From contig NZ_JADQBH010000284.1 of the NCBI RefSeq assembly GCF_016278715.1, positions 1-58,503 of the forward strand: 58,503 nt of DNA, read 5' to 3'. This document shows, in pieces, positions 1-58,503 of this stretch (positions within the stretch are counted from its first letter, which is position 1; the number at the start of each line of letters is the position of its first letter). The DNA comes from Marinilabilia sp. GTDB taxonomy: Bacteria > Bacteroidota > Bacteroidia > Bacteroidales > Marinilabiliaceae. The notes beneath the pieces are model-generated. The model was given only the letters and a program-made list of their open reading frames with translations, was not told the DNA's origin and ran no database searches. The position numbers and the translations under genes are program-made.

Positions 1-19
1 TCTGAGCCGCAACCTTAAT

Positions 20-180
20 CGCCAACACATCGCCAACTAGTCGCCGCACTCAAACGGCTTGCGCCGACGCAATTGAGTTTGCCTGCGCTGACGCAGTCGG
101 GTTTGTGTTCAACGCTCTCTCCTTTTCACCTTTCCACCATCCCACCCTTCTACATTTGCTCCATCCAACCCTGAGCTCTC
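20..180 (-). repeat. composite spacer repeat, copy 1
   Basis: Downstream of the distal permease. It contains the words CGCCAAC, TGCGCTGACGCAG (about 83-96), a TTTGTG stretch and a pyrimidine tract of the form CACCTTTCCACCATCCCACCCTTC. The same words recur in the same order at 2665-2850 and 5215-5360, in each case following the 3' end of a gene of this operon. I see no coding sequence in 1-259 beyond this repeat and the hairpin. Confidence 0.6.
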
Positions 181-228
181 TGGTCATTTCTGATTAATTA
201 TACATCCCAAAATATCAGCAGAAACCAT

Positions 229-260
229 AAGCCTCTCCCTGGGAAGGGGTGGGGAGGCTT
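229..260 (-). terminator. hairpin at the end of the ABC export operon
   Basis: AAGCCTC on the left arm pairs with GAGGCTT on the right arm, with extra C/G pairing inside. The hairpin abuts the stop codon of the distal permease. There is no long T-run after it on the minus strand, so it may be an mRNA end-stabilising hairpin rather than a classical terminator. Confidence 0.4.
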
Positions 261-2607
261 TACTCATCCCTCAACGCTTCAACAGGATTCTTTGTTGCCG
301 CCCGCCAGCTCTGCCAACTCACAGAAACCAGTGCAATCAAAAATGCCAGAAATCCGGCCAAAGCAAAAATCCACCAACTCAAAGCAGTGCGATAGGCAAA
401 ATTTTCAAGCCATCGGTTTACCGCCAGCCACCCAAGAGGTGCAGCCAGGACAAAAGCGATGATCACCCATTTTACAAAATCCCGGTTCAACATAGTCATT
501 ATCTCAATTATTGTTGCCCCGTTAACTTTTCTAACACCTATTTCTTTGGTTTTGTAAAGACTTAGAAAAACAGACAACCCCACAATTCCCAGAATAGAAA
601 CAATGATGGACAGAAAGCTAAAAGCGATAATAAAACCAGCCTGCCGGCTTTCATTTTGATACAGCGCCTTCATGTGCTCATCCAAAAAGAAATATCTGAA
701 GGGAAGTTCGGGACTCAGCTCCTGGTAAATATTGCGCGCATCCGAAAGTGCTTCTTTTACGTTGTCTCCTGTAAATTTCACACTCACATTTCCAAAGTAC
801 CGCGGATTGTCAGAATACCAAAAACAAAAGGTTCCACATTCTCGCGCAGTGACACAAAGTTAAAGTCCTTAAGAATCCCAACCAAAACACCATTATTCAC
901 CTGAGTGCCCAATGCCCAGCCATACTGTTTTGCCGCTGTTTCATTACTTATGATGTTGTTCAAATCTCCTTCACCCTCTCTAAAAAAACGCCCCTCCTTT
1001 AATTTAAAATCCATCATGGGAATATAGTCTGCACCAACCGCCCAATACCACACCTGGCATTTTTGACCATTCACTACAAAAGAATTCATCTCTTTTGCCT
1101 GTCCGGGAACGGCTCTTGAAAATCCCACCTCTCTTATGGATGGTGACTCTAACAACCGTTCCCTTAAATGAAGATATTTATCACGCAAGTCATTGTTCAT
1201 CTGAATTACCAGGGTATTTTCTTTATTGTATCCCAATTTGCTGTCCTGCATAAACTTCACCTGCTTAATAACACCAACTGATGCAATGATCAACGCAATA
1301 GTAGCAGCAAACTGAGTAACCGTTAAGATGGCCCTCATAGTCCCTTTCTGACGTCCATTGAATCTTTTAAGTGAAATAACAGGGTTTTGAGTTGTTATTT
1401 GCCACGACTGGAAAACTCCGGCTAAAACTGCAAAAACAAAAACAGAGAATCCGAAAAACACGAAAAGCCAGGGATTTTGCATAATGGGTAATTCAAACCC
1501 CAAAAGCATAAAAGAGTAGTCTTTTATCAGAAAAAAGGCAAAAAGCACAGCAAGAATGAAAGAAAATCCAAATAAGAGGAGGGCTTCCAACACATGACTT
1601 TTTCCGATGCTCAAACGGTTGCCACCAAGAATCCGGAAGATACTAATACTTTTTATGCGTTGTGGTATCGAAGCAGTTGTGAGGTTTACATAATTAATAA
1701 GCGCTACAATAACAATTAATATCCCCACCAGAAAAAGCGCATCCACAAAATTTTTACTGTTCGAGGAGAACAGAGGTGTTTCGGCAACTTCGGTTGTAAA
1801 ATGCATATCACTCAATGGCCGGAGTACCAACTGCACGGACTCTCCCTCATTCAGAAATTTGTTATATTTCTCGATACTCGCTGATTGGTCATTGATCTTT
1901 TTTTGCAGCATCCGGGCATCTGTTCCATCTTTTACCCTGATAAAAGTGGGGTAATTGACAATGCTCCATGTCTCTGCCCGCTGTATATGGTAGTGGTTCT
2001 CTCGCAATCGAAGAATAACAGGAGCCTGCACTACTGAATTCTGTGGCAGATCTTCAAAAACGCCGGTAACCCGGTAATACTCATCGTCATGTTTCAGGGT
2101 CTTACCCAACACATTGGTTTTGCCCCATGCTTTGGTGGCAAAGTGCTCCGAGATTATCACTGTCCCCGTTTGGGAAAGGGCCTCCAGCTCATTCCCCTCC
2201 ACAAAACTGAAAGAAAATATCCGGCAAAGGTTTTCATCTCCATACGCATAATTCTCGAATCCATCAGCTTTACCACTGTCTCTCTCCCACTGAAAAAACC
2301 CCTCTTCCCATGTTCCCCAAGGCATATAAATGGTGGAGACCTCAATTTCAGGAAATTCATTTGTAATTGTGTTCCCGGTTGGGCCCATCAAATAAACCGA
2401 AGTTTTTTCCTGACGCGGAAGCTTTACTTCAACCCTGTAAATCTCAGAAACATGCTCATTGTAGTTGTCATACTGATATTCATGCCATACATAAAGCATT
2501 ATGAGAGTGAAAGCAGTAAAGGCACTCACCAGTCCCGCTAAATTAAGGAAAGTAGTAAGCTTCGACTTCTTGAGATTAGTTAAAACCAATTTAAATTGCA
2601 AATTCAT
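260..2607 (-). pseudogene. FtsX/MacB-type ABC transporter permease, frameshifted
   Basis: Membrane permease of the MacB/FtsX type (N-terminal TM, large periplasmic domain, three C-terminal TMs). It is read as two pieces: 784-2607 (607 residues: N-terminal TM about 20-45, periplasmic domain, middle TM block around 285-320) and 260-787 (175 residues: the last TM block, including the conserved KTKEIGVRKVNGAT stretch). Together they make about 782 residues, matching the intact 776-residue paralogue just upstream. Restoring one base in the A-run at 820-824 joins ...EPFVF to WYSDNPRYFGNVSVKF, which is continuous family sequence. The downstream piece begins with a GTG overlapping the first stop as GTGA, so automated annotation would call two genes. 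It is the last gene of the export operon. It could be a real null or phase-variable allele, or a sequencing error. Confidence 0.85.
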
Positions 2608-2664
2608 GATGCGTTAGATCATTATAGATTTAGAAAATACTGATTAGCTGGCAAACTTCCTTCA

Positions 2665-2850
2665 AACGCTATCCAAGGGCTAAAACGCCAACCGGTCACC
2701 ACGCCATTATGGACTGCGCTGACGCTCTTGGATTTACCTGGGCTGGTACAGTCAGGTTTGTGACCAATGTACTCACCATTCAACCCTTCTACTTTTCACC
2801 ATCCGCCCCATGCTCCAGGCCCCATGCTCCACGCCTATGCCCTGTGCCCC
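2665..2850 (-). repeat. composite spacer repeat, copy 2
   Basis: Lies between the two permease genes. It has the same word order as copy 1: CGCCAAC, TGCGCTGACGC, TTTGTG, CACCATTCAACC, a pyrimidine tract, then CCCCATGCTCCA twice (about 2807-2838). On the sense (minus) strand the block is G-rich and directly follows the upstream permease's stop region. Confidence 0.6.
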
Positions 2851-5181
2851 TCACTCATACTTCAGGGCTTCCACAGGATTGCGACTTGCAGCCCTTACGC
2901 TCTGGAATATAACGGTAACGATGGCCACCGAAAGAATAAGCAATCCTGCCAACATAAAAATCCAAATATTCATATCAATCCGGTAGGCAAACCCCTGCAA
3001 CCATTTGTTCATCAAAACCCAGGCTATAGGAATGGCAACTGAAAACCCCAAAAGTCCGGAAATCAGAAAAGGTTTTATCAACCGGGTTACAATACTTGAG
3101 ACAGGCTCTCCCATGCACTTTCGTATGCCGATTTCTTTGGTTTTTTGCTCGGCCATAAACATGATCACACCCAGAAGCCCCATAATAAGAACAACGACAG
3201 AAAATGCAGAGAAGATCCACACCAATATTTTCAAATTTCTTTCCGATGCCAGAATTATATCCATTTCCTGATCAAAAAACCCATAATCCATGGGAATATC
3301 CGGTTCAATATTCCTCCCTGTGTCCTGAATCTGATTCAAGGTGGACTGAATATCACCACCCCCGGTTTTTATTACCAGAAAATTAATGGACCACTCGTCA
3401 CTGAGCGTTTTAAGGGCCAACGGTTGTATTTCTTCAGAAAATGAGTTAAAGTGAATATTTTTCATTACACCCACAATACGAAAGGTTGAGCCATAAGCTT
3501 CCAGCGATTTTCCTTCAAAACTGTCCCATCCAATAAGATTGGCAAAAGCCTCATTTATAATTACCCCCTCCTGATCTGAAGCCCTGAAGTATGTCCCTTC
3601 TTTCATTTTAGCCCCAACGGTTTCCATCATGTCTTCATCAGCACGCCAATCAGTAACCAGAGGTTTAAATTCCGGATCTTTTCCTGCCCAGCTCCAGCCT
3701 TCTCCGTTATTACCAATTCTAAATGGCAGATATGACATCACCGAGACTGATTCAACATTGGTAAGGCGACTTATCTCTTTTTTAAAGACCTTGTAGTCAT
3801 CTTTGAGCTTCCCTTCCAGATTAATATATATGAGCTGCTCTTTTTCATATCCCAGATCCATTTTTTGTAAATAGGCAGTTTGCCTGGAAATGATAAGTGT
3901 TGAACTGAGCAGCATAAGCGAAACCAGGAATATAACTGCCACCAATGCATTTCGAAAAAAACCTTTACTTTTTAATGACTTATTACTCGATCGCATGGTG
4001 CGAACAGGCGAAAACGAAGTAAGATAAAACGAAGGGTAACTGCCTGCAAAAAATACCGTTACCAAATAAATCAACCCCAAAACGAGAAGAGGCTTCCACG
4101 AAAAAATGGCCAGAGGATCAATGCTTTTACCTATAATATTGTTAAATACAGGCAACACTGCAGCGGCAATGAGTATAGCTACCAAAAAAGCGCCCATACA
4201 AATAACAGCTATATCATAATAAATCATTCTGATAAGGCTCTGACGAGTTGCCCCGAGTGTTTTTCTCAATCCGGTCTCTTTAATTTGCTTAAGCGAACGG
4301 GCGGTATTTAAATTAATGAAGTTCAGCGTGGCAGCCAAAAGGACCATCATAGCGATGAGTGCAAAAATATGTACGTTGCGGATATGATTTTCTTCAAACA
4401 AATAGCGGTTGGCAAATTTATAAGCCCTCAAATAATTAGTTGACTCAGGCATCTCCTGCTGAATTCGGTCAGTGATGGAAGAGGCAATTTTGTCAAAATT
4501 CTCCGGCTCATGCAACAACCCGAACGTAGCAAAACTATTATTGTACCAGGTGTTCAGATAGTTTTCGCGGTTGAACAGATTTGATAAATTAGCCACAGGC
4601 ATTAACGCAGTAAACTGAATGGACGAGTTCTCCGGAATATCTTCAATTACACCCACTACCGTCAAATCAAGACTGTTATTATATTCTATCATCTTACCCA
4701 CGGGATTTTCGCTGCCGAAAAACTTTTCAGCTGTGGTACTGGTCAATACCACTTTGTTTTTAACACCTTCTTCCCCACGACCTCCCTTCATAAATGGAAA
4801 AGACATTACATCGAACAAAGAATAATCGGCAAATGCCACCTTCTCCATATATTTTTCATCTCCGAACTCCAAAAGGTATTCAGTATATGGTGGCCAGTAG
4901 CGGCTGGTGGTCTCAATCTCCGGGTACTCAGCACTAATCGCCGGACCAACAGCCGGGGGGCACCCTCCGAAGGTGACTTTTTCCTGACCTCCTTCAAGAT
5001 AAGCATGTACCACAAATATGCGGTCAATTTTTTCATGAAAGCGATCGTAACTCACCTCATCAACTGTCCAGAAAAAGATGAACATTACGCAAATAAGTCC
5101 CACCACAAGCCCGGATATACCCAGCAAAGATGCCGTTTTGTTCTTTTTTAGTCGTCTGAATGTTAGCAGTATATCTTTCAT
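2851..5181 (-). CDS. FtsX/MacB-type ABC transporter permease
   Basis: Inner-membrane permease of 776 residues, full length for the Bacteroidota FtsX-like family. An N-terminal TM (about 15-42) is followed by a MacB-type periplasmic core, a TM block around 270-420, a second periplasmic part, and three closing TMs. The last block carries the conserved AEQKTKEIGIRKCMGE segment. Such proteins pair with a LolD/MacB-like ATPase and an HlyD-type adaptor to move peptides, lipoproteins or drugs across the envelope, driven from the cytoplasm. All those partners lie immediately upstream on the same strand. The substrate cannot be told from sequence. Confidence 0.9.
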   Translation of the reverse strand: MKDILLTFRRLKKNKTASLLGISGLVVGLICVMFIFFWTVDEVSYDRFHEKIDRIFVVHAYLEGGQEKVTFGGCPPAVGPAISAEYPEIETTSRYWPPYTEYLLEFGDEKYMEKVAFADYSLFDVMSFPFMKGGRGEEGVKNKVVLTSTTAEKFFGSENPVGKMIEYNNSLDLTVVGVIEDIPENSSIQFTALMPVANLSNLFNRENYLNTWYNNSFATFGLLHEPENFDKIASSITDRIQQEMPESTNYLRAYKFANRYLFEENHIRNVHIFALIAMMVLLAATLNFINLNTARSLKQIKETGLRKTLGATRQSLIRMIYYDIAVICMGAFLVAILIAAAVLPVFNNIIGKSIDPLAIFSWKPLLVLGLIYLVTVFFAGSYPSFYLTSFSPVRTMRSSNKSLKSKGFFRNALVAVIFLVSLMLLSSTLIISRQTAYLQKMDLGYEKEQLIYINLEGKLKDDYKVFKKEISRLTNVESVSVMSYLPFRIGNNGEGWSWAGKDPEFKPLVTDWRADEDMMETVGAKMKEGTYFRASDQEGVIINEAFANLIGWDSFEGKSLEAYGSTFRIVGVMKNIHFNSFSEEIQPLALKTLSDEWSINFLVIKTGGGDIQSTLNQIQDTGRNIEPDIPMDYGFFDQEMDIILASERNLKILVWIFSAFSVVVLIMGLLGVIMFMAEQKTKEIGIRKCMGEPVSSIVTRLIKPFLISGLLGFSVAIPIAWVLMNKWLQGFAYRIDMNIWIFMLAGLLILSVAIVTVIFQSVRAASRNPVEALKYE

Positions 5182-5214
5182 TTTTTATCTGATTTTCTTT
5201 TAAATCACAAACGC

Positions 5215-5360
5215 CAATTGTGCTTCCTTAACGCCAACAGGTCCCAACGCTCAAATGGCCTACGCTGACGCAGCTGGCTTTGCGTCTTACACACTCACCA
5301 TTCAACCATTTCATCCTCCTACCCTTCTACCCTTCTACCATCCAGCGCCCCATGCTCCAT
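5215..5360 (-). repeat. composite spacer repeat, copy 3
   Basis: Third copy of the composite element, between the ATPase and the first permease: CGCCAAC, ACGCTGACGCAG, TTTGCG, CACCATTCAACC, a pyrimidine tract, then GCCCCATGCTCCATG at about 5348-5362. It ends a few bases from the ATPase stop codon. Confidence 0.6.
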
Positions 5361-5363
5361 GCC

Positions 5364-6062
5364 CTAAAGCAACATCTCCCCCAGCTCCTTCTTCACTTCT
5401 TCTGTAATAATCTGACCATCGAAAAGATTAACCACCCGGTGGGCAAATTCAGAATCATGCAATGAGTGGGTTACCATCACGATGGTAGTTCCCTCGCGGT
5501 TGAGTTCAGTGAGCAGATTCATCACTTCCAGACCGTTTTTAGAATCCAGGTTACCGGTGGGCTCATCGGCAAGAATCAGTTTGGGATTGGCAACAACGGC
5601 CCGGGCTATAGCAACCCTCTGTTGTTGTCCCCCTGAAAGTTGCTGAGGGAAATGCTTCTTTCGATGGGCTATCTTCATTCTTTCCAGCACTTGCTCCACT
5701 CTCTGTTTTCGCTCTTTCGCCTTCATTTTAAGATAAATCAAGGGCAACTCCACATTTTCGAACACATTGAGTTCATCAATCAGATTGAAGCTCTGGAACA
5801 CAAAACCAATATTCCCCTTTCTCATACTGGTACGATGTCGTTCTTTTAAGCTGCCCACTTCGCTGCCATCGAAAAAATACTCGCCCCCCGTAGGGTTGTC
5901 CAGCAATCCCAGTATGTTTAGCAACGTAGATTTGCCGCATCCCGACGGGCCCATAATGGCCATAAATTCTCCTTTTTGAACATGCAGGTTAACATGGTTC
6001 AATGCACTGGTTTCAATCTCTTCAGTGCGAAATACTTTTGATAGGTTTTTTGTCTTTAGCAT
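5364..6062 (-). CDS. ABC transporter ATP-binding protein (LolD/MacB type)
   Basis: Cytoplasmic ATPase of 232 residues that would energise the adjacent permeases. It has Walker A GPSGCGKST at 38-46, Q-loop glutamine at 90, signature LSGGQQQR at 142-149, and Walker B LILADEP at 162-168 followed by TGNLDS. Length and the TGNLDS D-loop fit the MacB/LolD/FtsE cluster rather than importers. It starts at ATG 6062 and lies upstream of two permease genes on the same strand, so a shared transcript is likely. Confidence 0.92.
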   Translation of the reverse strand: MLKTKNLSKVFRTEEIETSALNHVNLHVQKGEFMAIMGPSGCGKSTLLNILGLLDNPTGGEYFFDGSEVGSLKERHRTSMRKGNIGFVFQSFNLIDELNVFENVELPLIYLKMKAKERKQRVEQVLERMKIAHRKKHFPQQLSGGQQQRVAIARAVVANPKLILADEPTGNLDSKNGLEVMNLLTELNREGTTIVMVTHSLHDSEFAHRVVNLFDGQIITEEVKKELGEMLL

Positions 6063-6067
6063 AAAAA

Positions 6068-6230
6068 ATGGTTTAAAGGAGAAAGGGTAAGAGGGTGTAA
6101 AGGTGAAAGGGAAGGAAGGTTGGATGGTAGTAAGGTTAAACGGTGAAAAAGAAGGTGAAAACCTTTCTCTTTTTGCCCTTTCACCCTCCTACCTTCTCAT
6201 CGTCCCACCTTTTCTCTATCTTCTTTTCTC
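6068..6230. repeat. purine/pyrimidine inverted arms between IVS-type gene and ATPase gene
   Basis: A purine-rich arm (about 6075-6160, words such as GGTGAAAGGG and GAAGGTGAAAAC) is followed by a pyrimidine arm (about 6160-6230, words such as CCCTTTCACCC). The two can fold into a long imperfect hairpin. The right arm runs into the 3' end of the four-helix-bundle gene. Confidence 0.5.
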
Positions 6231-6572
6231 CCTGTAGGTTATCATTTTCTGGATTTTAGCGGATAATATTTTTGTTTTATTCATGGGATTCTCATCTTCC
6301 TGTACAACACCAACCCTTTCTGCTATTATTAGCTGAGTTCTTAATTCAGCACAAGAACCCTTAGCAATTCTCAAGAATCTCAAAAATTCATTGTTGGATT
6401 GACGGTCAAAACCCTCTGCAACATTCGATGGTATTGAAACTGCAGAGCGTTGAATCTGGTCTCGTAACCCATAATCCTTGCAGATTTTCAAAATGCGATA
6501 AACTTCAACAGCAAGACTAACTCCTTCTTGCCAGATTGTGAGATCTTCAAACTTTTCAATTCTGTTGTTCAT
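6216..6572 (-). CDS. four-helix-bundle protein (23S rRNA intervening-sequence family)
   Basis: Protein of 118 residues with the hallmark pattern of the IVS/four-helix family: FEDLTIWQEG at the start, then YGLRDQIQRSAVSIPSNVAEG and FLRFLRIAKGSCAELRTQL. Its molecular role is unknown. Relatives were first seen as ORFs inside 23S rRNA intervening sequences, but many are scattered genomic genes in Bacteroidota. Here it interrupts the adaptor-ATPase order of the export operon and is flanked on both sides by low-complexity repeats (6068-6230 and 6640-6760), which suggests it arrived by insertion. It is codirectional with the operon and probably cotranscribed. Confidence 0.85.
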   Translation of the reverse strand: MNNRIEKFEDLTIWQEGVSLAVEVYRILKICKDYGLRDQIQRSAVSIPSNVAEGFDRQSNNEFLRFLRIAKGSCAELRTQLIIAERVGVVQEDENPMNKTKILSAKIQKMITYREKRR

Positions 6573-6639
6573 AATTCGTAAGATTTAAGGTTAAAAAATG
6601 AAATATAAGAATTTACATTCTATAAAATACAACCTCAAA

Positions 6640-6762
6640 TCCAAACCATTTCACCATTCTACCATCTCACCCTTCCACCCTTCCACCCTTCCACCCTTTC
6701 ACCCTTCCACCCTTTCACCCTTCCACCCTTTCACCCTTCCACCTTTGCCATTCTCCCTGCCC
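6640..6762 (-). repeat. polypyrimidine tandem repeat
   Basis: About ten degenerate tandem units of the type CACCCTTCCACCCTTT between the HlyD-type gene and the IVS-type gene. On the sense strand this reads as an uninterrupted purine tract (GGTGGAAGGGTGAAAGG). Related words occur at about 130-160, 2780-2800, 5310-5340, 6100-6210 and 8140-8190. Confidence 0.7.
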
Positions 6763-6770
6763 ACGCCCCC

Positions 6771-8027
6771 TCATCTCAGCTCCAGTCGCTCATTCTCTCC
6801 AAACATCTCATAGCCCGATGTAATAATCTTCTCTCCAGGTTCCAGCCCCTCAATTACTTCATAATACCGGGGATTTTGCTTTCCGATTCTGACCTCACGT
6901 TTGTAGGCAGCGGTTTCCGACTCATTAAGCACAAAAACCCAGCGGCCACCGGTGCTCTGGAAAAAACCGCCACGGGGGATCAAAACGGCCTTGGCGGGTT
7001 GACCCAGTTGCAACTGGACATGATAAGTTTGTCCGGTACGGATTTTTTCAGGCCTGGAACCATCAAAAACCAAGTCAATCTCAAACTGACCATCGCGAAC
7101 TTCGGGATAGACCTTTTTCACATGCAGTTTGTAATCGTCCCCGTTGCGGTCGAATGCAGCAGGCAGTTCCCTCCTCACTTTATCGATGTAGTGCTCATCC
7201 ACATTGGCCTCAATTTTATAATCCGACAGCACATGAACCATACCGATGCGCTGTCCCTGGGAAACAGACTGTCCAATTTCAGCATCCAGCATTCCCAACT
7301 GACCGTCAACAGGGGCTTTAACCTCAAGATTATCCAGTCTTTCCCGCACCAGTCCCAACATTTGGCGCATCTTCAGAAGGTCATTGTCCAGAGTTTTCAT
7401 ATTAGTCATCAACATAATAGAATCATTCCGGGCTTTAAGCCGGTTTATTTCCAATAACCCTTTCTCATACTCAAAATCTTCTTTGGCTTGCAAAAATTCT
7501 TCACGCGGTATCAACTTTTCTTCATACAACATTTGGGATTGTTCATAATTCCTCTTTTTTCGTTGCAGACGAAACTGATTATCAAGCAAACTCTTTTTTG
7601 ATTGTATCATTTCTGATTCAAAGCTGATGCGGGTATTTCGCAAATAATTCTCTTTTTCGGCCAAAGAGGCTTCACTGTTGAGGATAGTCTGAAAAAGCTG
7701 CCGATTCTCCAACCTGAGAATTATATCTCCCTTCTGAACCATGGCGCCCTCTTCAATTATTTTTTCCTCAACCCGTCCTCCTTCAATCGCATCGAGATAG
7801 ATAGTTGAAATGGGTTCCACCCGACCAATGATGGTTATGTAATCATTGAACATTCCGCTTTCCACGGTACCTATGGATAATTTTTCTTTCTCCACCCGCA
7901 TCACCGAACTGTGGTCGGCCCAAATAATCTGGTACAAAAGAAACAGCAACACCACTGTTCCCAAGGCAATATAAATATGCTTCTTTTTAATTCCTTTTTT
8001 CTTTTCTATGACTCTGTCCATTGACAT
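6771..8027 (-). CDS. HlyD/MacA-type periplasmic adaptor subunit
   Basis: Membrane-fusion protein of 418 residues that would bridge inner-membrane permeases to an outer-membrane channel. A short basic N-terminus is followed by one TM (about 20-38), a split lipoyl-like domain (RVEEKIIEEGAMVQKGD and KAPVDGQLGMLDAEIGQSVSQGQ), a helical hairpin rich in heptads (about 115-225), and beta-barrel and membrane-proximal domains ending in GEKIITSGYEMF. It is the first gene of the operon and is divergent from the two-component genes. An outer-membrane TolC-like partner is absent, so the system must borrow one. Confidence 0.9.
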   Translation of the reverse strand: MSMDRVIEKKKGIKKKHIYIALGTVVLLFLLYQIIWADHSSVMRVEKEKLSIGTVESGMFNDYITIIGRVEPISTIYLDAIEGGRVEEKIIEEGAMVQKGDIILRLENRQLFQTILNSEASLAEKENYLRNTRISFESEMIQSKKSLLDNQFRLQRKKRNYEQSQMLYEEKLIPREEFLQAKEDFEYEKGLLEINRLKARNDSIMLMTNMKTLDNDLLKMRQMLGLVRERLDNLEVKAPVDGQLGMLDAEIGQSVSQGQRIGMVHVLSDYKIEANVDEHYIDKVRRELPAAFDRNGDDYKLHVKKVYPEVRDGQFEIDLVFDGSRPEKIRTGQTYHVQLQLGQPAKAVLIPRGGFFQSTGGRWVFVLNESETAAYKREVRIGKQNPRYYEVIEGLEPGEKIITSGYEMFGENERLELR

Positions 8028-8357
8028 ATTTCATCAATTTAAAATTACACTTTTCATTAGCTGGTGAGTTGAAAAGTTCAAAAACCTCCTTTCTTCTGCC
8101 TTGCAACTGAGTTCCTTTGAACCAATACCACCATTCTATCCATTCATCTTTTTACCTTCCTACCCTTATACCATTCCACCCTTTTAATATCCACTTCCAT
8201 ACCAAAAACCACTAAACATTGAACAACAGAACAATAACCTCATCAGAGCACATCGGTATGTAAAAAAAACATACGCACACCTGTAAAATATTTTGACACA
8301 TTTTTGCTTTACTCTTTACAACCCCATACATTTGAATTATCAAAAAAAATATGCGAT
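8028..8357. other. divergent regulatory spacer between export operon and two-component genes
   Basis: No gene visible. It contains a short polypyrimidine tract (about 8140-8190) and AT-rich DNA. The regulator is a sigma-54 activator, so -24/-12 promoters are expected here. The best candidates on each strand (TGACAC...TTGC near 8292; AGGAAC...TTGCA near 8110) have 9 rather than 10 bases between the GG/GA and GC doublets, so I do not call them. Confidence 0.4.
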
Positions 8358-9731
8358 ATGGTCAAAGGAAATATCCTGATTGTTGATGACAATAAGAGCG
8401 TTCTAACGGCTTTGGAGTTTCTTCTTTCATCCGAGTTTGATAAAGTTGAGTGCATTTCAAACCCCAATTTGATAACCTCCCAGCTGGAAAAAACTCCATA
8501 CCACCTGGTTCTTCTGGACATGAATTTTAAAACAGGAGCAAATACGGGAAATGAGGGAATTTACTGGCTTCAGCACATAAAAACAAAGAAGCCGGAAATA
8601 TCGGTAGTTATGATTACCGCTTACGGCGATGTGGAATTAGCCGTAAATGCATTAAAAACAGGGGCCACAGATTTTGTTTTGAAGCCCTGGGACAACACCA
8701 AACTTTTGGCTACCGTGAAAGCCGCCGTTCAACTCAGCCAATCGCGAGGAGAAGTCAACTCCCTGAAGCAAAAGGAAAAAGACCTGAAAAGCGGTCTCCA
8801 GAACAACCGGAAGCACATCATCGGCTCTTCTCCTAAATTGATGCAGGTATTAAATCTGGTCCGAAAAGTAGCAAAAACCGATACCAACGTGCTGATTACC
8901 GGAGAAAACGGAACAGGCAAGGAACTTATTGCTCAGGAGATACATCATCTGTCGGTCCGAAGCAATGAGATGCTTGTAGAGGTAGATATGGGGGCCATCA
9001 GCGAAACACTATTCGAAAGCGAACTGTTTGGGCACGTCAAAGGGGCGTTTACGGATGCCAAAGAAAACAGAGCCGGCAAATTCGAGGTAGCGAATCAGGG
9101 AACCCTTTTTCTGGATGAAATTGGAAATCTCCCCCTTCATCTTCAGGCCAAATTGTTAACTGTTTTACAAAACAGGGAGGTCACCCGCGTTGGTTCCAAC
9201 AATTCCATACCGATTAACATCAGGCTTGTTTGCGCCACCAACCGGAATCTTACCTCGCTGGTAAATGATAGTCTATTCAGAGAAGACCTTCTCTACCGTA
9301 TCAACACCATACACATTGAAGTGCCCCCATTGCGTGAACGCGGCGAAGATGTGCTGATACTGGCCCGGTTCTTCCTAAAAAAATATGCCTCAAAATACGA
9401 TAAATCTCAATTGGAAATTAACAAACAGGCACAAGAAAAACTCCTGAAATACAACTGGCCGGGAAATATACGTGAACTGGAACATGCCATCGAAAAAGCA
9501 GTAATTTTAAGTGATAGCAACGTACTCAAACCCGATGATTTTTTCCTGAAGCCTGTTACAGGAAATCATTCCCGAACGATTGAAGATACCCTAAACCTTG
9601 AAGATATGGAGAAACAGCTTATTTCCGCGGCAATTGAAAAACACCCCGGAAACATTACCGCAGCCGCCAGTCAACTTGGAATAACCCGTCAGACACTCTA
9701 CAACAAAATGAAAAAACTGAACCTGCAATGA
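8358..9731 (+). CDS. sigma-54-dependent response regulator (NtrC family)
   Basis: Cytoplasmic activator of sigma-54 RNA polymerase, 457 residues from ATG 8358; an upstream in-frame start at 8304 would add 18 residues without homology. Receiver domain 1-125 has acidic D10/D11 and phospho-acceptor D54 in VLLDMNF. The AAA+ domain has Walker A GENGTGKE at 182-189, the sigma-54 contact loop as GAFTDA (229-234, last G of GAFTGA replaced by D), and Walker B FLDEIGN at about 251. A Fis-type helix-turn-helix closes the protein (ITAAASQLGITRQTLYNKMK). It overlaps the kinase gene by 4 bases (ATGA), so they form an operon. The divergent ABC operon is the obvious target. Confidence 0.93.
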   Translation: MVKGNILIVDDNKSVLTALEFLLSSEFDKVECISNPNLITSQLEKTPYHLVLLDMNFKTGANTGNEGIYWLQHIKTKKPEISVVMITAYGDVELAVNALKTGATDFVLKPWDNTKLLATVKAAVQLSQSRGEVNSLKQKEKDLKSGLQNNRKHIIGSSPKLMQVLNLVRKVAKTDTNVLITGENGTGKELIAQEIHHLSVRSNEMLVEVDMGAISETLFESELFGHVKGAFTDAKENRAGKFEVANQGTLFLDEIGNLPLHLQAKLLTVLQNREVTRVGSNNSIPINIRLVCATNRNLTSLVNDSLFREDLLYRINTIHIEVPPLRERGEDVLILARFFLKKYASKYDKSQLEINKQAQEKLLKYNWPGNIRELEHAIEKAVILSDSNVLKPDDFFLKPVTGNHSRTIEDTLNLEDMEKQLISAAIEKHPGNITAAASQLGITRQTLYNKMKKLNLQ

Positions 9732-11086
9732 AGTTTTCTTTTATAACACATTCCGTCATTGTTATTCTTCTGATTGCGACATCAGCAATTACAGCAGGAT
9801 GGGGCTTCTTCGACTTAAACAGCCAACTGCTCGGAATGATGGCTTCACTTTCATTTTTGTTGCTGATCTGGCATCTGATCTCCTATCAAGCCCGGCTGTT
9901 TAGAAAAATAAACTATTTTTTTGATGCGGTACGAAATGAAGACTCTGCACTATCCTTTCCCAAAAATAACAATGACAAATTTCTTAACCAGCTTAGTTCA
10001 AATCTTGACAGAATTAACGAACAACTAAAACGAATAAAGACGGAAAGCCATCAACGAGAACAATATTTTCAAACGCTAACAGAACATGTAGCCACAGGAA
10101 TAATCTCTTTTGACGAAACCGGTTTCATCCTTAATGCTAACAAAAGCCTGAAACGAATGCTGGGCCTCGAGCAACTTACCCACCTCCGGCAACTGAAGAA
10201 AGTGGACGGCCAGCTGGCCAATATGCTGTTGAACCTTCCCCCCGGAAATCAGCGAATGCTTACCATCAAAACGGCAGTCGGAAGAACTGTCAACCTCCTA
10301 ATAAAATCAACTTCTTTTAAGAATGAAAACCGCACACTCAGGTTGGTTTCACTTCAAGACATCAATGACCAACTTAGCGAACAGGAGTTGGATTCATGGC
10401 TCAAATTAATCAGAGTACTCACACATGAAATCATGAACTCAATTGCGCCGGTTACTTCACTTTCTGAAAACCTCAGGAACCTGTACACCCGGGAGGGAAA
10501 AGTGATTACACCGGAAATGGTTTCCGAAACTGTTATCGCCAAAACAGCAAAGGGGCTGGAAGTCATTGAACAACAAGGCAAAGGACTCATTAGATTCGTG
10601 GAATCGTACCGAAAACTCACGCGGCTTCCAAAACCGGAAATAAAGCCGGTCAACCTCAAAAACCTTATTGAAAACACCGTACTCCTCAATAAATCCTCCT
10701 GGCCTGACCTGCGAATATCCTTGCAAATTCTGGATGCCGATTTACGCATCCCGGCAGATGAAAAATTATTCTCGCAGGTGCTGATAAACCTGCTCAAAAA
10801 TTCAGCAGAGGCTCTTGAAGGTAATGATAATGGAAAAATATCAATTACAGTTTTACTCAACCCGGATAACCGGGTAGAAATCACCATTAAAGACAATGGT
10901 CCCGGCATTCCACCCGGCATCATGGAAGAAATTTTTGTGCCCTTTTTTACCACCCGTGAAAATGGCAGTGGCATAGGACTGAGCTTGTCCCGGCAAATCA
11001 TCCGTCTTCATGGAGGAAAACTTAACGCCAGGTCGCAGCCTGGTAAAGAAACCGTCTTTTGCATTGAAGTTGATTCGGCAGATTAA
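9728..11086 (+). CDS. sensor histidine kinase (NtrY-like)
   Basis: Inner-membrane kinase of 452 residues, partner of the preceding regulator. Two TMs (about 6-27 and 34-53) are separated by only a few residues, so there is almost no periplasmic sensor. A linker leads to a PAS-like domain (about 112-215), an H-box with H233 in LTHEIMNSIAP, and a HATPase domain (NLLKNSAEAL, DNGPGIPPG, FVPFFTTR, GSGIGLSLSRQI). Sensing is therefore probably intramembrane, by contact with a partner such as the ABC permeases, or cytoplasmic through PAS. It starts within the regulator's stop region (ATGA overlap). Confidence 0.92.
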   Translation: MKFSFITHSVIVILLIATSAITAGWGFFDLNSQLLGMMASLSFLLLIWHLISYQARLFRKINYFFDAVRNEDSALSFPKNNNDKFLNQLSSNLDRINEQLKRIKTESHQREQYFQTLTEHVATGIISFDETGFILNANKSLKRMLGLEQLTHLRQLKKVDGQLANMLLNLPPGNQRMLTIKTAVGRTVNLLIKSTSFKNENRTLRLVSLQDINDQLSEQELDSWLKLIRVLTHEIMNSIAPVTSLSENLRNLYTREGKVITPEMVSETVIAKTAKGLEVIEQQGKGLIRFVESYRKLTRLPKPEIKPVNLKNLIENTVLLNKSSWPDLRISLQILDADLRIPADEKLFSQVLINLLKNSAEALEGNDNGKISITVLLNPDNRVEITIKDNGPGIPPGIMEEIFVPFFTTRENGSGIGLSLSRQIIRLHGGKLNARSQPGKETVFCIEVDSAD

Positions 11087-11250
11087 TGTTTCAGGAAACT
11101 TTTCAGACAACAATCCGTAATTACGACTTAACCCCGATTGTAATTTTGTAAGTTTATTAAACAATTTCTTTATGGGGGGTTCATCACAAAAATTCATACT
11201 TGTTCTAAGAAAAATCTATTCAAAAGTTATGTCTCTTTACTATAAATATT

Positions 11251-11408
11251 CGACACCTTCAGCGTCGAGATGCATAATATTGCAAACTACTATAATCATA
11301 GGAGCCTTTCAGGCTCCATTCAGATATAATTTAAGTCATGACCCCGTAAGCGGGTCAAATCTTTATAGAAATCCAAATGTGCCTGAAAATCGACCCAAAA
11401 GCGGGTCG
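11251..11408 (+). repeat. array of four spaced hairpins
   Basis: Four short palindromes at 11251-11267 (CGAC/GTCG), 11301-11317 (GGAGCC/GGCTCC), 11340-11356 (GACCC/GGGTC) and 11391-11408 (CGACCC/GGGTCG), spaced 39-51 bases apart. The first two are preceded by CTATAA(A/T)(A/C)AT-like words, with weaker TATAA-like words before the others. It is a REP-like modular repeat in the 480-base spacer between the kinase and the acyltransferase. The short open frames crossing it do not look like genes. Confidence 0.65.
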
Positions 11409-11569
11409 TATCAACAATAATGTATTTAGTCTAATGATTATTTTCTACAAATTTGTTTCTTTCAAAGTCCAATAGAGTAAGCGTTATTACAATAAACAAA
11501 AAAATAAATCCATGACTGTTGACAATTACAGCAACCTCTAATAACAACATCAAATTTTTTATATAACTT

Positions 11570-12457
11570 ATGTTTCAGACAATCAGCAAATATCTAGGGG
11601 CCTTCCTTTTCCTGTTACTGTTGGCCTTAATAGCCATACTTCCTTTCCCTGTTCTTTATGCCATTTCCAACTTCTTTTCATGGCTTTTGGGTAATGTTTT
11701 TAAATACCGCCTGAAAGTAATTGAGGAGAACCTGAAAAAATCAGACCTTCCTTTATCTGACAAAGAAAGAGAGCATACAGTAAAAGCATATTACCGCAAT
11801 TTATCAGATATCATTCTGGAAGGTCTAAAAAGCTTTTCCATGTCGCAGCGCACAGTGATTAAACGCCACAGAGTAGTAAATCCGGAACTATTGAATCGGT
11901 TCCATGCTCAGGGAAAAAGTGTTATCGTGGTTACCGGTCACATTGGAAACTGGGAATGGGGAAGTCTCTCGGCAGGCATCTTTACCAATTACAACGTTGT
12001 GGCATTTTACAGTCCAATGCGCAACAAACCCATCGACAAAATGATGCGGTGGTCGCGCTCACGGTTTGGCACCATTCTCTCACCCACAAAAGGCACTACC
12101 AATACTTTTGCAGAAAATAAAGATTGTCCCACTCTATATGTGATGGCCGCCGACCAGAGTCCCTCAAAGGTTTCATCGGCTCACTGGATTCATTTTCTGG
12201 GGAGAACCACCGGATTTCTTCACGGCCCTGAAAAACATGCCCGCCACAACAATTATCCGGTGATTTTTGCCGAGATTGACAGAATAAAGAGAGGTCATTA
12301 CGAATTAGAATTGAAGATTCTCACCGAAAAACCTATCGAGACAGCTCAGGGAGAAATTACCCGACAATATGCCAAAGTTCTGGAAGATTACATCCGCAGG
12401 CATCCAGACAACTGGCTGTGGTCGCACAGAAGATGGAAACGAAAACCACCACAGTAA
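11570..12457 (+). CDS. lysophospholipid/lipid A acyltransferase family protein (LpxL/HtrB-like)
   Basis: Membrane-anchored acyltransferase of 295 residues that would transfer a fatty acyl chain to a lipid A precursor or lysolipid at the cytoplasmic face. It has an N-terminal TM (about 8-32), then the catalytic HxxxxE motif as H124-IGNW-E129, then the conserved AADQSPS and the histidine-rich FLHGPEKHAR region. Length matches the LpxL/HtrB group. It is convergent, with a 5-base gap, to an acyl-CoA synthetase gene. The 480-base upstream spacer carries the hairpin array. Confidence 0.88.
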   Translation: MFQTISKYLGAFLFLLLLALIAILPFPVLYAISNFFSWLLGNVFKYRLKVIEENLKKSDLPLSDKEREHTVKAYYRNLSDIILEGLKSFSMSQRTVIKRHRVVNPELLNRFHAQGKSVIVVTGHIGNWEWGSLSAGIFTNYNVVAFYSPMRNKPIDKMMRWSRSRFGTILSPTKGTTNTFAENKDCPTLYVMAADQSPSKVSSAHWIHFLGRTTGFLHGPEKHARHNNYPVIFAEIDRIKRGHYELELKILTEKPIETAQGEITRQYAKVLEDYIRRHPDNWLWSHRRWKRKPPQ

Positions 12458-12462
12458 CATCC

Positions 12463-14235
12463 TCAACGATACATCTCATCAATCACCTCACGATATTTTT
12501 CTTCAATCTTGCGCCGACGCAGTTTCAGGGTGTTAGTCATGGTGCCATTTTCGATGGTGAAAGGTTCCTCCAGCAGCTTTACTTTTTTAACTCTTTCATA
12601 AGAAGCAAGGTGCTGCTGAGCTGCTAAAACATGGTCTTCGATAACCTCTAACAATCCAGGATGCGACAATAAATCCTGATCAGCTATATTTTCAATAATC
12701 TTTTGGCCGGCCATCTCCTTTAACTTACTCATAAGCGGAACAATCAAAGCAGTAACGAACGGACGGTTGTCGCCGACCACCACAATTTGCTCTACCAGCT
12801 CTTCCTGCTGCAGCAATGTTTCAATCTTCTGGGGCGACACATACTTCCCCACCGACGTTTTCATCAGGTCCTTAAGGCGATCGGTCATTATCAAATCTCC
12901 GTCCTCGGTCAATTTTCCTTCATCACCCGTATGAAACCAGCCATCGGTCATGACAGCAGCTGTCTCTTGCTCTTTTTTGTAGTAACCGCTGAAAACACTA
13001 TCTCCTTTTACCAAAATTTCGTTTTCCGCACCAATTTTCACCTCAACGCCAGGCATCACTGTCCCACAGGTTCCATAGGTATATACATCATTACGAAAAC
13101 AGGAAACAGATGCAGTAGTCTCGGTGAGCCCGTAACCATAAGTAACAAACAAGCCGAACGCATTAAAAAACTTCAAAATATCCTGACTTAAAGTCGCACC
13201 TGCACACGGCATAGAACGAATGTTCCCTCCAAAAACATTTCTTAATTTCCGAAAAACCAATTTGTCGGCCACTGCCAGTTTCCATTTTAAAATGAGAGGC
13301 AATTTAGCATTACGACTTCGATAGCCATTTGCCTGAAGCCCCTCTGCAATAGCCCATTTAAATATCTTCTGTTTCACAGGAGACCACCTCAACATCTCCT
13401 CCTGGATGCCCTGATACGTTTTATCAAAAAATCGGGGAACAACACACATTTGAGTGGGCCTGACTTCTTTCAGGGCATCCACCACATCCCGTGGATTATC
13501 AAGAAAAACAATAACCACCCTGCTGTAAAGCATGATATGCGACCAGATCCGCTCAAAAACATGACTTAATGGAAGGAAACTTAGAGAAACATCATCAGGA
13601 CTAAGACTCAGCCGTTCCTCGTGAATTTTCCAGGCGTTTACAAAGTGAGAATGCTTTAGCATCACTCCCTTGGGTTCTCCGGTGGTTCCTGATGAATAAA
13701 TGATGGTGGCAAGGTCATCAGGCTGATAAGAAACAAGTTTATCAGAAAGGGAAATATGAAAACTTTGTTCCTGGGACAGCCCCAAAAACGAAGAAAAAGA
13801 CAAAATCCTGTCATCCACCGTGTTGCAATTATCAAACACAATAATCCGCTCAAGCGTGTTCTCCTCATCCAACAGGCATTTCACCATTTCCTTTTGCTCA
13901 CAAGTACCAACAAAGAGGATTTTTATTTCTGTCTCATTCAGTATGTATCTGATTTGCTCCATGGAGGAAGTAGCATACATCGGAACCACCACTCCACGAT
14001 TGGCCATTATCCCCAGATCAGTCAAAAACCATTCAGCCCGGTTTTGGCTGATAATTCCCACATTATCTTCTGCCCTGCTGCCCAGAATATGAAGTCCGGA
14101 CAACACCTCCTCAACTTTTTCGCCCAACTGATTCCAGCTCCACGATTTTTTGGTCTTCTCTCTAAAACGAATTATTTCTTCAGATCCAAACTCCTCAATT
14201 CGACTCAGGAGCATTCTAATTACATGGTTTTCCAT
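12463..14235 (-). CDS. long-chain fatty acid-CoA ligase (AMP-forming)
   Basis: Cytoplasmic or membrane-associated enzyme of 590 residues, in the usual 590-600 range for the FadD15/FAA group. It activates fatty acids to acyl-CoA through an acyl-adenylate. Visible motifs are the phosphate-binding loop YSSGTTGEPKG at 180-190, the adenylate-binding YGLTETTA, and WFHTGDEGKL with downstream DRLKDLMKTSVGKYV containing the catalytic lysine. Convergent with the acyltransferase gene, which fits a shared theme of fatty-acid handling but not necessarily shared regulation. Confidence 0.92.
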   Translation of the reverse strand: MENHVIRMLLSRIEEFGSEEIIRFREKTKKSWSWNQLGEKVEEVLSGLHILGSRAEDNVGIISQNRAEWFLTDLGIMANRGVVVPMYATSSMEQIRYILNETEIKILFVGTCEQKEMVKCLLDEENTLERIIVFDNCNTVDDRILSFSSFLGLSQEQSFHISLSDKLVSYQPDDLATIIYSSGTTGEPKGVMLKHSHFVNAWKIHEERLSLSPDDVSLSFLPLSHVFERIWSHIMLYSRVVIVFLDNPRDVVDALKEVRPTQMCVVPRFFDKTYQGIQEEMLRWSPVKQKIFKWAIAEGLQANGYRSRNAKLPLILKWKLAVADKLVFRKLRNVFGGNIRSMPCAGATLSQDILKFFNAFGLFVTYGYGLTETTASVSCFRNDVYTYGTCGTVMPGVEVKIGAENEILVKGDSVFSGYYKKEQETAAVMTDGWFHTGDEGKLTEDGDLIMTDRLKDLMKTSVGKYVSPQKIETLLQQEELVEQIVVVGDNRPFVTALIVPLMSKLKEMAGQKIIENIADQDLLSHPGLLEVIEDHVLAAQQHLASYERVKKVKLLEEPFTIENGTMTNTLKLRRRKIEEKYREVIDEMYR

Positions 14236-14723
14236 AAATATTTCTTTCCGGGGTATATTTCAAAAACTAAATAATTCTACGTTACAACTTCAATCAAGAT
14301 TCGCTAAAAGCACAGGATGAGAGGTGTAAATCTCTATTTATCTCTTTCGTCCCCCGTTAAAACCGTCCTGAAATCATGTATCCTCAGAGTTAATCAAATT
14401 TCGATCCGTTTTTTTTAACGAAGAAAACTCTTTTGGGTTACATGAGGCAAGTGGCCATAGAGGTTATGAAAGTTAGCTGGTTCCAATTCCGGAATCGATC
14501 TATTTAATAAATGAGTAAAGGGAAGTTTTATTTATGATTGTTATTTTTCTTTCGCTGACCGTTTGTTATAAGAGACGTCCTTACCACATAAAACAATTTC
14601 AGCCGCAAGAGGCGACAGAACGATAACTTTCTTCTGTCACTGCTCCTCAGCTATTCGTGATTGCATTGAATGTTTGCTTGTTACAACTCTTTCACATCTC
14701 AGCGATTTATGTTGAAAAAGATT

Positions 14724-14756
14724 GGCTGGTTTAATTGAGCAAGAACCAGCCTTTTT
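14724..14756 (+). terminator. intrinsic terminator-like hairpin without an upstream gene
   Basis: Perfect 8-bp stem GGCTGGTT/AACCAGCC followed directly by TTTTT on the plus strand. No plus-strand coding region precedes it back to 12457, so it either ends an unrecognised small RNA or acts in the leader of the following ThuA gene. Confidence 0.55.
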
Positions 14757-14770
14757 GTGAAAGAAATCAT

Positions 14771-14778
14771 TATCTTTA
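14771..14778 (+). promoter_or_regulatory. Bacteroidota -7 box candidate for the ThuA gene
   Basis: TATCTTTA, one mismatch to TAnnTTTG, 65 bases before the start codon. No well-spaced -33 TTTG is seen. Confidence 0.35.
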
Positions 14779-14843
14779 GCATTACCTGATGATTTTCTGA
14801 ATTTTGCAAGCCTCTTTCCTTCCATCCCGAAAAAATTTAAACA

Positions 14844-15608
14844 ATGAAACAAGCAATATATCTCATACTTTTCTTATTTATGATAGCAACAACTTCTTCC
14901 GAAGCTCAGGAAAAAACAGCCAATTTTAACATTCTGGCTTTCTCCAAAACAGCAGGATACCGACACGGCGCAATTCCTCAGAGCCTAGTGGCGTTGGGTC
15001 AATTGGCAGAACAAAACAACTGGAAAATAACAGCAACAGAAGAGGCTGAAATTTTTAATCCGAAAGATTTAAAAGCATTTGACCTGGTAGTATTTGTACA
15101 TACCACCAAAGATATTCTGGAAGCAGACCAACAGGAAGCTTTGAAGAATTATATTGAAACCGGAGGCGGACTACTGGCCCTTCATACCGGTGCTGATACA
15201 GAATACGAATGGCCATGGTATGCAGAGGCTATCGGGGCCTCCTTTGTCGGGCACCCGCCATCACAGGAAGGAAAACTCATCATTGAAGACCGCTCACATC
15301 CGGCCACAGAACATTTTCCTGAATCCACCTGGATAGTCACGGACGAATGGTACAGTTTCGATCGCAATCCACGGGAAAATGTGCATGTATTAATTTCCAT
15401 TGATGAAAGCTCCTACGATGTGGACGACGACCGTTGGTTTGAAGGTGCCAAACAACGAATGGGCGACCACCCTCTGGTATGGTACAAAGAAGTAGGCGAA
15501 GGCAAAGTTTTTCAGACTGCTTTAGGGCATGAACCCGGGCTTTATCACAATCCGATATTCCTTAAACACCTTGAAGGAGCCGTTCTATGGACAGCCAAAA
15601 GAGATTAG
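14844..15608 (+). CDS. ThuA domain-containing protein
   Basis: Secreted or periplasmic protein of 254 residues. A signal peptide (cleavage near SEAQ, residue about 22) precedes a ThuA/class-I-glutamine-amidotransferase-like fold with the segments FSKTAGYRHGAIP, FDLVVFVHTTKDIL, GGGLLALHTGAD and PLVWYKEVGEGKVFQTALGHE. ThuA-like proteins occur in sugar-catabolic clusters in Bacteroidota and have been linked to 3-keto-glucoside metabolism. The exact reaction here is not determinable. It appears monocistronic. Confidence 0.88.
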   Translation: MKQAIYLILFLFMIATTSSEAQEKTANFNILAFSKTAGYRHGAIPQSLVALGQLAEQNNWKITATEEAEIFNPKDLKAFDLVVFVHTTKDILEADQQEALKNYIETGGGLLALHTGADTEYEWPWYAEAIGASFVGHPPSQEGKLIIEDRSHPATEHFPESTWIVTDEWYSFDRNPRENVHVLISIDESSYDVDDDRWFEGAKQRMGDHPLVWYKEVGEGKVFQTALGHEPGLYHNPIFLKHLEGAVLWTAKRD

Positions 15609-15728
15609 ATTGAAAAACACTATGATCGGGAGAAACTAATTTCTTTTCTTTAAACGGACACCAGTGTTTCAATATATTTATTTAGGGTAAGTGTGATTTT
15701 CTGTACAACATAATATAAAATTTGGCAC

Positions 15729-15736
15729 TATCTTTG
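15729..15736 (+). promoter_or_regulatory. -7 promoter box for the TonB receptor/DUF4249 pair
   Basis: TATCTTTG, a perfect TAnnTTTG match, about 50 bases before ATG 15785. It lies downstream of the alternative upstream start (15722), which argues for the later start. Confidence 0.55.
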
Positions 15737-15784
15737 GTTCCAAATTTTACATATTATAATACTAACATAAACCCTAACCAGAAA

Positions 15785-18229
15785 ATGAGAATCGTTCTTC
15801 TGAATCTGTTATTCTTAACAGTTTTGGCAACCACCGCCTATGGGCAGCAATTCACCATTAGCGGAACCATTACTGATGCCAGCACCGGCGAACCGCTATT
15901 ATCAGCCAACATCTACAACCCTGAAACACTAACGGGAACCGTAAGTAATGTTTATGGGTTTTACAGTTTTACACAGCCGAAAGGGACGGTTCCTTTAACC
16001 GTATCTTTTACCGGCTACCAGGCATTTCAGTCCACTTTTAATCTCTCTAAGGATACCATATTAAACATCGCTCTGAAACCTGTCATTGAACTTTCAGAGG
16101 TGGTAGTTTCAGCCCAAAGCCCCATGCAAAACATCAAAAGCAGCGAGATGAGCACCATACACCTCTCTCCTTCCAAAGCTGAATTGGTCCCCTCACTTTT
16201 GGGCGAAACCGACATCATAAAGACACTGCAGTTAATGCCTGGAACCCAAGGAGGTACGGAAGGCACCAGTGGATTTTATGTCAGAGGTGGAAGTCCCGAC
16301 CAAAACCTGATTTTATTGGATGGTGTTCCCGTTTACAATGTCAATCACCTGTTTGGTTTCATGTCGGTTTTTAATTCTGATGCCATCAGGAATGTAACCC
16401 TTACCAAAGGGGGATTCCCGGCCCGGTACGGAGGTCGTCTCTCTTCAGTACTTGACATACGCATGAAGGAGGGAAACAACAAAGAGTTTAAGGGAAATGC
16501 CTCCATCGGACTAATTTCCTCAAAACTCACACTGGAAGGCCCCATAAAAAAAGACCAAACATCTTTTATGGTCTCCGGCAGACGGTCGTACATTGATGTA
16601 TTGTCCTACCCCATTCAGATAATGGCCAATAATGAAAGTGATGACGAGAACCTTTGGATAGGCTATTTTCTGCAGGATTTCAATGCCAAGGTCAATCATA
16701 TTTTCAACGATAAACATCGACTTTACCTTAGTATTTATACCGGTAAAGACAAGTTTTTCGTAAACGACAAATACGAATTTAGCACAAACGACGGTTGGAG
16801 TGATGAATATGAAACTTTTACTTACAAAAATAAGGACAAAGCCAATCTTCAATGGGGCAATACAACAGGTGCCCTGCGCTGGAACTATATCATCAACAAT
16901 CAACTGTTTGCCAACATGACAGCTACCGTCAGCAATTACAAATTCAGCATCAGCGAAAACTATCAGGAAGAAAAAATTTCACACAGTAACAATGAGATTG
17001 AGAAGTCTGAATACTTCTACGAATATTACAGTCAGATTAAAGATTTTGCTGTCAAGGCAGATTTTGACTTCTTCCCTTCTCCTGCCCATCACATTCGCTT
17101 TGGGGCACAAAACACGCTCCATTATTTTTCCCCCGGTGTAACTGTAAACCGTGACAATTACGGTGGCAATGAAGCCGCCATCGACACCACCTACGGCAAC
17201 AAAAATCTGGAAGCCAACGAATTTCTTTTATATGCTGAAGATGACATTACGCTCAACGATTTCCTGAAAGTCAACATTGGAGCCCATTATTCTGCATTCA
17301 GCATTCAGGGCAAGACTTACCAGTCACTGGAACCCCGTATATCGGCCAGAGTTATGCTATCGAACCGTATGTCCCTCAAAGCCTCGTACAGCAGGATGCA
17401 ACAATATCTGCATCTGTTGGCCAACTCCTCCATGGGATTGCCTACCGACCTGTGGGTGCCGGCCACAAAGAAAATAAAGCCTCAAAACGCCTGGCAAAGT
17501 GCTATCGGACTTTCCTATTCACCAAATCCCAACTTCGAGTATTCTGTTGAAGGTTACTACAAAAAAATGAGTGGCCTGATTGATTACGCTGAAGGAGCCA
17601 GTTTCTTTGAGCTCAACCAGGGCAACTGGGAAGACCTGGTAACCAGCGGCGAAGGCGAAAGTTACGGTGTGGAACTGTTGGCCCAAAAACACGACGGCAT
17701 CCTCTCGGGATGGATGGGATACACTCTTTCCTGGGCAAATCGCCGTTTCGATAACATCAGCTTTGGCCGGACATTTCCTTTTAAATACGATGCCCGTCAT
17801 GATTTCTCGGTGGTATCGACCATCAAATTTTCAGAAAAGACAGACATGGGCGTTACCTGGGTTTATCGTACCGGCTATCCGATGACCATGGAAGACGAAA
17901 AATACAATTCGCCTTTTACCTTCTTCAGGGAGCCCAATTCAGTTGAAACCTTCCGAAGCAATGATATGATAGACCATTTCGACAACCGTAACAATTACCG
18001 AATGCCTGCTTATCACCGTCTGGATTTAGGAATAAATTTTCACAAGAAGAAAAAACGTGTTGACCGTACCTGGAGTTTTGGAGTTTACAATGCCTATGCC
18101 CGAAACAATCCGTTTATGATTTACAAATCGAATGAATGGGATGAAGAGAAGCAACAGGAGGTTTCCCGCCTCAAACAATTAAGTATCTTCAACATCATCC
18201 CTTATGTGCGCTGGAGCATAAAATTTTAA
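15785..18229 (+). CDS. TonB-dependent outer-membrane receptor with carboxypeptidase-like N-terminal domain
   Basis: Outer-membrane receptor of 814 residues from ATG 15785. This start gives a clean signal peptide (MRIVLLNLLFL...YGQ), whereas the longer frame from 15722 would include the promoter box. A CarboxypepD_reg/CNA-B-like domain (about 22-110) precedes the plug domain, with GFYVRGGSPDQNLILLDGVPVYN as its diagnostic segment, and a barrel ending in aromatic F. It is followed after 25 bases by a DUF4249 lipoprotein. This pair is recurrent in Bacteroidota and distinct from SusC/SusD. The substrate is unknown. Confidence 0.93.
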   Translation: MRIVLLNLLFLTVLATTAYGQQFTISGTITDASTGEPLLSANIYNPETLTGTVSNVYGFYSFTQPKGTVPLTVSFTGYQAFQSTFNLSKDTILNIALKPVIELSEVVVSAQSPMQNIKSSEMSTIHLSPSKAELVPSLLGETDIIKTLQLMPGTQGGTEGTSGFYVRGGSPDQNLILLDGVPVYNVNHLFGFMSVFNSDAIRNVTLTKGGFPARYGGRLSSVLDIRMKEGNNKEFKGNASIGLISSKLTLEGPIKKDQTSFMVSGRRSYIDVLSYPIQIMANNESDDENLWIGYFLQDFNAKVNHIFNDKHRLYLSIYTGKDKFFVNDKYEFSTNDGWSDEYETFTYKNKDKANLQWGNTTGALRWNYIINNQLFANMTATVSNYKFSISENYQEEKISHSNNEIEKSEYFYEYYSQIKDFAVKADFDFFPSPAHHIRFGAQNTLHYFSPGVTVNRDNYGGNEAAIDTTYGNKNLEANEFLLYAEDDITLNDFLKVNIGAHYSAFSIQGKTYQSLEPRISARVMLSNRMSLKASYSRMQQYLHLLANSSMGLPTDLWVPATKKIKPQNAWQSAIGLSYSPNPNFEYSVEGYYKKMSGLIDYAEGASFFELNQGNWEDLVTSGEGESYGVELLAQKHDGILSGWMGYTLSWANRRFDNISFGRTFPFKYDARHDFSVVSTIKFSEKTDMGVTWVYRTGYPMTMEDEKYNSPFTFFREPNSVETFRSNDMIDHFDNRNNYRMPAYHRLDLGINFHKKKKRVDRTWSFGVYNAYARNNPFMIYKSNEWDEEKQQEVSRLKQLSIFNIIPYVRWSIKF

Positions 18230-18254
18230 TCCTCAAACCTCAATATACTTACCG

Positions 18255-19310
18255 ATGAAAAAAGCATTGATAACAACATTGTCAGTAATTCTGATAATCC
18301 TGACCACCAATTGTGAAAAGTACGTTTCCGATTTCGAATATGATAAAAAAAATCCACGATTGGTACTGAATGCTATACTTCAGCCTGACAGCATCATCAA
18401 AATCAACATTTCCACCAGTCAGATATTCAACCCTCCCACCAAAACAACAACTATCAACAATGCAGAGATCTCGCTGTATGAGGATAAAACGGCTTTAGGA
18501 GAACCAACTTCGATTGGTGGAGGCTATTATATTTTCGAGAGCCACTATCCCAAGCCTGGCAGCACCTACAGAGTCGAAGTAACTGTCGAAGGTTTGGAAA
18601 CCGTTAGCGCAGAGACAACCGTTCCACCCATCGTGGATTTTACAGCAACCAGTCACGGCCCTGTTGACAAACCCTTGCAGGATTGCACTGGATGTGAACC
18701 GGAATTACGTGCCGAATTTTCACTGACGTTAAATCCCGACACCGAAACCCAGTTGTTTGGTACCTCCATTATGATCAACAAAGCAGTAATAGAATACGAT
18801 TACGAAAGTTGGGAATGCATACAAACTGAAAGAACATTAGATGACGGTAGCATTGTAATTTACGATAGTTGTTACTATAGCAGCGCAGACACATTGGGAT
18901 ATTATAATGAATATCCGAGCTTTTATACCAATAACAGGGCTGTGAAATTCACAAAAAACTGGAGAGAATATTACATTAGTTTCCAGGAATATGAGAGTCA
19001 TGGCACAAAGGTTTACTATTCCACAAAGAACCAGCCTTCAGGTGCTTTCCAGCTTAATCTGACTGTTCCTTACTGGGCAATGAATGGGGACGAAGTGGAC
19101 AAGATTACTTTCTGGGTAGATGCTTACGATGAGGCGCTTTTTCAGTTTATGTATTCACTGGCCCAGGCAGAAGAAGTTGATGGAGATCCCTTTGCCGAAA
19201 AAGTCCAGATATACTCCAATGTAAATAATGGATTGGGCATTTTTGGAGCTGTCTCGTCCTCTTCGGTTACCCTGGAATTTGATGTAAATACTTACAACAA
19301 TTATTACTAA
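18255..19310 (+). CDS. DUF4249 family lipoprotein
   Basis: Protein of 351 residues with a lipoprotein signal (ILTTNCEK, lipid-attached Cys at about residue 20). Early residues KNPRLVLNAILQPDSIIKINISTSQ and a beta-rich body match the DUF4249 family. It is probably surface-exposed and acts with the preceding TonB receptor, 25 bases upstream, by analogy with SusD-type partners. A cysteine cluster (QDCTGCEP) lies at about residues 140-147. Function unknown. Confidence 0.85.
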   Translation: MKKALITTLSVILIILTTNCEKYVSDFEYDKKNPRLVLNAILQPDSIIKINISTSQIFNPPTKTTTINNAEISLYEDKTALGEPTSIGGGYYIFESHYPKPGSTYRVEVTVEGLETVSAETTVPPIVDFTATSHGPVDKPLQDCTGCEPELRAEFSLTLNPDTETQLFGTSIMINKAVIEYDYESWECIQTERTLDDGSIVIYDSCYYSSADTLGYYNEYPSFYTNNRAVKFTKNWREYYISFQEYESHGTKVYYSTKNQPSGAFQLNLTVPYWAMNGDEVDKITFWVDAYDEALFQFMYSLAQAEEVDGDPFAEKVQIYSNVNNGLGIFGAVSSSSVTLEFDVNTYNNYY

Positions 19311-19320
19311 TTTCTTTGGT

Positions 19321-19468
19321 GAATAATTCGTTAATAAAAACTTAAACGCAGAGACGCGATGACGCAAAGGTTTTATTATGAGTGAATTGCGCCGCAGGTG
19401 CATAGTCTTTTTAATGAATTAACTATCAGCTGTTTATAATCCAGAAACTTCTGGACAACGGAGTATTT
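19321..19468 (+). repeat. dispersed intergenic repeat, copy A
   Basis: Contains TTAAACGCAGAGACGC, ATGACGCAAAGG, GTGAATTGC and ends in ACGGAGTATTT. It matches copies at 41463-41609 and 51471-51606 in the same orientation and with the same order of blocks. It occupies much of the 395-base spacer before the NAD(P)-binding gene. Confidence 0.7.
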
Positions 19469-19609
19469 TTGAAAAGAGAAACTAATTTATTAAAAAAATG
19501 TTGCGCGCCGCAACCAAAGCCCCTGTTTCTGTGACAAAGAAAACTTCAATGAGTAGTTGGCCTCCATTAGTGGATCCGGTTTATATGTTCTGACTATCCC
19601 TGGTTGCTA

Positions 19610-19662
19610 CACGGAGATTTCGTCATTGCAAATCCCGACTATTCGAAAAAGCAATCTCTGCA
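19610..19662. repeat. small repeat relic (CGTCATTGC...GCAATCTC type)
   Basis: GGAGATT at the left and CAATCTC at the right flank a TCGTCATTGC core. The wording resembles the short interspersed CATTGCGA/GCAATCTC elements common in many bacterial genomes. No coding potential. Confidence 0.4.
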
Positions 19663-19705
19663 AAGAAACAACTAAACAAAACCTCTCCTAAACAGTTATT
19701 CTGAT

Positions 19706-20359
19706 ATGACACACAAAACCGCAACAATCATTGGGTCCACCGGACTGATAGGCAGTCATTTGCTCGAAAAGATTCAAACAGATGACCAATTTAAGTCTGT
19801 AAAAGTCCTGGTGCGTCGTCCGGTAGGTTACTCACATCCCAAAGTAAAGGAGATGGTCATTGATTTCGAGGATCTGGAAGCATTCAAATCCGGAATCAAA
19901 GGAAGCGATGTGGTATTTTGTTCCGTGGGAACTACCAACAAAAAGGTAAAAGGCAATAAAACCGCCTACAAAAAAGTGGACTATGACATCCCCGTTCATG
20001 CAGCTCGGTTTGCAGAACAAGAGGGTTGCTCCCAATTTGTACTGGTTTCGGCCATCGGGGCCAACAGCCAAAGCAAAAATTTCTACACCCGGCTAAAGGG
20101 CCAGGTGGAAGATGCAATTAAACAAATGAATATCCCTGCCATACTGTTTTTCCGTCCGTCCCTGCTCCTGGGCAACCGCGAGGAATCCAGAATCGGAGAA
20201 TCCATCGGGAAATGGGTAATGAAACCGCTTTCTTTTCTGTTGCCTTCAAAAATGAAACCTATACAGGCTTCCGATGTTGCCGGGGCTATGCTGAAAGCCT
20301 CAAATGCCATGTTTCAGGGAGTGCATATTTTTCATTATCGGGAGATGAAAGAATTATAA
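19706..20359 (+). CDS. NAD(P)-binding Rossmann-fold oxidoreductase (HTATIP2/atypical SDR-like)
   Basis: Cytoplasmic protein of 217 residues. A glycine-rich nucleotide-binding motif IIGSTGLIGSHLL (about 8-20) is followed by DVVFCSVGTT and FVLVSAIGAN, a pattern typical of the NAD(P)H-binding HTATIP2-like group of atypical short-chain dehydrogenases. The canonical YxxxK is replaced by FYTRLKGQVE (Y-x3-K). The substrate is unknown. It stands alone between repeat copy A and the 430-base spacer at 20360. Confidence 0.83.
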   Translation: MTHKTATIIGSTGLIGSHLLEKIQTDDQFKSVKVLVRRPVGYSHPKVKEMVIDFEDLEAFKSGIKGSDVVFCSVGTTNKKVKGNKTAYKKVDYDIPVHAARFAEQEGCSQFVLVSAIGANSQSKNFYTRLKGQVEDAIKQMNIPAILFFRPSLLLGNREESRIGESIGKWVMKPLSFLLPSKMKPIQASDVAGAMLKASNAMFQGVHIFHYREMKEL

Positions 20360-20795
20360 CCGCATAAGAGATTAAAAAGTGCTTAAAGCATATTAACATT
20401 ATACTAAGATAAAAGTAGCCCAGTCCCTGGGGCAGAAGGCAGCAGCTAAGAGTTGTGACGGATTCTTTGTGAGCAAAGCAGCAGAGTTGAGTGCTGACCA
20501 GCCACTCTTAAGCCGCAGAGTTAAACCTGCTTTGAGACAAGCCCCGACAAGATAAACTACACATCTTCAATAGACTACAACCCTTCTCGAATGAAAGTAA
20601 ATCAGTCGTCAGGCAGTACTAACTACCGGCAAACCACCATACTGCTTTTATTAAACTAATCATACCCCATCTTTAAATGCCTTATAGCGTTCAATTCTCC
20701 GTTTAAAACATAATTTTTTTATCTTTGTCCAACCACAGACCACTTATTTTCTCCCCTGAGCGAACCACCATCATTCATTAAAAGCTCACACTGTG
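20360..20795. other. 430-base spacer, no gene recognised
   Basis: Mixed-composition DNA. A GGGGCAGAAGGCAGCAGC stretch near 20427 superficially recalls SRP RNA but lacks the tetraloop. A promoter box lies at 20720. Confidence 0.4.
20720..20727 (+). promoter_or_regulatory. -7 promoter box for the acetylesterase gene
   Basis: TATCTTTG, a perfect TAnnTTTG match, about 70 bases before the start codon. No clear -33 element. Confidence 0.5.
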
Positions 20796-22775
20796 ATGAA
20801 AAAACATCAAACTTCCCTTTCCCTGAAACTTCGTAGCGCTGCTATGATTAAGTCAGTTTTTACCTTACTTTTTTTCCTGATTGCCTCCTTTGTTCAGGCA
20901 CAAACCACCATGCCAAAGGTTTTTAGCGACCACATGGTTTTGCAACGCGACATACACATTCCAGTTTGGGGAAAAGCAAACCCAGGAACCAAAATCAAGG
21001 TCACTCTTGCCGGTTACACCTCTACCTCCTTTGCTGATGATGAAGGACAATGGATGGTGCGACTTCCGAAGTTAAAAGCTGGTGGCCCATTTACACTGAA
21101 TATATTCGAGGCTCAGAAACCCGGACCTGTTCTGACTTTTAAGGATGTGTTGATTGGTGATGTTTACGTAGCCTCCGGACAATCGAATATGGAATGGCAG
21201 GTACAGCAGGCCATGAATGCGAATGAGGAAATCAAAAACGTCAATTATCCCAACATCCGACTGTTTAATGTACCCCACAACAAAACCATTGCCCCTCAGG
21301 AGGACTTAAGAGACGGGAAATGGGCAGTTTGCGACACCTCAAGCGTTAAATCAGTCTCTGCTGTAGCTTATTACTTTGCACGAGAACTGAATAAAAATCT
21401 GGAAGTACCCATCGGAATTCTGCAATCGACCTGGGGTGGCACCCCTGTGGAAGCATGGACGAGCCGGGAGATGCTGCTGTCATCTCCCTTAACGCGGAAC
21501 AACGTCCTGGGCTTTGACACCATAACACCTTCTCATTTTGTGAAAGACAGTTTGGATTTAATTCGTTTCTGGGATATTGTTTACAACCCACAAAACAACA
21601 GCGAACAAACTTATTCCGAACCTGATCTTGACGACTCCCAATGGGCCAAAATTAAAATGCCCACCACCCTCAAAAACATGGATATGCCAGCTTACGAGGG
21701 CATGGTCTGGCTGCGGAGAAACATCATTATTCCGGAATCAATGACCAACAGAGAGCTAACCATAAATCTGGGTCATCCTGAAATGAATTATTCGCTCTTT
21801 TTTAACGGAAAAGAGGTGTGTAAAAACATCTGGAATGCCAATCTGCCCCATGAGTATGTGCTTCCCGACTCGCTTATAGAAGAAGGAGAAAACACGATTG
21901 CCGTTCGTATGGCATTTCTGTGGGGCGGTGGTGGTTTTAATCCGCCGGCAGAAGAGATGTACCTGACCGATGGAAATATAAATATCAGTTTGACAGGCGC
22001 ATGGAAATATCAAAAAGATCTGGAACCTGAAATCCCTTTTATCCAAAACTATCATCAATACCCGTCGTACTTGTTTAATGCGATGATTGCACCAGTCATT
22101 CCCTTTGGCATCAGAGGTTTTATCTGGTATCAGGGCGAAAACAATGTGGAACAGGCTTATGATTACCGCACCCTGTTCCCCATGATGATTGCCGACTGGC
22201 GCATCAGATGGCAGCAGGAATATCTGCCTTTCTTGTTCGTGCAACTGGCAAATTATATGGAGCGGGATTCTGTACCAACAGAGAGTAACTGGGCCCTGCT
22301 CAGAGAATCGCAGACCAAAACACTGAATCACCCCAATACCGGTATGGCCTGCGTCATCGACATTGGAGATGCCAATACCATTCATCCCCTTAATAAACAG
22401 GAAGTAGGGCGACGACTTGCGCTCATAGCACGAAATAGGATTTACCGAGAGCAAATTCAAGCATCAGGGCCCGTTTTTGAGGACTTTGAGATTGAAAACA
22501 GCCAAATCAGGATTCACTTTTCTGAAATTGGCTCTGGATTATCCATTCGCAATGAAAAAGAAATAAAAGGCTTTTCCATTGCAGGAAAAGATCAGCAATT
22601 CTATTGGGCAGAAGCTGAGATTAATGGCAATGAAGTGATTGTGCAGGCTGATGAAGTTTCGAATCCTGTGGCGGTTCGCTATGCATGGGCCAATAACCCC
22701 GATTGCAATCTAATTAACAAAGAGGGTTTACCGGCTGTACCATTCAGAACCGACCATTGGCCCGCAACGGAATAA
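20796..22775 (+). CDS. sialate O-acetylesterase-like SGNH hydrolase
   Basis: Secreted or periplasmic carbohydrate acetylesterase of 659 residues. I take ATG 20796; a GTG lies one codon earlier, and a third possibility is ATG 20844, which gives a more compact signal peptide (cleavage after FVQA either way). The catalytic block I is GDVYVASGQSNMEW with nucleophile serine about residue 130. WYQGENN and a late DIGDANTIHPLNKQEVGRR block carry the remaining SGNH elements (Asp/His). A beta-sandwich insertion lies between. The family name is historical. In a genome region without sialic-acid genes the substrate is more likely an acetylated plant or algal glycan. Convergent with the next gene. Confidence 0.88.
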   Translation: MKKHQTSLSLKLRSAAMIKSVFTLLFFLIASFVQAQTTMPKVFSDHMVLQRDIHIPVWGKANPGTKIKVTLAGYTSTSFADDEGQWMVRLPKLKAGGPFTLNIFEAQKPGPVLTFKDVLIGDVYVASGQSNMEWQVQQAMNANEEIKNVNYPNIRLFNVPHNKTIAPQEDLRDGKWAVCDTSSVKSVSAVAYYFARELNKNLEVPIGILQSTWGGTPVEAWTSREMLLSSPLTRNNVLGFDTITPSHFVKDSLDLIRFWDIVYNPQNNSEQTYSEPDLDDSQWAKIKMPTTLKNMDMPAYEGMVWLRRNIIIPESMTNRELTINLGHPEMNYSLFFNGKEVCKNIWNANLPHEYVLPDSLIEEGENTIAVRMAFLWGGGGFNPPAEEMYLTDGNINISLTGAWKYQKDLEPEIPFIQNYHQYPSYLFNAMIAPVIPFGIRGFIWYQGENNVEQAYDYRTLFPMMIADWRIRWQQEYLPFLFVQLANYMERDSVPTESNWALLRESQTKTLNHPNTGMACVIDIGDANTIHPLNKQEVGRRLALIARNRIYREQIQASGPVFEDFEIENSQIRIHFSEIGSGLSIRNEKEIKGFSIAGKDQQFYWAEAEINGNEVIVQADEVSNPVAVRYAWANNPDCNLINKEGLPAVPFRTDHWPATE

Positions 22776-22789
22776 AACCTTTAATCAGC

Positions 22790-23929
22790 TTATTTCAGGA
22801 AGACCACCGGCAAATAAACCTTCGATTTTTCCGGTTTGCCATCGGGCGATTGCGCGGGAATCCATGGCGGCATATCCATGACAATATCCACCGCCATTTC
22901 ATCAAGCAAGGGTGACAGAGCTTTCTGCACCTTTACTTTTCGGATTTTCCCGTTTGATTTTACTTCAAACACAACCATTACCACCCCTTGCTGAGTGGCA
23001 GAATCCGGCATCTGAACAACTGAGGTTAAATATGCATTCAATCCCTCAATTCCACCGGGGAAAGAGGCCCGGGAAGTAAATCCCGAAATTAAAGAACCGA
23101 AAGCTTTTTCCGTACATTTCACATCATCTGTATAAAGTTTATTCTCCATTAACATTCGAGGAAAGTTTCCACGGCAATAGTTTCGGACAAGGATTGATTT
23201 CAAATCTCCCTCATTAAAAGTCCGTTGTTCGGTCAACAAAGCGTCGTCGTCATAAAGAAATTTCTCCCTGGTAACCGGACCTTTAGCCCCTGCTGATACG
23301 ATTCTCTCAACAGGCAGGGAGTGGTCATTGTAATGAATATGAGTGTTGCTCATAGTAAACCCCTGGGCCTGTTTAAGAGAAATGCGCCCGGGAAGATTCG
23401 TTGCTGAATAATGAATTATTTGCCAGAAAGAAAGTTCACCGGCATAATTCAGCTGGCGTGTTTTGTAAAGATGCCCCTCTGCATTGAAGAAATAAAGTGT
23501 TTTGCCATCAACGGAGCCATCTTCGGCATATTCCACCCGCTCAATCAACTTTCCGGACACATCATAGAAAAAGCCCTCGTGCCATAACAATTTACCACCG
23601 GAATCATAGTGAGCCCGTTGAACCAGATTACCGGGATCATCAAAGGTATAGCATGAATAGTTTTCAGGTTGGTTGAAACGGTTAAACTCCACTGTTTTTA
23701 CAATTCGCCCAATTGAATCAATAAAAACTGCAGAAAAATGGTTTGCCTCTCCGCGGGCTTTGCTGATTTTTCCTGAATACTGATAATCAATAAATCCGGA
23801 AACTCCCGATTCTGCCAGTTTTTGGCTACCTCTTCCCGGAACAAGGTCAAAAAAATCATCAATAATCTGGGTTTTGGCAGGAATTACAGAAATGAAAAGC
23901 AGCATACAAAAAGTAACCAGTAGTCTCAT
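22790..23929 (-). CDS. TonB C-terminal domain protein with YwqK-like repeats
   Basis: Secreted protein of 379 residues if started at the ATG giving a tidy signal peptide (MRLLVTFCMLLFI...AKTQ). In-frame starts at 23962 and 24022 exist and are possible. The middle has repeated short beta units (e.g. YDSGGKLLWHEGFFYD, YAEDGSVDGKTLYFFNAEGHLYKT) like MORN/YwqK antitoxin-type repeats. The last about 85 residues (FPGGIEGLNAYLTSVVQMPDSATQQGVVMVVFEVKSNGKI...PPWIPA) match the TonB_C fold of Bacteroidota envelope proteins. It lacks the N-terminal TM of true TonB, so it is probably not the energy transducer. Confidence 0.75.
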   Translation of the reverse strand: MRLLVTFCMLLFISVIPAKTQIIDDFFDLVPGRGSQKLAESGVSGFIDYQYSGKISKARGEANHFSAVFIDSIGRIVKTVEFNRFNQPENYSCYTFDDPGNLVQRAHYDSGGKLLWHEGFFYDVSGKLIERVEYAEDGSVDGKTLYFFNAEGHLYKTRQLNYAGELSFWQIIHYSATNLPGRISLKQAQGFTMSNTHIHYNDHSLPVERIVSAGAKGPVTREKFLYDDDALLTEQRTFNEGDLKSILVRNYCRGNFPRMLMENKLYTDDVKCTEKAFGSLISGFTSRASFPGGIEGLNAYLTSVVQMPDSATQQGVVMVVFEVKSNGKIRKVKVQKALSPLLDEMAVDIVMDMPPWIPAQSPDGKPEKSKVYLPVVFLK

Positions 23930-24113
23930 ATCGGAAAGGATGGATTTGTCTTTTAAAACCATCAATTTACAGAAAAGAAAACCAGAAAATCCACACTTTT
24001 TACACCAAATGCATTTCTGCATTGGTCAATATAAAAAATGCCATGCAGATGGGTTACTTTCCACCTGCCATTCATTCGACTATATCCTTCAAAAAAAAAT
24101 CCAATCAACAATT

Positions 24114-26105
24114 CTATTTCAAAATAGTCTTATTAACAGATAACCCTTTATCCAATTTGATATGGAGGAAATAAACTCCTCCGGGTATTTCGGGAAAAGT
24201 AACCTTCTCCTGTTTCTGAATTCCGGAGAATTCCTGCTGGAACAGGAGCTTACCCGCCAAACTGATAATCTCCACTCTTTCCAGAAACTCCGGACTGTCA
24301 ATAACAAAGAAATCACTTACTGGAACAGGAAACACTTTTACGGAAGCATTCAGCGCGGATTGAGCGTCATAAGAATCAACCGTGAATTCCATATCTCCCA
24401 GGTTAAACCCTCCATTGCCCATATCCAAACGCAATAATTCATCCTCCTTGTAAAGATCAACTTTCGCCGTAATGGTAATAAAGCTGTTCCAACCAGTTGT
24501 TTTAGGAATTGTAACCTGGCCCCTCTCTTCTTCTCCCACATAAAATGTTACAGGCCCCCGCAAATCTGCATCACTGGCAATTCTAAGTTCCACAAGATAT
24601 TCAGCAGTTTCCTGCACCTGAACAGTATATTCCAGCCATTCGCCGGACACAATCCAACCCACATTGGCATTTCCATTATCTCCGTATTCAGTATCCACCT
24701 GTTCATCCTGCCGGGGGCCGGCTCCCTCATTGGCAATGGATTTATCGAAATAAGCAATATTCTGACCTCCAATATCATAGTGAGTGGAATTGATGGTTCC
24801 GGGAATGAGATGCGGTTGATTAATGTCGGGATATGGATATTGCCCCTTAGGAAAAACGTTCATATTTATAGCAAATTGATCGAGACAGGCATTATCCACC
24901 ACCACTTCAACACTTCCGGATTCTGTTCCCCAGTTTACTTCAACCTGATGGGTTCCGATGCCTGAAACCACTTCGACACCTGTAGGAAAAGTCCATGAAT
25001 AATCAGTTGTATGCATCCCGGGAAGTGAATATTGCATCCCCGTTTGGTTCATATCAAAAAATACAGGCCCTGCCAGTTGTGGCATTTCCAAATTAACCGG
25101 AAACTCAATAATCTCTGAGATCCCGGCACCTGAAACCTGACATTTTACAGTGCCCGCTGTGCATCCCCAGTCCAAAACAACAGAACTTTCATTTACCCCG
25201 GTTTGTATGGTGGCATCATCAGGAACCATCCATTGATAAGTCCATCCCTCAACAGCGTCAAGGCTGTATTCCAGATTTTCCTGGTTGGGAACCACCGTTT
25301 CGGGGCCTTCAATGAACACGGTTTGGGGCGACTTAAAAACGCGAACATATTCCACCTCCATGGTTTTGGGAAATAAAGTCGCATCCACGCCTTCAGCACC
25401 TCCCCAGCTGCCACCAACAGCGATGTTTAAAATTAAATGGAAAGCTTTGTCAAACGGCCATTCCGCAAATGTTTTGTTTTCGTTGCTAAAAGAGAAATGC
25501 TTCACATCATCCACGAAGAAATCAACACGGTCGGGGAACCACTCAATGGCATAAGTATAGAAGTTGTTCTCAGGATCGTCCAGTATGGTGGAATTGCCCA
25601 CCTGGGTGTTGATGGAATGGTTGTAAGCTTCGGTATGAACTGTAAAATGCACCACATTGGGATCGTAGCCCACGTATTCCATGATGTCAATCTCTCCGCT
25701 GGCAGGCCATCCGCCATACTCCCAGTTGGTGGGAAGCATCCAGATGGCGGGCCATGCACCACGTCCGCCTGGCAACTTCGCACGAACTTCCACCCTACCG
25801 TATAGCCAGTCGCCTTTGCCTTTAGTCAGCAATCTGGCTGAAGTATAAGCGCTTCCAAGGTACGATTCTTTCCGGGCTTCAATTATCAAACGGCCATTCT
25901 CAACCCGCGCATTTTCCTCTCTGTTTTTTGTGTAGTATTGTAACTCATTATTTCCCCAGCCATCGCCTCCTACATCATAAACCCACTTTTCAGAATCGGG
26001 CAATCCGGTGTAATCAAACTCATCGGCCCAAATGAGCGTCCAGTTTTGGGCAAAAGCACTTGTCACAATGGTAAACAGCACAAAAAACAGTAGGAATTTC
26101 TTCAT
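24114..26105 (-). CDS. secreted GH16 beta-glucanase with CBM6 and T9SS sorting domain
   Basis: Extracellular endo-beta-glucanase of 663 residues. Signal peptide 1-19; GH16 catalytic domain about 22-258 with the signature GEIDIMEYVG, catalytic E138 (nucleophile), D140 and E143 (acid/base); two Ig/PKD-like modules about 262-418; CBM6-like module about 430-578; and a type IX secretion C-terminal sorting domain 589-663 (VFPVPVSD ... GGVYFLHI ... KTILK). The sequence around the active site resembles laminarinase/beta-1,3(4)-glucanases rather than agarases, but the exact linkage is an inference. It belongs to the adjacent polysaccharide locus. Confidence 0.92.
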   Translation of the reverse strand: MKKFLLFFVLFTIVTSAFAQNWTLIWADEFDYTGLPDSEKWVYDVGGDGWGNNELQYYTKNREENARVENGRLIIEARKESYLGSAYTSARLLTKGKGDWLYGRVEVRAKLPGGRGAWPAIWMLPTNWEYGGWPASGEIDIMEYVGYDPNVVHFTVHTEAYNHSINTQVGNSTILDDPENNFYTYAIEWFPDRVDFFVDDVKHFSFSNENKTFAEWPFDKAFHLILNIAVGGSWGGAEGVDATLFPKTMEVEYVRVFKSPQTVFIEGPETVVPNQENLEYSLDAVEGWTYQWMVPDDATIQTGVNESSVVLDWGCTAGTVKCQVSGAGISEIIEFPVNLEMPQLAGPVFFDMNQTGMQYSLPGMHTTDYSWTFPTGVEVVSGIGTHQVEVNWGTESGSVEVVVDNACLDQFAINMNVFPKGQYPYPDINQPHLIPGTINSTHYDIGGQNIAYFDKSIANEGAGPRQDEQVDTEYGDNGNANVGWIVSGEWLEYTVQVQETAEYLVELRIASDADLRGPVTFYVGEEERGQVTIPKTTGWNSFITITAKVDLYKEDELLRLDMGNGGFNLGDMEFTVDSYDAQSALNASVKVFPVPVSDFFVIDSPEFLERVEIISLAGKLLFQQEFSGIQKQEKVTFPEIPGGVYFLHIKLDKGLSVNKTILK

Positions 26106-26203
26106 TGGTAGATTTATTTATTATTCCCCAAAAATGAGAAAACATTTGCAAAACAGCACATTATTTAACACATCAAAACCTCATCAATGACCTCATAAAA
26201 AAC

Positions 26204-26332
26204 TCATCTTTTCACATCTCTTACGCACCTGAAACCTAAGTGCATCATTCCACTGTCAGGAGTTGATTTCATTCTTGCCGAGGCTCTGTAACCCGCACAA
26301 TATGAATCATTACAAAGAAATGAGCCTCCTCT
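26204..26332 (-). pseudogene. 3' remnant of a formylglycine-generating enzyme (SUMF1/FGE family)
   Basis: Reading the minus strand from 26332 gives about 42 codons ending in TGA at 26204. The peptide starts RGGSFLCNDSYC, continues GYRASARMKSTPDSG and ends HLGFRCVRDVKR. This is the extreme C-terminus of FGE, with both copper-binding/active-site cysteines (C-x4-C) intact. Upstream sequence in the same frame shows no FGE homology and runs into the terminator of the esterase gene, so the rest of the gene is missing. FGE activates sulfatases by converting Cys/Ser to formylglycine. The remnant implies a sulfatase-related gene once stood here. Confidence 0.8.
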
Positions 26333-26388
26333 GTTGCTTTTTTCGCAACACCCAACAACCCGGATTAGTTGAAACAAATCCAAACAAC

Positions 26389-26428
26389 AAAGGTGAATTC
26401 TCCTGAATGAACAGGAAAACTCACCTTT
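26389..26428 (-). terminator. strong hairpin after the esterase gene
   Basis: Arms of 17 bases with 15 matches (AAAGGTGA... and ...TCACCTTT) around an AATGAA loop, 20 bases past the esterase stop. On the minus strand it is followed by a T-rich stretch (TGTTGTTTGG). Confidence 0.65.
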
Positions 26429-26448
26429 ATTTTAGAACTTTACAAAGA

Positions 26449-28155
26449 CTAATCCTTCTGGCTATCCTTTACAACAACCCCAAACGATTCCAGTTCCTCA
26501 ACATCATCAGGATTCAGTTGCCAGTCATGTTCAAAAACACCTTCCACCAGAACATTATGATTGCTCTTCTCGAACAACAGAAAATCCTTCATCCCCTTTA
26601 ATGCCTGAGCACCTTTGGCTCCTCCAAAACGACTGCCGGTTTGTGGCATTTGTCCTTCCTCTTCGGGGATAAAAGTCCAGAAAGGCAACCCCGAACTTAC
26701 CACCACCAGATTCCCATTGTTGGGAAAGCAGTAAACCAGCCCCAGGCTATCCTGCTCGTTTTCAAGCCGCATCGGCAATTCAGCCGACAAGTCGGCAATT
26801 ACACTGTTGGTTTCCCGGGTGCCAAACAGCACAAGGTTGGCGTTCAGCAAATCATCACGACTCACCTGACTATCTGCAATCACACGTGGATTGACAGTGC
26901 TGTTCTGTTCAAAATAACCTCCAAAAGAAACAGAAAAATCGGCCGCTTCGCCGGCCACTGCTTTCCTGGCGGCAACCTCTTCCATTCCTTTTGCATTCTG
27001 TGTCCCATAAACATACAGATGCCGGCTTGTAACCACCTCATAAAGCGGACCTTCCAGCCCTTGCTTTTTAGCAACCACAGGTGCATGGTATTTTCCGCTC
27101 TTCCATTTCCCGTCAACTTTCGTGAAAGAATGATTGTATTTAGGAAGACTGGAAATGGTCTGACCATCGATATTAACCGCAACCTTTTCGGAAGCATTAA
27201 ACAACTTATGACCATTCATCTCCAGGGTAAAAGCTTCCAGATTATCCGTTTTAACACTGATGGAATTGTTACCGGTAAACTGAGCATCAATACGGGCCAG
27301 TGTTCCGGGAGAAAGTTTATCAATTTGTACCCAATATGCACCGGGACGTTTGTACCAACGGGTCGCATACTTTATTCTGCCGGGAAACGGATCGCGTTTT
27401 ATGTTATCGAACCATTTAAAAATTTGCCCGTTGGCATAAGCATTTGCCCAGGAATCATGCTGAACACCCGGATATTCATGATACTCCACCATGGTTCCCA
27501 TATTTCGCAACTCTTCCACAATCTGACGTGTTCCTTCGGGACGAACCACAGGATCAGCTCCTCCCTGATGAATGGCCACAGGAAGATTGAGCGCATTCTC
27601 TGTCAAATCAAAATATTCCTGAGGTGGTGCAGGACAAACAGGGGCAATAGCAGCAAATAAATCCACATAAGCCATTCCAAGATAGAGGGTGCCACCACCT
27701 CCCATAGAGAGGCCGGTTAGAAAAATCCGGTTGCGGTCAATTTTAAAATCCTTCCGGCATTTGTCGATAATCTGCAACACATCATCTTCCGGAATGCCCA
27801 CGTAACCCATTGTTCCACGGGCATAAGGTGCCACAACAATATACTCAACATCATCCCATTCGGGGAAATAGCGGGATGCCTCTGCATCATTCTCTCCGGG
27901 CAAATTTGTCTTCCCAAACACCCGCTTTAACGCAAGGCGGTGGTTCGACATTGCACCATGCAGCATTACAACCAAAGGATATTCCTTATCGGGATTAAAA
28001 TTTTGCGGCAGGTAAAGCCCATAGGGTTGCTCCGAATCGTCAATTTCGGAATAGAAGGTCTCTACCTGAGGGCCGGGCTGGTAGTACTGGGCCGAAATTG
28101 CTGAAAAGATGAACAGGGTAAAAAGAAATAAAATAAGAAGTTTTCTTAAAGACAT
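26449..28155 (-). CDS. secreted alpha/beta-hydrolase esterase (PHB depolymerase/CE1-like)
   Basis: Exported esterase of 568 residues. A signal peptide (about 1-22, SAISAQYYQ) leads into an alpha/beta-hydrolase domain (about 40-260) with oxyanion-region VVMLHGAMS, nucleophile S150 in GLSMGGGG, acid D201 in GGADPVV, and H233 in GVQHDSW. The C-terminal half (about 290-568) has no family I can name; it looks beta-rich and secreted. In this context it probably removes acyl or feruloyl-type decorations from the glycan attacked by the GH16 enzyme. Between two hairpin terminators, so likely its own transcript. Confidence 0.85.
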   Translation of the reverse strand: MSLRKLLILFLFTLFIFSAISAQYYQPGPQVETFYSEIDDSEQPYGLYLPQNFNPDKEYPLVVMLHGAMSNHRLALKRVFGKTNLPGENDAEASRYFPEWDDVEYIVVAPYARGTMGYVGIPEDDVLQIIDKCRKDFKIDRNRIFLTGLSMGGGGTLYLGMAYVDLFAAIAPVCPAPPQEYFDLTENALNLPVAIHQGGADPVVRPEGTRQIVEELRNMGTMVEYHEYPGVQHDSWANAYANGQIFKWFDNIKRDPFPGRIKYATRWYKRPGAYWVQIDKLSPGTLARIDAQFTGNNSISVKTDNLEAFTLEMNGHKLFNASEKVAVNIDGQTISSLPKYNHSFTKVDGKWKSGKYHAPVVAKKQGLEGPLYEVVTSRHLYVYGTQNAKGMEEVAARKAVAGEAADFSVSFGGYFEQNSTVNPRVIADSQVSRDDLLNANLVLFGTRETNSVIADLSAELPMRLENEQDSLGLVYCFPNNGNLVVVSSGLPFWTFIPEEEGQMPQTGSRFGGAKGAQALKGMKDFLLFEKSNHNVLVEGVFEHDWQLNPDDVEELESFGVVVKDSQKD

Positions 28156-28476
28156 ATCAGAAAGTTTACGTTATGGAAATTGATCATGCTTTCAAAAATA
28201 AATAAAGTTTTAGGATATTCTTTCCCACAAAGGAAATGTTTCTCAAACCAGTGTCGTTTAAAGCATAAAAAAAGGGGCCACCCACAAATTGCAGGCGCCC
28301 CTTTTATGGGATGTTTACCAGTAGTGCTAAAGAAATGTTTAAGATATGTTTATGGAATATATTTTAGAAAGATTGAGTTCTTATATCAGGTAAACTTAAG
28401 TTGTGCGATATTAGTTGTGCGAAGTATAAGAGCTCAAAACACAAAATCATTCCAAAGCATAAAACTCAAACAGTTT
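28156..28476. other. spacer with terminator
   Basis: 320-base AT-rich spacer. Apart from the hairpin at 28267-28307 nothing is recognised. It should hold the esterase promoter on the minus strand, but I see no clear TAnnTTTG there. Confidence 0.4.
28267..28307 (-). terminator. intrinsic terminator of the SusC-SusD-DUF1080 transcript
   Basis: 9-bp stem AAAAGGGGC/GCCCCTTTT with a run of seven T on the minus strand, about 170 bases past the DUF1080 stop codon. Confidence 0.7.
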
Positions 28477-29298
28477 CTAAAGCTCTTTTAACTTAATGTT
28501 TCTAAACCAAACATCATCTCCGTGATCCTGTAAACCGATAAATCCCAAATGTTCTTCCCCTCCTGCATTAATCATTTCTTCCCAACCTTTAAACTTGCTG
28601 TTTTCAATCATTTGTTCCCATTCCGGGGTCCAAAGATTATATTGGACTACAATCTCATCATTTTGCTTATGAGTAACAACACCTTCTTTAACTGTCACTG
28701 ACCCGGAATTCCACTCCCCCCAACCTTTACTGTTTTGAGGATTTGCAGGAATCAGATCGTACAGGGACGCCGATTGACGATTGCCATTTTTCCCAAGCTT
28801 TGCATCCAGGTGATTAACATTATCTAAAATCTGATATTCAGGAGCTGAGCGGTAAATAGGTAATTCATCAAACTCCCGCGCCAAATAAAAAACCCCACTG
28901 TTGCCTCCCTTTGACACTTTCCAGTCAAATTGCAATTCAAAGTTCTTAAACTTTTTACCATAAATAATGTCTCCTCCATCCTGCGCACCAGCTTCTCCTT
29001 CACCAGATCCATTTATTTTTATGGCATCATCTTCAATAGTCCAGGCACCGGGAACAATATTTTTCCCATACCCTCTCCATCCATCAAAATCCTCTCCATT
29101 AAAAAGTAAAACCCAACCATCTTGTTTCTCCGAATCTGTCAGAGTATTTAAAGAAATAGCCTCTTTTGTGATTTCCGATTTGTTTTTTTCGGGTAGCTCG
29201 GATGTTTCATCACCATTCTTCTTTTGACCAGATGAGCCACAGGCTGCAAGAAATAATAAAAAAACGAACAGGCTCAAAAGAATAATTTTATTTTGCAT
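28477..29298 (-). CDS. DUF1080 (3-keto-disaccharide hydrolase-like) lipoprotein
   Basis: Envelope lipoprotein of 273 residues. The signal ends in FLAACGSSG with the lipidated Cys at about residue 20. The DUF1080 concanavalin-like fold runs from about 55: DGWVLLFNGEDFDGWRGYG, then GDIIYGKKFKNFELQFDWKVSKGGNSGVFYL and a C-terminal HLGFIGLQDHGDDVWFRNIKLKEL. Members have been implicated in cleavage of 3-keto-glycosides. It follows SusD by about 110 bases with a hairpin in between, so it may be expressed at a reduced level from the same promoter. Confidence 0.9.
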   Translation of the reverse strand: MQNKIILLSLFVFLLFLAACGSSGQKKNGDETSELPEKNKSEITKEAISLNTLTDSEKQDGWVLLFNGEDFDGWRGYGKNIVPGAWTIEDDAIKINGSGEGEAGAQDGGDIIYGKKFKNFELQFDWKVSKGGNSGVFYLAREFDELPIYRSAPEYQILDNVNHLDAKLGKNGNRQSASLYDLIPANPQNSKGWGEWNSGSVTVKEGVVTHKQNDEIVVQYNLWTPEWEQMIENSKFKGWEEMINAGGEEHLGFIGLQDHGDDVWFRNIKLKEL

Positions 29299-29347
29299 AA
29301 GACAAATTTTTTAATGTGTTCAGGTAAATGAATTTAATTTTGCAATA

Positions 29348-29381
29348 CTGAAAAGCACCCTAATCGACAGGTGCTTTTCAG
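29348..29381 (-). terminator. 12-bp perfect hairpin between SusD and DUF1080 genes
   Basis: CTGAAAAGCACC pairs with GGTGCTTTTCAG across a 10-base loop. It lacks a clean T-run on the minus strand, so it may attenuate or protect the upstream susCD mRNA rather than stop transcription completely. Confidence 0.55.
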
Positions 29382-29409
29382 TCTCAGGTTTTTAAAAATA
29401 ATACCTCAA

Positions 29410-30960
29410 TTAATAACCATCATTTTGAGTCAAATCTTCATTCACATCAATGGCCGAAGTGGGCAGTGCAAAAACTGTTTTGGTTGCATCCGTAGCTGGC
29501 TTTTCCTGCCACGTTCCTGTAAATTTACCAAACCGGATTAAATCCTGACGACGGAAACCTTCCCAGTAAAGCTCAAAGCCCCTTTCGTCTAAAATATCAT
29601 TAAGCGTCAAAGTCTCAAGTTCAGGAAGCTCCATCCCCTCAGCACTTCGGTGCGATCGGATAAAATTGATATCTTCAAGGGCCCCGGCCTCATCACCATT
29701 TCTAAATTTAGCTTCAGCACGTGTCAGATAAATATCGGAAATCCTCAGAATGGGAACATCGTTGGACGAGGAAAACTGACGTTCTGTTTCGGGTTTGGGT
29801 GCAAACTTAACCACCCTGACACCGTAATTTTCGGGAGAATCTCCCAGAACAATGTCCGGCACAAAAATCAGGGGATCACCATTCCTCATCTCCAAAGGTT
29901 CACCATCAGGTCCATATTGCTGGCCAATAAGAAATCCCTGATTAAAACCGGTTTCGTCCATAATACGATCGTCATAAAACCGTGCATCGTTATCCCGGTC
30001 CCAGGTATCTACAAATGTAGATGTTGTGGAGCCACCATTCCAAAGACTGGTATAATTCCCAAAGGTCTGGCTATAGTGCAAAGTAAAATTGACCCAAACA
30101 CTGCCACCGCCCATATCAAATTCATCACTCATGGGTACAGTAAAAATAAATTCAGGATGATCACCGGTAACATCATGCTGAAACATTGACCAATAGTCGT
30201 CCGTCACTTCATATTCACCAGAATTGATAACATCATCTGCATAAGAGATTGCCTCACTCCACATTTCAGCGCCTCCATAAACCTCATAATTAAGATAAAG
30301 TTTGGCCAGCAAAGCGTTTGCAGCTCCCTGGGTAACACGTTCAGTTCCAACTTCCGTTCTGGTTTTGAGATTCGGCAAAACTGCTTTCACCTCTTCAATG
30401 ATAAAATCAACGGCTTCTTTTCCTTCCAAAACCTGCGGTGTTACTGAAAAATCAAGCTGATCAGAAGGGCGAAATGGGACTTTACCCCAAAGATCATAAA
30501 TGACATACATATAATAGGCTCTTAGGAACCGGGCCTCATTGATATACTGCTCAGTTGTTTCATTCTGCTCAAACTGTCCAATATAATGAATGGCTGTATT
30601 GGAACGTGAAAGCCCACGGCTCATGGCATCCCAAACGTTCTTAAGTCTGATGTGATCTGCATTCCAGGTATGAACATGCAACTGCTGCCAAGCACCATTG
30701 TCAAACCAGTCAGTTCCCCGCGTAGGAAAAACCGTCTCGTCGGTGGTAATCTGCTGAAGTCCCCAATAGTCATACCACTCAATAAGCTGTCGGAGACTTG
30801 CATAAGGCGGATTAATAAGTGACTGAACGTTATTTGGATTGCGAATCAGATCGCCTCCAAGTGTTTCATCTATTATATTTTCTTCCAAATCGGTACATCC
30901 CATCATTGAGAAGGCCAGGAAAAACACCGACAGTGAAAAAAGGATATTATTTCGTTTCAT
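29410..30960 (-). CDS. SusD/RagB family outer-membrane lipoprotein
   Basis: Cell-surface glycan-binding lipoprotein of 516 residues. The lipoprotein signal ends in MMGCTDLEE (Cys at about 22). SusD hallmarks are NNVQSLINPPYASLRQLIEW near the N-terminus, the TPR-like helices (EARFLRAYYMYVIYDLWGKVP), and the C-terminal ILDERGFELYWEGFRRQDLIRFGKF. It would form the lid on the SusC channel encoded 30 bases upstream on the same strand. Confidence 0.95.
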   Translation of the reverse strand: MKRNNILFSLSVFFLAFSMMGCTDLEENIIDETLGGDLIRNPNNVQSLINPPYASLRQLIEWYDYWGLQQITTDETVFPTRGTDWFDNGAWQQLHVHTWNADHIRLKNVWDAMSRGLSRSNTAIHYIGQFEQNETTEQYINEARFLRAYYMYVIYDLWGKVPFRPSDQLDFSVTPQVLEGKEAVDFIIEEVKAVLPNLKTRTEVGTERVTQGAANALLAKLYLNYEVYGGAEMWSEAISYADDVINSGEYEVTDDYWSMFQHDVTGDHPEFIFTVPMSDEFDMGGGSVWVNFTLHYSQTFGNYTSLWNGGSTTSTFVDTWDRDNDARFYDDRIMDETGFNQGFLIGQQYGPDGEPLEMRNGDPLIFVPDIVLGDSPENYGVRVVKFAPKPETERQFSSSNDVPILRISDIYLTRAEAKFRNGDEAGALEDINFIRSHRSAEGMELPELETLTLNDILDERGFELYWEGFRRQDLIRFGKFTGTWQEKPATDATKTVFALPTSAIDVNEDLTQNDGY

Positions 30961-30990
30961 AATTTTTTATATTAAAATAATTTATCAACA

Positions 30991-33900
30991 TCAAAACTGA
31001 AGATTTACACCAAAAGTAATTGTCCGGGGCAATGGGTAAGATGTATAATCAACGCCCATAGACGGAACACCATTTTCTCCTGCATCCACACTCACCTCAG
31101 GATCAAATCCCGAATAATCAGAGATTAAAAGCAGGTTGTTACCGGTGGCATAGATACGGGCCGTACTGATCCAATCCAAAGCATTGGTATCAAAGGTATA
31201 ACCCAGAGTAAGATTTGAGAAGCGCAGGAATGAACCATCTTCCACAAAACGGGAAGAAAATGCATTGGAGTTGGCGGGTGACTCATTTGAGTTATAAACG
31301 GCCTCAGTTACATTTGAATTACGTTCAAGTGTTCCCTTCACAAAAATGGCATTAGCTGTGTTGTTATAGACCTTATTACCTTCTGAACCATACCAAAACA
31401 TGCTAAGATCAAAACCTTTGTATGTGAAAGAAGTGTTGAAACTGTAAGTGAAATCGGGCAAGGCCGAACCCAGTGGCTCCAATACATCATTTCCTTCCTC
31501 ATCTTGTTTATATTGACTGATTCCTTCTTCGTTGAACCCCTCAAAAACACGTCCATAGAAAGTACCAATAGGTTCCCCATTTGTAATTATCTGCACCCGG
31601 GTTCCCGATAATCCCTGACCGGAAGCATTTCCTGTTTCGATTAACGTCACAGGAAGGTCTTCCACCTCATTCTTTACCTTAGAAAAATTAAAACCCAGAT
31701 TCCAGATCAAATCATTATTTTGAATTATATCTCCATCCAATCCAATTTCATAACCGGTATTTATTATTTTAAGATCCGGAACATTCTGCCACTGAGTGTC
31801 TGTAACGGCAGGCGCTTTTGCAAAAACTTCAAGTAATACATCTTCTGTTTGTTTACTGAAAATATCAAGAGTACCTCTCAGGCGGTTATCAACAAACCCA
31901 AAGTCCAATCCAATATTAGTCTGATAGGTGGTCTCCCACTGAATATCAGGATTCGGAGTTCGAAGAAAGGTGATTCCCGGTGTTAAAACTCCGTTGAAAT
32001 ACCCATTGGCTGAAGGAGTTGTTCCGACAGCCAACAAAGAAATTTTATCCTGGATTTCCTGATTACCGGTCATACCCCATCCAATACGAAGCTTCAGATT
32101 ACTAATAGCATCAACATCGGCAATAAATTGTTCTTCTGAGAGACGCCAGGCAATAGCTGCAGAAGGGAAAAAACCATATTTATTATTTTCTCCGAACTTG
32201 GAAGAACCGTCGGAACGTGCTGTTAGGGTAAGTAAGTATTTTTGATCAAGAGAATAATTGAAACGTCCAAAAAACGACTGCAATTCTCTTTCATATGCAT
32301 AAGAACCAGCCTCGGGAGAAGAGGGACTGCCATATCCGAGATTATTGGTATAAAGAATATCATCAACTTCAAAACCAGTTACCCTGATTTGTGTCCCCGA
32401 GACTTTAAAATACTGATAAGCATGGCCGGCAAGAACATTAACTCTGTGCCGATTATTCAAATCAGAATTCCATGTCACGAAATTTTCAACCAAACGGTTA
32501 TTGGCCGCAATTGAATTAACATTGGCTTCCCCTTTGTTTGTCAGATAATTAAGCTCATATCCCTGATTAACTTTCCGCTCAGCCACCGACCGGTCCAATC
32601 CGATATTCAGTTTATACTTCAGATTCGTGAGAAGCTCTAACTCTACCGACATATTGGTTAATATGCGATTGGTACGAGTAACATCATCCGTCAGATTCAT
32701 CATAGCCACCGGATTACGCTGTTCTATAGTATGCTGATAATAGCTGCCATCTTCTGCATAAATAGGAAATGTGGGATTAAGTTTGAGTGCAGTAAGAATC
32801 AGATCACCCTCAAATCCACCTGTTTCACCAATGGGGGCACGGCTGTCTTCTACATGAGAGGCAATCAGGGTTCCCTGTAAATTCAGTCTGCCATCAAATG
32901 CAGTCTGGCTTACTTTTATATTACCATTGATCTTCTCCATGCCGGTGGTGGTAATGATACCTTCCTGATCAAGATATCCAATCGATGCACGATACATCAG
33001 ATTATCAGTTCCACCCCCGTAGGAAAAGTTGTGGTTTTGAGTTTTAGCGGTCTGGAAAATTTGATCCTGCCAATCGGTACTGGCACCCAGATCAAGTAAC
33101 TTAGTTCCATCCTGCTTGGTATATTGGCGGAATTGACTAGCTGACAACACATCAATTTTTTCTCTTACCTGCGATACTCCATAGTATCCATTATAAGAAA
33201 TGGTTCCCTCACCTTTAACTCCCTTTTTTGTGGTAATCAGAATCACACCATTGGCACCCCGGGCACCATAAATGGCTGTGGAAGATGCATCCTTCAATAT
33301 ATCAATAGATTCAATATCTTCCGGGTTCAAAAAACTAATCGGATTTTTATTGGACGCCTGGTTAATTCCCGCAGGTGCAGCCCCGTCAGGGGTAAGATCG
33401 GCATTATCAAGCGGTACTCCGTCCACCACATACAATGGCTCTTGTCCGGAACGGATCGAATTTGTACCCCTTACCCTGACTGACATTCCGGCACCAGGCT
33501 CACCGTTATTCTGGAAAAATTAACACCAGGAACACGGCCCTGCATCATTTCAGCGGGTGAGCTAGCCACACTCTTGTTCATCTCGTCTTCAGTAAGCCGG
33601 CTGGTTGCACCTGTCATATCCGACTTTCTCATTACGCCATAACCAATGGCAACAACTTCGTCCAAGCCAATGGAAGTCTGCTCCATAACCACATCAATTC
33701 GATTTCTGCCTCTAACTTCAATGCTTTGTTGAAGCATTCCTACAAATGAATAATTGAGAATCGCATTTTCGGGAACATTCTCAAGTACATAATTACCATC
33801 AACATCAGTAATGGTTCCATTCATCGTTCCATCTACCACAACAGAAACACCCGGAACCGGATCTCCGTTTTCATCTGCAACCTGTCCTCTCACCGAAATT

Positions 33901-34298
33901 TCCTGTTGCTGGGAAAGGTCACTGTTCAAATACCTCGGAACAATCACAATACTTTCATCGATTACCTTGTATGATACGTTTTCACCCTCAAGAAGCTGGT
34001 TTAGCACAATATCGACATCATAATTGTCCACCGAAATAGAAATAATCCGTTCATCATCCACCACATCCTTTTTATAAAATAGTGAATAACTTGTTTGAGA
34101 TTCAATTGCATCAAACGCTTTTGACAGTTTAACATTTTCAAGATGAATCGAAACTTTCCCTACCTGGGAAAAAGAATTGTTTGCAGAGGCTGTAAATATT
34201 GCCACAAACAAAAACATAGCTGACATTTTCATGATCAACAGGGTTTTACTTGCACGAGAATTGTAGAACCTTCCCGCACAAAGTGCAAATTTTTTCAT
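30991..34298 (-). pseudogene. SusC-type TonB-linked outer-membrane protein, frameshifted
   Basis: Outer-membrane glycan importer, about 1105 residues if repaired. 33471-34298 encodes the signal peptide, the STN (FecA-like signalling) domain (about 45-115), a carboxypeptidase-like domain (about 130-210) and the start of the plug. 30991-33486 carries the rest of the plug and the barrel ([23 protein letters not shown] ... ITFGVNLQF). A single missing base near 33514-33521 breaks the frame. Adding one C gives continuous [19 protein letters not shown], exactly the conserved plug sequence. The STN domain plus the neighbouring FecR and sigma genes predict trans-envelope signalling. The barrel appears intact, so the lesion is recent, phase-variable or a sequencing error. 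Confidence 0.9.
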
Positions 34299-34328
34299 AC
34301 ATTTGGATTGTTTAAACGTTAGTAAATG

Positions 34329-34344
34329 GCCCCGCTTTCGGGGC
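34329..34344 (-). promoter_or_regulatory. leader hairpin 1 upstream of the SusC gene
   Basis: GCCCCG/CGGGGC perfect 6-bp stem with a CTTT loop, 30 bases before the SusC start codon and after the FecR gene. Confidence 0.5.
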
Positions 34345-34360
34345 GTTTATTGAATTCTGA

Positions 34361-34386
34361 CAGGAATCAGCCCCCACTGATTCCTG
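34361..34386 (-). terminator. hairpin 2 between FecR and SusC genes
   Basis: Perfect 10-bp stem CAGGAATCAG/CTGATTCCTG with a 6-base loop, 20 bases past the FecR stop. Together with hairpin 1 it sits in a 108-base spacer, a plausible attenuation or processing site between fecR and susC. Confidence 0.55.
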
Positions 34387-34406
34387 TTGTTTTATAATAA
34401 TGTCAG

Positions 34407-35390
34407 TTACTTTTTCAATAGTATCTGATTTCTATTTATTTCATATTTTATACCTGTAGAAACCCGCAACATCTCCAATGCTTTAAGAATTGATTTATCA
34501 AGGCTTACAGCGCCTCGGTAACGAAAGTTTTTCAAATCTTCAGTTTCAAAAACAAATTCAACATCATAAATTTTAGCCAGCTGCCTGGTAATACAACTCA
34601 ACTTTTCATCTTTAAACTCCAGCAAACCTGAATGCCAGGAGGTAAATATCCGCGTATCCACATGGGAAACTTTCATATCCGAGTTCCTTACTACCACCTG
34701 CGTCCCTGGTTCTATCTCCACTTTTTTATCAGCACTCTCAACACTAACCTTCCCCTCCTCAAGCGTTATTGTAACAGGTTCTGAAGTCTCGTAAGCCTCA
34801 ACATTAAAGCTTGTGCCCAAAGCCGTAACTCTCACATTTGCTGCTTCCACCAGGAAAGGAGCGCTTTTATCCTTTTCAACCTGAAAAAACCCCTCCCCGT
34901 TTAATTGAATAGTCCGGTTCTTTTGACCATATTTTGAAGAATAGACCACTGAACTACCACCGTTTAACCAAACCCGTGAACCATCAGGTAGTTCTATACT
35001 GGATGACTGACCGTTAACAGAGGAGACTGTATAAAAAAACTCTTTCTGAAAAATGCCTGTATACCCAGAATACCAAACTCCCACCGACGCCATTAAAATG
35101 ATAATGGCAACAGCTGCAACTCTTGTCCAACTGTAAAATCGATGAAGAAGTGTATATTTTGATTTTTGTTCCTCTGCTTCGTTTAGATTTATTGAGTGGT
35201 GAATTTTATCGAGAACAGAGTCAAAATCCACACCGGTTTCTATCTGTTTTCCCTCCAATTCGTACCAATATTTACTCAAAAACTGATGCAATTCACCTGT
35301 GGAAGCCTTAGCCCTAAACTTGGCCAAAACCTGTTTTTCCTCATTCGGGTTGCATTCCCCTTCAATGTATTTTCTAAAAAGCTGCTCCAT
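34407..35390 (-). CDS. FecR family anti-sigma factor
   Basis: Inner-membrane anti-sigma regulator of 327 residues. The cytoplasmic N-terminus (about 1-85; YIEGECNPNEEKQVLAKF) would bind the ECF sigma factor. There is one TM (about 93-112), then the FecR domain (SIELPDGSRVWLNGGSSVVY ... VRVTALGTSFNVEAYE) and a C-terminal STN-interacting domain (LARQLAKIYDVEFVFET is approximated by ITRQLAKIYDVEFVFE). It would relay the state of the adjacent SusC STN domain. Its cognate sigma gene is divergent rather than just upstream in the same direction. Confidence 0.93.
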   Translation of the reverse strand: MEQLFRKYIEGECNPNEEKQVLAKFRAKASTGELHQFLSKYWYELEGKQIETGVDFDSVLDKIHHSINLNEAEEQKSKYTLLHRFYSWTRVAAVAIIILMASVGVWYSGYTGIFQKEFFYTVSSVNGQSSSIELPDGSRVWLNGGSSVVYSSKYGQKNRTIQLNGEGFFQVEKDKSAPFLVEAANVRVTALGTSFNVEAYETSEPVTITLEEGKVSVESADKKVEIEPGTQVVVRNSDMKVSHVDTRIFTSWHSGLLEFKDEKLSCITRQLAKIYDVEFVFETEDLKNFRYRGAVSLDKSILKALEMLRVSTGIKYEINRNQILLKK

Positions 35391-35922
35391 TCAAGTTTTC
35401 ATGGCAGGGACATTCATCCCTTAATTAATTTCCTATGACTTCTATATAGTAAAACGCACAAGGTTCGATTAACCCCTGAATTATTTTAAATTTAATTTAC
35501 ATTTTTTTATAATTTCATTGTTTAAACCTCACGAAAATCACTTCAAATCAACCATTTTCGGGTATGTACAAACAAGAATAATCTATAATATTCACTTAAC
35601 CTGAATTGCTCATAAACAATCTATTACAACGCCCAACTATCAGCAATCAAAAGCCTCCTCATCAAATTTAAATTGAGAATAATTCACTATTTCTTTTCTC
35701 AATTTGTTTGCTAGTACCAGTCATTTTGGGTATTTAATCATCTCCTAACGAAGATTCGTGAATCAAACAAGTTAATCACTATATGGTTACAATCATGCTT
35801 CGCTGAAAAGTGTTGACTTATTTATGTTTTTCATTAAATTTTCACGCTGCATACCTAATTGAATAAAAAAGAAAAGACACCCCTTTGTGATTTTTTGTTT
35901 AATTTTGCAAAAAACAGAAAAA
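35391..35922. other. 532-base divergent spacer between FecR and sigma genes
   Basis: AT-rich (visibly lower GC than neighbours), no gene recognised. It should contain the promoters of both the fecR-susCD transcript and the sigma gene. Confidence 0.5.
35900..35907 (+). promoter_or_regulatory. possible -7 box for the sigma gene
   Basis: TAATTTTG matches TAnnTTTG, 15 bases before ATG 35923. The nearest upstream TTTG (35884) is too close for a standard -33 element, so this is tentative. Confidence 0.3.
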
Positions 35923-36507
35923 ATGCCGTCAATTCAGGAAAAAGAATTTATTACAGGCTTAAAGAACAATGATAAATCTGCAGTTGATTCATTGTACAAG
36001 CATTTTCATAGCCGAATTTACGCTTTTGCCTTTTCTTTAATGAAAGTTGAAGAGGATGCGATGGATATCGTACATGAAGTTTTCATCAAGCTCTGGGAGA
36101 ATCGCAAAAGTCTGGATGATGACACAAAAATAGATTCTCTTATTTTCACCATTACAAGAAATTCAGTTCTGTCCTACTTTAGAAAATTATCCAGTCAAAA
36201 AAAGTATTATAATCAGATGATTTATACGACTTTCCAAAACGACAAGAGTTCTACGGAAGAAATGATAAATTACAACTTTTTAAAAGAAAAAGTAGATTCA
36301 CTTATACTTCAATTGCCACCTAAAAGTCAGAAAGTTTTTATTTTAAGTCGCGAAAAAGGTTTATCGAATAAAGAAATTGCAAAAGAATTAAAAATCGCTG
36401 AAAAAACTGTGGAGGATCATATTACAAGAGCCCTCGTCTTTTTAAAAAAGAATTTAAAAGAAGTTGGTATCCTTGGAACATTGTTCTGGCACCTGTTCAT
36501 TTGTTAG
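35923..36507 (+). CDS. RNA polymerase ECF sigma factor (FecI-like)
   Basis: Cytoplasmic sigma-70 family factor of 194 residues from ATG 35923; a start at 35887 would overlap the promoter-like box. Region 2 contains FAFSLMKVEEDAMDIVHEVFIKLWENRKSLDD. Region 4 contains LPPKSQKVFILSREKGLSNKEIAKELKIAEKTVEDHITRAL, the usual ECF helix-turn-helix. It is probably released by the adjacent FecR to activate susCD. The gene is AT-rich by eye relative to neighbours. Divergent from fecR across 532 bases, an uncommon arrangement. Confidence 0.92.
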   Translation: MPSIQEKEFITGLKNNDKSAVDSLYKHFHSRIYAFAFSLMKVEEDAMDIVHEVFIKLWENRKSLDDDTKIDSLIFTITRNSVLSYFRKLSSQKKYYNQMIYTTFQNDKSSTEEMINYNFLKEKVDSLILQLPPKSQKVFILSREKGLSNKEIAKELKIAEKTVEDHITRALVFLKKNLKEVGILGTLFWHLFIC

Positions 36508-36616
36508 TCTTTGCATGAAAGCACCAAATCCGGCCCGAAGCAGACTCCGGACAGAGTGTTATTTTCGTATTTGAAACAGTTTTCCAGAGAATCAGAACGC
36601 CCTACTTCAAAAAACT

Positions 36617-36624
36617 TATCTTTG
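36617..36624 (+). promoter_or_regulatory. -7 promoter box for the pseudouridine synthase gene
   Basis: TATCTTTG, a perfect TAnnTTTG match, 100 bases before the start codon. Confidence 0.45.
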
Positions 36625-36725
36625 ACACCTTCTTATAAAAAATAGAAAAACAGGAAATTTTCCTACTGTCACTGGTTTGTTGGTTTCCTATTTTTTCTTT
36701 GTTTTTAAACAAATTTTGTTCGCTC

Positions 36726-37613
36726 ATGTCCATTCTATCACATATCCTTCCTCAGGATGCATTACCTATCCGACTGAGCGATTACGGTCCGGGAATTTTC
36801 CCGGGTCTCCCCACCAAATCAGCCTTCAAAAAAGCATTGAAAAAGGGAGAGATACTGGTTGACGGACAGTCAGGAACCACAGGACACATCGTTAAGCCCG
36901 GGGAGAAAATTACCTGGAAAGCAACTGTTCAAAGGCCTGTAAAACTCTACCATATTGATCTGATGGTAATTTTTGAAGACGATTTTCTGGCTATCGTGAA
37001 TAAACCGGCAGGTGTGGTGGTCAGCGGCAATCAGTTCCGCACGCTGGAAAACGCCATACCCCTGCACTTGAAACCATCTCCGCATACGGATGCTCTGGCG
37101 TCACCAAAAGCAATTCACCGGCTTGATGCCCCAACCAGCGGATTGATTATTATTGCCAAAACAGCGGGGGCCCGCGTAAAGCTGTCCACCCGAATGCAAC
37201 AAAAAGAAATTCATAAAACTTACACCGCCGTTGTTATTGGAGAAACTGAAGAATCCTGGAGTTCCGAGACTCCGATAGATGAAAAACCGGCGAAGACTTT
37301 ATTTAAAAAAATTACCTCAACCCCTTCCCTGCGCAGTGGTACTCTAACCCTGGTGGAAGCAAAACCAATAACCGGACGTACGCATCAAATAAGAAAACAC
37401 CTTGCAGAAGCAGGAACACCTATCCTGGGAGACAAATTATATGGCAAAGAGGGGTTGATCATGAAAGGAAAAGGATTGTTCCTTTGTGCAACACAAGTGG
37501 ATTTCTCTCACCCCTCTTCAGGTGAACAAATGAGCATTGAAATCCCACCTCCTAAAAAATTTGAGAAGTTTATGCAGGATGAACAACGGAGATGGGAGAA
37601 GTACAGGGTGTGA
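36726..37613 (+). CDS. RluA family pseudouridine synthase
   Basis: Cytoplasmic RNA-modifying enzyme of 295 residues from ATG 36726, converting uridine to pseudouridine in rRNA or tRNA. The N-terminal S4-like region (AFKKALKKGEILVDGQSGTTGHIVKPGE, about 35-70) is followed by the catalytic domain with IVNKPAGVVV and the RluA motif AIHRLDAPTSGL, whose Asp is the catalytic residue, and ITGRTHQIRKHLAEAGTPILGD near the C-terminus. It stands alone. Which site it modifies cannot be read from sequence. Confidence 0.9.
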   Translation: MSILSHILPQDALPIRLSDYGPGIFPGLPTKSAFKKALKKGEILVDGQSGTTGHIVKPGEKITWKATVQRPVKLYHIDLMVIFEDDFLAIVNKPAGVVVSGNQFRTLENAIPLHLKPSPHTDALASPKAIHRLDAPTSGLIIIAKTAGARVKLSTRMQQKEIHKTYTAVVIGETEESWSSETPIDEKPAKTLFKKITSTPSLRSGTLTLVEAKPITGRTHQIRKHLAEAGTPILGDKLYGKEGLIMKGKGLFLCATQVDFSHPSSGEQMSIEIPPPKKFEKFMQDEQRRWEKYRV

Positions 37614-37760
37614 GTTTTGGGTTCTGAGTTTTGGGTTCTGAGTTTTGAGTTCTGGGTTCTTAGTTCTTAGTTGAGTTCTGAGTTTTGAGTTGAGTTGCGG
37701 CTTGAGAGTTTATTTCGAGTGGCGTGTTTTGAGTTTTGGGTTTTGGTTGCGGGTTTGCAG
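37614..37760 (+). repeat. low-complexity GGGTTCTGAGTTTT repeat
   Basis: Roughly ten degenerate units of GGGTTCTGAGTTTT/TGAGTTCT begin immediately after the RluA stop codon. The same words occur in reverse complement at 57050-57098 after the zwf/before the pgl gene, again with GGGTTCTGAG on the sense strand. Confidence 0.65.
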
Positions 37761-37933
37761 TTCCCCTTTCAAGGGGTTAGGGGGTGGTGGTAGCGAAATG
37801 GGTTTTGGTTTTTAACCACGGAGCGGTGCCAGACCGGTAGAAATAGATCAGGCGCTAGAAAAAAGCTGCGGAGCTACAACAGATGTGAAAGATATTGTTG
37901 AGTTGTTGGTCGTCAGGAGAGTAAAGGTTAATG
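37761..37933. repeat. probable interspersed repeat material in spacer
   Basis: Contains CCCCTTTCAAGGGGTTAGGG (37764-37784), then ACGGAGCGGTGCCAGACCGG (37816-37835) and GCTGCGGAGCTACAACAGAT. Wording resembles recurrent non-coding elements of Bacteroidota, from memory only. No open frame of note. Confidence 0.35.
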
Positions 37934-37967
37934 CCCCTCGTGCGGAAACGAGGGGGAGTTTAGTTTT
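37934..37967 (+). terminator. intrinsic terminator-like hairpin
   Basis: Perfect 8-bp stem CCCCTCGT/ACGAGGGG followed by a T-rich tail (TTTAGTTTTTTC) on the plus strand; a plausible distal terminator for the RluA transcript. Confidence 0.6.
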
Positions 37968-38093
37968 TTCTTAACCTTAACCTCATTCTAAGCCTCAAAT
38001 CTTATCTATTGAAAAAAGTGTCACCACTGCCGTGGCTATACTTCATTAATTGCAAATTTCTCATTCCCATCCCCATTCCCAACTGACTACTGA

Positions 38094-38975
38094 TTATCCA
38101 CTTAACCCCCGTATCTCTTCCACAATCTCTTTGGTGGGCCGGAAACCACAGTCATAAATGGGAATCTGGGAAGCAATATCCAGAATACGATCCAAATGCC
38201 GGCCGGTCATCTCTTTATCGTAGAAATGCTGGATGCCGTTGGCCATAAAACGCATGGCAGCATTGATACCCGTGAGTTTGGTGACTTCGTTTTCAGGCGA
38301 CTGCCGAATAAGAAAGATTTCGTTGAGTGGCGCCATCTGTGGTTCCTGAGCATAATAAGGCATCGGAGTATTGAACATAAACCAGCAGCCATCGACCTTA
38401 CGCAGCCACAGCCTGTCGTCGTTAATTAAAGTTGCCCCTTCATTTTTCCAGATACCTGCCATCGTACTTTTGCCTGTGCCTGATACGGCGGTAAAAAGGC
38501 GACCGGTGCCATTTTCTAAAACCCCGGATGCATGAACCAGCACATCGTCCTGAAAATGCGCCAGCACAACCATCAGTACAGAGCCAAAAGGTTGGAAAAG
38601 CGGGTCAATGATAATATTTTCAAGGCCTTTTCGGGGAACCAGTGTTCCCAAAATAGTCTCTTTTGTAAAATCAATGACACCCAAGACTTCTTTTAATTGA
38701 GGGTCATCATCAAAAATCACCTGAATGGCAATCTCCTTGTCTCTACGAAAAATAGTCCAGGAATAAGGAATTTCAGCTCCGGGAAAAGATTCCCCTGATA
38801 GAGCACGGGAAAAACCAGTTGAGTTAATAGATTCAGAAAGAGAATAAGATACCTCAAAGGATTTGTAATCTTCGGTAAGAGAATGATTGTATAAAGAACT
38901 TCCAAAAGAAGAAAGTTTTATTTCAGAGGAAAATGTTTTGAAATTCAATCGCAGTCCGGGAAGAAAAACATCCAT
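38094..38975 (-). CDS. HPr kinase-like P-loop protein (peptide cassette)
   Basis: Cytoplasmic protein of 293 residues related to the HprK/PEPCK-like kinase fold. The segment VLVHASGVLENG (about 145-156) matches the conserved His-containing strand. Walker A is AVSGTGKST at 163-171 (first Gly of GxSGxGKS replaced by Ala). The acidic pair is D186-D187 in LINDDR. The first about 110 residues are specific to this group and lack the N-terminal domain of genuine HPr kinase. Homologues in lasso-peptide clusters phosphorylate the precursor. The gene begins 20 bases after the small peptide gene and is third in the PqqD-peptide-kinase operon. The actual substrate is unknown. Confidence 0.82.
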   Translation of the reverse strand: MDVFLPGLRLNFKTFSSEIKLSSFGSSLYNHSLTEDYKSFEVSYSLSESINSTGFSRALSGESFPGAEIPYSWTIFRRDKEIAIQVIFDDDPQLKEVLGVIDFTKETILGTLVPRKGLENIIIDPLFQPFGSVLMVVLAHFQDDVLVHASGVLENGTGRLFTAVSGTGKSTMAGIWKNEGATLINDDRLWLRKVDGCWFMFNTPMPYYAQEPQMAPLNEIFLIRQSPENEVTKLTGINAAMRFMANGIQHFYDKEMTGRHLDRILDIASQIPIYDCGFRPTKEIVEEIRGLSG

Positions 38976-38995
38976 GATGCAGTTGCTATTAGAAC

Positions 38996-39241
38996 CTATC
39001 GTTCATAGGTAGGTGTACCACCACCGAAAGGATTGTCTTTGGGGTATTGTTGAGTCTCGTTGTAGTTCGGTTGATCTGTAGTTGTCAAGTCTTCCTGTGA
39101 CGTAGATCCTGCAACAAATGGAGGATCAGTATTTGAAGTCATCACTAGGGAGATTTCTCTATCAATATCCACCACCTCCATCACCGGTTTCCGGTAGGCC
39201 TTTTTACGAATCTCTATATGTAAGTTATTCCCAATTCTCAT
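38996..39241 (-). CDS. small peptide, putative modified/phosphorylated precursor
   Basis: Protein of 81 residues with no signal peptide. The N-terminal half is leader-like and charged (RKAYRKP around 13-19, then EVVDIDREISLVM at 22-34). From about residue 35 the composition changes sharply to Ser/Thr/Pro/Gly/Asn/Gln with many hydroxyl residues (T35, S36, T38, S46-S48, T53-T55, Y60, T63, Y66, T76, T78, Y79) and no Cys. It sits 5 bases after a PqqD-like gene and 20 bases before an HprK-like kinase gene, on the same strand. This is the architecture expected of a RiPP-type precursor or a kinase substrate. I do not recognise a characterised family. Confidence 0.75.
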   Translation of the reverse strand: MRIGNNLHIEIRKKAYRKPVMEVVDIDREISLVMTSNTDPPFVAGSTSQEDLTTTDQPNYNETQQYPKDNPFGGGTPTYER

Positions 39242-39246
39242 TCGGG

Positions 39247-39561
39247 TTAAAATCTCTCTTGGTTAATTATTTCAACAACTTTTTTGTCAATGGCTGTCTT
39301 TAGGAAATCATCTATGTCAGCTTCAAGTGTTGCCTTATCTACGTCGTATAGGGTAAAAAGGTTTTCGGTCATCTCCTCAATGGTCTTCGGGTTCTCCAGA
39401 ATTTTCAGGATATCAGCCCCCACCTCATTGAGCGTTAACACGCTGGTCATATCGGCTACCTTATCGGTCAACGGAACCATTACCATTTCGCTACCCATCT
39501 GGCGGGTAACAAATTGTTCAGCATTCAACCGGTAAAGTACTCTTTGTTTATCCACGCTCAC
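39247..39561 (-). CDS. PqqD-like peptide-binding (RRE) protein
   Basis: Protein of 104 residues with the PqqD fold pattern: a beta-strand start (RYRLNAEQF-like VLYRLNAEQFVTRQ), then TSVLTLNEVGADILKILENPKTIEEMTENLFTLYDVDKATLEADIDDFLKTAIDKKVVEI. PqqD-like domains bind leader peptides of ribosomally made peptides and present them to modifying enzymes. No PQQ biosynthesis genes are nearby. The only plausible clients are the peptide encoded 5 bases downstream and the HprK-like kinase after it. First gene of the cassette. Confidence 0.85.
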   Translation of the reverse strand: MSVDKQRVLYRLNAEQFVTRQMGSEMVMVPLTDKVADMTSVLTLNEVGADILKILENPKTIEEMTENLFTLYDVDKATLEADIDDFLKTAIDKKVVEIINQERF

Positions 39562-39649
39562 TTCTACTCAATTTCAACGGGCAAAGATTGCAAAAAATGA
39601 GGAAACTGCATAGGTGATTAGACAAATACAGAGATTTCTTTGACTAATG

Positions 39650-39819
39650 AAGTGGAAATGAGGTTGAGGCTGAGGTTAAGAAGTTTTTATTGAACAGTCA
39701 CATTTCTTAAAGATTTGCTGACTTTTGTATAAAGGCACATCAGCAAATTTAATAGTTGATCCCGGCCCGGAATGGAATCCTCAATCTCAACCTCAACCTC
39801 AACCTTAGCCTCATTCTTT
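39650..39819. repeat. inverted ATGAGGTTGAGG / CCTCAACCTCAT word repeats
   Basis: ATGAGGTTGAGGCTGAGG at about 39659-39676 and CTCAACCTCAACCTCAACC at about 39785-39803, in opposite orientation. Related words occur at 37971-37998. It fills the spacer between the PqqD-like gene and the tsaD stop codon. Confidence 0.5.
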
Positions 39820-40839
39820 TTATATTCCCATCCTGGCATACGGGGCCACTTCTTGTCCCACAAACTCTTGTTTCTGATATTTAAACAATCCCGTAATGGC
39901 AATCATGGCCGCATTATCGGTAGTATAGGCAAATTTAGGAATATAGGTTTTCCAGCCGTACTTCTCATTTCCATCCAGAAAAGCCTGGCGCAATCCCGAA
40001 TTGGCAGACACCCCACCAGCAAGCGCAATCTCTTTGATTCCGGTTTTTTTTGCTGCAGCCACCAGTTTGTCCATCAGAATATCCACTATTGTTTTCTGCA
40101 AAGATGCACACAAATCGTTTTTATGATTTTCCACAAAATCGGGTTCTTCCTTAATGTGGTCCCTCAAAAAATAGAGAAAAGAAGTTTTCAAGCCACTGAA
40201 GCTGTAATCGAAGTTGGCAATACGGGGTTTGGAAAACTGAAATGCATCCGCGTTTCCCTCCTTAGCCAGTTTGTCAACAAGGGGGCCCCCGGGATAAGGA
40301 AGTCCCATCACTTTGGCGCATTTATCAAAAGCCTCTCCGGCAGCATCATCAATGGTCTGGCCGATAATTTCCATATCCAGGAAATCCTTTACCAGTACAA
40401 TCTGACTATTTCCACCGGAGACCAGCAAACATAAAAAAGGAAACTTCGGTGTCTCATGCCTTTCTTCACGTTCCTGAATGTAATGTGCCAAAACATGAGC
40501 CTGCAGATGGTTTACTTCAATTAAAGGAATTTTTCGTGCCAGGGCAAACCCTTTAGCGAAGCTGGTGCCAACGAGCAAAGACCCCATCAACCCGGGTCCC
40601 CGGGTAAATGCTACAGCAGAAATTTCCTCAGGAGCAACCCCGGCATCCTTCATAGCTTTATGCACCACTGGGATAATGTTTTGCTGATGAGCCCGTGAAG
40701 CAAGTTCGGGCACCACACCACCATATTCCTCATGTACCTTTTGTCCGGCAATAATATTGGAAAGAATGACATCACCTTTTATGATTGCAGCAGAAGTATC
40801 GTCGCAAGAAGATTCTATACCTAGGATAATGGGATTCAT
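39820..40839 (-). CDS. tsaD: tRNA N6-adenosine threonylcarbamoyltransferase
   Basis: Essential cytoplasmic enzyme of 339 residues that transfers the threonylcarbamoyl group to A37 of ANN-decoding tRNAs, with TsaB/TsaE. It has the N-terminal ASKHA motif GIESSCDDTSAAI, the metal-binding HLQAH (EVNHLQAHVLAH, about 107-118), the LCLLVSGGNSQIVLV loop and GGVSANSGLRQAF near the C-terminus. Full length for the family. A TATCTTTA box precedes it. In relatives I recall this gene lying next to tamB; here the two are about 11 kb apart. Confidence 0.96.
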   Translation of the reverse strand: MNPIILGIESSCDDTSAAIIKGDVILSNIIAGQKVHEEYGGVVPELASRAHQQNIIPVVHKAMKDAGVAPEEISAVAFTRGPGLMGSLLVGTSFAKGFALARKIPLIEVNHLQAHVLAHYIQEREERHETPKFPFLCLLVSGGNSQIVLVKDFLDMEIIGQTIDDAAGEAFDKCAKVMGLPYPGGPLVDKLAKEGNADAFQFSKPRIANFDYSFSGLKTSFLYFLRDHIKEEPDFVENHKNDLCASLQKTIVDILMDKLVAAAKKTGIKEIALAGGVSANSGLRQAFLDGNEKYGWKTYIPKFAYTTDNAAMIAITGLFKYQKQEFVGQEVAPYARMGI

Positions 40840-40866
40840 GGTAATCTCGTTTTTTATTTAGGGCGG

Positions 40867-40874
40867 TAAAGATA
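40867..40874 (-). promoter_or_regulatory. -7 promoter box for tsaD
   Basis: TATCTTTA on the minus strand, 28 bases before the start codon; one mismatch to TAnnTTTG. Confidence 0.4.
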
Positions 40875-40923
40875 ATGAAAAAAAAGCGTCACTCCTTTCC
40901 TGGGTTTAACTGCTAATTGAAAA

Positions 40924-40942
40924 AGCCGGCTTGAAGCCGGCT
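40924..40942. repeat. REP-like palindrome AGCCGGC-TTGAA-GCCGGCT
   Basis: Perfect 7-bp inverted repeat with a 5-base loop, followed by a further AGCCGG at 40954. No T-run, so not a terminator. Confidence 0.5.
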
Positions 40943-40972
40943 AATATCTATCTTAGCCGGTGTTACCCTTTT

Positions 40973-41103
40973 GAGGTTGTCCAAAAAGTCATAGTTTTCG
41001 TTTTTTTTGTCATTCTGAACGTAGTGAAGAATCTCTTTATCAGCGACCTATGAGGCTATTGCCAGCACAATGCAAAAAATGTAGTGACTTTTTAGACAGC
41101 TTC
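40973..41103. mobile_element. MITE-like element with terminal inverted repeats
   Basis: The left end GAGGTTGTCCAAAAAGTCA (40973-40991) and the reverse complement of the right end (41085-41103) agree at 16 of 19 bases, sharing AAAAAGTCA. The 131-base interior is non-coding and contains GTCATTCTGAACGTAG and TGAAGAATCTC, wording typical of short interspersed elements in Bacteroidota. The termini resemble those of DDE insertion sequences, so it is probably a non-autonomous derivative. Confidence 0.65.
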
Positions 41104-41215
41104 CTAATCTCATTCAATAATGTCTGACTGACCGTTGAAAGAGTGCCGTCATTGTTGTAAATTTCCAAAACGCAAAAAATTGACACAAAAAGCATCATTC
41201 ACATAACAAATTCAT

Positions 41216-41223
41216 TATCTTTA
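41216..41223 (+). promoter_or_regulatory. -7 promoter box candidate for the small membrane protein
   Basis: TATCTTTA, one mismatch to TAnnTTTG, 30 bases before ATG 41253. Confidence 0.35.
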
Positions 41224-41252
41224 AGCCTCAGAGATGAAAAACAATCACTGCT

Positions 41253-41486
41253 ATGCGATTTAAGAAGAAGCCGCAATACCGAGCCGTTGTACCCGGAATC
41301 ATCATCGTATTACTTGCCCTGTTTGCTACCCATGCTACCAATATTCCGTTATTGTGGTCCGGTTTTATGATGGGTTTTGGAACGGTTCTTTTTTTCAACG
41401 GTTTTATACAAGGCAAAAAAGAGCACGGGCGACTTCGTCTTTTCAGCAAAAAAACAAACAACAATCGTCCGCTAAAAAAAGCTTAA
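41253..41486 (+). CDS. small membrane protein, uncharacterised
   Basis: 77-residue protein. A basic N-terminus (RFKKKPQYR) is followed by two hydrophobic segments (about 12-29 and 32-51) with a short turn, then a strongly basic tail (KKEHGRLRLFSKKTNNNRPLKKA). This fits a small two-TM inner-membrane protein with both ends in the cytoplasm. No family recognised. The last seven or so codons and the stop lie inside dispersed repeat copy B, so the repeat may have replaced the original C-terminus. A promoter-like box precedes it. Gene reality is likely but not certain. Confidence 0.6.
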   Translation: MRFKKKPQYRAVVPGIIIVLLALFATHATNIPLLWSGFMMGFGTVLFFNGFIQGKKEHGRLRLFSKKTNNNRPLKKA

Positions 41487-41609
41487 ACGCAGAGACGCTA
41501 TGACGCAAAGTTTTTATTATACGTGAGTTGCACCCTGCATGTATGGCTTTGCAACGGCCTCATTATCAGTTTATTATTACCCAAAAGCTATGGGAAAAAG
41601 GGAGTATTG
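41463..41609 (+). repeat. dispersed intergenic repeat, copy B
   Basis: Same block order as copies A and C: CCGCTAAAAAAAGC, TTAAACGCAGAGACGC, ATGACGCAAAG, GTGAGTTGCA, ending in GGGAGTATTG. Overlaps the 3' end of the small membrane-protein gene and ends 30 bases before the GNAT gene. Confidence 0.7.
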
Positions 41610-41639
41610 AAACAAAAAAACCGATATTAAAATCAAAAT

Positions 41640-42134
41640 ATGAAGATTCAATTTGAAAAAGCCACGCTCAACGATTTGGTTCCCATCAAAGAGATATACG
41701 ACTACTACATTGCCGAAACCACGGCTACTTTCCATACGCACCCTGTCAGTTTTGAAGAATTACGGGAAATCATCCCTTTTCACAACAAAAAATACCCGTC
41801 TTTTCTAGTTAAAGCCGATGGTAAAACAGCAGGGTATTGCTATTTGTCGCAATTTAAAAAGCGCCAGGCCTACGATCGTACAGCCGAAGCAACCATTTAT
41901 CTGAAACCGGAATTCTGCGGACAGGGGATCGGATTCAAAACAGTAACCTTTCTGGAAGAAGCAGCCCTCAACCGTGGCATCAAAGTTCTTCTTGGAACCA
42001 TTACGGGCACCAACGAGAACAGCATACGCCTTTTTGCCAAGTGTGGGTTTGAGAAATGCGCCCACTTCAAACAGGTAGGTATTAAATTTGACGAATTGCT
42101 GGATGTGGTTATTTATGAGAAAATTCTGGAATAA
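41640..42134 (+). CDS. GNAT family N-acetyltransferase (phosphinothricin acetyltransferase-like)
   Basis: Cytoplasmic acetyl-CoA-dependent transferase of 164 residues. The opening IKEIYDYYIAETTATFHTHPVSFEEL is typical of the PAT/BAR-like subgroup. The acetyl-CoA loop is ATIYLKPEFCGQGIGFKTV (Q/RxxGxG/A variant, about 93-111), followed by LLGTITGTNENSIRLFAKCGFEKCAHFKQVG. The true acceptor (an amino acid, amine or xenobiotic) is not determinable. Convergent with the APC permease gene. Confidence 0.9.
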   Translation: MKIQFEKATLNDLVPIKEIYDYYIAETTATFHTHPVSFEELREIIPFHNKKYPSFLVKADGKTAGYCYLSQFKKRQAYDRTAEATIYLKPEFCGQGIGFKTVTFLEEAALNRGIKVLLGTITGTNENSIRLFAKCGFEKCAHFKQVGIKFDELLDVVIYEKILE

Positions 42135-42167
42135 TTTATAAGTCCAGTCTTAACCTGCATTCAATTA

Positions 42168-44279
42168 TTATTGCTTCAGATATTTATCAAACAATTGTGC
42201 AATTGATTTGGGTTCTCCAATCAGTGTCAGGGCATCATGTTCCTGCAAAACAGTATCACCATGAGGAGCAAATGTTTCTGAATCACGCTCAACAAGGGCT
42301 ACCAGCACATCAGGAGGAAGTTTAATCTCTTTCAGCTTCTTTCCAACCAGCTCGAACTGAGCAGACTGAGGCAGCAACCTCACGGTGAAGAACCTTTCGT
42401 TGTGTAACAGATATTCTTTTATTTTTCGATGGCTCTTATGGTCAAACATCTCTTCAACAAACTCATCGCGCTCAATAACATCCACCAGTCGGGAAAGCAT
42501 ACGCAATTGTTGTCGTGAATCACTTGGCGGATTTACCAGGAAAAAGAAAATTTTAATGTAATCTTCTGACGAAATACCTCCCTTGCCAACAGGTTTGCGA
42601 ACGCCACGACTCGATAAAACAATATGCAGCGAGGGATGGTCTACCCCCTCACTTTTAGCGTATAAGATAGACACCTCAGGAATAATCAGCGCCGGCTCAA
42701 TCGCCGAAGTCGTAAGAAATTCATTGACAAGAGTCTCTTTACTGGCATGCATCTCGGTGGAAAAAACTTCAGCCACTTGTGACACCAACTCATCAAACTC
42801 CATATCCTTATCCAGGTTGGTTATCCGGGCTCTTGTTATTGTTTCATCGAATGGATCACCCTGCCGGAGACCCTTTTCTTTCAGGATGGTCATAAACTCA
42901 TTCTCCAGCTCTGAGTATTGATACTTACCCAAAAGCGCAAACCAATGGAATATTGCTCCCTCCCTTTTAACTTTTTCACGGGCATAGTAGTAATACCACA
43001 AAAACGAAATCAGCGTGACAATACCACTGAACAGAACGGCTGTCCATCCCATATAAACAATCAGCACCAGGGATACAAAAATACCGGCAATCTGCATCCC
43101 CGGATACAAGGGTGATTTATATCCCGGATCATAAGAATCAATATTACTTTTTCGGAAAACAATGACCGCAAAATTGATCAGCAGGAAAATAAAAAGCTGA
43201 AAAGCACTGGCAAGTTTGGCAATTCCTTCTTCCGAAACCACCAATATCAGAAATAATACCAGCGCAGAAGTAAATAAAATAGACAAAACAGGAGTGCCTG
43301 AATTCCCCACCTTCGCAAACCGTGGAGGAAAAAGCTTGTCCCGGGCCATGGCAAAGGGATACCTAGAAGACGAAAGCAATCCTGCATTTCCGGTTGAAGC
43401 AAAGGCAGCCATGGCAGCTCCTACCATCAGATAAGTTCCGGTCTGACCCGGCATCCATTTAAATAGTTGTTTGGCAGCAGTAGCAGCCGGGGCCAGTTCA
43501 TTGGCGAAATCGGCCGGGTCGATCAATGCTACCATCACAAAAACTCCCAGAAAATAGATGACACTGGTAATGACCAGAGAAAGCAACATCCCAAGAGGAA
43601 TATTTCGCTCGGGATTCTTGATCTCTTCAGCAACACTGGCTACTTTGGTCAACCCAAGATAGGACACAAAAACAAAACCAGCCGTGGTGATAATTCCTTC
43701 TATTCCATTCGTGAAAAACGGGGTGAAATGCTCATTGGTTGACGGGCCATCGATTCTTTCAGTAAAAAAAACGGTGTATAATCCATCAAAAATAAAACCA
43801 CCTAAAACAACCAGAAGAAAAATAATAAAAAAGTTCTGAAGCCCGGAAGTTTTCTTAGCCCCTATCAGGTTCAGTCCGGTAAACACCATAGTTGCTGCAA
43901 CAGCCACCAATTGAACCGGGACATCCCAAAAAATTGCGGCATAAGCACCGATACCAATAATGGCAAAAGCTGTTTTAAAAACCAGTGAAAGATAGGTTCC
44001 CAGTCCTCCGATGGTTCCCATCAACGGGCCAAGACTACGATCAAGAAAAAAGTAAGCTCCACCGGCACGTGGAAGTGCTGTGGCAATCTCGGCCATACTA
44101 AACATGGCAGGTAAAATGAGCAATCCGGAAACAAGATAAGCAACAAAAACAGAGGGACCGGTGTACTGTGAAGCCAGGCCGGGCAAAAGAAAAAAACCGG
44201 AACTAAACATAGCACCGGTACTGATGGCAAAGACATCAAACAGTCCCAACTCTTTTGTTAATTTCCTTTTCCCTTCCAT
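42168..44279 (-). CDS. APC family amino acid permease fused to EIIA-like and TrkA-C-like domains
   Basis: Inner-membrane transporter of 703 residues. Residues 1-435 are a 12-TM APC permease (LGLFDVFAISTGAMFSSGFFLLPG at TM1). Residues about 460-625 have the fold pattern of a PTS EIIA type-2 domain, but the phospho-accepting His of the IPH motif is Glu (IIPE, E535). Residues about 630-703 (ERFFTVRLLPQSAQFELVGKKLKEIKLP ... HDALTLIGEP) match the TrkA-C/RCK-C ligand-binding module. The tail is probably a cytoplasmic regulator of transport. The substrate is likely an amino acid. No operon partner. Confidence 0.88.
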   Translation of the reverse strand: MEGKRKLTKELGLFDVFAISTGAMFSSGFFLLPGLASQYTGPSVFVAYLVSGLLILPAMFSMAEIATALPRAGGAYFFLDRSLGPLMGTIGGLGTYLSLVFKTAFAIIGIGAYAAIFWDVPVQLVAVAATMVFTGLNLIGAKKTSGLQNFFIIFLLVVLGGFIFDGLYTVFFTERIDGPSTNEHFTPFFTNGIEGIITTAGFVFVSYLGLTKVASVAEEIKNPERNIPLGMLLSLVITSVIYFLGVFVMVALIDPADFANELAPAATAAKQLFKWMPGQTGTYLMVGAAMAAFASTGNAGLLSSSRYPFAMARDKLFPPRFAKVGNSGTPVLSILFTSALVLFLILVVSEEGIAKLASAFQLFIFLLINFAVIVFRKSNIDSYDPGYKSPLYPGMQIAGIFVSLVLIVYMGWTAVLFSGIVTLISFLWYYYYAREKVKREGAIFHWFALLGKYQYSELENEFMTILKEKGLRQGDPFDETITRARITNLDKDMEFDELVSQVAEVFSTEMHASKETLVNEFLTTSAIEPALIIPEVSILYAKSEGVDHPSLHIVLSSRGVRKPVGKGGISSEDYIKIFFFLVNPPSDSRQQLRMLSRLVDVIERDEFVEEMFDHKSHRKIKEYLLHNERFFTVRLLPQSAQFELVGKKLKEIKLPPDVLVALVERDSETFAPHGDTVLQEHDALTLIGEPKSIAQLFDKYLKQ

Positions 44280-44476
44280 GTATATTGTTTAATGCGTTAA
44301 ACCACTAAAAGTGCTTTATTGTTCTCCGTCCAAATGAAAAATATTTTGTTCATCACCATAATCAACAGAACCCCGATCCCAAAATATAAGTGTAGAGTTT
44401 AATGATTAAAAGAATTGTATTTCTCAACGCTCATTACAATATTGAACCGGATTCGCTCAATTAACACAAATTCGGA

Positions 44477-44899
44477 TTATACACTCAATTCTTTTATCAA
44501 ATCAGAGATTTTGGCAATAACATTATTGGAAAGTTTTTCCATCCTTTGCCTAAGATCGAAATGTTCCTGAAAATATTGATGATCCGGAGTAATCGGAAAA
44601 TCTTTGTTGTAATATTGAAGTTCCTGCTCCTGTGTTTTGATTCGTCCCATCATCTTTTTTAATTGCTCTTCCCATTCATCAAGAATCATCTCTTCAACAG
44701 CATTAAGTTCTTTTTTGCCCTTTCCGCCTGCGATTTCATGGTTACGCTCCCTGATGATTTTAAAGTCACGAAGAAACCATTCAATATGGTTTTTCCACAT
44801 TTTATATTCAAAATCAAGGTCTATAAGGTGTATTTTACCCTCCTTCATAGCGACAGATTTATGGTGATTTTTGCTTACATAAGATACAGTTTTTTTCAT
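44477..44899 (-). CDS. uncharacterised helical protein
   Basis: 140 residues from ATG 44899; a longer in-frame version from 44959 adds a hydrophobic stretch that I consider unlikely. No signal peptide or TM in the chosen version. It is highly charged and helical, with a probable coiled coil over about 65-95 (VEEMILDEWEEQLKKMMGRIKTQEQELQYY) and a second helix at the C-terminus. I do not recognise a family. It lies between the permease and the oxidoreductase operon on the same strand, with wide spacers, so probably independent. Confidence 0.65.
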   Translation of the reverse strand: MKKTVSYVSKNHHKSVAMKEGKIHLIDLDFEYKMWKNHIEWFLRDFKIIRERNHEIAGGKGKKELNAVEEMILDEWEEQLKKMMGRIKTQEQELQYYNKDFPITPDHQYFQEHFDLRQRMEKLSNNVIAKISDLIKELSV

Positions 44900-45008
44900 T
44901 ATTGTCAGAAAAAAAACAGGCAATGCGAAGCGAACAAAAAAAATTTGCCAGCTCCGCATTGCCCGTGTAAACGATCAATCTATGTCCGGTTACAATAAAT
45001 CTTGCAAC

Positions 45009-45566
45009 TTAAACATTAACCACCGATACCTCTTTCACAATTTCCAATCCACGCTTGATCGCCTTTTCATTCATCGGTATCAGATGGTGGTGTCTTTCGG
45101 GAAGTGATTTTTTCAATCCCAGGAGTACATTTTCCATTTTCATCACAGGTTTCAACTTCAGGAAAGCCCCCAGCACAATCATATTAAAAGTTTTTGCGGA
45201 CTTCATCTGTGCCGCCTCTTCCGCAGCTTCAATCATAAAAATATTGATATCTTTCCTTTCCGGATGGCGGGTAATACCATTGGGATCGTAGAGCAACAGA
45301 CCACCGGGTTTCACCAATGGTTCGAACTTGTCCATCGACTGCTGGTTAAGAATGATCGCCGTATCAAAAGCGTGAAGAATGGGCGAACTTATGCGATTGT
45401 CACTCAAAACCACGGTAACATTGGCTGTGCCACCCCGCATTTCAGGTCCATAGGAGGGCATCCAGGAAACTTCCTGGCCTTGCATTACCCCAGAGTATGC
45501 AAGAATTTTACCCATCGACAGGACACCCTGACCGCCAAAACCTGCAATTATTATTTCTTCCTTCAT
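45009..45566 (-). CDS. korC: 2-oxoacid:ferredoxin oxidoreductase, gamma subunit
   Basis: 185 residues from the ATG at 45566, which starts directly with the family motif KEEIIIAGFGGQGVLSMGK; a start 7 codons earlier is possible. EVSWMPSYGPEMRGGTANVTVVLSD is the other hallmark. It is the gamma domain of CoA-dependent ketoacid:ferredoxin oxidoreductases, which decarboxylate a 2-oxoacid to acyl-CoA and reduce ferredoxin. It follows the beta subunit after about 115 bases. Substrate (2-oxoglutarate versus branched-chain oxoacids) is not decided by sequence inspection; the symbol follows the Kor naming. Confidence 0.88.
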   Translation of the reverse strand: MKEEIIIAGFGGQGVLSMGKILAYSGVMQGQEVSWMPSYGPEMRGGTANVTVVLSDNRISSPILHAFDTAIILNQQSMDKFEPLVKPGGLLLYDPNGITRHPERKDINIFMIEAAEEAAQMKSAKTFNMIVLGAFLKLKPVMKMENVLLGLKKSLPERHHHLIPMNEKAIKRGLEIVKEVSVVNV

Positions 45567-45683
45567 AACAAACTTTTTTTTGTGCATTCAAACACTCGCA
45601 TCTCACATTTTAATTTTGAGAATGAAATTTTTGAATTCACAAATGTCTTGTTAAACATTTCACCGGTTTATTGACCGGTATTT

Positions 45684-46451
45684 TTAAACGTCTTTTATAT
45701 CACCAAGTGGATAAAACGGGAACATATTTTCTTCCATCCAGTTATTGGAATCCACAGGATTCATTTTCCAGCCCGAACTACAGGTAGAAACCACTTCAAC
45801 AAACGAAGTCCCGGTTTTCTCTTTTTGCTTTTCGAAAGCTTTCCGGATAGCCTTTTTAGTCCGTCTTACCGCAGCAGCAGAATGAACAGCCTGACGGGTA
45901 ACAAAGTTAGTCCCGGGCAACTGAGCAACAATTTCCGTTATTTTCAACGGATTACCATCGGTTTGGGGATCCCTCCCAAAAGGACAGGTTGATGCCTTCA
46001 TACCCTCAAGAGTAGTTGGAGCCATCTGACCACCAGTCATCCCGTAAATACCATTGTTAATGAAAATCATCACCATGTTTTCACCACGGTTACAGGCATG
46101 TATAGTTTCCGCGGTACCAATGGCCGCCAGGTCACCATCGCCCTGATAAGTCACCACAAACCGATCTGGACGTAACCTGGAAATGGCTGTTCCCAGAGCA
46201 GGTGCACGTCCGTGGGCAGCTTCCTGCCAATCGATAGCAAGATAGTTATAGATAAAAACAGAACATCCCACCGGAGCAACACCAATAGTTTTGTCCTGGA
46301 TACCCATTTCCTCGATGACTTCGGCCAGCAGTTTATGAACAACGCCATGGCTGCAACCCGGGCAGTAATGCATCACCTTATCAGTTAGAACACTGCTTTT
46401 TTTATGAACCAGGTTCTCCGCTTTTTTTATATCTTCAATTAATACCGACAT
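45684..46451 (-). CDS. korB: 2-oxoacid:ferredoxin oxidoreductase, beta subunit
   Basis: 255 residues from ATG 46451, giving a 4-base gap to the alpha subunit; a start at 46466 would overlap it. This is the TPP-binding subunit: YCPGCSHGVVHKL near the start, APVGCSVFIYNY, and the TPP/Mg motif GDGDLAAIGTAETIHACNRG ending in FINNGIYGMTGGQ (GDG...N-x-Y). It ends without the extra iron-sulfur domain seen in pyruvate enzymes. Confidence 0.9.
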   Translation of the reverse strand: MSVLIEDIKKAENLVHKKSSVLTDKVMHYCPGCSHGVVHKLLAEVIEEMGIQDKTIGVAPVGCSVFIYNYLAIDWQEAAHGRAPALGTAISRLRPDRFVVTYQGDGDLAAIGTAETIHACNRGENMVMIFINNGIYGMTGGQMAPTTLEGMKASTCPFGRDPQTDGNPLKITEIVAQLPGTNFVTRQAVHSAAAVRRTKKAIRKAFEKQKEKTGTSFVEVVSTCSSGWKMNPVDSNNWMEENMFPFYPLGDIKDV

Positions 46452-46455
46452 AATC

Positions 46456-47538
46456 TTATCCTCCAATCAGTTTTTGTTCCAGAGCATCAGCAACCTCATC
46501 AGGCGAAGGAATTACTCCGCCATAGCGACCAAAATGCTCAACCTTTACTTTTCCTTCAATAGCAAGTCGGACATCTTCCACCATTTGCCCGCTACTCATC
46601 TCAACCGACAGAATACCCTTCATTTTTGCACCCAGTCTCTGAATTTCTTTGGTAGGAAACGGATACAGGGTAATGGGGCGCAGAAGACCAACTTTAATAC
46701 CTTTGTCCCGAAGAATTTCAATAGCTGCTGCCGAAATACGGGCGCTGCTGCCATAGGCAACAATCAGGTATTCTGCATCTTCAACATCGGTAGTTTCGAA
46801 CCGCACTTCTTTCTCTTCCATCTCCCGGTACTTTACCTGAAGCTTATTATTGAAAACCTCATGAGCCTCAGAATCCAGCTCTACGGATGTAATGATATTG
46901 TAGTCGCGGGAAGCCGGCTTTCCGGTAGTAGCCCAGGGATGCATTTTCTCAACCTCTTCATCCGTCCAGCGCTTCTGCTGAGGTTTCAACTCAACCTTTT
47001 CCATCATTTGTCCAATCATTCCGTCAGACAAAATCAAGGCAGGATTACGATATTTAAAGGCAAGATCAAAACCAAGTTCTACAAAATCGGCCATTTCCTG
47101 TACAGAGGCAGGAGCCAGAACAATTAGCTTGTAATCGCCATGCCCGCCACCTTTTACCGATTGAAAATAATCGGACTGGGAAGGCTGGATAGTACCAAGC
47201 CCCGGACCTCCTCGTACCACATTGACCACCAGACAGGGCAACTCAGCCCCCGCCATATACGATAATCCTTCCTGCATGAGGCTGATACCCGGACTGGAAG
47301 AAGATGTCATCACTCGTTTCCCGCATCCGGCACCGCCATACAACATATTAATTGAGGCAACTTCACTCTCGGCCTGAAGAACAACCATTCCGGTTGATTC
47401 CCACGGACGCAATTCCATTAGTCTTTCCATCACCTCCGACTGGGGTGTAATGGGATACCCGAAATAACCGTCCGCGCCACAACGAATTGCTGCTTCGGCA
47501 ATGGCTTCATTGCCTTTCATTAACCTTAGTTCACTCAT
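46456..47538 (-). CDS. korA: 2-oxoacid:ferredoxin oxidoreductase, alpha subunit
   Basis: 360 residues, full length for the VorB/KorA type. The N-terminus RLMKGNEAIAEAAIRCGADGYFGYPITPQSEVMERL contains the YPITP motif. VMTSSSSPGISLMQEGLSYMAGAELPCLVVNVVRGGPGLGTIQPSQSDY is highly characteristic. It pairs with beta to bind TPP and the oxoacid. The order ferredoxin-alpha-beta-gamma and the tight spacing (about 40 bases, then 4 bases) indicate an operon. Confidence 0.93.
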   Translation of the reverse strand: MSELRLMKGNEAIAEAAIRCGADGYFGYPITPQSEVMERLMELRPWESTGMVVLQAESEVASINMLYGGAGCGKRVMTSSSSPGISLMQEGLSYMAGAELPCLVVNVVRGGPGLGTIQPSQSDYFQSVKGGGHGDYKLIVLAPASVQEMADFVELGFDLAFKYRNPALILSDGMIGQMMEKVELKPQQKRWTDEEVEKMHPWATTGKPASRDYNIITSVELDSEAHEVFNNKLQVKYREMEEKEVRFETTDVEDAEYLIVAYGSSARISAAAIEILRDKGIKVGLLRPITLYPFPTKEIQRLGAKMKGILSVEMSSGQMVEDVRLAIEGKVKVEHFGRYGGVIPSPDEVADALEQKLIGG

Positions 47539-47579
47539 TTGTTTATTATTTCTGTGATTCTGACCGGATTGATAAAAAA

Positions 47580-47813
47580 TCAGGCCATTTCAACTTTTTT
47601 ACGATAAACTGTAATACAACTATCCGGACAAACCAATGCGCAATTGGTACATCCGTTGCAAGCATCAGGATTTGCCATAAATGCATAATTATACCCCTTA
47701 CCGTTCACCTCATCTGCCAGGGCTATTACACTTGTCGGGCAGGCTTCGACGCAAAGCGAACAACCTTTGCAAGTCTCAATGTCCACCTCTATTGCTCCTA
47801 TCATTTTTGCCAT
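47580..47813 (-). CDS. korD: 2x[4Fe-4S] ferredoxin subunit of the oxidoreductase
   Basis: 77 residues with two clusters: CKGCSLCVEACP (Cys residues about 15-25) and CNGCTNCALVCPDSC (about 52-66). It forms the delta subunit carrying electrons out of the enzyme. First gene of the four-gene operon. Confidence 0.92.
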   Translation of the reverse strand: MAKMIGAIEVDIETCKGCSLCVEACPTSVIALADEVNGKGYNYAFMANPDACNGCTNCALVCPDSCITVYRKKVEMA

Positions 47814-47978
47814 AACAAAATTTGTTTTTTCTTTAAACTATATTACGAATTTAGAGAAAAATTGTAATTAACCTTCATGATTCTCGTCATTATTTCCTAT
47901 AAACAAAGCGAATATAATGAATTACAATTTGTAAGCTTAACGAAAATCAGAGAGTTAAGATTCTAGTTTATATGCATT

Positions 47979-49319
47979 CTATATTGCCCTAGCACCCGGA
48001 GTATTAACGGCTGAAAAGTGCTGTAATCTGCGTCCTAGTTCATCCATTCTGTCCAATGGCGTATGGGAGACACAAATTCTCAGCCCTTCACTTCTGGAAC
48101 TACCTGTGGTGTCGAGTGTTATGGCACTGATTCCAAATCTCAACAACTGCCCAAGCAGCTCTTCTCCCGTCATTCCCGGGTAACTGACTGTAAAATAGAA
48201 ACCATCTGCCACATCGTGTTCTTCATCCTTATCGTACACCAACTTAAATCCATTGTTCAAAAAATGCTTCTTCATTATTCCCGCCCGATCACCATATTCC
48301 TTGACATAACTCCGGAAATCAAAATCACCATCATTCACTGCTTTCAGTAAAGCAGTAAGACCAACCTGCGCCGAATGAGCCGTGCCCGCAGTCGTGGAAT
48401 AGAGGGCATCCTGTAGAATGGCCGTTCCAAAGCGGTCCGAATTGAAAACGGCACCCAAATCAGGATAAGATTTATTAAACAAGGTGTCTGAAATCAGCAA
48501 ACTCCCTATGCGCTGACCGGCATAGCTGAAAATTTTGGAACTTGAAAAAAGTAACACATAATTATCAGTATATCGGGCAACAGTGGGCTGGTGCGGAGGT
48601 TTTCCGGGTGCTCCGTAATTGTGGCGAAAATCCATTCCGAAATAGGCCAAATCCTCCATCACAATCACATCATATTGATTGGCAAGCTCTCCGATTATTT
48701 TCAATTCTTTATCGGTAAAACAGATCCATGCCGGATTGTTGGGATTGGAATAGAGAAAAGTGCTGATATTTCCTTTTTCCAGATAGCTTTCCAGCTTATC
48801 CCGGAGCTTATCACCACGATAATTGTAAATATCAAAACTCTCATATTTCATGCCCTGCACCGCAATCTGTCGCTTATGAACCGGAAATCCGGGGTCAATA
48901 AACAGGGTGGTGTCCTTTTTTTTGTCACGCTTATTGGCAACCATAAAAGTGACAAACGACGATTGCATGGAACCAACTGTCGGCACACAGGAGTTGGGAC
49001 TTATCTCCACATCCAGAAAAAGTTTAACAAACCGCGAGAGTTCAGTTCTCAGCTCCCGCCGCCCTTCAATAGGGGGATAAACTGATGCCACGCCCTCATT
49101 CAGGGCCGCTATTTCTGCCAACACCCCTTCTTTTGGAGCTTTGAGCCCCGGAACGCCCATTTCTGTACGTATAAATGATTCCCCACTGAATTCCTGCAAC
49201 CGGTTAACCAACTGCACTATCTGCCTGATGGTACAAAAAGACAGACTTTTAACTCCCAACTCTTTACGGAGTTTCTGCATTACATTCTCTGAGATGGGGA
49301 AAAGACTGTTTTGTGTCAT
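47979..49319 (-). CDS. PLP-dependent aminotransferase (class I/II)
   Basis: Cytoplasmic enzyme of 446 residues. PLP-binding features are SNPNNPAW (about 191-198), D223 in [14 protein letters not shown], and the Schiff-base lysine K262 in [18 protein letters not shown]. The substrate amino acid is not identified, but it overlaps the phenylacetate-CoA ligase gene by 4 bases (ATGA) and lies next to the oxoacid oxidoreductase operon. A transamination step feeding 2-oxoacids to that enzyme is the simplest reading. Confidence 0.9.
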
Positions 49320-50626
49320 TTTAATTTCCTTTTATCAATAACTCTTTTGGCTTTTCCTTCACTTCGCTCAATAGTCTTGGGCTCCACCAGTTTCACATTC
49401 ACACTCAATCCAATGGTGCTTTCAATCTGGTTCTTTATCTTTTTTCCAAGATTTTGAAGTTCACTGATTTTATCCTGATAAAAACGGTCTTCCACCTCCA
49501 CATGCAATTCAAGCGTATCCAAATTATTAACCCGATCCACCACTAACAGATAGTGAGGCGTGGTTTCATCCATTTCAAGCAACACGCTTTCAATTTGTGA
49601 AGGGAATAAGTTCACGCCCCGGATGATAAGCATATCATCACTTCTTCCGGTACATTTCTCCATTCGGACAAGCGTTCTGCCACATTTACAGATACCGGTG
49701 TGTAACCGGGTAAGATCGCGTGTACGATAGCGAATAATAGGCAACCCCTCCTTAGTAACGGTGGTAAAGACCAGTTCACCCAGTTCACCCGCAGGCAGCA
49801 CCTCCAATGTTTCCGGATCAATAATTTCAGGGATAAAGTGATCTTCATTAATGTGAAGACCATTTTGATATTCACAGTCAAAAGAAACCCCGGGACCAAT
49901 TATTTCACTCAATCCGTAAATATCAAAAGCTTTAATCTTTAGTTTCTTCTCTATTTCCTTACGCATGTTATCCGTCCAGGGCTCAGCACCAAAAATCCCA
50001 ACTCTGAGTTTCAGATCCGCACGATCAATTTCGCTTTCATCAATCGCTTCGGCAAGATAAGATGCATACGATGGCGTACAGGCAAGAACCGTTGAGCCAA
50101 AGTCATTCATCAATTGTAACTGTTTCCGTGTATTCCCTCCTGAAATTGGAATTACAGAGGCTCCAACTTTTTCGCCACCATAATGAAGCCCCAATCCGCC
50201 AGTGAATAGACCGTAACCGTAAGCAATCTGGATAAAATCGTTATTGGTAACCCCTGCGGCAGTAAGTGTACGCGCCATTACCTCCGACCATACCGCTATA
50301 TCTCTACGCGAATAACCAACCACAGTGGGTCGTCCGGTGGTTCCGGAACTGGCATGAAGGCGGATAATTTCACTCATGGGCAAAGCAAAAAGTCCGAACG
50401 GATAATTGTCGCGCAAATCCTGCTTGGTGGTAAAGGGCAATAGTTTTAAATCCTCCAGTGACTGAATATGCTCCGGTCCAATTCCCTGCTCCTGCATCTT
50501 GGCACGATAGTAAGGCACATTATAATAAACCCGCTCAACAGCCTCTCTTAAACGCTCACTCTGAACATTTTTCATTTGCTCTCTCGGCATTGTTTCAAAA
50601 TGCCGGTTCCAAATCGATATTTCCAT
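49316..50626 (-). CDS. paaK: phenylacetate-CoA ligase family protein
   Basis: Acyl-adenylating enzyme of 436 residues from ATG 50626; a longer form from 50653 would overlap the upstream gene by 20 bases. The P-loop [28 protein letters not shown] and [12 protein letters not shown] are typical of PaaK. In anaerobic Bacteroidota this family member typically sits with ketoacid oxidoreductases and an ACT protein. It may run in the acyl-CoA to acid direction with ATP formation (inference). Confidence 0.9.
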
Positions 50627-50633
50627 AAGATTT

Positions 50634-51059
50634 TTAAAATTTGTAGAGGTCACTTGCCGAAATCAGCTCCATCTCGTGTTTTTGAAACTCTTCCACAGCT
50701 TTTTTTGCATCATCGGGACATACAACAATAAAAGATTTGTCGTCCGGAGAAAAACCATAGAGATATTCAATTCCAATATTGGCATCTGCAAGAATTTTCA
50801 AAGCTCTGGACAATGCTCCGGGAGAATTTGGAGCAGCGAATGAAATCACCTCACTGACATTGACCGAAAAAAGATTCTTTTTCAGAATTTCCCTGGCTTT
50901 AGAAGGATCGGATGGTATTAATCGCAAAATACCGAATTCGGAAGTATCAGCCAGACTACATGCAGAGACGTTAATATTTGCATTTCCAAGTATCTCAAAC
51001 ACTTCGTGCAATCGTCCTGAACGATTTTCCAGAAACACCGACAGTTGTTCGATTATCAT
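50634..51059 (-). CDS. ACT domain-containing protein
   Basis: 141 residues made of two tandem ACT domains: 1-68 ([34 protein letters not shown]) and 69-141 ([34 protein letters not shown]). It probably binds amino acids and regulates the adjoining ligase or aminotransferase, with which it is cotranscribed. Proteins of this type are regular neighbours of PaaK genes in anaerobes. First gene of the transcript. Confidence 0.9.
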
Positions 51060-51299
51060 AACATTGACTTTTTAGGACCTGTTGAATTCATCGCTGACCG
51101 ATTTTCAATAACCCCGGTTCAGAAATATAAGGAATCAATGATAGAATCTGATTAAATGCAAATATCACTGAAAAACCTGCGTTACACGAATAATTGAACA
51201 TCGTGACGGAGGCGATGAATTGACCAGGTAGGTTAAAACGACGGAAAATTACAAATTTTTAACAACTTTATTTTATTTGAAACCAAATTTATTTGAACA

Positions 51300-51330
51300 G
51301 AAGACATGGAGCATGGGGCACAGAGGGAAT
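51300..51330 (+). repeat. GGAGCATGGGGC word repeat
   Basis: ACATGGAGCATGGGGCACAG at about 51303-51322, the reverse complement of the CCCCATGCTCCA words at 2807-2838 and 5348-5362. Lies in the ACT/TamB spacer. Confidence 0.5.
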
Positions 51331-51447
51331 GGAGAAGGAGGCCCGGGAAAAAATGCTGTATTCACTGCTACAACCGGAGTCAAATCATGTTCGATATTTT
51401 TTTTCAATCTAACCTCTTATTTATTAGAAAACTTAACAGGTTTGCAC

Positions 51448-51455
51448 TATTTTTG
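51448..51455 (+). promoter_or_regulatory. -7 promoter box candidate for the TamB gene
   Basis: TATTTTTG, a perfect TAnnTTTG match, upstream of dispersed repeat copy C. A transcript from here would include the repeat in its leader. Confidence 0.4.
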
Positions 51456-51470
51456 CATAAGAACATATCA

Positions 51471-51606
51471 ATAGTCCGTTAAAAAAAGGCCTAAACGCAG
51501 AGGTATAAAGCCGCAAGGTTTTTAATTATCGGAGAGTTGCATTCAACTCTTGCTTCCTTGAAAATAAGTTGTAATCAGGTATTTACAACAAATTAACGGA
51601 GTATTG
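51471..51606 (+). repeat. dispersed intergenic repeat, copy C
   Basis: Same blocks as copies A and B: CCGTTAAAAAAAG, CTAAACGCAGAGG, CCGCAAGGTTTTTA, GAGAGTTGCA, ending in ACGGAGTATTG. Same orientation as the other two. Confidence 0.65.
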
Positions 51607-51722
51607 ACATTTAAAACATGAATTTATTACGTTTTGATTCCACCCCTTCCTAATCCGGCAAAACGATTCACCATAAAACCGCGACGGACATCAAGAGTTT
51701 CAATAAAATAGTTTACATCCTG

Positions 51723-54700
51723 TTGCTTGTAATCATCGGATTACCGCTCCTAGGCTCCATCATTTTCATGTTGCCGGGGGTGCAAACCCGTGTCGTTACC
51801 AGTGTCACCAATCGTTTGAGCCATGACCTGAACACAGAAATATCCATCGGACGCATTCAGGCATTGCCATTTTCAGGAATTCGCATTAAAGACCTCCTGG
51901 TGCGCGATCTCCATAACGATACTCTCATGTTTGCTCCGGAAGTACACTCAGAGATTGATTATTTCTCATTCTTCAAAAAACACATATTTCTTGGACGGGT
52001 GAAGCTCACCTCACCAAATTTGAATTTGAAACAAGAAGGAGAAGCGATGAATTTCACCTTTTTGTTGGATTCCCTGAAAAAAAACAAGCCAGATACTGTA
52101 AAGTGGCATTATTCAGTTCGGGGAGTGGACATCGAAAATGGAAGGATAACCTTATCCAACAGCATATTCCAGAATGAATCTTTCAAAATTGATGCACTCG
52201 AGTTTTCGGAACTTAATCTAAGTGCCACCAGAACCTCCAATGTCAATGACTCTCTTAATTTTAAATTGGAAAACCTGAGTCTTGTGGAGAAAACCGGCTT
52301 GAAAATAACAGGTGCAGGAGCAGAAGGAAAAATCAGGGAAGATAAAATCAGCATTCAGGATATCTTTCTTACCACCGACAAATCTGATTTGAGCATAAAA
52401 AAACTGGAGTTCACCAGAAATCCTAAAGAAACGGGGCCCTCAGCCGAACAACGATTTCACACCGAACTGGATAAACTACTCATCTCCCCAAAAGAGTTGG
52501 CGCTATACTTCCACGGCATTCCTGTTCCCGACAATCCGTTGGTTCTCTCAGGCGAAATTTCCGGATCTCTGAAAAACATTAAAGGACGTAATATTGTGCT
52601 CTCCCTGGGACGTCGCACCCGATTGAAAACCTCTTTCGACCTGACAGACCTCAGTAATTTCAGGGAAACCTTCATTTTTATGACGATTGAGCAACTTCAA
52701 ACCACTTCAGATGATATATTAAAGTTCAGCAAAAAGTCACAAGATCCTCCTGCGTTTCTGGAAAACCTCGGCATGATTCACTACACCGGCAACCTCACCG
52801 GATTTTTTAGCGACATGGTAGCTTTTGGTACTTTCGACACCGAATTTGGCTCTCTGAGTACAGATATAGGAGTCAAATTCAGTAAAGAAGAGGGCATATC
52901 TTTCAGCGGATCCCTCTCTACCAGAGATTTTCAGACAGGAAGAGCTTTCAGCAACAAGAATAATCCGGGAAATCTGAGTATGGATATTGAACTTAACGGA
53001 TTCTGGAAAAACCGAAAAAGTTATTTTGCCTATTTGATGGGAGACATCAACTCTTTTGAGTGGAACGAATACATCTATCAGGATATAAACATTAATGGAT
53101 TATTTACCTACCAGCGCTTCGACGGTTCGGTGGAAATGCTGGATCCCAACGGAATTTTTCGCTTTAACGGTGAGATTGATGCCTCAGGAAAAACTCCGGT
53201 CTTTCAATTTCGTGCCGAACTGGAAAATGTGTTGCCCGACAGGCTCAACCTCGTTCCTTCCATGAAGAATGCAGTAGTCACCCTTTCGGCAGGTGCCAAT
53301 TTCAAAGGAGACAATATCGATAATTTATCTGGTAAAATAGACATTACGGAAGGCCTGATATACACCCCAAAAACATCGCTCTCACTGGATTCATTATCCC
53401 TTCATGCATATCAGAAAGGAGCCGTAAAGAAAATAGAACTCACTTCAGACTTTATTGAGGGAGAAATTTCAGGGCATTACAATTTTTCGAAATTCAGGCA
53501 ATCATTTCTCGACATGGCTTCTCATTATCTGCCCTCACTTACCAACAGAGAACCAGGCAGAGACCTGCCGGAGAATAAGTTTGATTTCAATTTCAACTTC
53601 AATGGTTTCGACAGGGCTGCTGCCATTATTCTGCCCGGCCTTGAAGCAGCATCGTCCGGGACTTTAAAAGGAAGGGTTGATTCGGAAAACAAAATCCTGA
53701 TCATTGATGCTAATTTTGAAAAAATAGGATACAAGGGCATTTCGGTAGACGATATTGAGTTTCATGCCAATACTCTTGAAAAAAACAATCTGGAAGTTAT
53801 TTTGAGAACATCAAAAATAGAAAGAGACAATACTATTGCGCTCTATAACTTTTCCATGCACAATAAGGCCTCCAAAGACACCCTTGGCGTCAATTTATTC
53901 TGGAACAACTGGGATGAAGTCACCAATAGCGGAGCAATATATACCACAACTGCTTTCAGAAGAGACAAAAATAAGAAGTTCTATTCAGACATCCGACTTG
54001 GGCCATCAACCGTTATTTTACGTGATTCTGTCTGGAATATCAGTGAAGCCCACGGGTTTATCACCCCCGTTTCCTTCAGTATTCAGGGGCTTGAAATCGA
54101 CCATTCCGGTCAGCGACTTGCCCTCAATGGCTTTTTGCACAAAAAATCGATGGATGGGTTACGATTGGAAATGGACAATATTGACCTTGCACAATTTCTT
54201 GGAAAAAACAGTCAGCTAAAACATAGATTTGGAGGAACAGCTGATGGCAGCATAGAACTTAAAAATTTTTATCGCACCCCCCTATGGACAGCAAACTTTT
54301 CCATCGATCAATTTAGCTTTAATACCGATACAATGGGCTTTTTCACCCTGGGTTCACGATGGAATTCGGAAAAAGATGTGCTGGAAGTCAACACCTCTCT
54401 AATGCAAGAAGATCGGCAACCGCTGATTGGGGAAGGCTATATCAACCCTTCAGAAAACAAGATGAATATTGGCGTGAAACTCGACCACTTTGAAATCAAT
54501 TTTGTTAACACCTTCATCAGCAATATCATCCAGGATTTGAACGGCACTGCCTCGGGCAATTTATTTCTAACCGGACAGCTAACCAAGCCGCTTCTCTCCG
54601 GAAAAATAAATTTAGATGAAGGGGAGTTTGATGTGGATCTGCTTCAGACAAGTTATGAAATTAGTGATTCGGTGTGGTTTTATCCAAACGAAATCAGGTT

Positions 54701-56111
54701 TCGCGACCTTACCTTAAAAGACCGCCATGGCAAAAAAGGGAATTTCAAAGGCTCCATCTATCACGATAATTTTACCAATATGGTTTACAACCTGCAAATG
54801 GATGTAAATAAAATGCTGGTACTGGACACAAAGATTAAAGACAGTCCCTATTATTACGGAACTGTTTATGCCAATGGCCAGCTAATGGTAACAGGAACCA
54901 CCCGAACCATTGAATTGAACATAGAGGGTGAAACATTGGAGAACACCAGATTCTTTATACCAATGGCCAACAAGGAAGAGGCGGTACAAAGTAACTTCAT
55001 CCAGTTTATTGGCAAAGAGGGAGACAACCAACAAATCAGGGTTAATTCGGGTTCAGAGGAATACCAAGTGGACCTTTCAGGCCTGGCACTAAATATGGAA
55101 ATTGATGTAACGCCTCAAGCCCGCATAGAAATTATCTTTGATTCCACTCTGGGAGATTTGCTTAGTGCATCAGGTGATGGCAATATTCAGATTCAAATCG
55201 ACCGACAGGGGAATATTAGTTTTTTTGGCGATTACATTATTGACCGTGGAGAGTATCTTTTCTCCCTGCAAAACCTTGTAAACAAGAAATTTGCCATCAA
55301 TAAAGGGGGAGTGGTTTCATGGCAGGGGGCACCCTACGATGCGAAAATTGATCTCACTGCAGTTTACAAAGTAAAAGCCTCTCTTTCCGATTTGGTAGGT
55401 CCCATGGGTAATGGCTCTTCAGGTGAAGAAAGCAGCGACCTCCAGCGACGCATCCCTATCAATTGTAATCTGATGCTCAATGGCCCTCTGGAAAAACCAG
55501 GGATCAAATTCGGACTGGAAGCACCTACGCTTACTGAAAGCCGGGAAAGCTACATGCTTGATTTCATCTCCACGGAAGACGAAATGAACAGGCAGGTCCT
55601 GTCATTGCTGGTTTTGAATCGTTTTTACACTCCCGAATACATGCGTATGGGCAGCGACGCCGGACTCCAAACCAACAACGCCGCCCTGGTCACCACCACA
55701 GAGATGCTCTCGAACCAACTAAGCCGCTGGCTTTCCAATATAAGCAATGATGTAGATATAGGTGTCAGTTACCGACCCGAAGATAATATCTCAAGTGAGG
55801 AAATTGAGGTGGCCTTGTCAACCCAAATGTTTAACAATCGCGTGAGCATCAATGGTAATGTGGGTTATGGAAGATATCAGACCAATACAAGTAAAATGGT
55901 AGGGGATTTTGATATGGATGTAAAACTCAACCCCAGCGGAAACATCCGGGCAAAAGCATATACCCGTTCAAACGATGATATCATTTACGAAACATCTCCG
56001 ACCACCCAGGGCATCGGACTTTCTTTCAAAGAGGAATTCGACCATGTTATCAATTTATTACAGAGATACTGGCAGGCACTAACCGGGAAAGAGAGTGACA
56101 ATGAACAATGA
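51723..56111 (+). CDS. TamB-like translocation/assembly module (DUF490) protein
   Basis: Envelope protein of about 1462 residues, probably bridging the periplasm for lipid or outer-membrane protein delivery. The N-terminal TM (LLVIIGLPLLGSIIFMLPG) is followed by long repetitive beta-rich AsmA/TamB segments, and the DUF490 C-terminus (about 1000-1420: FFGDYIIDRGEYLFSLQNLVNKKFAINKGG, SLLVLNRFY). Start is uncertain: the TM begins upstream of the TTG at 51723, yet the frame back to a TAA at 51651 has no ATG, and an in-frame ATG (51618) lies before that stop. Alternative start codon, nonsense mutation or sequence error are all possible. Confidence 0.88.
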   Translation: MLVIIGLPLLGSIIFMLPGVQTRVVTSVTNRLSHDLNTEISIGRIQALPFSGIRIKDLLVRDLHNDTLMFAPEVHSEIDYFSFFKKHIFLGRVKLTSPNLNLKQEGEAMNFTFLLDSLKKNKPDTVKWHYSVRGVDIENGRITLSNSIFQNESFKIDALEFSELNLSATRTSNVNDSLNFKLENLSLVEKTGLKITGAGAEGKIREDKISIQDIFLTTDKSDLSIKKLEFTRNPKETGPSAEQRFHTELDKLLISPKELALYFHGIPVPDNPLVLSGEISGSLKNIKGRNIVLSLGRRTRLKTSFDLTDLSNFRETFIFMTIEQLQTTSDDILKFSKKSQDPPAFLENLGMIHYTGNLTGFFSDMVAFGTFDTEFGSLSTDIGVKFSKEEGISFSGSLSTRDFQTGRAFSNKNNPGNLSMDIELNGFWKNRKSYFAYLMGDINSFEWNEYIYQDININGLFTYQRFDGSVEMLDPNGIFRFNGEIDASGKTPVFQFRAELENVLPDRLNLVPSMKNAVVTLSAGANFKGDNIDNLSGKIDITEGLIYTPKTSLSLDSLSLHAYQKGAVKKIELTSDFIEGEISGHYNFSKFRQSFLDMASHYLPSLTNREPGRDLPENKFDFNFNFNGFDRAAAIILPGLEAASSGTLKGRVDSENKILIIDANFEKIGYKGISVDDIEFHANTLEKNNLEVILRTSKIERDNTIALYNFSMHNKASKDTLGVNLFWNNWDEVTNSGAIYTTTAFRRDKNKKFYSDIRLGPSTVILRDSVWNISEAHGFITPVSFSIQGLEIDHSGQRLALNGFLHKKSMDGLRLEMDNIDLAQFLGKNSQLKHRFGGTADGSIELKNFYRTPLWTANFSIDQFSFNTDTMGFFTLGSRWNSEKDVLEVNTSLMQEDRQPLIGEGYINPSENKMNIGVKLDHFEINFVNTFISNIIQDLNGTASGNLFLTGQLTKPLLSGKINLDEGEFDVDLLQTSYEISDSVWFYPNEIRFRDLTLKDRHGKKGNFKGSIYHDNFTNMVYNLQMDVNKMLVLDTKIKDSPYYYGTVYANGQLMVTGTTRTIELNIEGETLENTRFFIPMANKEEAVQSNFIQFIGKEGDNQQIRVNSGSEEYQVDLSGLALNMEIDVTPQARIEIIFDSTLGDLLSASGDGNIQIQIDRQGNISFFGDYIIDRGEYLFSLQNLVNKKFAINKGGVVSWQGAPYDAKIDLTAVYKVKASLSDLVGPMGNGSSGEESSDLQRRIPINCNLMLNGPLEKPGIKFGLEAPTLTESRESYMLDFISTEDEMNRQVLSLLVLNRFYTPEYMRMGSDAGLQTNNAALVTTTEMLSNQLSRWLSNISNDVDIGVSYRPEDNISSEEIEVALSTQMFNNRVSINGNVGYGRYQTNTSKMVGDFDMDVKLNPSGNIRAKAYTRSNDDIIYETSPTTQGIGLSFKEEFDHVINLLQRYWQALTGKESDNEQ

Positions 56112-56232
56112 GCAATTATCAATGAGCAATTATCAATGAGAACACTATTGTGTGATACCCAAAACCGAAAATTACCACCCTGTAATTGGCAACTAATAAC
56201 TGATAACTGATAATTGAATCCCGTTAACTGAT
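56098..56232 (+). repeat. AATGAGCAATTATC and AACTGATAACTG word repeats
   Basis: Just past the TamB stop: three overlapping AATGAGCAATTATC units (56114-56140 region), then AACTGATAACTGATAATTG near 56200 and again near 56226, the last inside the pgl stop region. Non-coding low-complexity spacer. Confidence 0.55.
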
Positions 56233-56925
56233 AACTGCTTCCTGATCCAATAACCAAAGACTCTTGTCTCTGTTTACACGTGCTGCCGGATACTTTTGAT
56301 AATCCTCCTTTTCATTAAGAATCTCATCCACTTTCTCTGCCTTATTCTTCCCGGTCACCAGAAAAACAATCTCGCGGGCGTTATTAATCACTTTACCGGT
56401 CAGTGTTATCCTCTTTTGTCCGGAGGTTGGGTGCGTTCCGATTTCACAAAGTTCTGATGAATCCCAGAGGTCAATTTCGTGAGGAAAAACAGACGCTGTA
56501 TGTCCATCATCACCCATTCCGAGCAGTACCACATCAAAAAGTGGAAGTCCCTCCTTTGAAGGCAGCTCTTTAGCAATCACCTCGCGATAATCTTCAAGGG
56601 CCTCCTGGGAAGGTAACTCCCCCTTTACCCTAAAAATATTCTTCTCAGGAACAGACAAAAGAGAAAAGAGATGCTGATGAGTCATATTAAAGTTGCTCTC
56701 CGGATCACCTGGGGGTACACAACGCTCATCGCCCCAGAAAAACCGAATTCTGTCCCATTTTATAGTCTCCCTGTATTCCTGAGATAAAACATCGAAAATA
56801 GTTTCGGGTGTGCTGCCTCCCGACAGGGCAATATTAATTTGGTCATTTTCCTGTGTCAGCGAAGAGAGATAATCGCCAAAGAAACGAGCCAGTTGCTCCT
56901 TCGAATAAAAAATCTTTGTTTCCAT
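56224..56925 (-). CDS. pgl: 6-phosphogluconolactonase
   Basis: Cytoplasmic enzyme of 233 residues, second step of the oxidative pentose phosphate pathway. It has the DevB-type motifs IALSGGSTPETIFDVLS (about 33-49), WDRIRFFWGDERCVPPGDPESNFNM and LGMGDDGHTASVFP. Full length. It is followed on the same strand, upstream, by zwf, as usual for these genes, about 240 bases apart with a word repeat between. Confidence 0.94.
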   Translation of the reverse strand: METKIFYSKEQLARFFGDYLSSLTQENDQINIALSGGSTPETIFDVLSQEYRETIKWDRIRFFWGDERCVPPGDPESNFNMTHQHLFSLLSVPEKNIFRVKGELPSQEALEDYREVIAKELPSKEGLPLFDVVLLGMGDDGHTASVFPHEIDLWDSSELCEIGTHPTSGQKRITLTGKVINNAREIVFLVTGKNKAEKVDEILNEKEDYQKYPAARVNRDKSLWLLDQEAVIS

Positions 56926-57049
56926 AATGCTATATTTTTGGGTTCAGAGAATTCTTAATGCTGGAGGTTAGAAAAAATTCTCCACAGCTGACAGCCTAAC
57001 CCCGTTCGGCAATAATCACATCGAAGCCTGAAGAACAAACCCTCCCACA

Positions 57050-57100
57050 ACTCAGAACTCAGAACCCAGAACTCAGAACCCAGAACTCAGAACCCCTATC
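57050..57100 (-). repeat. AACTCAGAACCCAGAACTC word repeat
   Basis: Four to five overlapping units, the reverse complement of those at 37614-37760. Located between pgl and zwf; on the sense strand of those genes it reads GGGTTCTGAG. Confidence 0.65.
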
Positions 57101-57169
57101 AACCTAACCATCTGCTATGTTTACAATGCCCTCTATTTGCCAGTCCCTTTATGATGAATTTAGGGCTCC

Positions 57170-58503
57170 TTAAAGCTCACAATACAATCCGTCATCCGAC
57201 AGGTTTTTGCATGGATATCTCCAGGTCATTTTTCCTTCAATCAAATCATCACTTACATCGGGCCCCCATGTACCGCCGGGATATCCGTGAACTTTGATAC
57301 CGGGATTCTCTTTCCAGGCTTTCAAAATGGGGTCAATAAATTTCCAGGCAGCCTCCACGGCATCTCCGCGTGAATAAAGCGTTGGATCGCCAAGCATACA
57401 ATCCAACAACAAACGCTCGTAAGCCGAAGGGAGGTATGTGTCGCCCAGATCGGAGTAATGGAAACCCATATTCACATCCTGAACCCTGAAACCGGCACCC
57501 GGCACTTTCATACCGAATTTCATCAACAAACCTTCGTCGGGCTGAATCCTGATAACCAACTGATTCTGTTGTCTCAGGATTTCCTGATCTTCCGAAAACA
57601 GGTGATGAGGAGTTGGCTGAAAATGAATAACAATCTCCGTCACCCGGGTAGGCAACATTTTGCCGGTTCTGATGTAAAAGGGCACTCCTGCCCAGCGCCA
57701 GTTGTCAATAAAAAACTTCATGGCCACAAAAGTCTCTGTCCGGGATTTGGGATCTACTCCCTCCTCATTGCGGTAACTTTTAACATCACTTCCGCGAACT
57801 TTTGATTCCGTATATTGTCCGCGTATAACAAAATCCTCTACTTTATCCTTGGGGATGGGACGGAGCGACTGCAACACCTTCACAATTTCGTTACGAATAC
57901 TTTCGGCATTCACCAATGTAGGTGGTTCCATAGCTACCAGGCTGGTCAGCAACAACAAATGGTTCTGCACCATGTCCCGCATAGCGCCCGAATCCTCGTA
58001 ATAACCACCACGGCTGCCAACGCCAATATCTTCCGAGGAGGTTACTTCCACATGATGAATAAAGTTACGATTCCACAAGGGTTCAAATATCCCGTTGGAA
58101 AAACGGGTAACCAGCAGGTTTTGAACCGTTTCCTTCCCAAGATAATGGTCAATCCGATAAATTTGCTCCTCATGGAAATATTTTAGCAGGTCACAATTCA
58201 ATTGTTGAGCACTTTCCAGATCATACCCAAAAGGCTTTTCCACAATAATTCTCCGAAAACCGTTTTCACTGTTGTTCAAATCCTGTTCTGCCAGGTATTT
58301 TGGCACCAATGGATACATGCTGGGAGGAGTGGCCAGATAAAAAATAAAATTTGCCTCTGTTCCCACTTCCTTGTCCAGTTCTTCCAGTCTTTTGCGGAAA
58401 CCTTCGTACTCGGCTCCATCCTTGGTATTAAATGAGTAATAAAATAATTGACCCAGGAAATCGTTATGCTCCCTCTCCTTTTTGGAAGAAAATTCTTTCA
58501 CCC
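57170..58503 (-). CDS. zwf: glucose-6-phosphate 1-dehydrogenase, N-terminus cut by the window edge
   Basis: First enzyme of the oxidative pentose phosphate pathway (glucose 6-phosphate + NADP to 6-phosphogluconolactone). About 444 residues are present; roughly 60 N-terminal residues, including the NADP-binding GxxGDL, lie beyond 58503. The active-site RIDHYLGKETVQNLL is present, as are IIVEKPFGYDLESAQQLN and the C-terminal YERLLLDCMLGDPTLYSRGDAVEAAW. An internal Met near the edge is not the start. Upstream of pgl on the same strand. Confidence 0.95.
   Translation of the reverse strand, partial: VKEFSSKKEREHNDFLGQLFYYSFNTKDGAEYEGFRKRLEELDKEVGTEANFIFYLATPPSMYPLVPKYLAEQDLNNSENGFRRIIVEKPFGYDLESAQQLNCDLLKYFHEEQIYRIDHYLGKETVQNLLVTRFSNGIFEPLWNRNFIHHVEVTSSEDIGVGSRGGYYEDSGAMRDMVQNHLLLLTSLVAMEPPTLVNAESIRNEIVKVLQSLRPIPKDKVEDFVIRGQYTESKVRGSDVKSYRNEEGVDPKSRTETFVAMKFFIDNWRWAGVPFYIRTGKMLPTRVTEIVIHFQPTPHHLFSEDQEILRQQNQLVIRIQPDEGLLMKFGMKVPGAGFRVQDVNMGFHYSDLGDTYLPSAYERLLLDCMLGDPTLYSRGDAVEAAWKFIDPILKAWKENPGIKVHGYPGGTWGPDVSDDLIEGKMTWRYPCKNLSDDGLYCEL

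Follow-up and report, generated by a model that had tools for sequence, protein, structure and literature searches.

Three adjacent genes of Marinilabilia sp. encode a discrete PqqD-like leader-binding protein (RRE), a precursor peptide and an HprK-like kinase, and we consider it probable, from sequence and by analogy with the LPP pathway of Bacillota, that they make a linear phosphopeptide of the LPP type whose product acts with giant surface proteins of the type IX secretion system (T9SS). The genes lie in the window, the 58,503-nucleotide stretch of DNA analysed here, which is one contig (C127) of a draft genome in 326 contigs that is 94% complete (Table 1). A preceding interpretation made from the DNA alone (the sequence-only reading) had described three tightly packed genes on one strand, and the open reading frames (ORFs), all on the minus strand, and the gaps of 5 and 20 bases between them were verified. 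The trio is not a chance assembly: a kinase homologue (E ≤ 1e-5) was found in 88 of 198 related genomes, and at 61 kinase loci, comprising the window and 60 of the homologue matches, a PqqD ORF is present at 53 and a peptide ORF at 39, both counts being floors because PqqD ORFs were retained up to a length of 150 aa and some loci run into a contig end. The expected adjacency in relatives is the rule for RRE and kinase, which are usually neighbours, and holds for the peptide at those 39 loci. The tsaD gene upstream, which we place outside the system, recurs at many kinase loci of the family. At two loci inserted ORFs, transposase-like as named by eye, part PqqD from the kinase (L041, about −2146 to −515 from the kinase; L055, about −1248 to −113), and at L055 the insert also separates the peptide from the kinase. 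The window further contains degenerate tandem repeats with units of 6–8 bases (TGAGTTC, CCTCAA, ACCATTCC and others) at 37611–37756, 39779–39813, 6645–6743, 56098–56140 and 57049–57095, and comparable repeat-coded ORFs are seen at L135, L194 and L207, from Marinilabilia/Anaerophaga relatives.

Table 1. Features of the trio and its neighbour, in window coordinates
Feature	Position	Strand	Basis
Discrete RRE (PqqD-like leader-binding protein), 104 aa, GTG start	39247..39561	-	ORF; PF05402
Precursor peptide, 81 aa	38996..39241	-	ORF; homologous ORF at 39/61 kinase loci
Leader block of the peptide, residues 13-36 (KKAYRKPVMEVVDIDREISLVMTS)	39134..39205	-	Invariant Y16, P19, D27, S/T36
Conserved C-terminal tail of the peptide, residues 70-81 (NPFGGGTPTYER)	38999..39034	-	Pro 73/77, Phe 71/77 in aligned columns
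HprK-like peptide kinase, 293 aa	38094..38975	-	ORF; weak Pfam match, homologue profile
Kinase His148	38532..38534	-	Aligns with the HPr kinase His 21 residues before the P-loop Lys; 60/60 homologues
Kinase P-loop VSGTGKST (164-171)	38463..38486	-	S165, G166, G168, K169, T171 in 60/60
Kinase Asp186-Asp187	38415..38420	-	60/60 homologues
tsaD, upstream neighbour; outside the system	39820..40839	-	Pfam TsaD

The comparison that carries this reading is with LPP (2026; lppAKBSDN of Paenibacillus alginolyticus), which consists of a leader-binding RRE, a leader peptide, an HprK-like kinase, a SipW-like signal peptidase, an ABC exporter and an NTP transferase (PMC13381572). According to the same paper, a Y-x-x-P leader is bound by the RRE LppB, the kinase LppK places several phosphates on a core Ser and does not accept Thr there, and LppS (SipW-like, Ser/His/Asp) cuts the leader with the help of the RRE; the remaining members are an MsbA-like pump and an NTP transferase. 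The paper calls the family restricted to the Bacillota, with a patchy pattern, frequent co-location with capsule loci and an unknown biological role (PMC13381572). The genome of the window has all of these core functions: a discrete RRE, a Y-x-x-P leader, an HprK-like kinase, a SipW-like Ser/His/Asp peptidase, an ABC exporter and an NTP transferase. The suggestion that the cassette represents an undescribed kind of system thus has to be given up, since PMC13381572 describes a Bacillota pathway with the same parts. We read the set, on sequence similarity and analogy, as a Bacteroidota LPP-like variant that probably works like LPP; it is not filed as LPP because the published leader motif, YxxPxVLxHQxIxFETxxS, is matched here in YxxPx[V/I/L] and not in HQ, FET or the core Ser. 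What is new here is the other phylum (Bacteroidota, which has no occurrence in PMC13381572, the LPP paper found in the open-access literature searched), the splitting of the genes in Marinilabilia so that they would act in trans, the conserved C-terminal Pro-Phe tail, and the many precursors beside giant T9SS proteins, where for LPP a frequent co-location with capsule loci is reported. The distribution differs as well, with 69 of 71 genomes of one family here against the patchy pattern reported for LPP.

The 104-aa protein exceeds the cut-off of the Pfam PqqD model (PF05402, 48.4 bits, cut-off 23.4) as the sole match of its genome to do so, and stays below that of the PqqD of PQQ biosynthesis (TIGR03859, 26.5 vs 46 bits). 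A profile of 11 RRE homologues matches TbiB1 (5v1u, E = 5.9e-11), PbaB1 (9x90, 6.5e-11) and LppB (9x8z, 6.7e-7), which are leader-binding RREs crystallised with leaders, and these matches, together with PF05402, bear out the predicted assignment as a discrete PqqD-type leader-binding protein. The lasso RREs outscore LppB in this search, which compares profile scores from one query profile. This ranking, with TbiB1 and PbaB1 on top, would also be expected of a decayed lasso-peptide pathway from which protease and cyclase have disappeared, as would the leader motif Y-x-x-P-x-L and the weak match of one precursor to the paeninodin model (E 0.079, below cut-off). Paeninodin-type systems combine an RRE, an HprK-like kinase, an NTP transferase and a Y/W-x-x-P leader; the Bacteroidota set shares these features with them and differs in having a signal peptidase and, in the window's genome, no B2 protease over cut-off. 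Phosphorylated lasso peptides of the paeninodin type are named in PMC13381572. We nevertheless hold such a lasso remnant to be most improbable, given that the best B2 protease match in the window's genome (PF13471) reaches 21.8 bits against a cut-off of 26, in a draft 94% complete, that no cyclase was noticed by eye in 12 loci, and that the peptide alignment has no invariant Gly, Asp or Glu column beyond residue 36. With no B2 over cut-off in that genome, the lasso pathway was rejected as a candidate, as was a defence system, for which the single PADLOC match was weak (PDC-S15, 14.7 bits).

The 293-aa protein is likewise recognised through its homologues. Its own match to Pfam Hpr_kinase_C is weak (12.5 bits, cut-off 33.3), and the best solved structure for a profile of 11 kinase homologues is an HPr kinase (E = 3.3e-5); in the alignment to HPr kinase 1jb1, an ungapped stretch of 54 residues brings the His, the P-loop and the Asp pair into register. 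With a truncated sequence (L086) set aside, none of the 60 aligned homologues departs from the key residues, and the earlier proposal of an HprK-like kinase with its ATP site kept is thereby upheld by sequence conservation. HprK-related kinase A (TIGR04352) occurs with a PqqD-like protein, and kinases A and B (TIGR04355) are likewise HprK-like, yet the window kinase lies far below both NCBIfam cut-offs (22 and 25.9 bits, cut-offs 200). ScmC and ScmD of the SynChlorMet cassette show weak similarity in kinase and RRE (18.4 of 125 and 14.1 of 100 bits). An AlphaFold model of the kinase from six sequences has a mean pLDDT of 58.8 and most of residues 156–293 below 50, a poor domain, and Foldseek returned no match to it at E ≤ 0.001; nothing was drawn from this model.

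The 81-aa peptide has no match in Pfam or NCBIfam at E ≤ 1 or in PADLOC at E ≤ 0.1 and contains no Cys, in line with the Cys-free tail stated previously. In all 79 aligned homologues Y16, P19, D27 and S/T36 are invariant at fixed spacing; when 20 further peptides are included, 99 of 99 carry Y-x-x-P, an Asp at Y+11 and a Ser (57) or Thr (42) at Y+20, although the conservation of Y, P and D is partly ascertainment, since the peptides were detected with profiles. The Y-x-x-P-x-[I/L/V] motif, recognised by homology, supports the assignment as a putative leader-bearing peptide. Across the 79 homologues the middle varies and abounds in Pro, Ser and Thr, and linker and tail are Ser/Thr-rich. The sequence-only reading had proposed, as a test, to look for a conserved leader against a variable tail; the leader is indeed the most conserved part and the middle varies, and the C-terminal end is also conserved. 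The reverse pattern, a conserved tail with a variable leader, is not what the alignment gives, as leader and tail end are both conserved.

Within this block, S/T36 would be the first candidate phosphate acceptor. It is the only column of the alignment occupied entirely by Ser/Thr, the flanking columns holding Ser/Thr in just 9% and 30% of the peptides. It is quite possible, though we lean against it, that the leader ends with S/T36, which the peptidase would recognise in the manner of T-1 of LPP, and that the kinase targets non-conserved Ser/Thr in the core or tail. The spacing M34-x-S/T36 resembles the F-3/E-2/T-1 of LPP, the hydrophobic pattern could end the leader at S/T36, linker and tail offer many Ser/Thr, and the genomes with the peptidase coincide with those with the kinase. 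Against a cleavage-site role speak the singular all-Ser/Thr character of position 36 and the lack of Ala or Gly there in all 99 peptides, unlike a plain small-residue rule. Since LppK refuses Thr, the Thr in 42 of the 99 peptides, a point against the LPP-type reading with S/T36 as acceptor, argues either for a changed kinase specificity here or for S/T36 as the end of the leader.

The further parts of the putative pathway were located by their linkage to the kinase. A signal peptidase ORF of the SipW/archaeal type lies downstream at 41 of the 61 kinase loci (at 40 of them no more than about 1.4 kb from where the kinase match starts, and at 4.3 kb at L092), an ABC exporter is present at 36, and 5 loci have an NTP transferase close to the kinase. 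Neither peptidase nor exporter is seen in the stretch read at 20 of the 61 loci, namely the window and L037–L055 on the Marinilabilia side, several of which are cut by contig ends; this counts against the LPP-type reading. In the window's genome the two lie side by side on contig C241, where the ABC transporter (L171, 9988–11691) matches that of L080 (BLASTP, E = 6e-135), and an NTP transferase is encoded on C229 (PF14907, E = 4e-37). All 16 aligned peptidase sequences keep Ser30, His68 and Asp85, and the L080 peptidase homologue scores 47.3 bits with sigpep_I_arch (cut-off 51.85). At two loci peptidase and exporter form one ORF (L086, 1176–3593, 805 aa; L089, 1716–3956, 746 aa), as if both act together.

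Presence and absence over whole genomes follow the same lines. Kinase and peptidase occur together in 86 of the 198 genomes, the kinase alone in 2 and the peptidase alone in 1, while 109 have neither; for the 127 genomes that do not belong to the window's own family (Marinilabiliaceae) the counts are 18 with both, 1 and 1 with either alone and 107 with neither (p = 1e-19), p-values of this kind being optimistic owing to shared ancestry. For the NTP transferase outside the family, both genes are found in 18 genomes, the kinase alone in 1, the transferase alone in 21 and neither in 87. The kinase itself is present in 69 of the 71 genomes of the family and is patchy outside it; in a phylum-wide sample of 395 genomes it occurs in 12 (E ≤ 1e-15). 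The sequence-only reading had proposed a minimal system lacking protease and exporter, an interpretation that finds no support here, as many relatives have both close to the kinase and this genome encodes them on another contig. From its gene content, we conclude that the trio is the split-off half of a larger peptide-maturation system. A minimal intracellular phospho-switch that regulates without cleavage or export, the form in which that idea was first put, is compatible with the three genes standing alone at the window locus; we regard it as very unlikely, since peptidase and exporter track the kinase, both accompany the trio at other loci, and the peptidase is retained in the genome after leaving the locus.

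The precursors are more dispersed. A peptide profile match was found in 71 of the 198 genomes, and 56 of these 71 contain at least two. Peptide and kinase are both present in 68 genomes, the peptide alone in 3, the kinase alone in 20 and neither in 107, so that no peptide was detected in 20 of the 88 kinase genomes, a point against the LPP-type reading. Some relatives, among them Marinilabilia salmonicolor, M. rubra and Anaerophaga, have no peptide at the kinase locus and encode one with the same leader at another place in the genome. A second precursor type has endings such as NPFER, NPFQR and NPFGE, and the window's genome has one on contig C112. In one genome (G154) there are five precursor genes (L150–L154), which share the leader and resemble one another in their KR-rich middles; the first follows a 930-aa ORF with a sorting-domain tail, the second does not, and the regions upstream of L152–L154, at contig ends, mostly fall outside the sequence. 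Six loci of one genus, g5 (L081, L085, L087, L088, L091, L095), have RRE, kinase and peptidase with no recognisable peptide between them; in this genus the precursors may have diverged further or may lie elsewhere.

The surroundings of the precursors point to the possible partner of the product. Two samples were used, 40 hand-picked precursor loci away from the kinase and 20 loci taken in order of E-value. In the former, a same-strand ORF of more than 600 aa ends 10–34 positions upstream of the precursor at 20 loci, a giant ORF starts close downstream on the same strand at 5 (two cut before the C-terminus) and a convergent giant ORF lies within about 1 kb at 5. The other 10 precursors have no T9SS-like giant by the rule used, which speaks against the link; five of them (L146, L152, L153, L154, L161) have less than 0.9 kb of upstream sequence, and at L161 a cut ORF with a T9SS-like tail, judged by eye, ends 24 positions upstream. 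In the rank-ordered sample, an ORF of more than 600 aa ends 0–48 positions upstream at 17 of the 20 loci; L212 is a kinase-locus copy with the RRE 12 positions upstream and tsaD before it, at L225 a 235-aa ORF cut by the contig start and with a T9SS-like tail (by eye) lies 43 positions upstream, and no giant adjoins the precursor at L221. The giant-upstream layout occurs at 4 of 472 control genes (≥100 aa). The tails of 19 giants, 17 from the 20 upstream ones and 2 from convergent ones, were scanned, and all match the T9SS type A sorting domain at E ≤ 0.1, the first tail scoring 18.3 bits with a cut-off of 23. Of six whole giants scanned with T9SS models, one was over cut-off, two just below and three unmatched at E ≤ 0.01. 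In a Pfam scan of nine giants, six had surface-type domains, namely Big_5 (L130, L137, L140), PKD (L144), GEVED (L193) and Ig (L080), and those of L150, L171 and L190 had the tail alone or nothing relevant.

The association extends to the maturation genes. In other ARRANGEMENTS, at L080, a 1600-aa T9SS protein (39.5 bits, cut-off 23) precedes an RRE-peptide-kinase-peptidase-ABC series by 4 bases, and in the window's genome the peptidase-ABC pair has a divergently oriented neighbour 1.3 kb away, a T9SS protein of 766 aa (24.9 bits; L171). Among 15 other loci with a moved peptidase, a sorting-domain protein lies within about 1.2 kb at 5, over cut-off at L193, L196 and L207 and below it at L199 and L204; at L202 one lies 3.1 kb away (22.9 bits), the giants of L194 and L200 are cut before their end, and the remaining loci have no close one. 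At L190, which lies outside the class, the RRE is followed after 28 positions by the start of a T9SS protein of 837 aa (28.0 bits), and the neighbourhood of L189 resembles it in layout. The ORF at 10190–12703 of L190, which adjoins RRE and kinase, is metalloprotease-like with a T9SS tail (MXAN_6640, 134.3 bits, cut-off 140). The T9SS is nearly universal in the set, with SprA in 185 of the 198 genomes, and its presence is thus uninformative; only adjacency is informative. Adjacency alone is not function, and in so uniform a background it could reflect mere co-transcription, the peptides serving some other purpose outside the cell, for instance antagonism or signalling. We think this unlikely, because the link recurs in several arrangements, with precursors as well as with peptidase and exporter, and far above the control. 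The open-access literature searched contained no paper joining type IX secretion with PqqD, or the T9SS with HPr kinase, and none among those on type IX secretion and RiPPs described such a pairing in its title or the start of its abstract.

Since the parts are those of LPP and the RRE profile finds TbiB1, PbaB1 and LppB, we infer RRE-guided phosphorylation, leader removal and export, and propose the following multistep scheme, in which (i) the PqqD-like RRE would grip the Y-x-x-P-x-I part of the leader and present the peptide to the kinase; (ii) the HprK-like kinase would phosphorylate the peptide, possibly at S/T36; (iii) the SipW-like peptidase encoded on the other contig would remove the leader; (iv) the ABC transporter beside it would export the core, and the NTP transferase may add a further group; and (v) the mature product would act with giant surface proteins secreted by the T9SS. 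Several distant precursors would be served in trans by a single RRE and a single kinase. Leader binding by the RRE, phosphorylation by the kinase and cleavage by the peptidase have been demonstrated for the Bacillota LPP alone (PMC13381572), and the present analysis establishes the genes with their conservation, co-occurrence and adjacency, the intact ATP site and the peptidase triad. The T9SS pairing of the precursors suggests that the product serves the co-encoded giant. How it might do so is more speculative: we tentatively suggest, and consider it rather unlikely in this specific form, that the exported core, recognised by its Pro-Phe tail, binds or becomes joined to the T9SS giant at the surface, for example to anchor, fold or charge it.

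In summary, an LPP-like set is near-universal in one family of Bacteroidota, with the kinase in 69 of 71 genomes. Where one RRE and one kinase serve several distant precursors, kinase-centred mining would miss such precursors. The T9SS pairing offers a concrete, testable partner in the search for what LPP does, and it suggests that some T9SS cargo may depend on a modified peptide as companion. If the exported core does bind or join the giant, LPP-type peptides would serve to decorate or install very large surface proteins, rather than as antibiotics.
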